Shown here: positions 1 to 64,000 of the stretch, piece by piece
How positions within the stretch are numbered: the stretch's first letter is position 1
How the letters are laid out: every line of letters begins with the position of its first letter
Assembly (NCBI GenBank): GCA_025526935.1
Contig: JAHLKD010000002.1
Span: 723,001 to 787,000 of the forward strand
Direction of reading: 5' to 3'
Length of the DNA stretch: 64,000 nt
From: Cladochytrium replicatum
Taxonomy: Eukaryota > Chytridiomycota > Chytridiomycetes > Cladochytriales > Cladochytriaceae
Program-made: the position numbers and the translations under genes
The notes under the pieces: model-generated
The model's input: the letters and a program-made list of their open reading frames with translations, nothing else
Told to the model about the DNA's origin: nothing
The model's database searches: none

Positions 1-339
1 ATCTACCTTGGAAAGCGATCGCTTGACTGAAGAGCACCATGGAACGTCCGTATCTAAATATTTGTGGACTCTTAGAACCTTCCTTTATTAGTGTATTTCA
101 AGCGGACGAATTTTGGTGTTTTCGCCGCTTTGTAAACAAGAACTCTAAACAATTGCCTCACCAATTTGCAGAATCATATGCACCAGATTGGGGTTTCTCG
201 TAGCAAAGGTGAACGTTCGTCGAACGGCTCAATCGAGCGGATACTTAAGGTTGTGTAGAAATGCATGTCAAACGTTTGGTGAAAGAATCTTCATCGACTT
301 AGATTTCTCAATATCAGGGAAAATCTGAAGCGATCAAAT
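1..339. other. no gene recognised
   Basis: No coding sequence, RNA gene or repeat could be supported here. The stretch lies beyond the stop codon of the minus-strand methyltransferase and may hold its 3' untranslated region. Confidence 0.4.
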
Positions 340-1679
340 TTAGACCTTCAACATCAGGATTCCTAACACTCCTACCTTCTTGGAATATGCGACCACATCC
401 GCTTTCCCAACTCCTATTGCTCTTATGAACACATTGAATCGGTCTCGTGGCAGCACATCTCCGGACTCGCGCTTTATGACGTATCCCCAGTCATCAAGGA
501 GGTACAGCACTTCACCGAGCATCTTCCCGTCCGCTGCAGCGAATGCATTCATAGCCTGAGCGTTTGCAGCACCCGATTCGTCATCGCTTCCACCATATTC
601 ATCAAACTCCACGCTGTTAGCTGCAAAGCTGTACCATGGGTATAATGTGATGCCAATCTGATCCACCCCAGCACCTTTGATAAGCTTCTCAGAACTTCTT
701 ATCACCGAGAGCTCGGACCCCTGCTTGGGGATTAGCCACATGTTGTGGTATTTGTGTTGAGTATTCGTACCGGAGTATCCACCCTCATAAATCCGACGCG
801 TTCGCTGACCACGTCGTCTATGCGAACTACGTCCACTTCCTCCGTGGTCCATTTCCGAGTCCTTCTTCCCGGTGCATAAGATACCACGTAATCGACACGC
901 GTTTGGCGGCTGTGGAGCACAATTCCATTCCCTAGGTCACCGACCTGAGTGGTCATCCACGAGAGCCGATTGTCCGGAACACCGGCCGCAAGCGGTACGA
1001 TAGTGACGGACTCAGCAGACTTCGAAAGAAAATTATGCGCGTTGACAGAAATCGAAGCAAATAGTGGTGGAAGTAGGTGCGATTGTGGCTCAAAGGCTAC
1101 AACTCGCAACTGAGCATTCGCATAATACAATGTACAGGCACCGTATGAAGCACCAACTTCCACCTTAGACGATGGTTACTAAAAGCTAAAATGGTAACTC
1201 TAATGAGACAAGACTTACCACAAACCTGGGTCTTTGGTTTAAAATGAGATCCGACAAAACCATTCCACCCGACAGGCAGTCTGAAGACCATCCTTTTCTG
1301 TGATTCCGTATCATCGCGGCACCGTTATCTTCATCAAATGGGAGGTAAATCCACGTATCTGGGCTCAAGTTTGTGTTGACTAAGTCATGAGTTCCTGGCG
1401 AGTGTACAACGCATGAGCTATTGAAATTTGAGTTACCAGCGTCGTGTGTTACCTACGGTTGTCAATGACTTTGGAGCTTATTTGCTCGATGTATCGATTT
1501 CGCCAGAAGCGTGGATCTTCGAGCAGTTTTGGGTTTTCAGGCAGTCCGCCCGCCTCTTTGATGGCTCTACTATTCTCGCAGTCTCGGCCTCGTGTGTAAT
1601 TCTGAAGTGTTGATATCAGCCCAACTGTGGATAGGGTGAGGAGAATGGCTCCCAACAAAAACGTGTTCAGGCGGCCCAT
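340..1679 (-). CDS. FkbM-family SAM-dependent methyltransferase, type II membrane protein
   Basis: Four exons (1679-1453, 1417-1219, 1163-771, 720-340) splice in frame to 399 residues. Introns are 35, 55 and 50 nt. Residues about 8-26 form one hydrophobic segment behind a short basic N-terminus, so the protein is probably anchored in the secretory pathway with a lumenal catalytic domain. The methyltransferase core begins near residue 140 with VVEVGASYGA, the SAM-binding glycine motif (usually VDVGAN.G). An acidic 'VVAFEP' strand end follows. The family signature [KR].D..G.E...L is seen as RVDTPGSELSVIR, created exactly by removing the third intron. FkbM enzymes O-methylate sugars or small molecules; the substrate here is unknown. 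The start is the first Met of the exon carrying the anchor. It is divergent from the next gene, with 204 bp between start codons. Confidence 0.85.
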
Positions 1680-1883
1680 CGGTAGAGAACAAATTTAGCC
1701 CTGAAAGAAAATTTTGACCCCAAATAATGTCTGGTCGGATTCTCAATGGTAATGTGTGGTTGACTCTCAATCAAGAATTGGTTCTTCTGAAATATGTAGC
1801 TCCATACTCTGGTCCAATCACAGAAAGGAATATCAAATCAAAAAGTTACATCACTTCCCCCCAACATCTCACCATATGCGAAT
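1680..1883. promoter_or_regulatory. divergent intergenic promoter region
   Basis: This 204-bp gap separates the start codons of two divergent genes (methyltransferase on the minus strand, Ser/Gln-rich membrane protein on the plus strand), so both promoters must lie here or overlap the genes. No specific factor site could be assigned. Confidence 0.45.
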
Positions 1884-4800
1884 ATGAAGCTTGTCCCAAC
1901 CGCGCTCTCATCATTGCTCCCATCCTCTCTCGTCGGCACTGCTTTCAAAGGTACGGAAGTTGAGCAGAGCGGATCAAATATTCCGAAAGGCGCAAGTGAA
2001 GAAATGGGAGTTGATCTTGAACGAGCGACGTTTGACGACCAGGCCACAACCAGCAAGGACAATGCTGCAGAGGCAGCGGAGCCAGTAGCCAAAGCAAATG
2101 CAGCGAAAAGTGAGATTGGAACGCTGCAGGATGAGGCGGTGCCATCCGTCGCCAGTGCTTCGCCTGAGAAGTCCTCAAAGAGCCTTGAAAACGGAGGGCC
2201 CACGGTGGATTTGGGTATGAATATGGGAAAGTAAAGGAACTTGTGATTTAACAATCGAGATCTTCAGAGCAACCAAAAGAGCTTCCGTTCGTCGTCGCAG
2301 CTGCACTGAAGACCGGCTCTGTGACAGCCTCTGCGGCTACAGGAATATTCGAAACTCTTGTTGTTAAACCCACAGATTTCATGTGGCACTCGACAGTCGG
2401 AATCTCCCCTTTCGACGCTTTTCGCCCCTGGACAGTTGGAAATCCCACTCAGATGTGGCCCCGAAAGCCCTACGAGCACCCCAACCCAGAATGGTTCGAC
2501 GAGCCACCAAAAGAGTATATCTATAAATGCGTAACAACCAAACAAGTCATTGGCGTTCAAACAGAATCTGAAGATGGAAGCTCTGGAGCGGAGCAAGTTT
2601 TGCAGCGGTGGACAACGATCGTCCGAGATAGTCTTGGTAACCAAGAAGCGGATCCCATCACCTTTGCCGTCAAGGAAGCTGGAACCACTACAGAACCCTA
2701 CTTTATAAAGCCTTTTGGAGAATGGGAGTATAAACGTAAAGAGAATACGGGGGCTCAGACTCATATCAGCATTTCACGATGGGACGGCGAGGGACTATCT
2801 GGAGAAAAGGAAGCAGCAACCAAAGCTAAAGCTCAGATGACTTACGTAGAGAGGGCCAAAGAAGCTGCAAAAGCTCTTGTGGCAACTGAGGCCGCCGCTC
2901 GCGCCAAGGACGTTGCGCTAAAGTTAGCAGGAACGAGCGCTGGGCAATTGGTTAATGCCGCAGCTACTTGGGTGCGAGCAGATCAGTACATCGCGCAAGC
3001 TTACACGGTGATCGACAGGGAACTGGATCTCAATCCGGTTATTCCGCTCACAGACACCGATCGGGTCATCATACCCACAAAATACAAGAATACTGAAGCT
3101 CAAGTCGAACCAAGCCTTGATGGCTCTATCGAGGAACGGCCCAACTCGCAAATCAGAGGACATACTGATTTCGAATTCCAATCTACTGATCATGGAGGAA
3201 ACACCGAATTAAATAAGCAAACGTCAAAAGGAAGAGTTTACATTGATAGTGATAATGACCGACAACCTGCAGAAGACTACGAAGACATTTGTGATAGCTA
3301 TGCCAGAGAAACGTCGTTTATGACTAATCTTGAGGTCTCACGCGAGCAATCACACCAAGGAAGCAAGGTTCGTGTGGATCAATTGGGATCTTCTCAACGA
3401 GAGGGCATTGATAGACAACGCACGGGGGAAGCTAGTTGGAATCGTGGGCAGGCTGATGACGTAGCACATTCTTCCGAAAACCTTCGCAGCAATAGTGGAA
3501 CGTATATCGTCGAAAAACCAACAGCTGAGCATTTACAGCCGATCAGTGAAACCCATCAGCAATGTATTGCCAGGCGACACAGTCTCACATACGGTGACCC
3601 GCGCCAAGCAAACTCAGCTCGGCAAACAAGTACCGAGTGTCAATCGTTCCTTCATAACATGACCAAAAGCACGTCAATAGATCGTGAGGAAGCACCCGAG
3701 TCAACAAAGTTTGAGATAAAGGATCTTAGTTTCACATCGGAGTCATCACAACGATCTTGCTGTCAAGAGCAACAGCCCAGTTGCTTATCGCAGGAGACGA
3801 GTGATCCTCGAATACCAAGTGAAGCAACTCATCGGACCGTGTCAATCACCGCGCAGTCTCTTGCAGAAGATTTGCACTATTACTCTGATCGTTCAACGAA
3901 TTCTAATGAAACAGGAGATGGTCTCAGTCATGTCAGGCAAAGAAGTTCTACTCGTGTCTCACATGAGGAAACTACTGCATTAATTCAGGGAAAAGAATCA
4001 ACAAAGAGCGCTGTAAATGAAAGGAATGGGAAAAGTCAAGTGAACGGAAGCGTTGAAGAGCGTCAAACGAGCATTGTACAACAGGAACAGCGACAAGGAA
4101 GCACTTCGCGCCAATCAAGCATCCTCCATAAAATGAGCACCCTATTGCAAGGAACTTTTGTCCGGCAAACAAGCAGTAATTCTCACGATGATACCAGGGG
4201 AGAAAATTGTAGTGGCTCTCTTCGCGGAAACTCGGTGACTTATTGTGTTGAATCTCGCGAGGGGAGTACCAGCCAGGGAAGCACAAGCCAGAAGAGTGTG
4301 GCTGTTAGTGATAATTCGGTGAATGACAGCTTCGAAGAACGTCACGAAAGCTATGGGAGCTTAGATCATGATCATAGAAGTAGCTCAAACTACTCCAGCA
4401 TCCACTATTCCAAGAGCTCTCTACAGCAAGGAAATACTTGTCAAACAATCGGTGACCACTATGATGACGTTAGGATCAGTCGCCCAACATCAGATGTTCA
4501 TTCCCATGCTAATAATTCGAATGGATGCTTTGGAGAGCGTCAGGAGAGCTACTCCAAGAATGCAAGTCGGCAAGGAAGTACCTCCCGTCAGCCAAATTCG
4601 GCCAACGCATCTTTACCAAAACAAGACACTCACATTCCCCAACCGAGTGCTCAATCGCAAGGAAATCTTTTGATTACAAGTCGCCAAACTTCTGCTAGCT
4701 TTCACAACAGCGTTGAACCGCCAGGGATCCCTGATCACCTGAATGGTATTGAAATCGGTAATTCAAATCGATCGGAGACTAACTCACATTCAACTGGGCA

Positions 4801-5425
4801 AGCTCCCGAGCTTCGATCGAGCAATGATGTTTTAGGTACGAGAAACGATCCACTACGTGATCTCGCTGGAGATGTGGATGCAGATGGAGATAAAACAGCC
4901 ACAGAAGATGCAGGAAGTGTAGTACTGAAGAATTTTTCGGAGGTAGGTTTCATTTCCTTGCGTTTGCAAGTTGTAAATAAGCCCACTCCGTGATTCAGCT
5001 TTCGATGGTGCCATACAAGCCATACAGCCCCAAAGCTGGTAAGACTTTCCCGTTTCCAAAGTACCATGTTCATCCTCTCTTTTAGTCGTCAATGCAGCCA
5101 TTGAACTGAACTTTGGATTCATGATCGTGATCTTTCTTACTATGTATGGAACTGCAACAAACTTCACGATTTCAGAGATTAGATGTGATTATTGATCCAT
5201 GTTGCTAGGATCCTCGTGAGCACATTCTTTCATTGTAACAAGAACCCGAACCATATTGCTTGCATGCCGATGGTCAAGTCTGCAACAACAGGGATCGTGC
5301 GTGTGTGCGCCTATATGTGCTGTGGAATGGGGGTTGTCCACATACTTGTTCGCCGCGCTCAGACTATGATAGCGAAAGAGGGCGCTGTGGATAAGAAGCG
5401 CCTAGCCCTCGCGATCAATAACTAG
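1884..5425 (+). CDS. Ser/Gln-rich degenerate-repeat protein with two C-terminal membrane segments, unknown function
   Basis: Not recognised. Five exons (1884-2214, 2268-4942, 4999-5038, 5086-5143, 5209-5425) give 1106 residues in frame. The N-terminus (MKLVPTALSSLL) could be a signal sequence. Residues about 115-400 hold the most ordered part, with conserved-looking aromatics (PFGEWEYKRK, NPEWFDEPP) and an Ala/Lys-rich helix. Residues 400-1000 are low-complexity, rich in Ser, Gln, Arg and Thr, with recurrent R-Q-G-S-T-S-R-Q words and an 'NGS.EERQ.S' anchor repeated along the chain. The C-terminus has two hydrophobic spans, one assembled across the last intron (FGFMIVIFLTMILVSTFF) and one ending in a basic tail. 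The last intron is inferred because reading through it meets a stop while splicing completes the span. It could be a surface or organelle scaffold; no function is claimed. Confidence 0.65.
4040..4600 (+). repeat. degenerate protein-level tandem repeat (EERQ/ES anchor)
   Basis: Three copies of a diverged unit start near 4040, 4319 and 4513. Each opens with a motif like VNGSVEERQTS, VNDSFEERHES or SNGCFGERQES, followed by Ser/Gln-rich sequence and then 'H.DD.R' in the first two. Spacing is about 93 and then about 65 codons. A related anchor (LDGSIEERPNS) lies near 3117. The nucleotide sequence has diverged, so this is an old protein-level repeat. Confidence 0.5.
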
Positions 5426-5551
5426 TGGAGCACGTGAAGCTAAAAGGTTGAAATATATGCATCTGAGAATGTATGTTGTGAAACAATAAATGGTTCGAAA
5501 TCAATAGAACCGGACAATCTTCCCACGCTAATAAGCCACACGATCGTCCCT

Positions 5552-6528
5552 ATGTCGACGGCTGATCCCTTCTTTGCGGTTAAAGAGTAATAATGCTCAA
5601 TTCCAGCCATGCATCTCTGCGAAGCAATCTTACTCTTATACTATTTTAGTGAAGTCGAAATGTCCCTCGCAAATGCCTCCCAGCTCTACCAGAACTGGTC
5701 CCGTCTCCATGACTCCACATCCTCCACACCCCGCAACCCTCAGCAAGCAGAAGAGCTAAAATGGACGGCTCATGAACTCCAGACTTCACTTGCGTCGATC
5801 GAGATGGATCTGCGCGACCTTGACGAAACTGTACGAATCGTCGAGGCGAATCCTGGAAGATTTCGACTTGGAAGTGCGGAGGTCAGGGAGAGGAGAGCGT
5901 TTGTATCGAGGACAAGACAGACAGTCTCCGTAAGCTCATTATTTTCTCCCCATATTTTGATTTGGAAACTGAGGAGGGAAACTGGCAGGATATGAAACGG
6001 ACTGTAGAAAATCCACCGAAGCGAGGCACAACAGCTACTGCTCTGGCGACGACCGTAAGTTTGAAGAGCACGGGAGTTAGGGGAACGACAGGGAGTGGAA
6101 GTGGTGGGAGATTCGTGGAAAATGAAGTGGACACGCAGATGATGCTGTTTAGGCAGCAGGACGCACAGATGGACGATGTAGCACAGACTGTCGGGGGCCT
6201 GAGAGAGGTTGCTCTGGTCATGGGTCAGGAGCTGGATGATCAAACACAGTGAGTAGATTCAATTGATCGAACCTATTACTGATCACCGGCGAAAGTTTGT
6301 TGGAAGAAATGGAGGTCCAGGTTGATACGACTGCGGGAAAATTGAAAGTCGGAATGCGAAAAATGCAAGACGTGATCAAGGCTAATGCGGGTCAGTTTTA
6401 ATCCTTATTGTACCGAAAACCATGTACTCAAAAGAATTGCCATTGCCTAAGACAACAAGCAACTTGCAACAATCTGCATCTTGATCGTTGTCATTATTTT
6501 CCTTATATTGGCAATCATCTACTTCTGA
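5552..6528 (+). CDS. STX6: syntaxin-6/Tlg1-type Qc-SNARE
   Basis: This is an endosome/trans-Golgi Qc-SNARE that fuses retrograde vesicles. Five exons (5552-5586, 5650-5929, 5989-6248, 6296-6390, 6452-6528) give 248 residues. The first exon is only 35 nt and encodes the typical N-terminus MSTADPFFAVK, continued as DEVEMSLANASQLYQNW. The syntaxin-6 N-terminal helical domain (residues 1-105) carries the family block DLDETVRIVEANPGRF and the RTRQ motif. The SNARE helix spans about residues 158-220 (QDAQMDDVAQTVGGLRE), with the central-layer Gln in ELDDQ. A single C-terminal membrane anchor, about residues 228-248, ends one residue before the stop. The length matches the family (about 220-260). 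It is convergent with the Rrp40 gene. Confidence 0.93.
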
Positions 6529-6802
6529 TCAAAGCTAGCTTGTTTATCCATGTGAATGGACTTTCCAGCAGCTTTGTATACCCTGTTCGATTCCACCCAT
6601 AGAGTTTGCGCTTGTCTATGTTGTTTGTCAGGACAAGATTACCCAAATATATAATTTATAGCTTGGAAACTATTTCTGGATTCTAATTACTATCAAACCT
6701 CTCTGCAGCAAGTTTCAGCTTTTTTCGAAGTTGGTAATAAATATTTGCTATTAACAATGCACAGCAAAAGAGAAACACATGAACACTCATCTCTCGAACG
6801 GA

Positions 6803-7632
6803 TCATGCTTGCGGCACTAAGCGATTCATCCAAACCTTGGCAACTTCGCGCGGTCTATCTACTGCTGACTCCCAGTGCTGAATCGCGTTCACAATGGCGA
6901 CTGTTGCGCGAGGTGACCCGGATTTTACCCATACCCGTCCGTTAAAACCAACCGCACTCTCAAAAGCAATTCGCTCGCCCAGAGCAACCAAAAGCGGACA
7001 CTTTGGATCCGCCAACCTGTCAGAGCAACGCAAATTCAGAATCGGTTATCCAATAGTTCCTTTCTCTCTCTACGCACCTCCTCGCATGTGCAAGCGAAAC
7101 CTTGAAAACAAACCCATCTTTCAGCACCCCAAAGTGCTCTGCTTTCCCCGAATTTGGCGCGACACACTCGATTTCGGGATCCATATCTCTGTGTGCGACT
7201 GCGACGCGAGCAAAGACCACAGTTCCGATCTCCAATGCGGGCCGGTTACGCTTCGTTGCGCCCTCGAATGCATAAAAGTTCAACAGTGCTGTGTGCGGCG
7301 CGCCAATGTCGACTTTGTACGCCTCCAAGTGTCTCATGGAAGCGAGAACGACACCTAGGACTGGTTCAGAGGTAGATGGGATATACTAAAAGACGTTTTG
7401 AGCCAAAAATATGCTTTCAGCAGGCATTTGAACGTACGCGTCGTTGGGAGGATTGTATGTAATGATGGGGAGGGTTCGATACAAGCAATCCAGCCTTGAG
7501 CGCTGTGATTGAATCTGGAGCAACGTGAAGACCAGGGCCTATGACTATAGCATCGTTTTTCTGAGGTTTCGATTCGATCGAGTCGGCAGAGGCGTCGATC
7601 TCCACAACGTCGCCGGGCAAAACAATTCTCAT
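6803..7632 (-). CDS. RRP40: exosome complex cap subunit Rrp40 (EXOSC3)
   Basis: This is a non-catalytic S1/KH cap subunit of the RNA exosome, acting in nuclear and cytoplasmic 3'-5' RNA processing and decay. Three exons (7632-7438, 7385-7078, 7016-6803) give 238 residues, close to the yeast length. The N-terminal domain starts MRIVLPGDVV and contains the GPGL motif. The S1 domain starts at YIPSTSEPVLGVV after the first intron and includes FEGATKRNRP. The linker GKAEHFGVLKDG and the KH domain's FNGRVWVK (the usual GxNG region, here GFNG) follow. The start was chosen because homologues begin shortly before the LPGD motif. Introns are 52 and 61 nt. Confidence 0.95.
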
Positions 7633-8081
7633 TTTCAAAACACTAAGCCACGAGTTGATGACAATGAAAACTTCGAATTTTTTAAAATGTAACTGAATAG
7701 AGAGATTCTCCAAAAATGCACATTACTAACCTTAAGCCCGGCTTGTCCTTACAATATCCCTAGACCCAGTTAGTTTGGAAAGGACATTCCCTGACTACGA
7801 CTTCGCACCTTGTATGCAGGAACATGTCCAGCCCATTAGTGAGAACACGGAAGGGACCTCTTTAGAATATCGAAGACAACGAGTGATTGAATCCTGAGCA
7901 AGCGAAGAAGATTCCCTTTCTCCCTGACCAGACTCAAATTGGTTTAAGATCTATCATCGCCTCATATCTCACGCTTCCGTCTCATCTCGGCATATTGCCA
8001 GCAACCTGGGCGACTACTACATTTCCACATAACCTGCTGTCGTATTTACTCCAGGAGATATAGCTAAAAACTCTTCTCATC
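7633..8081. other. intergenic, nothing recognised
   Basis: 449 bp upstream of the Rrp40 start. It presumably contains that gene's promoter. No motif, RNA gene or conserved reading frame was identified. Confidence 0.4.
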
Positions 8082-8624
8082 ATGAACAAACCTGGATTTC
8101 GTCTAGCCATTAATGCCTGGGGGAAGTACGATGCGGGGTACTCCATAGGTCGAGAGGGACTCCCAGCCACCTGCAAATCTGATACTCCGTTTTCGTCACA
8201 GTCTACAGCTGTAAATGACACAAGTTCCAGATCGTCAACGCTTAGTCCACAACCGTCGACAGTTGGCAACGAAAGCATTGACGAAGACCCTGCGGCAATG
8301 CCATCTGATAAACCATCGGCTGCACCAACCCAGCCGAGCTTGTCCAGCTTCTCTGACACGCGGAGATGTCATCTACGATTCAGATCCTCTTCCTCTCGAC
8401 AGATCTCATATCCTGCGCCGCAAACCCATTCCCCTCCACTCCCAAGGCCGATGTTGTGTTTTCAGTCTTTCTCTATACCACCGCTGGATGCTCCGTCACT
8501 CATCATGCGTTTGTACCGGTTGAAGTTTGCTGGATCGCTGTTTTCCGTGCAGACCAGGTGGTGTGGAGTTCCTTTCGGAGAAACTCTAGCTTCAAGACGG
8601 AATTGGTACGATTCAATATCATGA
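8082..8624 (+). CDS. uncharacterised open frame, Ser/Pro-rich, doubtful
   Basis: Not recognised. This is a 180-codon open frame with a Ser/Thr/Pro-rich middle and no domain I know. All three plus-strand frames and one minus frame stay open for long stretches around 8.2-8.6 kb, so an open frame alone is weak evidence. A further 83-codon frame lies at 8708-8959. The stretch could be a fast-evolving gene with introns, a decayed gene, or chance. It is listed only so that the gap between Rrp40 and the deubiquitinase is described. Confidence 0.2.
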   Translation: MNKPGFRLAINAWGKYDAGYSIGREGLPATCKSDTPFSSQSTAVNDTSSRSSTLSPQPSTVGNESIDEDPAAMPSDKPSAAPTQPSLSSFSDTRRCHLRFRSSSSRQISYPAPQTHSPPLPRPMLCFQSFSIPPLDAPSLIMRLYRLKFAGSLFSVQTRWCGVPFGETLASRRNWYDSIS

Positions 8625-9231
8625 TGAGGCATTTGGGGTCAACTGGAAACGCTTTGGCCGCACGAGCTGTCAGGACATGACCACGATGACTTGATTCTGA
8701 CGACCAATTGACTGGTGACGATGTTGGCAATGGCGAAGGTGTTGCGAATGGTGATGGTATGGCATACGAGCCTGACCTATATTTTAGCGAGACGGCATCC
8801 ATTCACGTTGGAACTGAAAGTGTTCAAACGAATTCGGTCCCAAGTCTAAAGTACTTCGATTGGTTTTGGATCGCTGACAGAGTATCTGTGCTTCTACTCT
8901 TTTGTGACATAGACATGAATCGCAAGCAAAATTTAAAAACAATTGAATCTGATAAATAGTTCTTTGTTTGAGACCGAACGTTGAAGTGTTTGTAGTGGTG
9001 AAGTCCATAAGTTATTTATTGTACGAGTCATTACTCAATCATAATAATTCGTCTCTGTATACACATGAAATTAGAGATGACACAGGGGCATCTGAAGTTG
9101 TTCTGAAATAAGAGGGAGTTGAACGAAAAGTCAACATGGCATGAAAACATTTTGGAAGCTGTAGTGCGTTTGGCAGATGAGAGAAGCTGGTGGAAGAGTA
9201 ATGTACATCGTCATACCACGCCCATGTGCCA

Positions 9232-12200
9232 CTAAACACAAGGCTTGTAGAATAAGACGTACGCGGCACCAGCGCATGCCTGTAAAGGTTGATTTGCTCA
9301 GCGTTTTTGTCAATCAGCTTAGCGAACTGAACACGTACCTCCAGGTAGTCCTCTCCGGCCCTCTCAACCTTCTCGTCATCAAAATAATACCACTGGCCTC
9401 CCCGCTTGGATAGAGCAGTGTCTGGATCAATTCAATCAGCTCACAGAAAGTTTCACAAAACAATAGATTTGTACGTACAGTGTCCAGATGTCAACCCCCC
9501 CCAGTGATTTGCTACCCCAACCAGTTCGAATTTCTCTGCGGAGCCGGCAGACACGACAAAATCACTCATATCGAGGGCACCCGGGGCAATCGGGAAAATG
9601 ACCTTGCCGTCTGTTTTCACCCAGTAAGGCGTCTGTCCATACTGGACGAACCTCTTGAGATGAATGATCAGCCCGCCGCTGGGAATACTCCATAGATCCA
9701 ATTTCTTCGAGCCGTTGGTATGCTTCTTGCAACGTGGACAGTACCACTCCACGGATGCTTCCTCCTGGAGGTGCTGACGCAGACAGTCTTCAAGTGAGAC
9801 TCGGTATCCGATACCTTGCCTTTCCGCTGTCAGGCCTTGGACCTATTGAAAAATTTCTTAATATGGTACAGCAAGAAAATTTGATACATACCTTCAAATC
9901 GAAGGGTTCATTGAAGAAGTCGTCCCAGTATTCCTCGTTGTCCCATTGAACGATGACTGAACCGGTTTGGGAAAACATCGAGTATTTTTCGTCTATCCGT
10001 GGGTCTGGAAGCTCCTCACCGGCTTCTCTAATCTCGATTGAAAAAAGTTGGTCGGGCAAAGGTGTATCCACAGGCGATCGAATAAGGGATCCTTCCACAA
10101 GTCGCTCCAAAATGATGGGATATACAGATGATTCTGTCGTCCCTTCCAGAATGGACACGAAGAAGGGAAATCCTAGGGTTTCATAATCGTCGGAAGAACT
10201 ATAACCTTCACCGTAATAGCTTGGTCGGTAGTGCGACCGGGACCTTTCTCTTCGCTTCCAGTGAGACAGGCGGAATAGCGATGAGTTAGGCTCTACTTCA
10301 AAGCTAGAATGATGGAATTCAAAATAAGAAAGACTGCAAGGAGTAGAAAATCTTACACGCAGAAGTTTCGTTGATAATTACGACTCAAAATCGTTGCAAT
10401 GGGGGTCTGAGGAATGAACACCACTTGGATCAGGGACTCGCACAACCATGCTGCCTGAAGCTGGAACGCGAAAATGAGTCGCGTAGCAATGTCCAATTGA
10501 ATTTAACTTACGCAGTTTGAAGGGATTCCCAGATACCGCGCGATTTCGTCATAAAGATCATTCACAGTGGATTCAGCGCGCATGTTAAACTGATACTGTT
10601 CATTTCTTGAGAACTCAAACAGAGAAAAGAGCGTGTTGAAACATACCTTTAGCTTCTGCATGGCTTTTGTTACAAGGATAAATTGAATTTCAATTGGTAG
10701 TTCGGGAAGATCGACGGTCAGGGACATGTACGGATCACATTTCACTGATGTCTAAAAAATTACGATAATCACAAGACGTCACAGTAGAGCCTCAGCTTTT
10801 GTACTTTGCCGCATTCTTCGCAGGTCATTTTCGACCTATACATGCCCTGAAATTGGTCAACAACAATGCTGTCGTTTCTGGCCTTATGCGCATTCCAGAA
10901 TTCTGAACCAACGAACTGCGGATAATTAGTACTCGGCCAATGACAGTTAAATTACGCAAACACACATTTGGGTCGGCTGAATCATCAAAATCTGGTAGCT
11001 CGATATACGGCTTCTTCACAATTTTGTTCACCTCTGTACCATAACGCGTGAGATTAGAATTTCTTAACAACGCAGATTAATTCTCAGATACCTTCATGAA
11101 CTGTGTCCAGTAGGAACTGGAGAAATTCCTTGAAATTGTAGTTAGTACACTGAAGTGAGCATATTTCAAACGCCATACTTGTGCATCGTGCTGCTGATTC
11201 GCTTCGTATTGTGGGGCATACTGTGCAAGAATCGACTGACAAAAAATTTAGCGTTGATGAACGTGGACAAAAAAGAGTATGTAAAAGACTTACAAGAAAG
11301 TCTTTTGGATAGACGTACGGACCAGCTAAAGCTCGAATGCAGCTCGGTCCACCATTGTGAAGACCATCCAGAAGTTTAGCAAAGGACCTGACAATCTTGC
11401 CCTTACTCGGCGACAGCGGGTTTTCCAGATTAATGTCATTTGCAAACGACTGATCTATTAAAGAACTATGTAAGTTTGCGGTAAAGTTAGAGCAAGTAAT
11501 GCACTTGGTACCTAAGAAATACTCGACAAATGAATCAAAGCTGTTAAGACATTGTACGATGCAGTTGAGGAAACAAGTCTGCGAAAAGGAAACCAGTTTA
11601 GGCGTTCGCTCACTGATACTATGCCTGGCCTACATTCCCGATGTTGGCCATCCCGGTTAAGTTCGGTCTCTTGGTGATCACTCCCGGTTCATCATATCCG
11701 CTGTCTGTTCGTACTCCTGGTGTTATCATCTGGGGTACTACTCGCGACTCCCTTCTCTGCATGTCCTCATCGCCTTCCAATGCATCAACCCAATTTCCGT
11801 CATCGTCATAATTAGGAGTCGCGATCTCAAGCTCAGCCTCGTCAAACAAGGGCGACAATGGTCTGCTCAAAATAAACTTCTGTCGCAACTCTTCTATCCT
11901 GGCATCCGCTACATTCGAAAATTCTCTGTAATCGTACGCTGAATAGGTGCTAGTAGGTGTCGAAATTGCAGTATCTACGCCTGCTTCCTCGGAAAGCGAC
12001 AGCACGGAGCGTGAACCCACCCCGCGTCGCATCAACCAAGTGAGTCTTCCGCGAATAGGTGTCCCAGCCGATGACCCATCCTTTGATCCATCTTCATAAA
12101 GGCTACCATCGTCATTTGTTTCGGAATTGCACGAGAGAGACCGTGTATGCCTGGGTAGCAAGCTGTGGTATACAAGGCTGGAACGGATCCGTTCCTGATC

Positions 12201-14040
12201 AAGATCCGATTCGTCATCGCTATTGTCAGTGAAAACGCAGGTCGCACGAGCGGCGAGTTGAGCTTCAGAGAGATCATCCTCATTTTCGTCCGTGAGAGTT
12301 GTTAGCTCGTCCATTTGAGAATCTATTGTAATGTTGGATGATGTCATTGTGTCCGGCAAAATCGAATCCGTGAGGGTTCCGAAATCATGCTTATCACCGT
12401 TCAAAGGGTGGCCGGATCCGCAGAGCGATTCCAGTGCTTCATTGAACTCTTCACGAACAGCATTGGACTCGCGAGGGGTAAAGTATGCGAGCTCAAGTTG
12501 TTCAACTTTGGGGATTCCGAGATTAGCCCAGGCTCTTGTTTCCGCTTTGTGTAGAGAGATCTCTACTTTCATTGATCTGACAGATGTGGTTGTTTCATCG
12601 TTGACTGCGTGCGGAAGCGCGAAAACCACCGAAATTGGGGTTTGCTCGGTGGTGATTGAGACGACGAGCTGAGAAAAAGTTAGATTTAGCAGATCAGTAC
12701 TAAAATCGCCTACCTCACACGGTTTGAGTGTTGTGACAACCTCATCTTGGCGCAAGTTCTTGATGTAGATGCTGATAACCACCGACGTTGCCGTTTGATA
12801 GAAGTCATATCGAGGGACCGGGATTGGTGTGATTGGACTACTGAATAGTTCAGTGAAAGAAGAGGTACGAAGACAATATTTTTTACCGGTTGTGACTCAC
12901 AAGCACATGGTGTGCAGGATCGATGTTTCGATCCGACTCATCGTGCTCAACTCTACCACCGCCGAGTGAGATTTCGAACTCTGACTTTTGCGGCACGGCC
13001 ACCGACTGGTCTAGATCATCCAGTGTAACCTTAACGCCGACATCCGGACCCAATGTCGACTCACTCCAAACAGCGGGCTTTACCTTGTCATCCGCTATCT
13101 CAGTAGCGACGACAGCCTTCTGTGAAGTTGTTTCGCTTGGCAAACTGGCTGTCCGATTTTCAATAGTAGTCTTTGGCGAAGTCACTTTCGCTGGTGGAAG
13201 GGAAGGTTCATGAAGGGCGCTGTTGGTTGCTTTGAAGGATTTGACGGCATGCTCGGAGTTGGCGACTTTCGAAGATTTTGCTTTGATCGCAGGTGAAATT
13301 TTCTCCGTGGAAGATTTGGGACGGAGATCAGGCAAACTGCGAGTCTTCGATGCCGCCAAGAACTGCGACACATAGTCCTCTTGGCGCTTTTCAACGAAGT
13401 CGAGAATCATCGCTGCCGTTGAAGCGTCGATGGCCTTTGAATCCGACAAACTAGATGTTGAAGTCTTCTTCTTCAACTTGGCTTGATCCGAAGTTAACTG
13501 AACTTGCGGGGTGGCTGGATCAGTGTCCTCGCTGTGAACCGTGGAAGATTTCGCCTTCCGCTTCTTCTTCTTTTTGTTTTTCTTGCAAGTAGCTTCAGTT
13601 TGACCCTCAACAGAAGAAATACTGGCGACCGAGTCAGTGGGGGACGGATACGAATCCTTTGCCGGGCTGTTATCCACAGAGGTATCGATAGCCAGTGCGT
13701 CGCTACTGCTCGCTGGGGAGGGCAAACGATGCAAAGCGACGCTCCCGTCGACGAATTTACTCCCAGATGAACTCTCCACGGAAACAGGAGTTCCTAAATC
13801 CTCCTTCGCGACTTTCTTCTTGTTTCTCCTCTTCTTCGCAGAGTGCGACAAGGGTGGCTCAGGTAGAGGAGCAGCTGTAGCTTCACTGGTTGTGCTCACT
13901 GTAGGAGCAGGCTGGAGTTCGGAAGCGATGGCGAAAACCAGTTCATTGGCGAAATGAACCCTCTTTGCTGGTCGGGAGGTCTCGTCCTTTTTCAAAGAAG
14001 CAACCGAAGCCTTCTTGTTGATATTCTTTCGCTTTGCCAT
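9232..14040 (-). CDS. CS-domain ubiquitin carboxyl-terminal hydrolase (USP19-like)
   Basis: Cysteine-protease deubiquitinase in about 14 exons. Exon 1 (14040 to about 12885) encodes a Lys/Ser-rich region with a canonical PP1-docking RVxF motif (KRVHFAN, RVHF about residues 27-30) and basic KKRRNKKK clusters that may be nuclear signals. A CS/p23 fold follows (RYDFYQTATSVVISIYIKN ... LVVSITT ... MKVEISLHKAE). The same open exon runs through an acidic linker into the USP Cys box, GMANIGN-TCFLNC, completed by an intron at 11.6 kb. Later blocks are QQHDAQEFLQFLLD, a zinc ribbon (CEECGK ... CPRCKKH), IHLKRF, and the catalytic His box GHYTALS (intron inside the motif), then WYYFDDEKV. It ends AAYVLFYKPCV. 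All catalytic residues are present. CS plus USP resembles animal USP19, which works with Hsp90; no C-terminal membrane anchor is seen here. Confidence 0.9.
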
Positions 14041-14838
14041 ATGTAAGTCTGGGCATAAGATTCAGCGCACGGCGACCAACAGCTTTAGCAACGCATCCAT
14101 ACAAAACCTGTGCTTAGGGTGTGATTGGGAAGCGCGTTGGGAGGTGGCTTGGAGGGATGAGCTTGAAAACAGGAGGTTCTTCAAGACTTTAAAACATCGT
14201 GATTGCGCCGAAGTGTTGAAGTATCTGGTGATAGACCTTATGATATTTCAATGCTGTGTGATTGGGGGATATGAATGCAAACATTGGTTCAACGAGCGCT
14301 ATGGGATAAACAACAAAACAGCAGCCAAATTCAATCGAAAGGCAATCTTAAATGTATCAGCCCTTTTCAAAAGTGTAGGATAAAGCAACCAATCTTGTCC
14401 AAGTATGAACACTAAACACATCATTAGAGACGCTCAGGCGTTCTTCATCCTATCTCGGCATTAATCCTTACTACAACAGCCATTTTCCAGTTTATATAAC
14501 ATGAGCCAGATTTAAGTCTTCGATGTGTGCAGTTTAGATAGGTAGTGCTCTACCGTTCAGCGAACAGCGAGAAAAAGAGTTCTCTTGCCTACTTACATAC
14601 AGCTCCGTGCTTTTACGGGGTTTTGCAAGCTTTACGATAAGATTTTTAAGGCGTTTTTGCAAGCTTTATGATGAAAGGTCAAGACATTTGTTTTCAGTTA
14701 GTTTATCTTGATTGGAGATGACGTAAACAGTTCCACAATTAGTTTACTGCTGAAGTATAGAATCGAAGAAATTACAAATACAAGCATTTCTTTCGAAACG
14801 GGATGACTTTACCAGTACAATGAATAATGAGACCAAGA
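14041..14838. other. intergenic with short direct repeat
   Basis: About 800 bp between two minus-strand genes, containing the deubiquitinase promoter and probably the 3' end of the SPRY transcript. A diverged direct repeat of about 18 bp (TTTTGCAAGCTTTA followed by CGAT or TGAT) occurs near 14621 and 14655. No gene or RNA was recognised. Confidence 0.4.
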
Positions 14839-15981
14839 TTAATACAAACCCAATGACGGAACCAAAAAGTTCATGCCATCGAGGGATCCGGAGGATTTTG
14901 CGATCGCATACAAGAAAGGAGATTGACCGAAGTTAAGCGACAGCATGGCAGGCCCATCAGCAGCTACAGCCGCATGATATGGGTGCTTCACGCGCTCCTC
15001 AATCGTCATTGCTTCCCCAATAAGCATCCCATTCAGCGTAAAGAACACCGCGCCGGTCTCGAAGACGTATCCTACGCCCACAACGCTCCCCTTTGTGTAT
15101 GGTGACCCAAATGTTCGTCCACCATACGAGTCGTTCACGAAACAGTCCCATCGTCCGAATGATACCAGCTGAAAACTTTTGGTGTCCGATGACGCGAAAA
15201 GGTAGGTAAGGACAAGGTGCCAGACCCACGGAGATGATTGTGGTTTGAGGAGCATAAGACAGTTCTTCGACGGTGACCTCAAAATAGTAGAACTCGCGCT
15301 TCATCCCCAAACCGTTTGGGTCGAGACCTAGAGGAAGATCGCTGAGAATTGAGTAGTGCTTCCCGGTTTCTGAAGGGTGAAATTTGAGGGCGATCGTTAT
15401 GTCGCTGTAGCCTAGAGCTGTAGGCTTCAGACTTCTTGTTGCCATTCCTTCGTAAATGGCCCTCCACGTCGGCGGGGTTCGACGACTTAAAGACCCATGA
15501 AGCAATTCCGCGTTCACGGATCAGCTGAAGCTCTCTCCTACTCGGCAGTGCCTGTGTCGGTGGAGCGTTGTGAGGACTAGTGATGATGATCACCGATGTC
15601 GCGATGGTGAAATGATACTTACGTTAACGCCCTGTGAAGTTACTAGCGGTCAGTGGCGCTGATATTGTTGTGCCTGACATCGCATACCAGAGAGAAACGA
15701 CCGTTGCTGCTTCCACTCCTACCATTGCTGCTACTTTCACCATTGCTACCGCTACTCACACCTTTGCCCCCACTGCTCCCACCGTTACCCCCCTTTCCTC
15801 CACCACCTCCACTGTTCCCCCACCTATCCAAGACCAATTTGAGCACAGATGATGCTGATTGTTCAGTATAATACGCACCAATCGATTCGACAAGAGGGAT
15901 GGAGGGCAGTAAGAGCATCGCAGCAAACGCCAGTGATCGCAACGACAAACGTGGAAGTGACGACTTTCTTCTCGAAGGCAT
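14839..15981 (-). CDS. Ssh4/Ear1-like SPRY-domain membrane protein, frame interrupted twice
   Basis: Fungal Ssh4/Ear1 proteins are membrane-bound adaptors that recruit the Rsp5 ubiquitin ligase to cargo. An N-terminal hydrophobic segment (LAFAAMLLLPSIPLVES) is followed by a Gly/Ser-rich run encoded by simple sequence. The family block LPSRRELQLIRERGIASW leads into the SPRY core: YSILSDLPLGLD, FYYFEVTVEEL, TIISVGLAPCPYLPFR, TKGSVVGVGYVFETGAVFF and LNFGQSPFLYAI. Joining IASWVFKS to LKPTALGY needs an intron with a weak GTCGTC donor, and a 9-nt microexon (15623-15631) is possible upstream. Between FSAG and FVNDSYGG the conserved YHSDDG is present, but in a different frame from both flanks: one base appears missing in the GG at 15165-15166 and one in the A run at 15140-15142. 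This is either homopolymer sequencing error or early decay. The start is the Met just before the hydrophobic segment; an upstream Met at 16020 is possible. No PPxY motif was noticed. Confidence 0.7.
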
Positions 15982-16098
15982 TTTGGTTACGGATAACATG
16001 CAAACGTTGATTGATTTCAACTAGCTTTTTAAGAGAACTCACAATTATTAGAATTATTAGGTGGAAATATCCACAAATTTTCATCATGTGGCACTCAT

Positions 16099-16982
16099 AT
16101 GCTCCATCATCCCAAAGTCGCTGTGCTGGTGCTGGGTGTCGGCCCAACTGGCCGCCACATCCTCAATCTTTGCGCATCACGCTCGATCACCACCGCCGGG
16201 ACCACTCGTGACGGTAAAGTCCCCTGTCCGACTGCCCAGTCCCGAAAACTAATTTCTCCGCGCCAGGTTGCAACAACACCATCCCTTTCACCTTCGACCC
16301 GTCCTCAACCGACCCAGCCCCTTACCAAGCCCTCCCAACCGCCCAAACCATCGTCATCACCTTCCCCTTCACCGCTCCAGAAAGCCCAAAAACACTCCTT
16401 TCACTTTACGAGTCCAGCCACCCCTCCGCTAAACCGCACTACATCCTCCTCGGCTCGACCTCAGCGTTCCCGGCGTCGCTCTCGGGCTGGACCACCAGAA
16501 ATTCGCCTCTGGACCCATCCATCCCGCGCGTTATTGCCGAATCCGCGCTGTTAGACCTCCACTGCCCGCCAACACGCACAACCACGGTTCTCCACCTCGC
16601 AGGGCTCTGCGAGCGCACGGGGTCTCGAAAAGTGTCAAACTGGATCCCGCGTGCCGTTCCGAATGCTGAGGCCCTGAAGAAGCGAACGGTGCTTCATCTG
16701 ATTGCGATGGAGGACGTCGCGAGGGTTTGCATTGGTTTGAAGGACGGAATGAGGGGGCAGAGGTGGATCGTGACGGATATGTGCGTGCACGATTACTGGG
16801 AGGTGGTGTGGGCGGTTGGGAGCGAGGAGGCGAAGGGGTGGGTGAGGGAGGAGTTGGAGAGGGAGATGTCGGTTGTGAGGGCTTTGCCGCGAGGATTTGT
16901 GACTGAGGGGAAGGAACGGATGCTGGATTCTAGGGAGTTGTGGAAGGAGCTTGGTATATCCCCGGGTTGGTCCCTTTACTAG
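16099..16982 (+). CDS. NAD(P)-binding Rossmann-fold protein, YeeZ/epimerase-like
   Basis: Two exons (16099-16213, 16267-16982), with a 53-nt intron in the sense strand GTAAAG...CCAG, give about 276 residues. The N-terminal dinucleotide-binding strand reads VLVLGVGPTGRHIL, a Gly-x-Gly-x-x-Gly-type loop. Then come TIVITFPFTAP, ILLGSTSAFP (the Ser-rich catalytic-strand position of extended SDRs) and VLHLAGLCERTGS. IPRAVPNAEALKKRTVLHLIAMEDVARVCIGL matches the substrate-binding half of YeeZ-like NAD-dependent epimerase/dehydratases. The classical YxxxK is not obvious, so the reaction is unknown. The gene is divergent from the SPRY gene, with 117 bp between starts. Its GC-rich third-position bias is stronger than in neighbouring genes. 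Confidence 0.8.
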
Positions 16983-17349
16983 ATTCCGGGTTTTAATTGA
17001 GACTTGATCGATGATAATGTATTGCTGTAGTACGCAGTCTGAATAGCGAGCGCATGTGCATCCATAGATAAGTGTAGAAATCGAAAACGACGAATCGTAT
17101 GCAATAATACATGGTGGTCGAAGTTGCGAAAGCCAGCAGAAGGATTTTGCAGGAAGCATATCGAACCATTAACAATAATCATCGTCGTCGTCATATTCGA
17201 ACAGACTTGAGGTCAACTCGTCTGGGATCAGAGCAACGAGATTCAAAAAATTGAGGTTCACCGGGCTACGGTTCAGGTTGCGTCGATTTCAATAACCAAC
17301 AAAGGGCACACCGAAAGTCAACCCTCGCACAAACCTAACCGTCACACCG

Positions 17350-17803
17350 TCACCGTCTGAGAATAGAAATCAGTCTAAAGATGAGAATTAACAGCAGGAT
17401 GGTGTCGAGAATAGCCGTCGAATTAGACGACGCCGAGCAGCCCGACACCGCCTGCAAGATCAGAGAGACATGGCCAACTGCCGAGACGACCACGTCGACA
17501 ATGGTCCACGCCGGTCGAGTGGCTCACGAGGATGAAAAACGACACGGTCTCGATGCTGAAAGTGTCAGTCATATCATGGACATTAATGGGATCGGTGGCG
17601 GGTCGTTCTACTTCACCATCCAGGGATACAGGTTTGGTGTTGAGAAAGAAAGATTGGGTCATTTTACCGTTACAGATAGTACGAATACATTGCAGAGATA
17701 TCCGCCGGCAATTATTATTAATTGTTGCAGCAATCGTGGTTTTCACGGCAGCCGCTGGCGGGTCGATGCGCTCATAGTGTCGCGAGGGCCCGGCTTTCTG
17801 TGA
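17350..17803 (-). CDS. possible small single-pass membrane protein, incomplete model
   Basis: Not recognised. A minus-strand exon ending at 17528 (reading ...DPINVHDMTDTFSIETVSFFIL) can be joined by a 76-nt GT-AG intron to a last exon at 17451-17350 that encodes AVSGCSASSNSTAILDTI and a hydrophobic run (LLLILIFRLISILRR, then stop). This gives a plausible C-terminal membrane anchor with a basic end. The 5' end is unresolved, and the plus strand is also open across 17381-17803. An intron-containing gene is favoured only because splicing completes a clean hydrophobic segment. Confidence 0.3.
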
Positions 17804-18310
17804 GAGGATATCAAGAAGCTGTCAAAGTTCAAGTTTGACCAGTTGAAGAAAATAGCTACGAGCGTATCCCGTTCCAGATGGGAGATGTGCATCGCATCGA
17901 AGAGCTGTTTTATTATATGGAATGGAGAAAAACTTGCTAGAGTGCTTCAGGTGAACCGTAAGTTCAGCGCACAACAGGAAACTTGAACAAAGTTCATCTG
18001 GAAAGTCGATAGTAAAGTGAACAAATTTTTAGTGCTGTTGCAAAGGACGGTAATATTGGTGCCATGCAATTTGGTTGGGATTACTTTTGGAGCTCTCTTT
18101 TTTTCGTTTTTTCGGGGATACAATGGGCAATACAACAGTAGGCGGCCGCGTTGGATCTCCTCCTTTTGGAACTGGTGATCGCAGCAATCAGGCCTTGACC
18201 AAGCGTTGTCCCGATGATTGTTGATCGTTACAAATAAACCTAAAATAGCAAAATACCAAGAAAAACTAACAATCCCTTCTTCTGGACCACCAACCACTTA
18301 TCCTTCGACG
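17804..18310. other. intergenic, nothing recognised
   Basis: About 500 bp with no supported gene. The right end should contain the promoter of the sensor gene that starts at 18311. Confidence 0.35.
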
Positions 18311-18934
18311 ATGCCGGAACAAGGACCGTCTCTGACCGATGTTGAAAGCACGCCGATCAAGATTCCCCCAACCCCACTCCACACCTTGCTTTTCCACTGG
18401 CGACTGGGCACGAGCATCCTGATCCTGATCACCTGCTCCTCCGTTCTCGTTGGATTCCTCACTTGGTACTTCACCCACACCGCCGCCCAAGCGACCGCAT
18501 ACGCCCTCGCCATCTACTCGCAGTCCCAAATCAACCTTGCCCTAGTAGAGCTGCTAGACGCCCGCGCACGCGTTGCCAAAAACGTCGCCTTCCAGCTCCG
18601 CGACATGGTGCTCCGGGGGATATTTGTGTACGACAACCCGCCGAGTGCCTACCAGGTCCTTGCAAGCTTGGTTAGAAATAATGCGAATTTTATGAGCGGT
18701 GTGTATGTGACGACTGCGGACGGGCGGATCATGATTGCGGAACTTTCGGACGGAAGCGCAGAGGTGGAGGAGAATAGCGAGAGGGATGTGACGATGATCC
18801 ATGCAGATAATCAGACTTTCTTGTCGTTTTATAATCTTGGGTCGGACGGGAGCCCGGCGGAGTTGTTGAATACCGTGCCCCGTGCGCACGTGTGTCTGCA
18901 CCCGACTCTGGATCCTCCCCAATCCAATGAATGA
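18311..18934 (+). CDS. orphan N-terminal sensor module resembling fungal class III cyclase receptors (truncated)
   Basis: A single open frame of 207 residues, starting MPEQGPSLTD. A Pro-rich cytoplasmic tail is followed by one membrane span (TSILILITCSSVLVGFLTWYF), then a long helix beginning HTAAQATAYALAIYSQSQIN and a Cache-like extracellular domain (FMSGVYVTTADGRIMIAEL, MIHADNQTFLSFYNLGSDG). In chytrids this arrangement precedes a second span and an adenylate/guanylate cyclase domain; that comparison is from memory. Here the frame stops at 18934 inside the extracellular part, and only 113 bp remain before the next gene, so no second span or catalytic domain can fit. It may be a truncated duplicate (possibly a pseudogene), or a short receptor or decoy. 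The start is the Met preceding the Pro-rich tail; an in-frame Met exists at 18218. Confidence 0.55.
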   Translation: MPEQGPSLTDVESTPIKIPPTPLHTLLFHWRLGTSILILITCSSVLVGFLTWYFTHTAAQATAYALAIYSQSQINLALVELLDARARVAKNVAFQLRDMVLRGIFVYDNPPSAYQVLASLVRNNANFMSGVYVTTADGRIMIAELSDGSAEVEENSERDVTMIHADNQTFLSFYNLGSDGSPAELLNTVPRAHVCLHPTLDPPQSNE

Positions 18935-19047
18935 TACTTATGTAATTCCATGTCGCTCACGCCGTACACTGCACTGCCACGCTAGTCTGCCCCTCCCAGC
19001 GCCATTGCTTGCCCCGCCTAGCACGACCAAACACCCCTCCCCCCCCA

Positions 19048-20995
19048 ATGGCTGACACCGACAACCACAACTACCTCGTCCTCAAGCAGAAGCTGCTGAC
19101 TCTCAACTCGGAGAACGCTCGCATCACTGCCGACCTGAAGGCTGCTACCACAAAAATGCTTGCTCTCAAGCGGGAGAAGGAGTATGTTATATCTCTTAGA
19201 ATTTCGCATGTTGCTCACTTGATATTGCTAGTCTGCTGCTGGACCGCATTTGTCGCTACGACCCAAACTACTCTTCAGATCGTGACTCGCTCTCGCTCTC
19301 CGAGCCCGAATCTATCGAAGACGATGACTCAAGTGGTATTTCCTCATCTGGGACTGCTTGAATCTTGCTTTCTCACCAAGTGGTTCCCGCAGATGTAGAT
19401 CTGGACCCCAAAGCTGTGCTTGCTCGTCCACGGCCTCCCGCCATTCGTCTCCACCATCCTTCTGCAAACAGTGGCCGTGAGCATCACTTCCCACCACCAG
19501 CACATAGTCGTCACTCAGTCTCGGACAATGGAATTGTGAACAACCACTATCAACACCACCCTCACTACCACCCCCAACATATCCATCTTCACCACGGCCC
19601 CTACCCGACGCCGGTCCATCCCCAGTACTCACAAAACACACAGTACCCCATCCCGAACCAGCACAACATCAACCCCCAGTTCCTCAACCACAATCAGTAC
19701 CTCCATTCCTCCTCCCCCGTCCTAAGTCAACGCCGTCCCTCTCCTCCTCCGTCAAACGGACCCAATCCCGTCTCGATCCAGCCAGCAATCGCACCCCATC
19801 CTCACCCTCACCACTCCAACACACCTCCTGTGATCGACTCCCGTGCTGCCCACCAGCAGAAACCGCCTGAAGCCCGTCCCTCCATTGTCAATAGGCAGAC
19901 AGACTCCCGCCCTCCAAATCTCACTTCCGAACCCCAACACCGCTCCTCCTCAACCTCCCCACACCCACCCGCGTCGTCAACACCCACAGCAACCCCAGCA
20001 CAAGAAGACTCAAAGAAGTCTGGCAAAAAGTCCCGTCGCAACCCGCAGGTTGTCCAGACTAAACCAAAGCGTGCGCAACAAGTTCCCTACGATCCGGTTA
20101 CTGGCGCTGTTGTCCTCCCACTCCAGATCGGTGTCACAACGCTAATCGCTCTCGGGACGGTCGTGTATGACCGGGACTCGTTCCATACCGAACGTTATAT
20201 CTTCCCAGTAGGATATACGGCCATCAGAAAGTACAACAGCATGATTGATCCGGGAAAAATGGTTAAATATACGTGCACGATCTTGGACGCTGGGGACGGG
20301 CCAAGGTTCCAAATAACGCCGGATGACGCTCCAGATAAGCCAATTGTCGCGTCGTCGGCGACCGGCGCATGGACCGTCGTCATCAAAGGTGAGAATTTTG
20401 AACATTGATTCCATAGAGATTAGTCGATTGATGATTTTCCTTCATTTTTCTGATCCGACTAGCTGCCAACACGGTGCGGAACCGGGACCACAGCAATAGC
20501 GCATCTGGTCCGGACTATTTTGGCTTTGCAGCACCCACAATCTCGATGCTGATCCAGAATCTGCCCAACGCCGAAAAATGCCGTAACTACGTCCGACAAA
20601 CCGTATGTCCCCCCAAAATAGGATATAACCGAGATTAACAACATCTCTATACTTGCTAGTTTGAGATCATTGTAGGACGTGGGTCAAAGAAAGTTGGTCC
20701 ACCGACTGGAGGCTCTGACGACGAGGGGGCAGCTGTGACACCTACGGGATCTCGCAAGCGGAAGGGAGCAGCAGCGGAGGGCAGCGGGAAGAAGAAGAAA
20801 AAGGTCAGCAATGGTGGGACGGAAGCGGAAGCTGAAGCTGCGAGTGCCCTCCTTGCTGTTGCGAAGGGCCAACAGCAGCACGTTGGAGGTGGTGGTTCTG
20901 CGGCTATGAGGGTAGGAGGTTTGTTGGATGGGGAAGACGGTGGGGAAGATGACGCAGATGAGATGGGCGACTTTAGCGAGGATGAGTCTGAGTGA
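19048..20995 (+). CDS. TBRG1: FYRN/FYRC-domain nuclear protein, TBRG1-like
   Basis: Five exons. The first encodes a coiled coil (YLVLKQKLLTLNSENARITA ... KREKD) like that of TBRG1, completed by an intron at about 19185-19230 (RICRYDPNYSSD). A His/Pro-rich disordered region follows. The FYRN domain is clear: LQIGVTTLIALGTVVYDRD, YIFPVGYTAIRKYNS, YTCTILDAGDGPRFQITPDD. The FYRC domain follows an intron near 20400: SGPDYFGFAAPTISMLIQNL, then NAEKCRNY and an intron before FEIIVGRG. The C-terminus has a basic SRKRKGAAAEGSGKKKKK nuclear signal and an acidic end. FYR domains occur in chromatin proteins such as MLL/Set1 relatives and TBRG1. There is no SET or PHD domain here, which favours the TBRG1 type. 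Confidence 0.85.
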
Positions 20996-21124
20996 ATTTG
21001 CGTGGAGAGATATGCATTTCGTTTGTGGAGTGTTTTTTTTTGGGGTTTGGTTCACAACAAATTTTCTTGAGGCGCGACGACCCACAGATCATAAATATCG
21101 GAGTGAATCATGAAGCAACCCAAA

Positions 21125-22615
21125 ATGTCTGACTCCAGCACTGACATCGTGGTCCTCGGAGCAGGCGTTATTGGCCTCACTGCCGCCATCGCCATCCAAG
21201 CAACCGCACGCTACCGCACCACGCTCATCGCTGCCGCCACCCCAACGTCCACCGCCGACAACTCCCCGCCGTCGCACCACTACACCTCCCCGTACGCAGG
21301 CGCGCACTGGCGCAGCCTCGCACTCGAGGAGCTTGAACGAGAGCTCGAAGCCCTCACGCTCTCCAAGCTCCTCGAGCTCGCGAGAACGAGCCCCGACGCC
21401 GGAATCTACGTTTGCGAAGGGCGGGAGTATTTCGAGAAGCATGTGGAGGATCCGTGGTACGTTGCCCGCGGGGTTGTCGGGGGATACAGGGAGTACGGGT
21501 CGAGCGAGTTGGCCGAGGGTTGCGGATTCGGGTTTCGATACGAGACCGGTGAGTTATTTTTTGTCTCGATGGTTGTTGCCACGGCGGCCAAAAAAAACTG
21601 ATGTTCTTAAAAGTATGCATAAATGTGCCAAAGCACCTTGCGTGGCTCGAGGGCGAGTTTGTCAGACTCGGCGGGCGGATCGTTCAGCGATACGTGAAGG
21701 ATGTGCGCGAGCTTGGCGAGCTTGATATCGGTGAGGTCCGTGTCTCGCCCGCGTGCGTCGTCAACTGCACTGGTTTAGGTAATAACCAGCAACACATCCA
21801 AACAGCGTCTCTCTTTCCCACGTCTGACATTTTTCCTGGGAAGGATCACGGACACTTGGAGGAGTTGAAGATGACAAAGTCTACCCCACCCGCGGACAAA
21901 CGGTCCTGGTCGAAGCTCCTCCGGACCTCAAGTTCACCGGCACCGTGTTCCCAATGGGCGAAGAACCGCGTGAGTATAAACGCACAAAATCAAAGAAACG
22001 CAACTCTCACAGAGCTTTCAATTCCTTGACAGATTTCACGTACGTAATTCCGAGGTTCGACGGCACCGTCGTCCTAGGCGGAACCTACCAAGCCCACAAC
22101 TCGTAACCGTTTCTGCACATTCTCTCCCGTCCGTTCATAGTCTCATGCTTTCATTTTGTTTGTGCGCTTTCTAGGTCGACAGAGCCGGACCGCGCAACGA
22201 CGGTCTCGATCCTCACGCGATGCGCTTCTATGATTCCCGAGCTCCGCTCGCTTCGGGACGCGTATGAAAGGGGCGAAACGAGCGCAAATGGGTTTCTGAT
22301 TTTGAAGGAGAAGGTCGGGCTGAGGCCGACGAGGGTGGGTGGGGCGAGGATAGTGGCCGAGAAGATGGGTGAGTTTTCAAGAGCGATAAACTCAATATGA
22401 TTGTGCTGATGAACGTACTTTTGTGATAGATGCTGGTGATGGGAAGAGCGTAAAGGTCGTGCACGCTTACGGTGAGTTTTGTTTGCAGACAAGCGGGCGT
22501 GAGATTGTTGATTGTGTTGTTTGCGGTTTTCTTAGGGCATGGAGGGTATGGATACCAGTCTGGATTCGCTACGGGGGAGAGGGTGGTTGCGCTGGTGGAT
22601 AGTTTGGTTCAGTGA
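21125..22615 (+). CDS. DAO1: D-amino-acid oxidase (FAD-dependent)
   Basis: Flavoenzyme oxidatively deaminating D-amino acids to 2-oxo acids, ammonia and hydrogen peroxide. Seven exons. The FAD Rossmann motif is IVVLGAGVIGLTAAIAI. SPYAGAHWRS follows, then VCINVPKHLAWLEGEFVRLG after the first intron, and CVVNCTGLG, then VEDDKVYPTRGQTVLVEAP. TYVIPRFDGTVVLGGTYQ and the family signature VGLRPTRVGGARI (substrate-carboxylate Arg) come next, and HAYGHGGYGYQSGFATG ends the FAD site. Introns interrupt NCTGLG, the VIPR block and HAYG-HGGYG. The protein ends ...VDSLVQ, so the C-terminal tripeptide peroxisomal signal (SKL type) usual for this enzyme is missing. A second in-frame Met lies at 21110. D-aspartate oxidase is the alternative identity. 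Confidence 0.93.
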
Positions 22616-23004
22616 AGGCGATCGCCGCAAACGAGGTTGTCGGTTTTGAGTCGAGTCGATGTTTCAAGTGTGATGCACGATGCTTCATTTTGCAGAACTT
22701 GGAGATGGTTCCCATCCTTTTGGTTTGTTTGCGCTGAGTTCGGTATCTGGCAGGACGATGGGATCTGTTTTCGCACGCTTGACTGATGTTGGTACCGCTT
22801 GCATACAAGATTCGGAACTGTTATTATTCAACATCGAAATCAGTTACATCATTGAAGGAAGTAAGGTAATACGATTCCTGCTGCACCACCATTTTGCTCT
22901 CTGATCGTGACCGCATATACCTTTCTGCATTGAAAGGAGCGGTAGTACTATAAATGTGATAGAAACTATTTATGTTCTTAGGATTTTGCGATTGCAATCC
23001 ACAT
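22616..23004. other. convergent intergenic region
   Basis: This 389-bp gap between the 3' ends of the oxidase (+) and topoisomerase II (-) must hold both transcript ends. Nothing else was recognised. Confidence 0.4.
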
Positions 23005-26000
23005 TCACTCAGATTCATCAGCTTCGAAATCGCTCTCCGAGTCCACCATCACAACCTCTTCCTCTTCAACCTCCACTGTGTAGTTAACCTTCCTGCCTCC
23101 TCGCGTTGGCCGTTTTGCGTCAACTTCCATAGCATTCTCCTTGCTGTCAAACAGTTCCTCCGACTCTGATTCATCATCTGAGATTACCACCTTCCTTTTC
23201 ACAGCTGTTTTTGGGGCTGTTTTTGCAGTCGATTTTGGGACAGTGGTTTCCTTCTTCTTTGACGCTGGAGCTTTTGCAGTCGTTTTTGGTTTGCTTTCTG
23301 CAGCGGGTCTGTTTTCACCTGCTAGCCTGGCAGCAACTTTTGCCTCAAAATCAGTCACACCCCCTATTGTGACTATTGTTAGCAACGTAAAAAATTGAGC
23401 ATTCAAAATTCAATATCCTACCACCAGCGGCCGACTTTGCCGATTTTGACGGCTTGGGTGAAACACTACCCTCATCTTCAGGATCTGACTTGCGCTTTCG
23501 TGGTGCAGGAGCTCTTTTAGCCACCGCTTTCTTAGCTATTGTGCTACATAATTATTCATGTATCACTACAATAAACAAACATTTAATACCTTTTGGTTGA
23601 GGTTCTGGCTTGTCCTCATCCATAGAGCTGCCGTCGTCATCATCAATCACCTTTGGCTTTGTGGTTTTTGCCTTAGGAGCAGCCTTCGTGGCAACCTTTT
23701 TCGCTAGTTGCAATAGTCAGCATTGCTGTCCATTGAACATATAATAGCATTCACCTTTGGGTTTAACTTCATCATTCTCATCATTTTCATCATCAATAAC
23801 AACCTTATGTTTCACTGCTTTTGGTGCAGCTCTCTTTGAGCCGTTGGCAGTGGTTGAATTGTTTGGGCGCTGAGCATCGGACTTCTCCATCTGTAACTCA
23901 AATTTCTGGACAAGAGATGAGAAATCTTTTAGAACTAATATTCGATGTTCATAACAACGTACATTCCACTCAAGAAGGAAAGCATCCAGATCTGCTTTCC
24001 ACAAGTCTGTAGCTGACTTTTTGGCTAAAGCAGTTACTTCCTCTTCTTTCTGATCACGCTCATTTTGAAGCTTCTGGACCTAAAATTAGAAGATTTTAGA
24101 ACTAAGAAACAAATTGCATCGACAATAACTAACCTTTTCCATAGTCAAATTCCAGATCGGCATAGACAACAGATAGTCATAATCATTGTGACTGCCTTCC
24201 TCTTCTTCATTTTCCTGGTCATTGGGTTGTACCTCCACATCGTCTGCTTGCTTTTTGCGAGGGAATGGCTCATACTTCCGTGCACGAAGCTCAACAATAA
24301 GGTCTGCTCGCTTCCTGTTCTGCACAACAAGAGTCCCTTTGATAATCTCTAATACAAATCGGACTTTATTCTCCAAGCGCCTCAATTCTTCATCAAGCGC
24401 CTTAAGCATATATTCCTATAATTTTCCAGAGATAATGTCAGATTTAAATTTCAGCACTACACCAGAATTTCTACCTTTCGCTTGTGATAGTATTCAAGTC
24501 GGAGCTGATAAAAGTCTTTAATAATTTCATCGACACTCTCAAATTTGCGAATGCGCCCATTCTTGTCGAAGCAAACCATGTTGCTTGTTGTGATGCTGGT
24601 GGTAATCTTGAACTTTTTCTCAAGCCCTTCAGACTCTGCTTTTTCCATACACTCTGGTGTTAGACTGACAACGAAGTGCACTGAAGAATCTGTGTGATAC
24701 TCTTTATAGTCCTATTATCATTGTAAGAAAAATATCTCGAAAAGAAGCTTTCAGCACAAACCTTTATCCACGCCTTCTGCTTTTCAGAGTCGACCATCCA
24801 TGATTCAAGTTGGTTTTTATAGTCCTGAGTCCAAGTATCAAGTGGCAACTCAGTTATTTCTACTGTTGTTTCATCAATTTTTTCAATGATCCCAGATACT
24901 TTGTATTTGTCCTTGGTTTCTCTTTCAATTGTCCCCTTGTTTAAAAAGTGAGTATAAACACAATAGATTCTATACTAACAGATTACCTTAAAGCCTCTAT
25001 ACCATGGAGACATTGGGAGTGGTTCTTCACCTTCCATTAGCAACTTGATGTTTTCTACAAGGTCTCGAGGGCTTACCCAAATTGAGTAAAGCAACTAGAT
25101 CTAAAATCCTTGGGACAACTTACTTGTAGTTGGGAACAGATGTCGACCATCCTGTGCCAATTCCATTTGATCCATTGACTAGAACCATGGGGATAATTGG
25201 AATATACCTATGCACACAGCATCAGCCAGAATTTTTTCTTCTTGAGCAGTTTCATTACCATTCAGGTTCAATACTTTGTCCATCTTCATTTAGGTAGTTC
25301 AACAACTTATTATCTGATCCATTTAACAATATTCTCGTTATAGGAGAGAGGGCAGTGAAAATATAACGAGCACTAGCTGCATCTTTTCCGCCCTTTCAGG
25401 TGAGAGGATCATTAAATCCAAAGCTACTCCTTTGTTCAGTGGAACATACCTGCAAACGAGTTCCAAACTGACCACGTGGCTCCAACAGGTTCAAATTATT
25501 GCTCCCAACATAGTTCTGGGCCAAACCAACAATTGTTGACGATAAACTCTGTTCTCCATGATGATATGCAGTATGCTCTGAAACATAACCTGACAATTGA
25601 GCCACCTATTGTCTCCTTTTCAGTATATATTGGCACATAAATTCCTGTTTTAACCTTGATTTCATTTTTGAGATTTCTTTTGAAGCAGGCAAATATGATC
25701 TTGCGCTGGCCTGGCTTCAGTCCGTCCACAACAGACGGAATTGATCTTGCATTGTCAGCCATGGAGAATAAAATTAACTCCTTATTGATGAAATCCTTAA
25801 TTGGGATCTCTTCAACACCGTGATCCATGTATGTCCCAGGCTAGTTTCAAAAAGTGTCATTATAAGGAGAGTATAGGTATGCTAGTTACACCACAAACCT
25901 GGAACGCACGCAACCATTCTTTGCGATCATCTGCCTTCTTTTTATTGAAAGCCATGTCCACCAGCTCACGGTCAATTTCAGTTGCAGGTTTAAATTTCTT

Positions 26001-28526
26001 CCGGTGTCGATCCATCGCAGCAAAGTAACGCTTTGCATCGTCAGTTGTACTGGTGCCAAGACCCTATGAAACATTTTAAGAGTCCCTTTGGTTTTCTGAC
26101 ATATGTTTTACCTTGTAGTATTTGATGGTCCATACTTTTGCATCTTTAGTCTGTTCCTTCCACTTTTCATATTCTGGAATGGTATAGAATATTACTTCTT
26201 GTTTATTGCGATCCTTTCCTTTAGTAGCCTGAATATCAAAATCAGAAAACAAGATTTTCCAGAATGTGAACTGCTGCTACCTTCACGATTGGGGTGATGA
26301 ACTCGACAAGGAATCCAGGGATTTTCAAGAGGCTAGGCCAGAAGTGATCCAAAAAGTTGATAATTAGGCCTTTGATGTGAGATCCATCGTGGTCCTACAA
26401 TTGATTTGTCAATATGAGCACATTCACACTGAAAGGAAATCTTGCCTGATCAGTCATAATCATGAGTGAGCCATAGCGCAATCCATCAACGGAACTGTAC
26501 ACCATTCCTTGTTTGAGGCCAAGAATTTGTTTGATTGCTGAAATCTCCGCATTGTTGGAAATAGTGGCCGTGTTTGCTTCGCGAACGTTCAACAGCTTTC
26601 CGCGAAGCGGGAAAACTCCGAAGTTGTCCCGGCCGACGACACTGAGACCGCTAACTGCCAGCGCTTTGGCACTGTCTCCTTCAGTTAAGATCAAAGTGCA
26701 ATTGCGTGCGTTACGCGTCCCGGCATTGTTCGCATCGTCCAATTTGGTGATACCGCTGATTCGCTGTCGCTTACTTCCGTCAGTCTTCTTCAAGGATTGC
26801 TCAGACTTAAAGCGTGCCATCGTGAGGATGTTGTCGACCACGCCAGACTTCAATACTTTCAACAACCAACCGATGAGGCGATCGTTATGAATCATGACTT
26901 AACTATCCCTACCTTTTTTGAAAAAATCCTCGCTCGGGTTGCACTTCGAACCGAAGGCGCTCACTTTCAACGTCATGTTCTCCTTTGTCTGCGAATCGAA
27001 CGCCGGGTTTTCGATCATGCAGTTGACGAACAACCACATATGATTTTTTGCTTGATGCGGCTTGATTTTTTCCATTTTCTTGTCCTTCTTCTGAACCGCT
27101 TCGATCAACTTTGTCACAAAACCATCCGCAACATGGTTTGTGTGCGTTCCACCCTTGCTCGTACAGATACTGTTGACAAAGCTGACCTGCTGGAATTGAC
27201 CGTCGCTCAGGGTAAACGCAACCTCCCATCGATCGTTCACCCTCTCGTAAATGATAGGACCCTTCTCCGCCGCACCACCAAGATACAGATCGACGTACTG
27301 CTTGAAGTTGTTGATCTTGATGCGTTCGTTGTTCAAAAATACTTTGACGCCCGGAACACATCCAGCCATGTCGTACACACGCTTCTTCAGCAGGGCCTCC
27401 AGATCGTCGTCGAATTCGGTCATCTGGAACTTTTCGAGGTCCGGCTTGAACGCAATCTTTGTGTAATCTTCACCTTTTTTGTTATCCGTGATATCGGGGT
27501 CCGACTTCCAGCTCATGTTGTTTCGGAAAATCTGTGTTGGAACCATGAGATGGATGCTCAATTTAATTATGCCTTTTACCAACTTGCTTAAACTTGTGCT
27601 TTGATTGCGACTCCGCGGTCTCCACAATGAACTCGGTGCTGAAAATGTTGCAGAGCTTTGCACCATACCCATTACGACCACCGGTGACCTTCTTTTCGGA
27701 ATCGTCGTAGTTGGAGGACGTCAAGAGATGACCGAAAATGAGTTCGGGAACGTAGACCTTCTCCTCAGCATGAATTTCGATAGGAATACCCTTTCCGGTG
27801 TTCATCACCGAAATGATGCTCTTCTGGCGATCGATCGTGACTTTGATCATATCCATGGTCGGATCTCTCACTTTGTTGTCTGCAGCTATATTAGGAAGGA
27901 GTTAACAACAGCCGCAATGCAATAATCCAACCGCCACGGTGGGATCAATCGACTTACCATTGACGAGGATTTCGTCGAAGATTTTGTACAAGCCGGGGAC
28001 ATAGGTGATATTACGGAAACGCATTTGCCCTTCTTCAAAAACCCACATCGGAGTTTTGGTTGGTTCGACAGAGCCGATGTAGGTGTCCGGACGCAAAAGA
28101 ATGTGCTCAAGCTGCGACTTTTTCTGATAGATCTGTTTGAAGGTTTGAAAAGTTTAGAACTGAGTAAAAGAATAGCATTGTTGATAAACCCATACTTCTT
28201 CTATTGTTCTCGCTTTTCCAGATGCGGGCTTGTTCGCTGTGCTCTTGGATTGAATGTCCAAAGGTGCAAGAACCTTCACTGGCTCCTCCTCATCTTCAAC
28301 GTCGTCCTCTGAGTCCACACGAACAGGTGCCTTTTTCTGCGACGCAGCAGTAGCACGGGGTTTCCCAGGAGCTTTCTTCTGAGCTGGGGCTGGCTTCTGA
28401 TTCATGAAATGCGGTTAGCAAGGATTCCAAGATTGGCGAACGGAAGGATCCCACCTTCACAACTGGTGCGAGATCGTCTTCAAACTCCGAGCCGGATTGG
28501 TCGTATTCGGTGCCGCTTTCGGTCAT
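23005..28526 (-). CDS. TOP2: DNA topoisomerase II
   Basis: Type IIA topoisomerase that passes one duplex through another using ATP, in many exons. The acidic, Lys-rich N-terminus ([19 protein letters not shown]) is followed by the GHKL ATPase domain: [39 protein letters not shown], then [16 protein letters not shown]. The transducer K-loop carries [20 protein letters not shown] is present ([19 protein letters not shown], then an Asp-rich DQDHDGSHI motif split by an intron near 26450). The winged-helix catalytic segment reads [22 protein letters not shown] across an intron, with the active-site Tyr codon at 25363-25365. The C-terminal tail (23005-24000) is disordered, alternating Lys and Asp/Glu, ending [12 protein letters not shown]. 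The start is the first Met of the acidic N-terminus. Confidence 0.95.
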
Positions 28527-29271
28527 TGGGGCCAGAACGGAAGAGCAGCGTAGCGTGTTTGTGAAATTCCTTTTTTGGTTGTATGGGGTGCGACGCGTTT
28601 TGACACGGAAGGCAGCCTTGATCGCAAGGCGGCGGATCAGACGGTCGACCATCCTCATTGCAATCATCGACAATTTTGAATGCTCTCTCTGGCGTGACCC
28701 TCTCCAAGTACTCCTCTTTCCGCTCAGCTAGCCGACCAACGCTTTGATGCCAGCATTCCGAGGAATTTGTTCCGCGCCACACTACATTTGTGATGAGCAA
28801 AACGAAGGCGGAAGAAACTCGAGCACCCAGCAAACCTTATTCCCTCGCTGTGCAAGCAGCTTTACCATCTCGGATAGGTGACATGATTTGGGGGTGAGTA
28901 GGCAAAGCAATTGTGCATGGTTCATTTCGTATCTGACACACTTTAGACAAGGGATGACCAAGACCCGATGTGAATTTTCATATCCCAGAGCTCGAATCTT
29001 TGGCCATAAGCTGTTTCCATATCCCCAGTTGTCAGTTTGCATTGTTGGAGTTTGCTGAAGCATGGGTGTTTCCACAGCTAGAAGGTCTACATTGCAACCT
29101 CGGGAGTTCAAAAAGAGCTAATTTTGTTTGTGGCAATTGTGTGGATAGGAAAGCGAAGCAAGAGACTAAACGACAGGAGAATTGAAACTAGCTCGTAGAT
29201 TTTTTAACGCATCCAGCTCTGGGACGCTGGTGCACGCATCCACACGCACTCTCAGAATGCGGTGATGGTGA
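28527..29271. other. gene-poor stretch upstream of TOP2
   Basis: About 745 bp containing the TOP2 promoter. Short open frames on both strands have no recognisable domain and were not called. Confidence 0.35.
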
Positions 29272-29610
29272 ATCCACTGTGGCCCAGTGAATGTTTACGA
29301 TCGCGCTCAGGAGATGATCAAGGGGATCAGGATTGGGAATACGAAGAACAACTTGAAGTTTTACGATACGCTTGTGGTTCCGATCATTAAGAATACTTCG
29401 GAAGAAGAGGATCTGCGTGATCGGATGCATGAGGTGGATTTTGGGTAGCTTGTGAGTTCAGCGGCTGATGTTTTGGTTTGGATAGGCGATGACAATGTAC
29501 CTCAAATCTGTGCAGTCCTCGTAGCAAATTTTAATGTGTTAGTGATGAGCACTGGTACTGATGTATTCAAAGGCGACATGGTGTTGGAGAGAGAACTGGC
29601 AAAAACGTGA
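29272..29610 (+). pseudogene. decayed HET-like (heterokaryon-incompatibility-type) fragment
   Basis: One plus frame reads NVYDRAQEMIKGIRIGNTK ... EEEDLRDRMHEVDFG and stops at about 29448. A shifted frame then reads VSSAADVLVWIGDDNVPQIC. Together these resemble the HET-domain sequence in which 'L.ER..QV..M..IY.SA..V.VWLG.' follows the conserved Asp-rich strand. The frame change and lack of a start suggest a relic. HET proteins are abundant and short-lived in fungal genomes. The identification rests on one remembered motif and is tentative; it could be chance or an unrelated coding remnant. Confidence 0.3.
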
Positions 29611-30170
29611 TTAGCAGACCATACTATGAGAAGAGTTCTTTACGTTTTCTGCATGAAGCCAAGGCAATGACAGAGTGCTACGACTATCTTTTTCGAAATT
29701 TCTGTCAAGATCAAGTCGATCGGAATTGATCCAGCGCAGGTTCCCAACGATTCTGAGTACAAGCATTTGTGCAACCGCTTGCAGAATAGGAGTGCATAGC
29801 TAAATATGCCTGAACTACGAAACCATCAACTGAATAGTATTCGACCTCAGACGTATCGATACAATCATAGTCTAGCATTATCTATTTCCGCCACACTTAG
29901 TCAAATTAGTTTCCTTCAAATTTACAAACACTACCGCTTCGTTATTCTACCAACTTCAGAAATGGTCGGAAAACAACGAAAAGAGTTCAGGGCAAAAACA
30001 ACCAAAAGCAAACACAAATAGGGTCCAAATGCTGCCGCTACTGAAACGCACATGAGAAGAAATGGCAAAAACGCAAGCAGTGAAAACCCTGCAGAATGAA
30101 ACAGTTTGCCCGTAACAAACGAATGTCCATGGAGCACAATGACACGGGAAGAGTTGCGGTCCGAGCGTTG

Positions 30171-31274
30171 TCATGCTCCCACCTGTTCCCGATTCTCAGA
30201 GAACGTGTCCAGGAACTCTGCAAACTCCTGATCCAGATCTCTCGGCATCCTACCCGCTGTATCGCGTGCCTCCGTATCTGCACCAACCCCCAAAAGCATC
30301 CTTGCGATGGTCGTTGCCTAGCAGAAACAGAAACTAAGTACACAATTATCCACGGAAACAATAATTGTTAAGCTTACACCATGAAGTGCACACATGTGGA
30401 GCGGATACCGCCCAGCCGCATCCTGCGCTCCAATCAGACCCGCAACGTCCTCCGGATCTGCAAGCGCAATTATTCGTTCCACAATGCCAAAATTTCCGAA
30501 CGCCACGGCGACGTGGAATACGCTCTGCTGCGTCCCCGCTGCCTTCTTCTGCAACCGCTTTGACCGCTTAATGATCGAATCTACAAGCGAGATCGGCAAT
30601 AGTGCCGCACCGTCTCTGGCAGCCAGTAACACCGCCGTGTTCCCGTCTCCATCTAAAACGTCGGGATCGGCTCCGACTTCAATGAGCGCACGTGCGAGTC
30701 TGGGACGGTGGTCCCGGATTGCGCGGTGGAGGAGCGGGCTGTTGTTTGCAGCCGGGTCGGGCTGGGATAATTCTGCGCCGTAGGAATGGAGGAGATTGAG
30801 GAGATCGATGGCATGGAGCTCGGTGTGCACGAACGATAGGAAATGCAGGGCTGTGCTGCCGTGGATGTCTTTTGCAAGAACGAGCTCATGTGGTTTAGGT
30901 GCGGCCATGATTACCATCAGTATCATTCTTAGACCTTTCGCATCGGGAGCCACCTCAGTTTTCAACCATTCAGAAAGTGTGCCTTTCACCAACCGTTAAA
31001 CAATACGTTGCGCAATCGAGCCTTAATTTTACAAACCAAAAGCGGAAGCGATACGGAGTGGTCTTGCTAGCCACCACCTAAGCCTGGTGCTGGTGCATGT
31101 GGAAACGAACCGGAGCTTCTTGCAAGTGATACTGAGGTCTCCAGGGTTATCAAGAAGCACAAAGATAGTGTCGAGCACGTGCAGAGGGAGCTCAGAGAGA
31201 CATGAACTAGCTAGAGGGCTCTTTTTAAGCTCGTCCATGGGGTTATCCAGCGCAGGAAGGGTGGTAAAACTCAT
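30171..31274 (-). CDS. F-box and ankyrin-repeat protein
   Basis: Three exons. Exon 1 (31274 to about 31035) encodes an F-box-like segment: LSELPLHVLDTIFVLLDNPG, then DLSITCKKLRFVS, typical of SCF ubiquitin-ligase receptors. After a 5' intron with a GTTTGT donor, exon 2 encodes ankyrin repeats: DIHGSTALHFLSF, NNSPLLHRAIRDHRPRLARA, LIEVGADPDVLDGDGNTAVL and QDAAGRYPLHMCALHG. Exon 3 (after an intron near 30325-30377) completes another repeat, ATTIARMLLGVGADTEARDT, and ends in an acidic helix. Ankyrin repeats would be the substrate-binding part. Substrate unknown. Confidence 0.8.
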
Positions 31275-33543
31275 CTGGGAACCCTGGGCTTAATGTGGCA
31301 AGGGATGGCGCAGTAGAAGAAGCCATCTTCTGGTTTGGGAAGCAGGCAACAATTGCCATGTCTTCTATGAAAATTGAAGAATAACGAACACTCATTAACA
31401 TATTGGTAACCTCATGCAGTCTAAATGCTCTTCGATTTAATAGCCCTTCGATCCCACTGGCAACTGACTAACAAAACCATTGATCTCCACTAACAACATA
31501 TCGTCAAACAAATGAACCAATGTACAGATTATGGCTTCATCAGCTTAGAACCGAGTGCATCAGCAACAGTTCAGCGTGCATGCACTAAGTGGACGGAGAT
31601 TTGGTGAGCAAAGATGTGTCACCGACCACTACTCAGCTGATAGCAAACAGAGTGCCATGGCGATGAAGACATCGACAGGAGCCCCTCCTTTCGGAACCGC
31701 TGAGTCACAGAGGTCCGAGTCCATTGACGTAATTGGAATATGTGCAGTGGTGTGTCCATTGACGTAATTGGATTATTTGCATTGGTGGAACACCGATCAC
31801 CTCAACACATATTCAGGAGGCAAGTGATGGGATTATCTTCAATAGCCGATGCGCATAAGATCCAGCAGATTTTCCAGTGCAGATCGACCCGATGTAAGTT
31901 AAAAGATGGTCGTGCCGAAGTTCGACTGTCGATCCTTCGCAGGACTTGGCCCTATTCCCCTATTCCGTGTCTGACTCACTTGCGTGGCGAGAATATTGGC
32001 TGTTGTGGAAATTGGCATGTGAAAAAGGGGTCATTTTAATGCCATATCGGGCAGTGCTGTTTCACCCCCCAATGGCCGTCTTACATATTTGATAAGCTGT
32101 CTTCCATATCTGGAACCTTTGCTGCTCTCTGTTTCCCTGCTCGCTTTTCGGTCGTTCCTCATACACTCCAAGTTACAACATACCGATCGGACGGAGGATT
32201 GTCCTCCTATTTGACGAGTTCAGAAAACTGCAGAAGATTTGAAGCAGCGAATTGGACACAACTTTCCAATAATCGCGGCCAATAACACCACGAGGTGGGA
32301 ATTGCGGATCGAAATTCAGTGCTGGGGCGATTTGTGTGTCCCGCTGCTATCAATCACTTATCAAAACTCTGTTTTCAAAGATTTTCCACATCTGTTTCTG
32401 ATGCTATAAATCGACGGGCTCGAAACGTTGGTTGTCGCCTCCCATCAATTCTTATCTGTTGGATCCCAGCGGTAAGTGCCATCACGCCATCCCCCTTTTA
32501 TTCGTTCTATTTCCAACTCTGTGGTACAAAGAGTTCTTCCGGGATGGCGCAGTTTAAGGATAAGAGAACTTGGGCTGTGAAATAAGGTTGGCAAGGGACA
32601 GATGTGGATTGCACGGGTCAGGATCAGCGAGCGAAATCGTTCGAAATCATTCGTTGTGTGATGGAAGTCCTACAAAAGAGTGTTTGTGTCTCATCACCAG
32701 TGACCGTGATGTGTCAGTTGTGCACTTTTGGAGTGGCCAAAATTGTTATCGATCGCCTTTGCTTCAGTTGTGGGTGGCGTGCCAGATTGCATGTTGATAT
32801 ATTAAAAAAATGCCCGCTTTCCCACACTCTGATATGTTGTTCTTATTCTATGAGCACAGACCACCTGTCACCTGAACTGTCGCTGGGGGCCTCTTCGCCT
32901 ATTTGATCTGGCTGTGCTACTCCCTGCCCGAGACTCGGACGCTGTGCTGTGCTGTGCTGTGGTTGCTGCCCCCGTTTTGGTTTGGTTCGCTTTCCAATCG
33001 TCATTCATCGCCGTCACCTGAGCTTGCGAACGTCCCAAGTGAGTCATTTGCGGATCTGTTTACTTCGATCCACCACACTTCGTCTCCCTCTCCCTTTTTA
33101 GCCCCCTCTTCCACTTCCGCCCCCCCCCCAAGCCACCCTTCCCTGTCCAATGAGCTAATTTCAGCTTAAACCTGTCCCCCTTCCAATCTCCATTTCTTAG
33201 TCATCCCGGTGCTTTGCGATTCTGCCCTGATCCATTCCTTCCACCCAATCACTGTTGCCTGCTGACTGTCTGTCGCTTAAATATCTCCCCCCACACCATT
33301 ATTTCCCGCCTGTTTGCTCCGCCTTATCATGATTATGAGTACTTGCTCTCAACAACTAGGTCCCACACCCGGTGCCGGTGGTGGCTCTCCTCGAAGGCAC
33401 CGCCGTTCATCTTCGGCCAGTCGTGCATGTGCGTTTAGCTTTTGTTAGCTCACTCCCGAACAGACAACAGCACTCTTCAAAACCTTGTTTTAGCTTTCTT
33501 TATCATCAGAGACTGATCTCCTTACTCCCCTGTAGTGTCAGAC
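31275..33543. other. 2.2-kb gene-poor stretch, probable long 5' leader of the next gene
   Basis: No domain-bearing frame was found. It contains a 35-bp tandem repeat (31719-31788), a (GCTGT)-type microsatellite near 32940-32960, and increasingly pyrimidine-rich sequence from about 33000 to 33540. A TGTAG acceptor-like site sits just before the next start codon, so a 5'-untranslated intron is possible. Confidence 0.4.
31719..31788. repeat. two tandem 35-bp copies with CRE/ATF-like TGACGTAA
   Basis: Copies at 31719-31753 and 31754-31788 share GTCCATTGACGTAATTGGA and differ at about four of 35 positions. Each carries TGACGTAA, a known near-consensus site for CREB/ATF-type bZIP factors. The unit lies about 1.8 kb upstream of the glycogen-regulator start. 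Confidence 0.6.
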
Positions 33544-36207
33544 ATGAGCGGTACAGATACACAAAGTGTTCTCACACCTTCCGCCTCCGCCCCAATCACA
33601 TCAGATCCAGACCAGTCGAGACAAAGACCACGCTGGGCATCGTCACCTCCGCTTCTGTCTTCTGGTAGTAAACCTATTGGGCCGCCCCTCAAAGACTGTA
33701 TGCCTGTTCCTCTCCCACAATCAAACCGTCGTAGTCCCTCCCGATCCCTGCCCAGCTCTCGCGGTTCCCGCCCGTCCTCGATCGATACATCTGTCGCCCG
33801 GCTCTCTACATCGCCGTCCGATCGATCAATATCGATGCTCGCAAAGCGCCCAACCCACTACCAACCTCACGCAGTTGCATCTCCTCACACACGCGGCTTC
33901 TCAGCCCCGACCAGCTGGAACTCTTCTCCTGCCATAATTGTCGCCGGACGAGCTGCCTCCTGCTGCAACACTCCAACTCGCGGCGATGCACATTCGCCAC
34001 GCAGTCCAAAAGATCTCTCTGTGAATGGCGCAGAGCTCGTGCAGGTTCTCGTGCAGGTCGTGCAATCCATGTCTGGCCTCGGGACGCTGGCGTCTCAGCT
34101 TTCGCTGGAACACCACATTTCGGATGGACCAGACTTGACGATGAAGCGCGCAACTTCCTCGCCCGTCCTCCCTTTCTGTCGTTCACCGTCTCCTTCTGTT
34201 GGATCTCACCACTCGTCTCGATCATCCTCTCCTGTTTGTCGAAGGGTTAGTAGTAGAACGGATCCACCTGAAGATGAAAAGAGCGAACAGTCAGAGCAAA
34301 ATTTATCGCAACGCACGCTTGAACTCGACGTGGAGCTAAAAGTCGACCAAGACTATCTTCGTGACGTACGTGTTGCAGATGTTCATGATCCCAGTGATCT
34401 GAAGGTTGATGCGAACGGACTCGAACTGCACCCAACGGCGGACTTTTCCGAGAGTCTTTCGATAACGGACATCCCGGTCATACTTGATCAACTTCGTGCG
34501 CGTGAGGAGGAGAAAGTCGCGTCGAGTGAGGAGGAAATGTCGCAAACAGAGTCTCCTACTTCGTCATTGAATGACTCTCCGCCTTTGCTCATGTCAGGAC
34601 GATCTCGATCTCCGGACTGGTTAAGTTCTCCACGGTCCATTCTTAAGCGATCTCCCAGCGTTTCCACAGCGTCTTCCACAACGACCCCAAGATCAATCCA
34701 CTTCGGTGTGAAGATGGAGCATATTTGCATCTTTGGGTTCCACGATCAGCCAATCGACATTCAACACTCACCGCGATCCACTTTACCGGATGTTGGAGAC
34801 CTCGACGCCGCAAGCGCCAGCGCCATGTGGGCCGCCTTGATTCCGCCTCCGTTTGAACAGATTGTTGCTTGCGGGACATGGCACATTCTGAACAAGAACC
34901 TCCCACCCTTCGTCACCTTTTCTCAAAACGAGAATGTTCGCCTTGAGAGTGTGCGGCTCGCGACAGTGACTGGACCACACCTCGACCTACCTCGACCTGT
35001 TCTCGTCGGCAACGCGATTGTCCGCAACATCGACTTTGAGAAGCGAGTGTTTGCGCGGTTCAGCACGGATGAGTGGGGTTCGTACACTGAGACGAATGGC
35101 ACATATGCTTCGAGCGTTCATGGTGGGATTGATCGGTTTACTTTCAACCTCGATCTCGCGGAGTTGTTTGCTGGTACTGAGGAGCGTCTCATGAAGAGGA
35201 AGGTGGTGAAGATAGCGTTGCGGTTTGAAGCGCAAGGCCGGGAGTTCTGGGACAATTGTTGCGGTACCAACTACGAAGTGGAAGTGACGTTCTCCCCTCC
35301 GAAAGGGATTGTTCTCGGCGTCAAGAGGGGGGTGGTTCTTCCCGAAGGATTCGAGATGCCGGAAGGCACTAGCGGTCCAGATGGAATCATTTTTGAGGAG
35401 AGGCGATCCGATGATCCAGACAGCCCCAATAAGAGTGGAAACTTTTTGGGACCGCTTGTGATTGCGGAGATTCCTGAACGAGCTCTTGAGTACGAGGATG
35501 TGGATGAAATACCCAGGAAGTTTTCAATGTCGAGTTGGGGTGGGTCAACTTTCCCTCCGCCTTCTATGGGTGGCGGTCGACGAGCAGTTTCGCTTACTCG
35601 GAATGGATCTTCTCTAGTGTCTCGAATTGAGGAATCTGTTGTCGATGAGCGATCTAATACTGAGTCGGTTGGCTCGGATGATACCACAGTCGCTTCAGCA
35701 ACCGAGAGCATCGCAAGTGCCGAAGAAACCCCTCTCTCCGCTTTGGACGACCCCGAAACCGCTAGTCCTCCGTCAACTCCCATTGATGCAGCTCAACCAT
35801 CTGCTCAGTCAACGTCGACTCCGCCACCGTACTTCCACAACCATCCCAGCTGGTTTGCGACCGAAGGTGCACCACCTGGGTACTATGGCGGCTACTACGG
35901 ATACAGTGGAGCCGTCGCGGGGAGTCACTATGGCTGCGGGTACGGTAACGCTGCAATGCCGATGGCACAGTGGGGTGCGAGACCGGTGTCACCGGCGAAC
36001 ACGAGAGTCCCACAACCACCCTCGTCGCTCGATATTGAGGTGCCCATGAGCGCGGCGTCCTCCTCTGGATACGGAGGATACTACTACGGATTCGGGACTC
36101 GACCAATGAGCAGCTGGGGAATGTCGTCACAGAGTGGGGTGGGAAGTCCTCATATCACCCGTTCCTCGAGGAGCGGGAAGGTTGAGGACAGGAGGGTGTT
36201 TGGATGA
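33544..36207 (+). CDS. GAC1: protein phosphatase 1 glycogen-targeting regulatory subunit (CBM21; Gac1/PPP1R3-like)
   Basis: Targets PP1 (Glc7) to glycogen to activate glycogen synthase. A single exon of 887 residues. The first 330 residues are Ser/Pro/Arg-rich and disordered. An RVxF-type PP1-docking motif occurs as TPRSIHFG near residue 385, followed by the family's hydrophobic strand. The CBM21 domain spans about residues 465-590: PRPVLVGNAIVRNIDFEKRV, FARFSTDEW, SSVHGGIDRFTFNLDL and REFWDNCCGTNYEVEVTF. The usual WDNN is here WDNC. The C-terminal 250 residues are disordered and carry a PPPY motif (potential Rsp5 WW-domain ligand) and a Gly/Tyr-rich tail. The start is the first ATG after the acceptor-like TGTAG; an upstream coding exon is not excluded. 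Confidence 0.88.
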   Translation: MSGTDTQSVLTPSASAPITSDPDQSRQRPRWASSPPLLSSGSKPIGPPLKDCMPVPLPQSNRRSPSRSLPSSRGSRPSSIDTSVARLSTSPSDRSISMLAKRPTHYQPHAVASPHTRGFSAPTSWNSSPAIIVAGRAASCCNTPTRGDAHSPRSPKDLSVNGAELVQVLVQVVQSMSGLGTLASQLSLEHHISDGPDLTMKRATSSPVLPFCRSPSPSVGSHHSSRSSSPVCRRVSSRTDPPEDEKSEQSEQNLSQRTLELDVELKVDQDYLRDVRVADVHDPSDLKVDANGLELHPTADFSESLSITDIPVILDQLRAREEEKVASSEEEMSQTESPTSSLNDSPPLLMSGRSRSPDWLSSPRSILKRSPSVSTASSTTTPRSIHFGVKMEHICIFGFHDQPIDIQHSPRSTLPDVGDLDAASASAMWAALIPPPFEQIVACGTWHILNKNLPPFVTFSQNENVRLESVRLATVTGPHLDLPRPVLVGNAIVRNIDFEKRVFARFSTDEWGSYTETNGTYASSVHGGIDRFTFNLDLAELFAGTEERLMKRKVVKIALRFEAQGREFWDNCCGTNYEVEVTFSPPKGIVLGVKRGVVLPEGFEMPEGTSGPDGIIFEERRSDDPDSPNKSGNFLGPLVIAEIPERALEYEDVDEIPRKFSMSSWGGSTFPPPSMGGGRRAVSLTRNGSSLVSRIEESVVDERSNTESVGSDDTTVASATESIASAEETPLSALDDPETASPPSTPIDAAQPSAQSTSTPPPYFHNHPSWFATEGAPPGYYGGYYGYSGAVAGSHYGCGYGNAAMPMAQWGARPVSPANTRVPQPPSSLDIEVPMSAASSSGYGGYYYGFGTRPMSSWGMSSQSGVGSPHITRSSRSGKVEDRRVFG

Positions 36208-37256
36208 AGTTTTCGTTGTTTTGAGCTGTTACGATTATCGAGTGCTGGAAGGTTCAACCAGCCATTTTTGTTTGGAGAATTCCACATTTCCGTTTTCCAT
36301 TTGCAAGGGCGTATTCCAACACTATTGAGGAAAATATTTTTATTTTGGGTGGGATTTCTTGTGATGTCGGATTGTTTTCCCCTGGAGAGCTACTTTCTTC
36401 AAGCTCTTTGGCGATGGCATCACAAACGAGGGTTGTTTGGTGTTGTGTGTCAGTCGTTCAAACACAGATTGTTCAAATTTCTCCCTGGTATCTCTTTGTC
36501 CTCCCTCATTCTTTTGTCACTTGTATATTACATGCAGAGAGAGCATTGTTTTTTCGGGGGAGAGAAAGCTTAAGAAATCGGAAATTTTAAAACTTTGCTC
36601 ACATTTCAGTGTGTTTCGATTCGGATGCTTCCTTTCCGATTCCAAGTGATATTCAATTCAACCCCTTCTACCCATTTCAGTTTCTTAACAAAGTTTGTGT
36701 TCCCGTGTCCGTTCTTATCTCGTCCATTGATTTGATTCTTTCTTCGGGTTTGGCGATCACCCAACATGGTTTTGTGTCTCTTCTTTGTACATTTCTTTGG
36801 ATCTATGTTCATTCCCAGAAAAACAACTGAAAAATACAGGAGCAATATCACTTTTTCAAAGCGTCATCCTGTCGACGGCATTGCGGCGATGAGGGGATGG
36901 ATGCAACAGCGAGAGTCTAAGAAAATGAGGTGGAGATGTTGCCAACAATAGTGCAGCTGCGAATTCCACGGGTCCATGGTCAAAATCGTTCTGAGAACCT
37001 AAGAAACACTTGGATTGATCAATCACATAATCCATGGCCCGCGTGATGTGATTTATGATGGAAATGACGGAGTGCAGTAACGATATACCACGATACGCAA
37101 CCTTCTTCCCCGCCAGGAGAGGCACTGATCCCACCTAAATATTTTTCCATGCTCAAAAGGCAACGGTGCGTAGACACGGGTGAGGGCTTGACGGACGTCC
37201 TTTTCGAACCAGGACTTTATGACGCGACCGGGTAGTCAGTTCACAAATCGTCCTAG
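36208..37256. other. intergenic, nothing recognised
   Basis: About 1 kb of T-rich sequence downstream of the glycogen regulator. It contains several short open frames without recognisable domains, and probably the 3' untranslated region. Confidence 0.35.
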
Positions 37257-37472
37257 ATGACGGCCGCAAGACGCTCGGCGGTTCGGATGCTGCCGACGCC
37301 GCACGTGGTGTTCCTACTCGAAGCAACGAAGGACGCGGATTCGCTGGGTGCGGAAGCAGCGGATCTGGTTGTGTGGGTTGAGATGCGTGGGGATGACCCA
37401 GACTTTGGGAACCTTTCAAGGTTATTTTTTCGTGGGTTGGAGCTGTTACAAAACCATGACGCAAGGTGCTAG
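37257..37472 (+). pseudogene. short coding remnant, faintly HET-like
   Basis: A frame with GC-rich codon use reads ...DADSLGAEAADLVVWVEMRGD and continues DPDFGNLSRLFFRGLELLQNHD before stopping. The AADLVVWV block followed by an acidic loop recalls the Val-rich strand of HET domains and resembles the fragment at 29.46 kb. There is no convincing start, no flanking domain and no splice model. Chance is a real alternative. Confidence 0.2.
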
Positions 37473-38718
37473 GTGTGCGGGACTGAAGTGAAGGGCGTAG
37501 ATTGAGCAGCGAACTATGTTTGGATTTTTAGGTTGCGGATATGTGCCAATCTACTGTATTCCCACGTTGATGGTCAGCTCAGCGAACTTTGGAAGTTGGT
37601 AACTTTTTTTGAGAAGATGGACCTTGGGAAGTTTTAATGACAAAGATGTTCACAGGGTGGAGTATGAGCAATCAAACAGCCTCTCATTTCGACGAATCAG
37701 GGGGGTACACTGGAGATACAGATTGGATCGGCTACGGCCGTGCTTTGTGTTCCTTCAAAGCCTGCTGAGAGGTTTGGGATGCTTTTCGGAGACTTTGTTG
37801 ATGAATGGATCCCCCAGAACAATTGTTGGAACAGCAGCTGGACCGCGGGCTCGATCGAGTCAGTATAACGTTCCATGAGACAATGAGGTATCAATGCCGA
37901 TCTCAACGGGCGAAGATAGTGGAGCTGAACGGTTGGAAGTTTAGCGATTTTGGATCTCGCAACGTTCCCAGAGTGGATGTACGTTGCGGATCTGAAGCCA
38001 AACATGGCAAACGTATCTTTGCTGAGATTGTATGCTTAAGGCTCAGTTGAATTGGCACATGCAGCTTACATTTGTCCTTCAGGATCAAGTCATTTTGGTA
38101 TTAGATTAACAGACGCTGAATGTGTGTCAGATTCTAATGGTCCTAAGAGTTGCCGATATTCATCTTTTTTATGAAATAGATTCATCTGATGTGACGGTGG
38201 GACAGACGTCAACCTCTGGCAAGCGTCTGAACCATGTTTGTTTCACAGGATCTAAAATCGGATGATGCCCGAATCGTTTCACAAAATGGATATCAATCAG
38301 AAAGTCTTGAGGCTGAACGAGCTCATTGGAAGGAAGTTCCTGTTCTTATTATCCGCTGGAAACTCGGACGCAAGGGAACTATTGCGCCCCTTTTGTTCTT
38401 TGCACCAGACGTCGCATTTAGAAACATGCTTTGTGAGAGCGGATGCACTTATGTCATATTCGCTGAGCTTGACGGGGTGAGTCTGATCCGCAAATGCCAC
38501 GAAGCATCCGAAACGATTTACCTCGAATCAGTAAACGAAAACTCTAGACATTTGCGGAGTGCAAGCGGCTTGTAAATAATGTTTTCCTGTTTCAAACAAG
38601 AGTTGGCGGATTTTGATTCATCGTGTTTGCGGATTTTATGGACATCTGAAATGTCAATCTGATGATGAAACACAGAAATTGATAAATGGAGCAGAGTCAG
38701 CGAAGAAGATGTTGTCAA
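37473..38718. other. unresolved region with overlapping open frames
   Basis: Plus-strand frames at 37609-37878, 37805-38050 and 38234-38575 stay open but overlap in different phases and show no known domain. At 38.25-38.48 kb two plus frames are open at once. This may be one decayed or heavily spliced gene, possibly continuous with the remnant at 37.3 kb. No function can be assigned. Confidence 0.25.
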
Positions 38719-41276
38719 TCACTGAACGCCCAGATCGAACTCCTTCTTCAATGTGTCAAGGTCCCGTCGGTCGCAAGCTTCAGCTAAATCTCGTCGGTGT
38801 ACTGCAAAAGGCAAAATAAACCTATGAACAAATAATTGAATCTTCGTTAGACTCACAGTATCCGTCAACGACCATCCGCAATATATTCCAGACGCTGTTA
38901 GACATGACGCTCGCGCCTGCTGGCGCAACCCCACCACCCATCTCCTGACTGAGCTGCTCCACTGAGCTGGCTTGCATATGCAAGGCTGTGAGGAGATGCT
39001 CGGCCGCTTCGCGATATTGGTTCAACTGGATGCAGCTAGCCCCAATTCAAATTTTAGAATCGTTTATAGCATTATAAGTCAAGACATGTTACCTGATCGC
39101 CAGGTTGTATCTAGCGCGAATAAAGGAAGGGTTGATTTCAAGAGCGTTGTAGTATGCATCAAGAGCACGAGCGGAGTTGTTTGAATTCGCTAGTGTTGCG
39201 CCAAGCTTGTTCCACAGGAGATAATCCTGCGAAATAAGTATTGAATCTTGCATGCAAAATGCAAACTCAAGTTTTGACAGCGTACCTGTGGACGCTTGGA
39301 CAAGGCAGCTTCGAAACAGTCCACAGCCTTTTCATATTCACCCGAGTGGTTAAAAAGAATGCCGAGAGCGACTTGAATTTCCGGATCTAACTGTTCACCA
39401 GGACTTGACCTCGCCGCTTCCAGAAACATGCTTGTGATCTTTGCGTGCCGTGCAGAGGTTGGAGATGCCGTACCCGGGACTTGTGAGCGGTTCGCGAGGT
39501 GTTGGTACCGTTCAGATTGGCGTACCCACGTCTCCAGCGCATCATACGCGTTCTCGCGATAGTTTTCGTTCGTGTAGCTCACCGCCAATCCGATCCAGGT
39601 ATCCAGATTGGAAGGATCGATGGAAGCGGCGCGCTGCAATGCTGCAATTGCCGCTGCCTCGTTCTCTGATTCCTGCTGCCGCATCCCAAGCTGATGCCAA
39701 GCTGTTGCGTTCTGTGGCTCACGTTGTACCGCTGCCTCGAGCGCGAGAATCGCTTCTGTGAGCGTGCGGTGCGAATTGGAATCGGTTAGAGCAGCGGTTG
39801 GGATCGAGGAGGGGAGGTAAGGGTTGGATTGAGAGAATTCGTAGTTTTCGAAACGGGCGCTGGGGGCTTTGAACCAGTTGTGCTGCTCTGTTTCGCGCGC
39901 AGCGGACGCTTCGGCTTCTGCACGTGCGAATGCTTCGCTTAGAGCAGCAGCGTCTTCAGGGTTCATGTCGGATACCGACTGGAACTCACTCCCCCATCGA
40001 TTCGGCGCCATGCCTTCATTGTACTCGTACTCCTCTACCCAGTTTGGTCCTGCACTGGCTTGAAACTCGTCCGCCCATTGGGAAACTGAAGTTTCTCCCA
40101 CCGCACCCTGTGAGAACTCGTTTGCCCACGAAGAACTATTTCCAGCCGCCTCAACTACTTTGTTCCCTTCAATCGCAACCTCTTTGTCCCGCAGTTTCTT
40201 CATAAAATCCAAAAACTTGGAGTTTTTAAATTTTGGATTTGTTGTGCCTGCAACAACATCGAGAAGCATTCCAGCGGTTTGGGCGAGTGCCTCTTTCGAA
40301 TCAGTGGCGTCGACTGCTAACTCCTTTTGCTGTTGCTCGACAAACTCGTTGACCCAAGATTCTGCCGGATCCTGGGAAAATTCCTGTTCCCAAGTGCTGC
40401 CTAAAATGTGGAATTAGCTTGCGTGGGAGTGATTTCGTTAGAGAGACGCACTTTTGGCCGCTTCGAATGCTTTCTCAAATGCAGCTTCCGTTTCTGCTGA
40501 TAATACTGGGTTGTTGAAGTGATGTTGCGCAAACTCCTCTGCCCATGCAGGAGGGGCATTCAGTGGTATCTGGCCGGCTAAAGTGGGAATGAGATGTTGT
40601 CAAAATATACGCCATGAGAAATACCTTGTCGTGCACGCTCAAACGCTGCCTCGAACTCCTCAAAATGCTGCAGTTTCTCCGGACCAGTGCCTGCGGTAAG
40701 GAAATCGGCGGCCCAGTCCGCAGCAGCGATTGTTGGATGTTGATGGTGAACGATTGCATGGGCTGGTCCTTTCCCTTTGACATCGTGCATGTTTTGTGGA
40801 ATGTTGATTCTGCTGAGCTCCATCGAGAGGTCTGACATGTGAAAAGGGTTTTGAAGCTCTTGCTCCCTCGCGAACCCTGGCTGGATTGGACCAGGTCGTG
40901 CGAAGCTAGACTCGAGAAACTCGGCCGCAAGTTGCTGAAAAAGAGGAAGTTGGATAAGCGGGGCGAGCAGATGAAACCTGTATTGACATACATTATCGTT
41001 AGGACCACCTCTTCGGACTCGTGGGCCCATCTGATCCGGACGCATCATCTGAGTCATCCAATAAGAAGAGTTATTCGACAAACGTATGGTCGATTCAACG
41101 TACCATCGGATCAGCATGACCAGAGAATTGCGGCGGCTAGGTAGCGGGAGAGTTGTCAAGTCAGTGCAATTGTTTTTCCTGTTCGCTATCATAAACAGCA
41201 CCTGCTCTTTCGCTAGCAGCGAGTCCAGCTGCTTCATTGCATTGACAGGCCCACATTCAGCCGACGACGATGCCAT
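38719..41276 (-). CDS. PEX5: peroxisomal targeting signal 1 receptor Pex5
   Basis: Cytosolic receptor that binds SKL-type C-termini and docks at the peroxisomal membrane. Many exons. The N-terminus [20 protein letters not shown] contains the conserved Cys that is mono-ubiquitinated for recycling. After two introns the chain continues [11 protein letters not shown], then MMRPDQMGP, then [15 protein letters not shown]. The N-terminal half carries many WxxxF/Y motifs that bind Pex14/Pex13 (WAADF, WAEEF, WEQEF, WVNEF, WANEF, WADEF, WVEEY, WGSEF). The C-terminal half has TPR repeats: [76 protein letters not shown] and [20 protein letters not shown]. The last exon is a short helix. The gene is divergent from Trs33, 157 bp apart. 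Confidence 0.95.
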
Positions 41277-41433
41277 TTCCAACTTTTATCGATGATGTCA
41301 GTGGTCTTGTGTCAAGCGATCCAGCAGGGCCGCGTGTCAAAGCCACTGATTTGATGCTAGAGGACTCTCATCACAAAGCCACTGATTTGCTGCAAGAATT
41401 CCGTCATCACAAAGCCACTTACACCAATTCCAA
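41277..41433. promoter_or_regulatory. bidirectional promoter between PEX5 and TRS33
   Basis: Only 157 bp separate the two divergent start codons. The interval contains a 36-bp tandem repeat, so the repeat lies in the promoter or leader of one or both genes. No TATA box or factor site was assigned. Confidence 0.6.
41339..41419. repeat. 36-bp tandem repeat, 2.25 copies
   Basis: Copies at 41339-41374 and 41375-41410 begin AAAGCCACTGATTTG and end CATCAC. A third partial copy, AAAGCCACT, follows at 41411-41419. The central parts have diverged, while the first 15 and last 6 bases are identical. Confidence 0.85.
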
Positions 41434-42337
41434 ATGGCAACTTCACCCTCTAACGCCTCGTCCGATCATCGAGAGGTTGCCGAAGCTGCACTGGAATTCC
41501 TCATCTCCGAAGCTGTAGATTGGGTGCACAGGGCTATAGCACAGAGGCAAGCCGCTGCTGCAAAGGCTTTGGGCGATGCGCCGGTTCAAGTGCAGGTTCC
41601 TTCACCTCCGGCAACACCAGCTTCAGGCTCACCGCCTTCAGGGGAAAAGGATAGAGAAGGAGCGTACTACATGCTTGAAAATATGGGATATCGCGTTGGT
41701 GTGTCAATCGTGGAGAGGTGTGGTTAATAGTCAGGTGGACATCACCGATGATTTCGGGATCTCATCAGGATCATGTAGAATAACATGGGATAGACCGAGG
41801 TTCGCTGATAATCTGGAAGTTGTGAAGTTCATTTGCAAAGATTTTTGGGTGGCCATCTTCAAAAAGCAGATTGACAACCTCAAGACAAACCATCGGGTCA
41901 GTGCAGGCATATCACGCCTGATCGACCGAATAACCGTGATTGCATCCAGGGTGTATACGTTCTGACCGACAACAGCTTCAGATGGTTCTTGAGAATGTCG
42001 ACTGAAGGAGGGGCAGCGGAAACGAGTCGACGGGCCTTTCCGGTATGCGTTGGGGCCCCCAGCTGCATTAGAGCATAGTGTTGGGACTGACCATCTGATC
42101 ATGAAGTATCTTGCGTTTCCATGTGGATTAATTCGTGGAGCACTCGCAAACTTGGGTGTCGCCTCTGTGGTCATTGCTGAAGTAACGAATATCCCACAAT
42201 GTGCGTAATCCAATGTTTTGCAAAGGGAAAACGCTGAACTTCTCCACTTCAGGTACATTCCAGGTAAATGATCTGGGATGTTGTGTTTCCCACCCAGTCG
42301 CTGACCATCCTTTCAGATTAAAATTACCAAATCCTAG
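41434..42337 (+). CDS. TRS33: TRAPP complex subunit Trs33 (TRAPPC6)
   Basis: Core subunit of the TRAPP tethering complexes (Ypt1/Rab1 exchange factor) in ER-Golgi traffic. Six exons (41434-41717, 41794-41896, 41950-42042, 42107-42200, 42253-42263, 42317-42337) give 201 residues in frame. Family blocks are [89 protein letters not shown] and the C-terminal IPQCTFQIKITK. Exon 5 is an 11-nt microexon that supplies CTFQ, required for the conserved end. A Pro/Ala-rich insert (about residues 45-75) lies between the first two blocks. Confidence 0.92.
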
Positions 42338-43113
42338 ATGTAAATGTATTCACTGCCTTCGTTTCCATAAAAGTAACAAAACAGTCGGTTGGTTCGTCCC
42401 CCATGCCACTCCAAAATCATGTTGCTGTTTGATCAATTCGAAGACGGGGGCGGCTCAATGCAGCGCTCAGGCGGAGCCTCGAGTGCTTTTGTAGCCAGCA
42501 CCACGAAAATCCCGCAGCTACTGGTACTGCCCAAACTTCATCCTGATGGTGATCAGCAGGAGGAATCGATTTTGAGCGCGATCACGTAGAGCAGGAAATC
42601 AGCGACGCCGTCATTATTGACTCAGCTACCAGCTGCAGGAATGAGATCCTCAAGGGCTTCAAACTCTAACTCTGCGACAGGAGGTGGAATGGGTCCGCGT
42701 TGGTGGAACTGTGGCCACCGACGCGTTGGACTGGTCCACACACAAACAGGACCCTGAGGACTATACTTGGGCAGAGGGACCCCGTCGTATTCCCTAAAAT
42801 GTGAGGGATTGGGAGGACATCAGAGGGGAAGAACTGAGTCTGCGAGAGGAAAATTCTCCCTTTGTGCGACAGAGCTCTGCAATAACATCCATAGTTGCCC
42901 ATCGCCAGGCAGCGCTGCTGATGCTCTTCCAGCCAGGAGAGTGTAAGTCGGCACGACACAAATATTTTCTAATCAACATTGTTAAAAATTTGTTGCCATA
43001 AAAATAATCCTCATCACATGCACTGCCACCAGACACTCCAGCACAAATTCTCACCGGATCAACTCTGCATGTTATTTTGTGTACCGCGATTTGGAACTGC
43101 TCGAACGCTCAGC
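42338..43113. other. gene-poor stretch with a short protein-like frame
   Basis: About 775 bp between Trs33 and the zinc-finger gene. A plus frame at about 42412-42588 reads MLLFDQFEDGGGSMQRSGGA ... and a later shifted frame reads EISDAVIIDSATSCRNEILK. Neither has a recognisable domain. They may be a decayed gene or the upstream part of the zinc-finger transcript. Confidence 0.3.
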
Positions 43114-45215
43114 ATGTCCGTACACCTCAACTCTCAGGTCTACCCGCATGGAGACCCGGCACATGCTGTCGTTACATACATCCTTCCAATGGGCGGGCGG
43201 TCTGAAATAGCATTCGACCAAATGCAGCTCAGCAACTTCCCTCCCAACAGCAATAACACCCTGTTTACACCACCATGGTCCTCCCAAAATCAGCTTCTTT
43301 CTCCTACGTATTCGGTTCCAATGCACCAGTCGCCGAATCCTCATCCACAGATCCAGACACAGCAAAACGTCGTCAAACCCGTGTCTGGCCATTCTCCACG
43401 GAGGCAATTCACTTCGCCTTCGGTTTATTCGCCACAAGTCGGACAATTCGCTTCGCCTGTGCTCCCTTCTCCTCAGAGGAATTTCAGCATTCCTCCAATG
43501 CCAGCTGCACAGAACATGCAATACCGGCCTGGACTGGCGTCACCCCACTCTAACTTTGTGCTAACGCCTGTGACGTTGTCGCTGCAGTCGAGCCCTTCAA
43601 TGCTGCAGTCAGTACAGTCACCCGCAGGTTTGCCGCAACACAATGGACCGCCCTCGCTCAACATGAGTCAATCCACGGTATTTTCACCTCCAGTTTTGGT
43701 CACATCACCGGTGACGTATACAGTTTCTCCCGGAAGTGCCACTCTGAGTACCGGAAAGTATTCACCAAACTCGTGCGGACAGTATGCACCATCTGGACAA
43801 AATGTCATCGTGGTTCCTTCGCCGCTTCTTGGAGCATTCGCCTCTCCAGATGCTAATTACGTGACCCCTTCCCCATCCACCAATCCCGGGACACCCTTTG
43901 TGCCAGTTTCGCAGATTGACGATGTATTGAAGAAGGCCAGGATGCCGCACCATGTGGATTACCCGGCTGGAATGTACGCGCCTAACCCGAACCAGTTGAG
44001 CACGGGGAGCGGTTCTTCGCTCGTTCGGAGAGACAGCAACTCGTCCTCGCTAGGTGGCCCCGTCCTGTTGGGACGATACGGATCTTTGTCGAGACACCGA
44101 GTCAATTCTGCTGAACTTCAACCTTATCACAGTGCGGGCCCACCAGCCCAGATCTCCACATCTTCTCCTCATGGATCTGTACAAATGAACTATCCGCTTC
44201 CGTTCGCTCAACCCTCCGTCGGTACTGTCGATGCGGTAGGAACAGAAGCCGCCGATAACGATGTCAGCAAACTCCTCGAAGCCTTCTCTTTTGCCCCCGC
44301 ATCATTCGCTGGTGATGAGCGCGGGAGCGACATTCTGACAAAAGGATATACATTCGAGGATACCGTTGCCCCTGTTGGTTTCGACACTATGCCGCACGCC
44401 TCGCAATGGCAGCCTCTTGGTCTCCCTTCCCACCACCACCGACAAGTATCGCCGTCTGCTGGGGGATTCCAGCAGCCGCTCATTATTCAAACTATACCAC
44501 CGGGGGCTGACACCAGTCCTTCTGGACATTTGAAAGGTGCCAGCCACTACAGCGCGCCGTCGCCGATCACGATCATCACCACGACGGAACCGCCTACGGA
44601 CAAGGCATATGTCTCTGCGCCAAGAGAACGCGTGCAGCGGTTGTCCCCAAACAGCCCAAACATGAGAGGTTTCACGCAGCTGCCTGTTGCGCCGCAACCA
44701 CCCCCAACCATCATCCGGGCTGGAGGAACAAAGTACTACCAATGCTCCTGGGCCGAATGTGGAAAGAGTGAGTTTCCATTGTAGCATTTTTCAATTGCAT
44801 CCAGTTTGGTTTAATCTGCTCCGCCTCAACAGCATTCACAAGGCCATACAACCTCAAATCGCACTACCTCTCGCACACCGGCGAAAAGCCCTTCTTGTGC
44901 GACTTGTGCCATCTCAGCTTCTCGCGCAAACACGACCTAAAGAGGCACTTTAAGCTCCACCAGGGCTTGAAGCCGTTCCAGTGCCCATCGTGCTTCAAGT
45001 CCTTTGCGAGGAGCGACGCGCTCCGGAGGCACCTGAAGACGACGGACCCGGATAAGGTGTCGATGTGCGCTTTGCGCATTGGCGTGATGACTATGCAGCA
45101 GGATGATCTTGAAGCGATGGACCCCGTTGGAGGGCTGTACGGGATCGATGACGGGGCGCTCGATTCGATCGTTGGGGTGGTCAGTGTTGGGAACGAAGAG
45201 GGACGCTATGAATGA
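43114..45215 (+). CDS. CRZ1: Crz1-like C2H2 zinc-finger transcription factor
   Basis: Two exons joined by an intron at about 44769-44832. The first 530 residues are Ser/Pro/Gln-rich, as in activation domains. Three adjacent fingers close the protein: [20 protein letters not shown] (then HYLSH), [20 protein letters not shown] and [20 protein letters not shown]. The finger order [30 protein letters not shown] is the signature of fungal Crz1. As in Crz1, the third finger lacks its second His and has a Cys instead (about 12 residues on, ...KVSMC). Crz1 is dephosphorylated by calcineurin and then enters the nucleus. A possible calcineurin-docking variant is PLIIQT near residue 460; no exact PxIxIT was found. 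The start is uncertain: in-frame ATGs at 42979 and 43018 would lengthen the protein. Confidence 0.85.
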
Positions 45216-45612
45216 GCCCTTTTTTGCTTCGTTTACCATTTTTTGATTAGTTTTCATCGACATTTTCTATGTTTTAGCTCTCTCTCTTATCTCGTTTTCT
45301 TTGACCTATATGATTTCTTTACGCAAATTGATAACATTTTCCTTTTCAGTATTTTCTTATTGTTCTTGACTTTTTTATGATCTCTCTGCTATCTTTTTGT
45401 ATGCTCTTTCAGCGTTTTGGACTTATCTATGATGCTTGTTACGAATGAGAATTTCGTTTAAACTATTAGATAATACTTCTATGCCTTTTGGATTTTCGAT
45501 TTTCTATAATATCGGGGTCGATATATATTTAATGTAGACTCTGGAGAAAGAAAAGATGTTGTGTACACAAACAGTGGAGAAAATAGGAGAGGAGAGCACG
45601 AATAAACCTCCA
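45216..45612. other. AT-rich convergent intergenic region
   Basis: About 400 bp of strongly T-rich (plus strand) sequence between two convergent stop codons, consistent with 3' untranslated regions and poly(A) signals. No other feature was seen. Confidence 0.5.
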
Positions 45613-49111
<3,499 letters not shown>

Positions 49112-49318
49112 TTAAATGCCCACAATATCCGTCTACTTTGTTGAACTGCACTCGATTACAGCTAATCTGCACTGCTTCGTTATTCCAATTATTTTCTTTT
49201 TCTTGCTATTTTCTACAAAATTCCGGTTCCAGCGCCAACTAAAAGCCGGTACCGAAGTCGACCTTCTCGAAACAAAGGCGGCCACAATCCTCTGCGTGTG
49301 ATCCGTCGGAGAATAGCA

Positions 49319-50298
49319 ATGTCCAATAGGGTATCGTGGACGAAAGCGTTTGCAGGTGGAACAAAGTACTACAGCTGGATGATATCCAACGCAGTGTTAG
49401 AGACGGATCTATCGATTATTACAACGGGAGGATGTGAAGGATCCCAAATTGAATCAGAAAGTACGCCATCACCAACATGGTCAATCAAAGAAAGAGCTTC
49501 AGTTGATCGACCGGAGACGGTATTATCTGAATCGACTTCTCCATTAAACCGACGGTATCCGCTATGCAAGCCGATAATTCCATAAACAAACAAGTCAAAG
49601 AGATCCAGCGGGCTGAAATTGCTCGGGAATCTCCTTCCTTCAGGCGATCGCCGAAAGAGCATGATAAACGAGGACAAAGACCACGAGAGCAACGACGGGG
49701 GCGAACCTGTGCTCAACATTTTCGAAAGGACAGACCAGTGCGTGCATCCACGTCCGTTAATCAGTTCCCACATAACTCACTCCACAGTGAATAGGATCGA
49801 CAGCCGAGTGCAGGAGATGCTGGCTCAGTTGAAGAGATCAGCGCTGGCGTGACCGATAAGTTATCCCGGCAGCTAAAGACGGTTGAGGACGGGCTCGAGC
49901 AGGTTGAGAAGATGCTCTTGAACCAGTCTGCTAGGATTGGGATCATATCTGCTACAATCGCGAGCGAAGTATACTACCAGGTCTAGAGTATCTGCTTGCA
50001 TGTAAGTTCAACATATCTGCAAGCTTGGACGTAGACTCGGATTTGATCCACTTCGAATACGATTAGTTTTGGGTTTCACGATATGGTCTTGTTTCCAGGT
50101 GAAAAAGGTTGGGCGCATGCAGCTGAGAATAGCCGCAAGGTTATTACGTGGATTGCACGGACTCCGAGTTTTTCGGTCGCGACCTCACCATCGTCAAACG
50201 CACCAGATGATGGTCAAAGCGTCGCAAATGTGGTTTGCGGTTCCAGCAAGGATGAAGGAATGACAAGAAACAGCGGGAAAGAACCCACTTCAAATTAG
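49319..50298 (+). CDS. unresolved multi-exon candidate gene
   Basis: Not recognised. Plus-strand segments look protein-like: 49319-49585 (MSNRVSWTKAFAGGTKYYSW ...), a helical segment at about 49815-49985 (EEISAGVTDKLSRQLKTVED ... QVEKMLLNQSARIGIISA, then EVYYQ) and 50102-50298 (GEKGWAHAAENSRKVITWIA ...). They are in different frames separated by plausible GT-AG introns, but I could not join them all convincingly. The second segment reads like an amphipathic helix. A minus-strand frame (49369-49773) is the main alternative. Confidence 0.3.
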
Positions 50299-50514
50299 GA
50301 TTCAGATTGCTCCGGTCTACTCCAACTTCTTCGCGGGCTGCGTTTTGTTTCTATTTTATACTTTCGTGCATTTGATGTCATTGTATGTAGACACAAGTGC
50401 GTTGTATTTGAGCGCATTCAGAGCTCATCTAATTTTAACAACTAGATATATTGAGAGCTCTTCTCCGAATTACACAAACAGATACATCAGTGCAATATTT
50501 GAACTGCAAACTCG

Positions 50515-52129
50515 TCATCGGTCGACTTCACCTATTTACCCAAAGTTCAGGAAAAAGTCAATGAGTAGAAATAGAGAAAACCTGTTAACTTACCGAACAC
50601 GATATCGCACGTTCCAATAATTGCGACGGTGTCAGCGAGGAAGTGGCCCTTGGCAAGGAAATCAATACCCGAGAGGTGGACAAATCCAGGAGGACGGATT
50701 TTGCATCGATATGGTTTGCTTGTGCCGTCGGACACGAGGTATACTCCGAACTCTCCCTTAGGGGCCTCAATAGCTGTGTATGTCTATGATGTAGCTTGCA
50801 TTAGCAAATAAGCCTAAGATCGTATGAGTTTTCGCTACCTCTCCGGGTGGTACCGAGAAACCTTCAGAATACAACTTGAAGTGGTGAATGAGAGCCTCCA
50901 TGGACTCCTTCATTGTCGCCCTAGGTGGTGGAACAATCTTGTTGTCATCCACTTTAACGGGCCCGCCGGGCATCTTGTTCAGGCACTGTTCAATGATCCT
51001 CAAGCTCTGGCGCATTTCCTCAACACGGCAGAGGTAACGGTCGTACGAGTCCCCGTTGACACCAATGGGAACATCAAACTCCATGTCACCGTAAGCATCG
51101 TAGGGCATCTCCTTCCTAAGATCCCATGCAATACCACTACCTCGAAGCATCACACCAGAGAAACCCCAGTCCAACGCCTGTTGAGCCGTGCACTTCCCGA
51201 CCCCAATAACACGGTTCTGCCAGATACGGTTCATCGACAGCGATTCGTCGAGTTCGTCGATACGGGCGGCAAACTGGGACGCCCACTTGTAAATGTCCTC
51301 CATCAGCCCAACAGGCATGTCGAGAGAGACACCACCGGGACGGACGTACGCGGCGTGCATACGAGCGCCGCACACGCGCTCATAGAACTCCATGAGCTTC
51401 TCACGCTCCTCAAACATCCACAAGAAGGGAGTGAGGGCTCCGACGTCCATGGCGTGGGTGGTGACGGCCATAATGTGGTTCAGAATACGGGTAATCTCTG
51501 CAAAGAGGGTTCGGATGTACTTTCCGCGAGCTGGGACCTCAATGTTGAGCAGTTTCTCGACTGCGAGGGAGTAGCACTGCTCGTTGCACATCATGGAGAC
51601 GTAGTCGAGACGGTCAAAGTACGGAAGAGCCTGCAAGTAGGTCTTGTACTCGATCAGTTTCTCGGTACCACGGTGAAGGAGACCAATGTGCGGGTCGGCA
51701 CGCAGAATGATTTCACCCTTCATCTCCAGAATCAATCGGAGCACACCATGGGCGGCAGGATGCTGGGGACCAAAGTTGACGGTAAAGGTTTCGACAGTTG
51801 GATCGTCGGCATCCACCTTAACCTCTGTGAATTGCTAACCATTTGAAATTGCTCTAAAGTAAGCGGTTTTGGGAAGTACCAATAGCGTCGACGAGCTGGC
51901 GAGCCTTCGGAGGAACAAACCAGCGGGTAGAAATCGAGTGAGTCTCCGGGTCGACAGAGCGCGAAGTGGGACGTTGGCTGTCGATGAGACTCGAATACAG
52001 GCGGGAGGTTGCCGGCAAGACCCGAGATGCAGACGCTGGAGTAGAAATTTTAGCAGCGGCAGCGGAGGGCGAGAGACCGGAGCGCAACAGCGAGAGCAGC
52101 GGGCGCTGCGACAGGCGAACGGACGACAT
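50515..52129 (-). CDS. NDUFS2: NADH:ubiquinone oxidoreductase 49-kDa subunit (complex I, NDUFS2)
   Basis: Core mitochondrial complex I subunit at the quinone site, encoded in the nucleus. Four exons. The N-terminus ([20 protein letters not shown] ...) is Arg/Ser-rich without acids, a mitochondrial presequence. The conserved body begins [18 protein letters not shown] and contains [69 protein letters not shown] and [20 protein letters not shown]. After an intron at about 50.8 kb come [26 protein letters not shown] and [20 protein letters not shown], ending VDR at the usual C-terminus. The last exon is only a few codons. The 340-codon open frame opposite this gene is an artefact of its codon use. 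Confidence 0.97.
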
Positions 52130-52216
52130 TTTTATATTTCTTACGAGGTGGACACTTTTAGTGCACGGGTCGAGAAATTGAACACGAAAGTTGTTGGAAC
52201 ATCGTGAAGATTGAAG

Positions 52217-54324
52217 ATGGGGAAGTGGACGGTAAATATAGCTGAAAGAAAGCGTATTGGAGCATGGAGAACTGACCGGCTATCCTTGTAGGATAAGGTA
52301 CGCACGCTACTATGAGGATTGTCTCGCTTGCCTTGCTTTGACTGACCATTCGCTGCCCTTTTCTTATTGTGCGGATAACATAACAGCTGGTGAGACTTTG
52401 ACCACAACTGTGTGGAACTAATAACTTACCTCCTACTATTTATCTCAGTATATCACGCACTCGGAATGGCAAACGGAGTTCGGGTAGGTGCGTGCAAGGA
52501 CGCTTACTTGTGAACTTACCCCTAACTGCTGGATACACTTAGAGGAGCAAAGAAGAAGGGTGCTGGATCGGAGTTCAAACGGCTCCCGTTCTATTGCTGT
52601 GCGCTTTCGATGCAACCATTGTCGAATCCGGTGTGCACAGATGACGGGACTTTGTTCGACCTACTTTACATTCTTCCTTGGCTCAAGAAGCATGGAAGTC
52701 ACCCGGTGACTGGCCAGCCACTGACTCGGTCGCAACTCTTCCCGGTCATCTTCCACAAAAATGCATCTGATGAGTACAACTGCCCGGTTACTTTCAAAGT
52801 ATTCTCTGAGCACTCCCATATTGTGGTGATCAAACCCACTGGGAACGTGTATTCTTATGAAGCTGTCGAGCGATTCAATGTGAAAGCAAAGAACTGGAAG
52901 GATTTGCTCACCGAAGAACCTTTTACTCGAGAAGACATTATAACCATTCAAAACCCACACGAGCTTTCGAAGCGCAACATCAACGAGTTCGACTTTGTGA
53001 AAAAGGAATTGGACATTGTCGCCCCTGATAAGGTGTCGTCAACCAAAACTGAGGGCGGATCCATCAAGAACAGCAAGGGAACACTCGGAAGGGTTCTTGA
53101 TGAGATGGGGGTAGCGAAGACCAAGACCATATTGACGCCTTCGTTTGTTGATTCGGCGGCTGCGAAACCGCATAATGCTGCGCAATATTCAAACGGAATA
53201 GCGGGTGCATCCTTCACCTCGACCTCTCTTACGCCCCAATCAGTCAATAAAGCGGCGATGCTGACAGAAGAAGAGTATGTGCTTGAGAATTTCCCATCGT
53301 GGAAGGGCCCCGAAGCAGAAGAGATGAGAGGAAAGGACGGAAAGAAGAACAAACGGCCAGTGAAGGACTATGGAGGAAAGGGCTACGCTCGAATATCAAC
53401 GAATTTGGGCGATATCAATATCGAGCTCTTTTGTCGTGATACCCCGAGGACATGCTATAACTTTCTGATGCTTGCGAAGAAAGGTGATCAATCACGTTTT
53501 GACCCCACACCCGATGTTTGCTGAACGCCCCTTCAGGCTATTACAACAATGTTCAATTCCATCGTCTGATTAAAGATTTTATGATCCAAGGCGGTGACCC
53601 AACGGGAACGGGGAAGGGCGGCACATCAATTTGGGGAGAAAAGTTCGGTGATGAGTGGAAGAATAACCTGAAACACGAAGGTCCCGGTGTACTCAGTATG
53701 GCTAATAGTGGTCCGAATACAAATGGTTCCCAATTGTGAGTATTGTTTGTTGTCACAACTCAACACTGTCCTAATCTTTCAATTTCGTTGGGCAGCTTTA
53801 TTACCTTTAAGTCTTGTCCCCATCTCGATGGCAAGCACACTGTTTTCGGAAAAGGTGAGTAACCACGTCTTATGATCCTCCCACTCTTGCGCAATAATGA
53901 GTTTAATATAGTTGTCGGAGGATATGAAACGCTGAATACGATTCAAACTGTGAAAACAGATGCAAAAGACCGTCCGAAGGTAATTATTCTGTAATATAAG
54001 TGTTGCATGATGGATCACTTGAACTTGTATCAACAGCCTCCGATCACCGTCTTGGAAATACAGATATTCTCCGATCCCATTGCTGACTTTGCGAATGCAC
54101 TGAAGGCTCGCCAAGAGACTCTCGGTCATACACAACCTGGAAATGTTTCGACAGCTGGCACTGGGCATGTCGGGGTGCAGCTGAACAGTAATGACGACAC
54201 GGTGGGAAAGTATTTGAAACAGAGGAAAAGGGAGGCTGCGGATGAAGTTGAGTCGAAAGTGGACTTGAGCACATCAAAAAGGCCCAAAACATCAAAAGGT
54301 TTCGGCGACTTTTCGGGGTGGTAA
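52217..54324 (+). CDS. PPIL2: spliceosomal U-box cyclophilin Ppil2 (Cyp8/Cyp60-type)
   Basis: Peptidyl-prolyl isomerase with an N-terminal U-box (E3 ligase fold). Nine exons give 537 residues in frame. The 5' end is cut into 15, 6, 3 and 35-nt exons (52217-52231, 52292-52297, 52387-52389, 52449-52483), which together encode [20 protein letters not shown], the standard family N-terminus. The U-box follows ([20 protein letters not shown], then DDGTLFDLL ... LPWLKKHG ... [12 protein letters not shown]). The cyclophilin domain starts [20 protein letters not shown] and contains [40 protein letters not shown] and [17 protein letters not shown]. The C-terminus is a basic tail. It starts 88 bp from the divergent complex I gene, and its stop is 41 bp before the next start. 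Confidence 0.95.
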
Positions 54325-54365
54325 ATAATAAAAGCTGTGGCTTCGTTCGCGACTTCATCAAACAA

Positions 54366-57300
54366 ATGCCTCCTCCCTCTCCAAGGAAAAGCTTGGACTT
54401 ATCGGCGCTTCTCGCGTCTGTCCAATTAGACCGTGATATCAGCACTGACGGTCCATCTCTATGGCAGATGAAATTTAATAAGCCTTCATCTGCTCGTCAC
54501 AAAGTTGATCCACTTGATTATGAGGATAGTTTCTCGTCGCCGAAGCTCGACTCAAGGACACTCACGTTCTCCAACGAATGGGATGACGAAAGACCACGTT
54601 TTGGAGCAATTGAAAGCTCTGAAGTCGACTCATGGATATCACCTTCCGAGACCATCAACTTTCATAATATGGTGCTTGAGCAAGAGTGTGAAGGAATCAC
54701 TGAAGGTAGTGTTTAAATATCAAATAAACCCGTCTAGCGTGCTCATTGTATTGTGTTCAATAGCTCGTTCACTGCTCCGCCAATGGATTGACAATACACC
54801 GGATCCCATGGACGACGTGTCTTTGGAGCTGAAAGCAAAGTTAGGACGATGTATTGAGGACCCGTCGGTATCTGTATGGAGTTCCAATGCTGTAAAAGAC
54901 CTCTATTCCGGATCATCTGCGAAAAAATTCGGATCCGCTAGAGTCGGAAATGAAGAAGTGAAGGCAGAGGTGAAGGAATTTCTTGAGAGAGCGATTGGAT
55001 CTGCAGTAAATAAGGTACAGCGCTCAAGCCCGTATGTTTCGGCTTTCACTCATGTGCAATGGTAGACTGTCAAAGCATCTGCTCGTAAACGCAACGCAGA
55101 CCCTCGCTTGGCTATGGACGCACGACAGATCCTTGCGAAGGAGAGACGAGAGAAAATGGAATTTTTTCGTCGAAATGAGATTGAGAAGAGATTGCAAGAA
55201 AAGGCTCAAAAGGCGGAAGAGGAACGAATCAGGAAGGACCAAATGCGTCGCTGGTAGAGTCGTCAAAAATAAGTCTTAAGATATTCAATGATTTAATGGG
55301 ATACGTTCCAGCATTCGAGAGGAAATCGATGAAAAGCTAAGATCCGAACTAATTGAGCGAGCTGCAAAAATTCAAGTCGAGATGGAAGTGTGTCAAGCAA
55401 AGGCATCCGGTGCAGCTGTGCATATTCGAGCGGCGGATGAAGTTAATAAAGCTGTCAAGTTTGTTATCGAAAGTATTGAGTTCACTTTGTGCTGCGTTGC
55501 TCAAGTGCTGCTTAAAGGTCAGCAATCTTGGAAGAAGATCGAGTGAGGCAAGAGAAAGAGCTAGAGAAACGCAAATTGATGAGAGAGGCTCGATTTGAAT
55601 GTGCAGCCGATAAGTTGGTATCCATAGTTCGTCTCAGACAAATGCGAGTACGCATATGAGGTTTTGTACAGTGTCAATTTCTGAAGAGATTATTTTAGGC
55701 CTGTTTCAGCGGATGGCATATGATCATTCTTGATTTCCGTCTAAAGACTGAAAGGCTTCAGGTTAGTTGACAACATAAAACAAAAATCTGAAGCACCAAT
55801 TGTGTTAAGGTTATTCAACATTGGAGGAGACTCTGTTGCAATTGGAGCAGATGGCGCTCCACCGTGAAGAAGAGAATTGCGAGAAGGTACCGCTTTAATA
55901 TGTAATGACTTCGTGGCATCCATTGACTGACGGCGGTTGATCAAACAGAGAATCAGAATATCGCGCTATGGAGCTCAAGATTGAGCAGGAGAAGCTGGTT
56001 CGGTCCATGCGAGTCCATCGCACCAATGTGCTTTCAAAGCATTTCGTTGCTTGGCGTGCTTGGGTCAAACTTGAACGTAAATCTTGGCTTTGACATAATC
56101 ACATCCAAGTACTACAACTGTGCTTAACAGAGCAGGAGCGTGAACTAAGATACAAGCATCGGGAGCGAACTTTGAAGATGCAGCAATTCCTCGAATTTGT
56201 TGAGGCGACCGCCCTCTGTTCAAGCTATGAGATTCAGTCAGAACATGGCACCGCGACTAGCATGGTTGGAAAAGAGGACCTTTCAACAATCACTGCAATC
56301 GACGAGTCAAAGCTGAACGAGGATCTTCCAGAAAGCCCCGACGTTGGAAAAGTTGCCCCTCAAACACCATCTGACCCAGTGATGAACACACCTACCACAA
56401 CAAATGGATTTGGTTTCGTCCACCAAGATCTTATCGGCGAAACAATTGGGGTTGATCGCGGTGGTGATCATTCTATCGGCAAGCCGGCATTCTACCCACC
56501 TACTATCAGGCCAAAGAAGAAGCCTCACTCTGCAAGAAGCAAACACGATGAACAGTTGATAAGACGTACGTAAAAGATCAGTTTATAGAGTGACGTCTTA
56601 AACAAATCTATCCCAGGAATGGAGGAGCGGGATACTCAACGTCGCGCTCGAAGGGCCGAGATAGAAGCCAAAAAACAAGAAAAGAAAAAAGCACTCGAGG
56701 TAATCACACAGATGACAAAGTTGCTTTCAAAGGTAACTTCTAAGTTCCAACAACAGAAACAGCAACGCGAGGAAGAAGAGAGAAAGAAAAAGGAAGAGGA
56801 GAGGGAGCGAGAGGAGCTTCTGCAAAAATATCAAGAGCAGCAGAGACAAGCCATAGAGGTTTGTTACCCGATCTCTGTTCTGAAACCCTTCGTGATTGAG
56901 ATCTTATATAAAGGCTGAGAAGAAAAAGGGAGAAGAAAGACAAAGACATCTTGAACTCGTTAAAAGGGCTGTAAACCATCGCCAGCTTCATCTGTTACGA
57001 CGCTGTGGATTCTTTCCGTGGAAGCGATTTGTATTCGGCACTTTGGTCAATCAGCTCTCAGATGCGACAAAACAAAGCTTTCTCAATCAAATTCAGAGCT
57101 GTTGGATTACATGGGGCAGAAGATTAGAAACGAAGCGCCGTGCAAGAGAACAATTGGCATTATCATTGTGGGCAGAGAAAGTTAACAAAGAGTCTGTATC
57201 TCTCTGGAGACAGGTGATTTTGAAGCAAGATCGGTTCTGGCTGACTTAACGAATCTCTCGTTCCAAGAAACTATCATCAATCAAACGTTCCCAACTGATC

Positions 57301-57891
57301 GCTGGAAATCAGTTGAGGCGAGCAAGAGTATGCGAGTATTGGTTGCTCTGGCGAGCAAACTGGAAAAAGGTTACCTTAGCCAAGCTGGAAGAGCAAAGAA
57401 AACAAGAACGCAAAGCAGATGCTTTTGCAATGAAGTGAGCACGAGTGCTTGATATGAAGTGGCGGCATAGACTGACTTTTTTCTGCTAAGATCTGTGCCG
57501 AGGAGATACCTCGGATACTGGAAAGAGTACATTGACAGGAATAAGGCAGAAAAATGGAGAAACTATCGACGGGATGTTCTGCGTAAACGTGTTAAGGTAT
57601 TATCGCCCTCCGGTTATAAGTGTTTGGTGTTCCCCGATGCTCTGACTGATGAATACCAAGGAAATTCTCTCCTGCTCAAGGCTCGAAGAAGCAATTAGCA
57701 GGGAAAAAATCGATATCGGCCTGATGCCCATCCCGGGAGAACTGTCATGTGCAGCAGAGCCAGAAACTTCTTCTTGGACGGATGACCCGGCTGGTGGGTC
57801 GATTGAAAGTAAAGTTCGCGAAGGGCTGGAAAGGTTGAAGCTTCGCTTCGGCGATCAACGCGATTTTGAGTTTGATTTTGAAGAATCATGA
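54366..57891 (+). CDS. coiled-coil protein, CCDC191-like (ciliary candidate)
   Basis: Many exons with roughly 45-75-nt introns. The N-terminus (MPPPSPRKSLDLSALLASVQ) is followed by a mixed-charge region and long Arg/Glu/Lys-rich helices (RREKMEFFRRNEIEKRLQEK; EERKKKEEEREREELLQKYQ). Between and after the coils are Trp-centred short helices: NVLSKHFVAWRAWVKLE, LLRRCGFFPWKRFVFGTLVN, IQSCWITWGRRLETKRRARE and VPRRYLGYWKEYIDR. This alternation of coiled coils with 'L.R..W..W/F' units, and the block LLRRCGFFPWKRFV, recalls animal CCDC191 and more loosely Sfi1/centrin-binding repeats. CCDC191 is poorly characterised but associated with ciliated organisms. The exact exon set is not fully resolved, especially at 55.3-56.1 kb. 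Tail-to-tail with the next gene, 63 bp between stops. Confidence 0.65.
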
Positions 57892-57954
57892 AAAGCAGTT
57901 GCGAGAAAACATCAAATGTGCTATCAATGTTGAAGTGAATTAATAAAATCGAAA

Positions 57955-60900
57955 CTACTCGATCAGCTTAGATAGGGAAGCCAAGCTGCTCTTGCTGGAG
58001 CTCGATAACACCTCTCCACTTGACATGTATGATGAAATCTCTCCTATCGAATAGCTGCCGCTACTGCGTGATGATGGTGCCTTCCTCCAAACACGATTTC
58101 CACGGCTATGAACATCGGCTCGTAGGCTTGGAAAGTTATTCTCGTCCGCTGGATCAACAAATGACGGATATTTTGTTCTCACTAAGCGATGCAGTCGATC
58201 AAAGTCAGCACTCGGAAAGCGCGAATGCGGAAGGTGAACTTCTCCCTCGCTGAATTGAAATGAGAAGCGAAAGCACAAAAAGGGTTTTCTCAAACCTTAT
58301 TGATCCTCTTAGTTCCCCTAATTCACGAGCACTATTTTCAAATTGAGCAAAGTCGACAATCTCCCCTTCACTATGAATGAAATAAGACGATCCATTCTGA
58401 CAGAAGAGAGCAAGCCAACCTTAGGACAGTATTGATCAATCCACTTAGTTCGCCTTCGGACAATATCGACGAGAGTGTTATTTCCGATTCAGATGACCGC
58501 AGGAGCGATCGGCTGGACATTTTGGACGGCGTTTGCGTGCGTTGGCTAACCTGAACCGATACGGACGCAAGGGCCTTTAAAACGGTTATTAGAAGCAAGA
58601 GATTCAGAGGTGGCCGCACAAACCGCAGGAAGCGGAGCTGGAGGAGGGGATGGTGGAGGAGATGGTGCATCAGTGTTCGTGGTTGCAACAGTGGTGCGCA
58701 ACATTCTCTTTTGAGCTGCCACTCGGAGCGCGTCGTGCTGTGTGAGTCGCCAACGATATTCTTGCTCAAGTAGTAGCCGTGTCTTGCCCGCTTCTATCTC
58801 CATCTGCGCTCTCATTGATTCCCATTGCAAAGTTCTAGCTTCCTTTTGCTCCTTAAGCACATTCTCTAGAGTTTCATGCATTTGCGCCCGCTCTTGGTCG
58901 AGCCGAGCGATACGGTCCGTTAGCTCCCCAAGCTGCTTCAAAGCTAACTCCTTTTCTTTCCTCGCAACATGAACGTCATGATGTAGCCTCTTTTCATGCG
59001 TTTCGCGTAGCTTTCCGAGCTCTTCGAGTAGTCGTTTGCGCTCCGCTTCGCTCTCCTGTTGTCTGGCCACATCTCGAGCAAACATTTCCTCAGTTCGCTT
59101 TCGCGCAAACTCCGCCTCCAAGCTCTCTCTTCGGATGCGAGCCAATGTCTCCTCTGCCTGAGCTTCACGATACACCTCGCGAACCACTTCAACAAATAGG
59201 TTGCTCACCATTTGATCGAAGATCAGCTCTGTGAAAGACAAAAATAATGGATCCGGCTTCTTCACTCCATCTTGTTCCTTGCTTGGATCGGTATTGATTC
59301 CTACAAATCCTGCTTTAGCCCGATCTTAGTTGTAAAAACTGTACAGCTCACCAACTGTAACTGTGGCAGGCTTTTCGTTTGGGGGAGGAATGACATCTTT
59401 GACTTTGCTCTCGTTTGCAGTTTCCTCAGGAAGAACACAAATGAGCACCTCTCGATCCTTCCATTCTGGATTATCCAGAAGTCCGTAATACTTCTCGACA
59501 CTGAAGTCGATCAATCAAACGAGCATCAAGTTGCTAATCAAATACCGACTCCGACTGTCCCTGAGTGATGACCTTCGGAGGGTTACTTGTACTTTCAGCT
59601 TCGAAATCAGACTGAACTCCAACGTTCTTTTAAAGCTTAAGTATGTAAAAAGATGTCCGATACATTTCGTAAACCTTCATGGCTCCCTCGTGCTGAACTC
59701 CTCGTGACTGGAGAGGGTCAAAAATGGCGAATAATACCATTCAGATTTCCGATGTACCTTCCAATCAACAGTGCTTTGAATAGATTTTTCCTTAAGAAGA
59801 AGATATCAGGAAAGACTCGAATGGCGTTATGAAGAGGAATACCTTGGATTTTATGGACACAAATGTTGAGGCATCCTTTTGAACAGTTGGGGAGTTTCAG
59901 TTTATGAGAGCCTGAGAAAAGTGGACTCACTCGGGAGATTTTCAGGGGTGGAGGACTCATTTGCACACCTTCATCCTGAGTTGGACAGAGTGAGTTTAGT
60001 CCACCAACCATTTTCCTATGATTTACCTTCACGACAATGCTCTTCTGCTCGAAGATTGGCGGATCTTCTTTCACTTCATCTGAGGGTGATGGTACATTAA
60101 CGCGTCAACATCATGTAGCGATCGATACCGCACCTTCGTAACAAATCGGGGAAATCTGTGTACCCTGACTTTGTAGCATTGGGTGAGTCTGGGTGCCCTC
60201 GTCTACAAAACTTAAGTTCGTACTTGATCTTTTAGAAACAGAACAATTCTCACCCCTTCCAGTTTCCATACGTATAGGAGTTCGTAATATAGGTACTGGA
60301 GTGGGGGGGTTGATCCTCCTAAGAAACGGTGGTGTAAATAATACTATGAATATCTTCATGGCGATCAAACCTCTCCCTTTCTCGAGATTCACTGTGTCTC
60401 CGTTCTCGTTCCCATGATTCACTGCGACGGTGGGGATATGGGGTTCTGTGTACGTCCTTTGGTCCAGGCGTATCCATGTGCAGATCCGGGGGTCGAATAG
60501 TTGTTCGCCTCAAAAATACAGGGGCATTAGATAATCGCACATTGTAGAAGTTTGGCGGCCGGAGTGGTGATGTTGGCCGTTTCGCCGGTTGCGGTGGATT
60601 GTCGATTGATTGCTCCTTCATCGACGTGCCAGATCTGGCGCGAGACTGGCGCTTGAGAAAATTTTTCCGCTTGAGCGGCTTAAGATAGCTCTTTGGTCCG
60701 CCATCTGATCGTTGTTTGCCTGGTGTTGGAGGAATTCTGAAGCAGAATGAGCGATAGTTGTTCCTCGCGCTATCTTGTATTACCCAAGCAAAAGTTCGGA
60801 TGCATTTTCGATAAAACTTGTGTCTGATCTTGGGACCAGCTGCCGTGGTTTGCTGTGTGAACCATCTTGGCTCGACTTTTGATACGCCGATTCGTCAACT

Positions 60901-61179
60901 CAAACGTCTCGGTCAGATGGAAGGATGCATACTGTGAAAATATTGCTTATTCTCTGCTGAATTCTCCGTGGCTCAAGAAGGGAATCTATGGTCCTTTCAC
61001 CCTGAAAGGAAATCGCACTGACCAGAAACGATGTTGGATCTACAGGACTGATTGTAAAACATCTTAAAGACGCGCTTTCGATATTAACCTTGCTCAAATA
61101 TATGCTCGTGCGTGCTTTCGATTTCTTGAATCTTTCGTCTCAGCGAAGAGATCTTCTGTGAGATGTCGGAGAACTCCAT
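57955..61179 (-). CDS. long coiled-coil protein, function unassigned (possibly TALPID3-like)
   Basis: Not firmly recognised. Start exon 61179: MEFSDISQKISSLRRKIQEI, spliced to DPTSFLVSAISFQGERTIDS, then EPRWFTQQTTAAGPKIRHKF (YRKCIRTFAW). It continues with Arg/Pro-rich sequence (60.6-60.3 kb), several short Pro-rich exons, and VKDVIPPPNEKPATVTVGEL near 59.35 kb. A folded-looking helix, SFTELIFDQMVSNLFVEVVR, leads into about 140 residues of coiled coil (59.2-58.75 kb), then a Pro-rich segment. The C-terminus has repeated acidic/Gly words (LSEGELSGLI, FSEGEVHLPHS, GEISSYMSSGEVL) and ends SLSKLIE. A helix, coiled coil and SEGE-type tail loosely recall the ciliary protein TALPID3/KIAA0586, but this is weak. 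Exons between 59.3 and 60.3 kb are uncertain. Confidence 0.5.
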
Positions 61180-61215
61180 TCTGTTCGCAAACACGAGCTA
61201 AGCCCGATCCTTAAT

Positions 61216-61515
61216 TTGTCCCATTTGGGGTGCGCTAGGTTGCCCTTCCAGGAGCAAAAGCAAAGCCACCTGTGCGAATCTGTTGTTTGTCGAATGGCTG
61301 AATGGCTGGGAGAATGGCGCGAGGAACAGAGAGGGCTTGATGCCCGCTTTCAGCATGTTTACAGGAAGGTGGTAGTGACCCAAGATTCTATGGCAAAATA
61401 TCCTCTTCCTTTCCCGAGTGGTCTCGAAGCAACAGTTAATAAGGGTATCGGACGGCTGATTGCGAAGTGACTGGATGATCAACTGAAAGCACACAAGGAC
61501 GCTGAAGCAGCTGCT
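61216..61515 (+). pseudogene. open frame interrupted by in-frame TGA
   Basis: A plus frame with good coding character reads MAEWLGEWREEQRGLDARFQ ... VNKGIGRLIAK, meets TGA at 61468-61470, and continues in the same frame as LDDQLKAHKDAEAAAGG with no change in composition. Neither side is a known domain. It may be a decayed gene, an unrecognised intron, or a sequencing error at the TGA. Confidence 0.3.
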
Positions 61516-61677
61516 GGTGGTGAGTGCTGCGTGCTCCAAAGTTCAGAGGATGCTCACATGAATGATTGGTGAGGGATCCTCCAGCTGCCACACGAGTCAG
61601 CCAATTCGACCAACCACCCATGCAAACGTTACATGGATGCCAGGCTCTGGGAATGTATTCTTCAGGACATGATTTAG

Positions 61678-61806
61678 GGTGATCCGAAATCCTTGGCTGC
61701 GGATCCCGACATCAATCTTGTTGTGATCAGCTCTGGCATCCAGACTCAAGTTCCCGTCCTGGAGCCCATTATCAATCACTTGCAAAATAGAGAAGCCATC
61801 ATTTGA
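61678..61806 (+). pseudogene. fragment of a Gfo/Idh/MocA (Gal80-like) oxidoreductase
   Basis: A 42-codon frame bounded by in-frame stops reads GDPKSLAADPDINLVVISSG, then IQTQVPVLEPIINHLQNREA. This matches the strand and loop of Gfo/Idh/MocA dehydrogenases, in which 'Y.D..ELLADPDVDLVVV.T....H' follows the dinucleotide-binding fold. The expected Rossmann N-terminus and the EKP-type motif after it were not found in any frame nearby, so this looks like a remnant. Short length keeps confidence low. Confidence 0.4.
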
Positions 61807-62207
61807 CTGCTGCTGATCAGATTCGTTCTCTTTCAACATGTTGCTCATGATTGAAAAAAAGCTTCAATGCTTTTGATTTGGCTGCTGAGACGATCCTTTT
61901 GGTTTTAGCCTCTGAAGGTTTTGAGATATGCTCCGCAACTGGGAATAATTTCCATGCTAGCTGCAGCCCTCTCCGAGTGCAATTCTTAATGGCCAACTGG
62001 GCAGTGGTGACCGCAATCGACAGACTAAACACTGCCTGTGAATGCAGCTCCGGCGTAAAGATCAGGGTTGTGGCTCTACTCATGAACGTTGACGAAAATG
62101 TGAACAGGATATCTGCAAGGATCATGATACGAGCACACACGACATTTCCATAGGATTGTTCTCCGCACTACGGATTCGGCAAACGGTGCAGTCTTGGCTC
62201 GAGTGTT
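61807..62207. other. no gene assigned
   Basis: Open frames on both strands (61851-62153 plus, 61817-62140 minus) lack recognisable domains. Either could be a remnant or a shadow of the other. Confidence 0.3.
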
Positions 62208-62418
62208 TTAAGCGCGTTTTGAAAGCAGCCAGGTAGACAATCGTGGCCCGTCGGGTACAGCGGAGGATGGATCGTTCGGGAATTCGAAGATCACATCGTT
62301 TAGAGCCTCGGGAGTTAGATGCGCAAACGGAGCGTTGCAGAGAATTTGGTAGGCGTCATGTCTGGGAACAGTTCCGTTGAGATTTGTTAATTGATCTTTA
62401 GCTGTTCCTTTTCTTATC
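62208..62418 (-). CDS. last exon of an unidentified small protein
   Basis: A minus-strand exon begins after a TTTAG acceptor and reads IRKGTAKDQLTNLNGTVPRH, then DAYQILCNAPFAHLTPEALN and DVIFEFPNDPSSAVPDGPRL, then STWLLSKRA and a stop. The composition and clean ending look like a true C-terminus. The upstream exon(s) should lie in 62460-62620, but no splice combination kept the frame convincingly. Not recognised. Confidence 0.35.
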
Positions 62419-62622
62419 CTAAAGTCTGTGGGAATGATATCAGCACTCGTAGCTTACTAGTCCTCGCAGCGCTCTCTCGGCATCGTCTCCGGCGACCTTC
62501 CTAATCTGCTAACAATGATATTATCAGAGTCGCTGTCATATATTTTGGTTGCTTGAGCTGTTTCTTTTTCAGATGACTGCTCACTTCATTTATTAGCCAA
62601 ATAAGTTACACTACATGAGCGT

Positions 62623-64000
62623 CTATCTTGATTCTTTCAAATGTGCGATCGCTGGTCCAACTTCATTGTAATCACCCTATAAGCGGATGTGAACCAATAG
62701 AAAGAGAAAATTGAAGCCGCAGCTTACCTTTGAGATGTAGTTCCTGTCTGCCATTAGCATCTAAACAATTCCAAGTCTTTAAAACTTCTGTGATCTAATC
62801 AGTGTTCACTACTACTCACCCTCGCAACGATACACCCACCAAGATACGCAACATCCTGCGGCCTCTCTGTCCGATTCTGATCCGTCTCTGGCCCTTTAAC
62901 CTCCTTGTACGCCGTAAAGTACTCCGGGATCTTCAAAAACTTGAGCTCCTTAGGCTGCGTTTCGTGCGAGGTTTCGGACGCAGCAATGAGGGGCGCAATT
63001 TCATATTCGAGCCGTTCACGAAGACCGGTCACGAGCGAGAGCCCGCCTGTGATTAAGGTGTTCTCCCAGAGCTGTAGGCGTTTGTCCGGATCAGGGACCT
63101 GGTGCACGGCCACCTGGATGAGTTCGGGGATGCGGATGACGTCTTTCGACGGGGGGTCGAGGAGGGCAGAGTCGAAGAGGGCTTCCATACAACGGTAGCG
63201 GATGCTTCCCACCGTGAACTAAAAGAACACGGTGAACTGAGAACGAGACAAGCCGTTTGCATTTCATAATCACAAGCTTGCCGCGAAACATGAACTCAAA
63301 GCGCTGCTCATCGGGACCATCTACCAGGCGCAAAGTGGAAGCAGTATCCATTGGAACTCGACGGATCTCGCACGCTGATGACTCCCTAATCGTCTTTGCG
63401 AGTTCTGCGAGGGTTTCATGGTCAGATACGTCGATTTCGGCGGCCACGAGGGAGTCCAAGAGGATCTTGTCCTGCGGTATCAGTTTGCACAGCAAGTTCT
63501 GAACGTCACGACCCCCGATCGAGGTGCTCAAGTTTGCGAGACGAAGGATGCTGCTTTCGACAACCGGCGAGACCTCTTCCAACCAAAGATAAGATTAACA
63601 CTAGATTGATAAGAGCGATGTTCACACACCGAAAATGTCGTGGCCAAAATCAAGAACTAATCCAGTGGGAACACCACATGCGTACACACAGAGTAACGGC
63701 CTCTCAATGAGTGCAAGCCCTGGAACATTCAGGGACTCGAACATCATCTGTGTGATCATCTCAAGCTCAGATTTTGTCCAGTGGGATGGATAACTCAGGA
63801 GCAGCCCAGACGAGTTCTGAGCACGCTGTATCGAAAGCTCTCTGACCAAGATGTGCTTGCTAATCCAGAAACTTAGCGCTGAAAACAAAAACCACAGAGT
63901 AAGACGGAATACCACAAGGACCCCAATGCCGTCCAGTCTACGATGATCCCGTCGCGGATGGGAGAACGCATTTCGATGACTGACGAGGGATCAACCTTTT
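62623..64000 (-). CDS. ARP9: actin-related protein, Arp9-like (5' end outside the window)
   Basis: A divergent actin fold, as in the Arp7/Arp9 pair of SWI/SNF and RSC remodellers. Reading from the right edge: MRSPIRDGIIVDWTALGSLW (the family's 'G.I.DW' strand), ISKHILVRELSIQRAQNSSG, LLLSYPSHWTKSELEMITQM, LNVPGLALIERPLLCVYACG and TGLVLDFGHD (adenosine loop). IRYRCMEALFDSALL, ENTLITGGLSLVTGLRERLE and KELKFLKIPEYFTAYKEVKG follow. After a short penultimate exon (MLMADRNYISK), the chain ends GDYNEVGPAIAHLKESR. Nucleotide-loop residues are partly changed, as is typical of nuclear Arps. The intron near 63.9 kb was not resolved, and the start lies beyond 64000. Confidence 0.8.

Follow-up and report, generated by a model that had tools for sequence, protein, structure and literature searches.

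A probable constitutive 3-nt microexon, preceded by a 6-nt exon, in a fungal PPIL2 gene

Small exons are already known in fungi, and the PPIL2 gene described here probably adds a new and real instance; exons as small as its 3-nt CTG exon are rare. In the CYP621A P450 genes of Fusarium, a 1-nt exon has been confirmed by RNA reads from two species, with 20 orthologues (PMC12940212). The bglA genes of Sirobasidium magnum and Rhodotorula minuta are reported to have minimum exons of 5 and 6 bp and mean introns of 59–81 bp (PMC9142197), and the shortest exon reported for the P450 genes of Phanerochaete is 6 bp, with introns of 45–55 bp frequent (PMC1184071). Gene-finding programs are reported to miss exons of this size often (PMC12940212), so that conserved proteins may carry annotations with missing starts.

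The locus lies in a 64,000-nt stretch of Cladochytrium replicatum DNA (the window, to which all positions refer), in which an initial annotation had proposed that a PPIL2 gene begins with exons of 15, 6, 3 and 35 nt. Like the Fusarium CYP621A exon, the 3-nt CTG exon was deduced from a conserved motif that is not assembled without it, and both are embedded, with canonical AG/GT flanks, in an apparently single long intron, which in Fusarium measures 139 nt, more than twice the median (PMC12940212). The Fusarium exon is 1 nt long, essential for the reading frame and backed by orthologues and RNA (PMC12940212), whereas the PPIL2 exon is 3 nt long, dispensable for the frame and known from genome sequence. 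The remark in the initial annotation that such an exon is near the minimum known is true of a length of 3 nt, but a shorter fungal exon, of 1 nt and confirmed by RNA, has been published (PMC12940212). As in the basidiomycete bglA and P450 genes, which are intron-rich with tiny exons and short introns, PPIL2 combines small exons with short introns, and its 6-nt exon equals theirs in size; its 3-nt exon is shorter than their minima, and the genes are different ones (PMC9142197, PMC1184071).

A direct search of the open-licence literature returned no report of a 3-nt microexon in fungi, and we found no report there of the PPIL2 microexon or its N-terminal motif. In animals, neural microexons often lie between long introns. 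They measure 3–15 nt, are mostly a multiple of three in length and keep the frame when skipped, as does the PPIL2 CTG; they are described as tightly regulated and mainly neural, whereas CTG sits among short introns (PMC13149111). Stwintrons resemble the PPIL2 arrangement in that introns lying close together or nested are spliced consecutively under intron definition (PMC6616335). Introns 2 and 3 of PPIL2 were considered as a stwintron and rejected as such: their GT and AG signals are complete, separated by CTG, and none is interrupted.

The identification of the gene as PPIL2 was borne out by both domain content and overall similarity. Nine exons at positions 52217–54324 (+) encode a fungal PPIL2 of 537 aa that combines a U-box with a cyclophilin domain. 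The spliced and translated coding sequence is open over 1614 nt (537 codons and a stop), has the C-terminus FGDFSGW and ends at 54324. A phmmer search of the PDB with the first 333 residues matched human PPIL2 at E = 1.3e-76, aligning residues 5–263 and 298–333 of this N-terminal query, a likeness that extends beyond single domains; the fungal and human proteins are 51% identical over 178 columns. Pfam detected an N-terminal U-box (31.8 bits; cutoff 21.4) and a C-terminal cyclophilin domain, Pro_isomerase (188.9 bits; cutoff 21.7), the last 204 residues having been compared against Pfam only. Searched as protein and as DNA, the same genome gave one place each and no second PPIL2 copy. No relative was confirmed among 49 and 67 pattern-matching stretches of genome_contigs, a prokaryotic collection not expected to hold fungi, nor among 2 and 159 such stretches of viral_contigs, which is not expected to hold fungal genes. 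Human PPIL2 is reported to be abundant in the Bact spliceosome, with a U-box that is active in vitro (PMC6315705).

Re-reading, splicing and translating the sequence reproduced the coordinates and letters of the 15-, 6-, 3- and 35-nt exons given in the initial annotation. Exon 1 (52217–52231, +; 15 nt) reads ATGGGGAAGTGGACG and encodes MGKWT from the start codon; it is part of the best of the 21 structures described below, and its MGK corresponds to human PPIL2 residues 1–3. Intron 1 (52232–52291, +; 60 nt, GTAAAT...TTGTAG) has its donor at the 61st, its acceptor at the 56th and its branch match at the 19th percentile of 242 reference introns. Exon 2 (52292–52297, +) is the 6-nt microexon GATAAG, encoding a DK that is identical in human PPIL2. 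The following intron 2 (52298–52386, +; 89 nt, GTACGC...TAACAG) is long for this genome, at the 95.9th percentile, with its donor at the 71st and its acceptor at the 54th. Exon 3 (52387–52389, +) is the 3-nt microexon CTG, encoding a Leu opposite the Met of human DKMYIT; AACAG precedes it and GTGAGA follows it, as first described. Intron 3 (52390–52448, +; 59 nt, GTGAGA...TCTCAG) has its donor at the 54th, its acceptor at the 67th and its branch match at the 18th percentile, the best branch-site match being AACTAAT, 28 nt from the 3' end. Introns 1–3 are thus all GT-AG. Exon 4 (52449–52483, +; 35 nt) comprises 11 codons and two bases of a Gly codon, and its YIT and the E of its SEW are identical in human PPIL2.

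Downstream, intron 4 (52484–52542, +; 59 nt) ends in a weak acceptor at 52542 (4th percentile). Exon 5 (52543–53483, +) encodes the U-box and linker, as indicated by the Pfam U-box match and the human PPIL2 alignment. Most of the cyclophilin domain (Pfam Pro_isomerase) and the C-terminus are encoded by exons 6–9 (53537–53735, 53796–53854, 53912–53979 and 54037–54324, all +), which are preceded by introns of 53, 60, 57 and 57 nt, respectively.

Site strengths were assessed with donor, acceptor, branch and length models trained on 242 introns that were predicted, not transcript-verified, in 264 kb of this genome. These self-trained models started from a fungal consensus, and predicted genes overlapping 52100–54400 were left out. 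The predicted reference introns have a median of 55 nt and a 5th–95th percentile range of 48–72 nt (n = 242), a distribution that partly depends on the starting length prior, as a flat prior moves the 75th percentile to 128 nt. With the flat prior, the predictor also loses the PPIL2 exon at 53796–53854, which lies inside the Pfam cyclophilin match. The trained branch motif is loose, and branch scores were therefore given little weight.

The acceptor and donor of the CTG exon are canonical and each stand at the 54th percentile of the 242 predicted introns. Between 52180 and 52599, three of the 19 listed acceptor-like sites reach the reference median, namely 52291, 52386 and 52448, which are those of introns 1–3. 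Five of the 18 listed donor-like sites do so (52232, 52298, 52390, 52484 and 52488), and all except 52488 belong to introns 1–4 of the microexon model. Intron 2 shows no sign of a special RNA structure, folding no better than its own shuffles (z = 0.95). No repeats were found in 52130–52560; elsewhere in the window, 31719–31787 and 41338–41419 contain short tandem repeats (35 and 36 nt, about two copies each).

Free gene prediction from codon usage, run without homology, omits exons 1–4, starts at 52610 and runs into the next gene as far as 56918, so homology had to be added. The gene predictor also placed three successive 33-nt exons at window positions 59675–59875 (−), a model that may be wrong.

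Candidate 5' structures were enumerated from any ATG in 52130–52560 to exon 5, allowing up to six exons and introns of 35–260 nt and requiring minimum site scores; 21 structures exist within these limits. When splice terms and similarity to human PPIL2 were scored together, the annotated 15/6/3/35 chain came out on top at 11.4, followed by the structures that skip CTG (7.7), GATAAG (7.0) or both (6.4). The fifth-ranked structure reached −6.7, far below the top four, which firmly places exons 1 and 4; the top four differ in which microexons they include. The preference for the 15/6/3/35 structure stems wholly from homology and not from the splice terms. Including CTG rather than skipping it gains 3.8 nats, all from homology, and by splice terms alone the full model (−9.7) is slightly surpassed by each of the alternatives with fewer microexons (−8.98, −9.3 and −8.86).

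The human PPIL2 N-terminus is MGKRQHQKDKMYIT, and that of the fungal protein, with all four small exons, is MGKWTDKLYIT. The two sequences share D, K, Y, I and T, and the column of CTG pairs a fungal Leu with a human Met; skipping CTG removes this column from the fungal protein. In this one relative, from which the whole homology term derives, the residue encoded by CTG is conserved as a conservative difference and not as an identity. Other fungal and plant PPIL2 proteins probably also have Leu or Met in this column. We searched 52298–52448 for inserts with AG before and GT or GC after, leaving roughly 20 nt or more for each flanking intron. Only two inserts are in frame and free of stops: CTG, with an acceptor score of 3.56 and a donor score of 4.92, and a 15-nt exon encoding TLTTT, whose sites are poor (−2.62 and 2.2). 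This upholds the earlier statement that the Leu cannot be encoded otherwise from the neighbouring sequence.

The first alternative to consider is that there is no 3-nt exon, that 52298–52448 is a single 151-nt intron and that the sites in AACAG-CTG-GTGAGA are paired by chance, with one residue lost from the protein (MGKWTDK-YITHSEW). Translation confirmed the earlier observation that skipping CTG keeps the frame open. The splice terms of the single intron are marginally better than those with the microexon (−8.98 vs −9.7), and 8 of the 242 predicted introns reach at least 151 nt. The length of this apparent intron had been a candidate line of evidence for the microexon and was rejected, as the 89-nt intron is nearly as rare (10 of 242 reference introns reach at least 89 nt). 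Since 89 nt and 151 nt are both unusual in this genome, intron length was counted as neutral. However, a single intron would drop a residue within a motif that is otherwise common to human PPIL2, and sites this good are seldom found exactly 3 nt apart. Acceptor/3-nt/donor triplets at least as strong as that of CTG number 6 in 528,000 strand-bases of the genome, its own included, which gives an expectation of 0.0017 per 151 nt whatever the codon; one of the six holds a Leu codon and none holds Met. On this evidence a single 151-nt intron appears improbable.

Two further controls replaced the sequence around CTG. Of 3000 shuffles of the interior of 52298–52448, 54 gave some positive gain and 2 produced an inserted exon equal to or better than CTG; in neither case was this a 3-nt exon encoding Leu or Met. 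Random genomic 137-mer fillers, which were sampled with replacement from 264 kb and are not independent, matched the CTG gain with any exon in 101 of 30,000 cases, by means of a 3-nt exon in 7 and of one encoding Leu or Met in 2. The 6-nt exon was matched by exons of any length in 263 of 30,000 fillers and by an exon no longer than 6 nt in 1.

From the letters, the splice sites, the frame and the homology to human PPIL2, we infer that 52387–52389 is very probably a genuine 3-nt exon of the fungal PPIL2 gene and is ordinarily included. The initial annotation had called such an exon hard for exon-definition models. This puzzle is misplaced, because the prevailing view is that fungal splice sites are paired across introns: one survey, covering 42 eukaryotes, makes the case that fungi, basidiomycetes among them, mostly use intron definition (PMC2397502), and work on stwintrons in Ascomycota basically takes the nearest sites as the pair (PMC6616335). 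In PPIL2, where the introns are short, the spliceosome would pair the sites across each one, so that the introns of 60, 89 and 59 nt could be recognised singly and taken out successively. Simultaneous binding of the intron 2 acceptor and the intron 3 donor, which lie 3 nt apart, would then be unnecessary. U1 bound to the donor that follows CTG would cover the 3-nt exon, and introns 2 and 3 would therefore have to go one after the other; once one of them was out, the remaining site would lie next to a longer exon. Introns 1–3 would be recognised under intron definition without bridging the exon, inclusion would be the default and the PPIL2 product would retain the hydrophobic residue of DK-(L/M)-YIT. 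Successive exons of 6 and 3 nt in a spliceosome protein would provide a clean natural substrate for the question of minimum exon length under cross-intron pairing, and they overturn no model.

The CTG exon could also be real but alternatively included, its skipping yielding a PPIL2 one residue shorter, perhaps as a regulatory switch. An exon of 3 nt preserves the frame and the CTG sites are of median strength. A regulated fungal microexon has been reported in Trichoderma Xlr2 by authors who describe functional microexons as new to filamentous fungi (PMC11121469). Yet the residue is hydrophobic in human PPIL2 too, and Leu here with Met in the human protein argues for constant inclusion. Furthermore, errors under intron definition are reported to be mainly retained introns (PMC2397502), and by translation a retained intron 1, 2 or 3 brings an in-frame stop into PPIL2. 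We consider alternative inclusion very unlikely. More speculatively, the microexon could have a feedback role: the hard-to-splice CTG exon would act as a sensor of splicing fidelity, with skipping costing PPIL2, a protein of the activating spliceosome, a conserved residue and so tying the state of the spliceosome to its composition, an idea to which we give only a slight chance.

That both microexons are spurious is barely credible, whether 52232–52448 forms one 217-nt intron, giving MGKWT-YITHSEW, or the 5' end lies elsewhere: the 217-nt intron gives the best structure without an internal exon below 9 nt and has slightly better splice terms (−8.86 vs −9.7), but it lies 5 nats below the full model and loses DK and Leu, while structures not using the modelled exons 1 and 4 score at least 18 nats under the best and just 87 nt separate the PPIL2 ATG from the predicted start of the divergent gene.

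That neighbour encodes the 49-kDa subunit of respiratory complex I (Pfam Complex1_49kDa). It is on the minus strand, with a predicted start at 52129, and lies head to head with PPIL2 across window positions 52127–52219. Given that the two start codons are 87 nt apart, PPIL2 and the complex I gene likely share a promoter.
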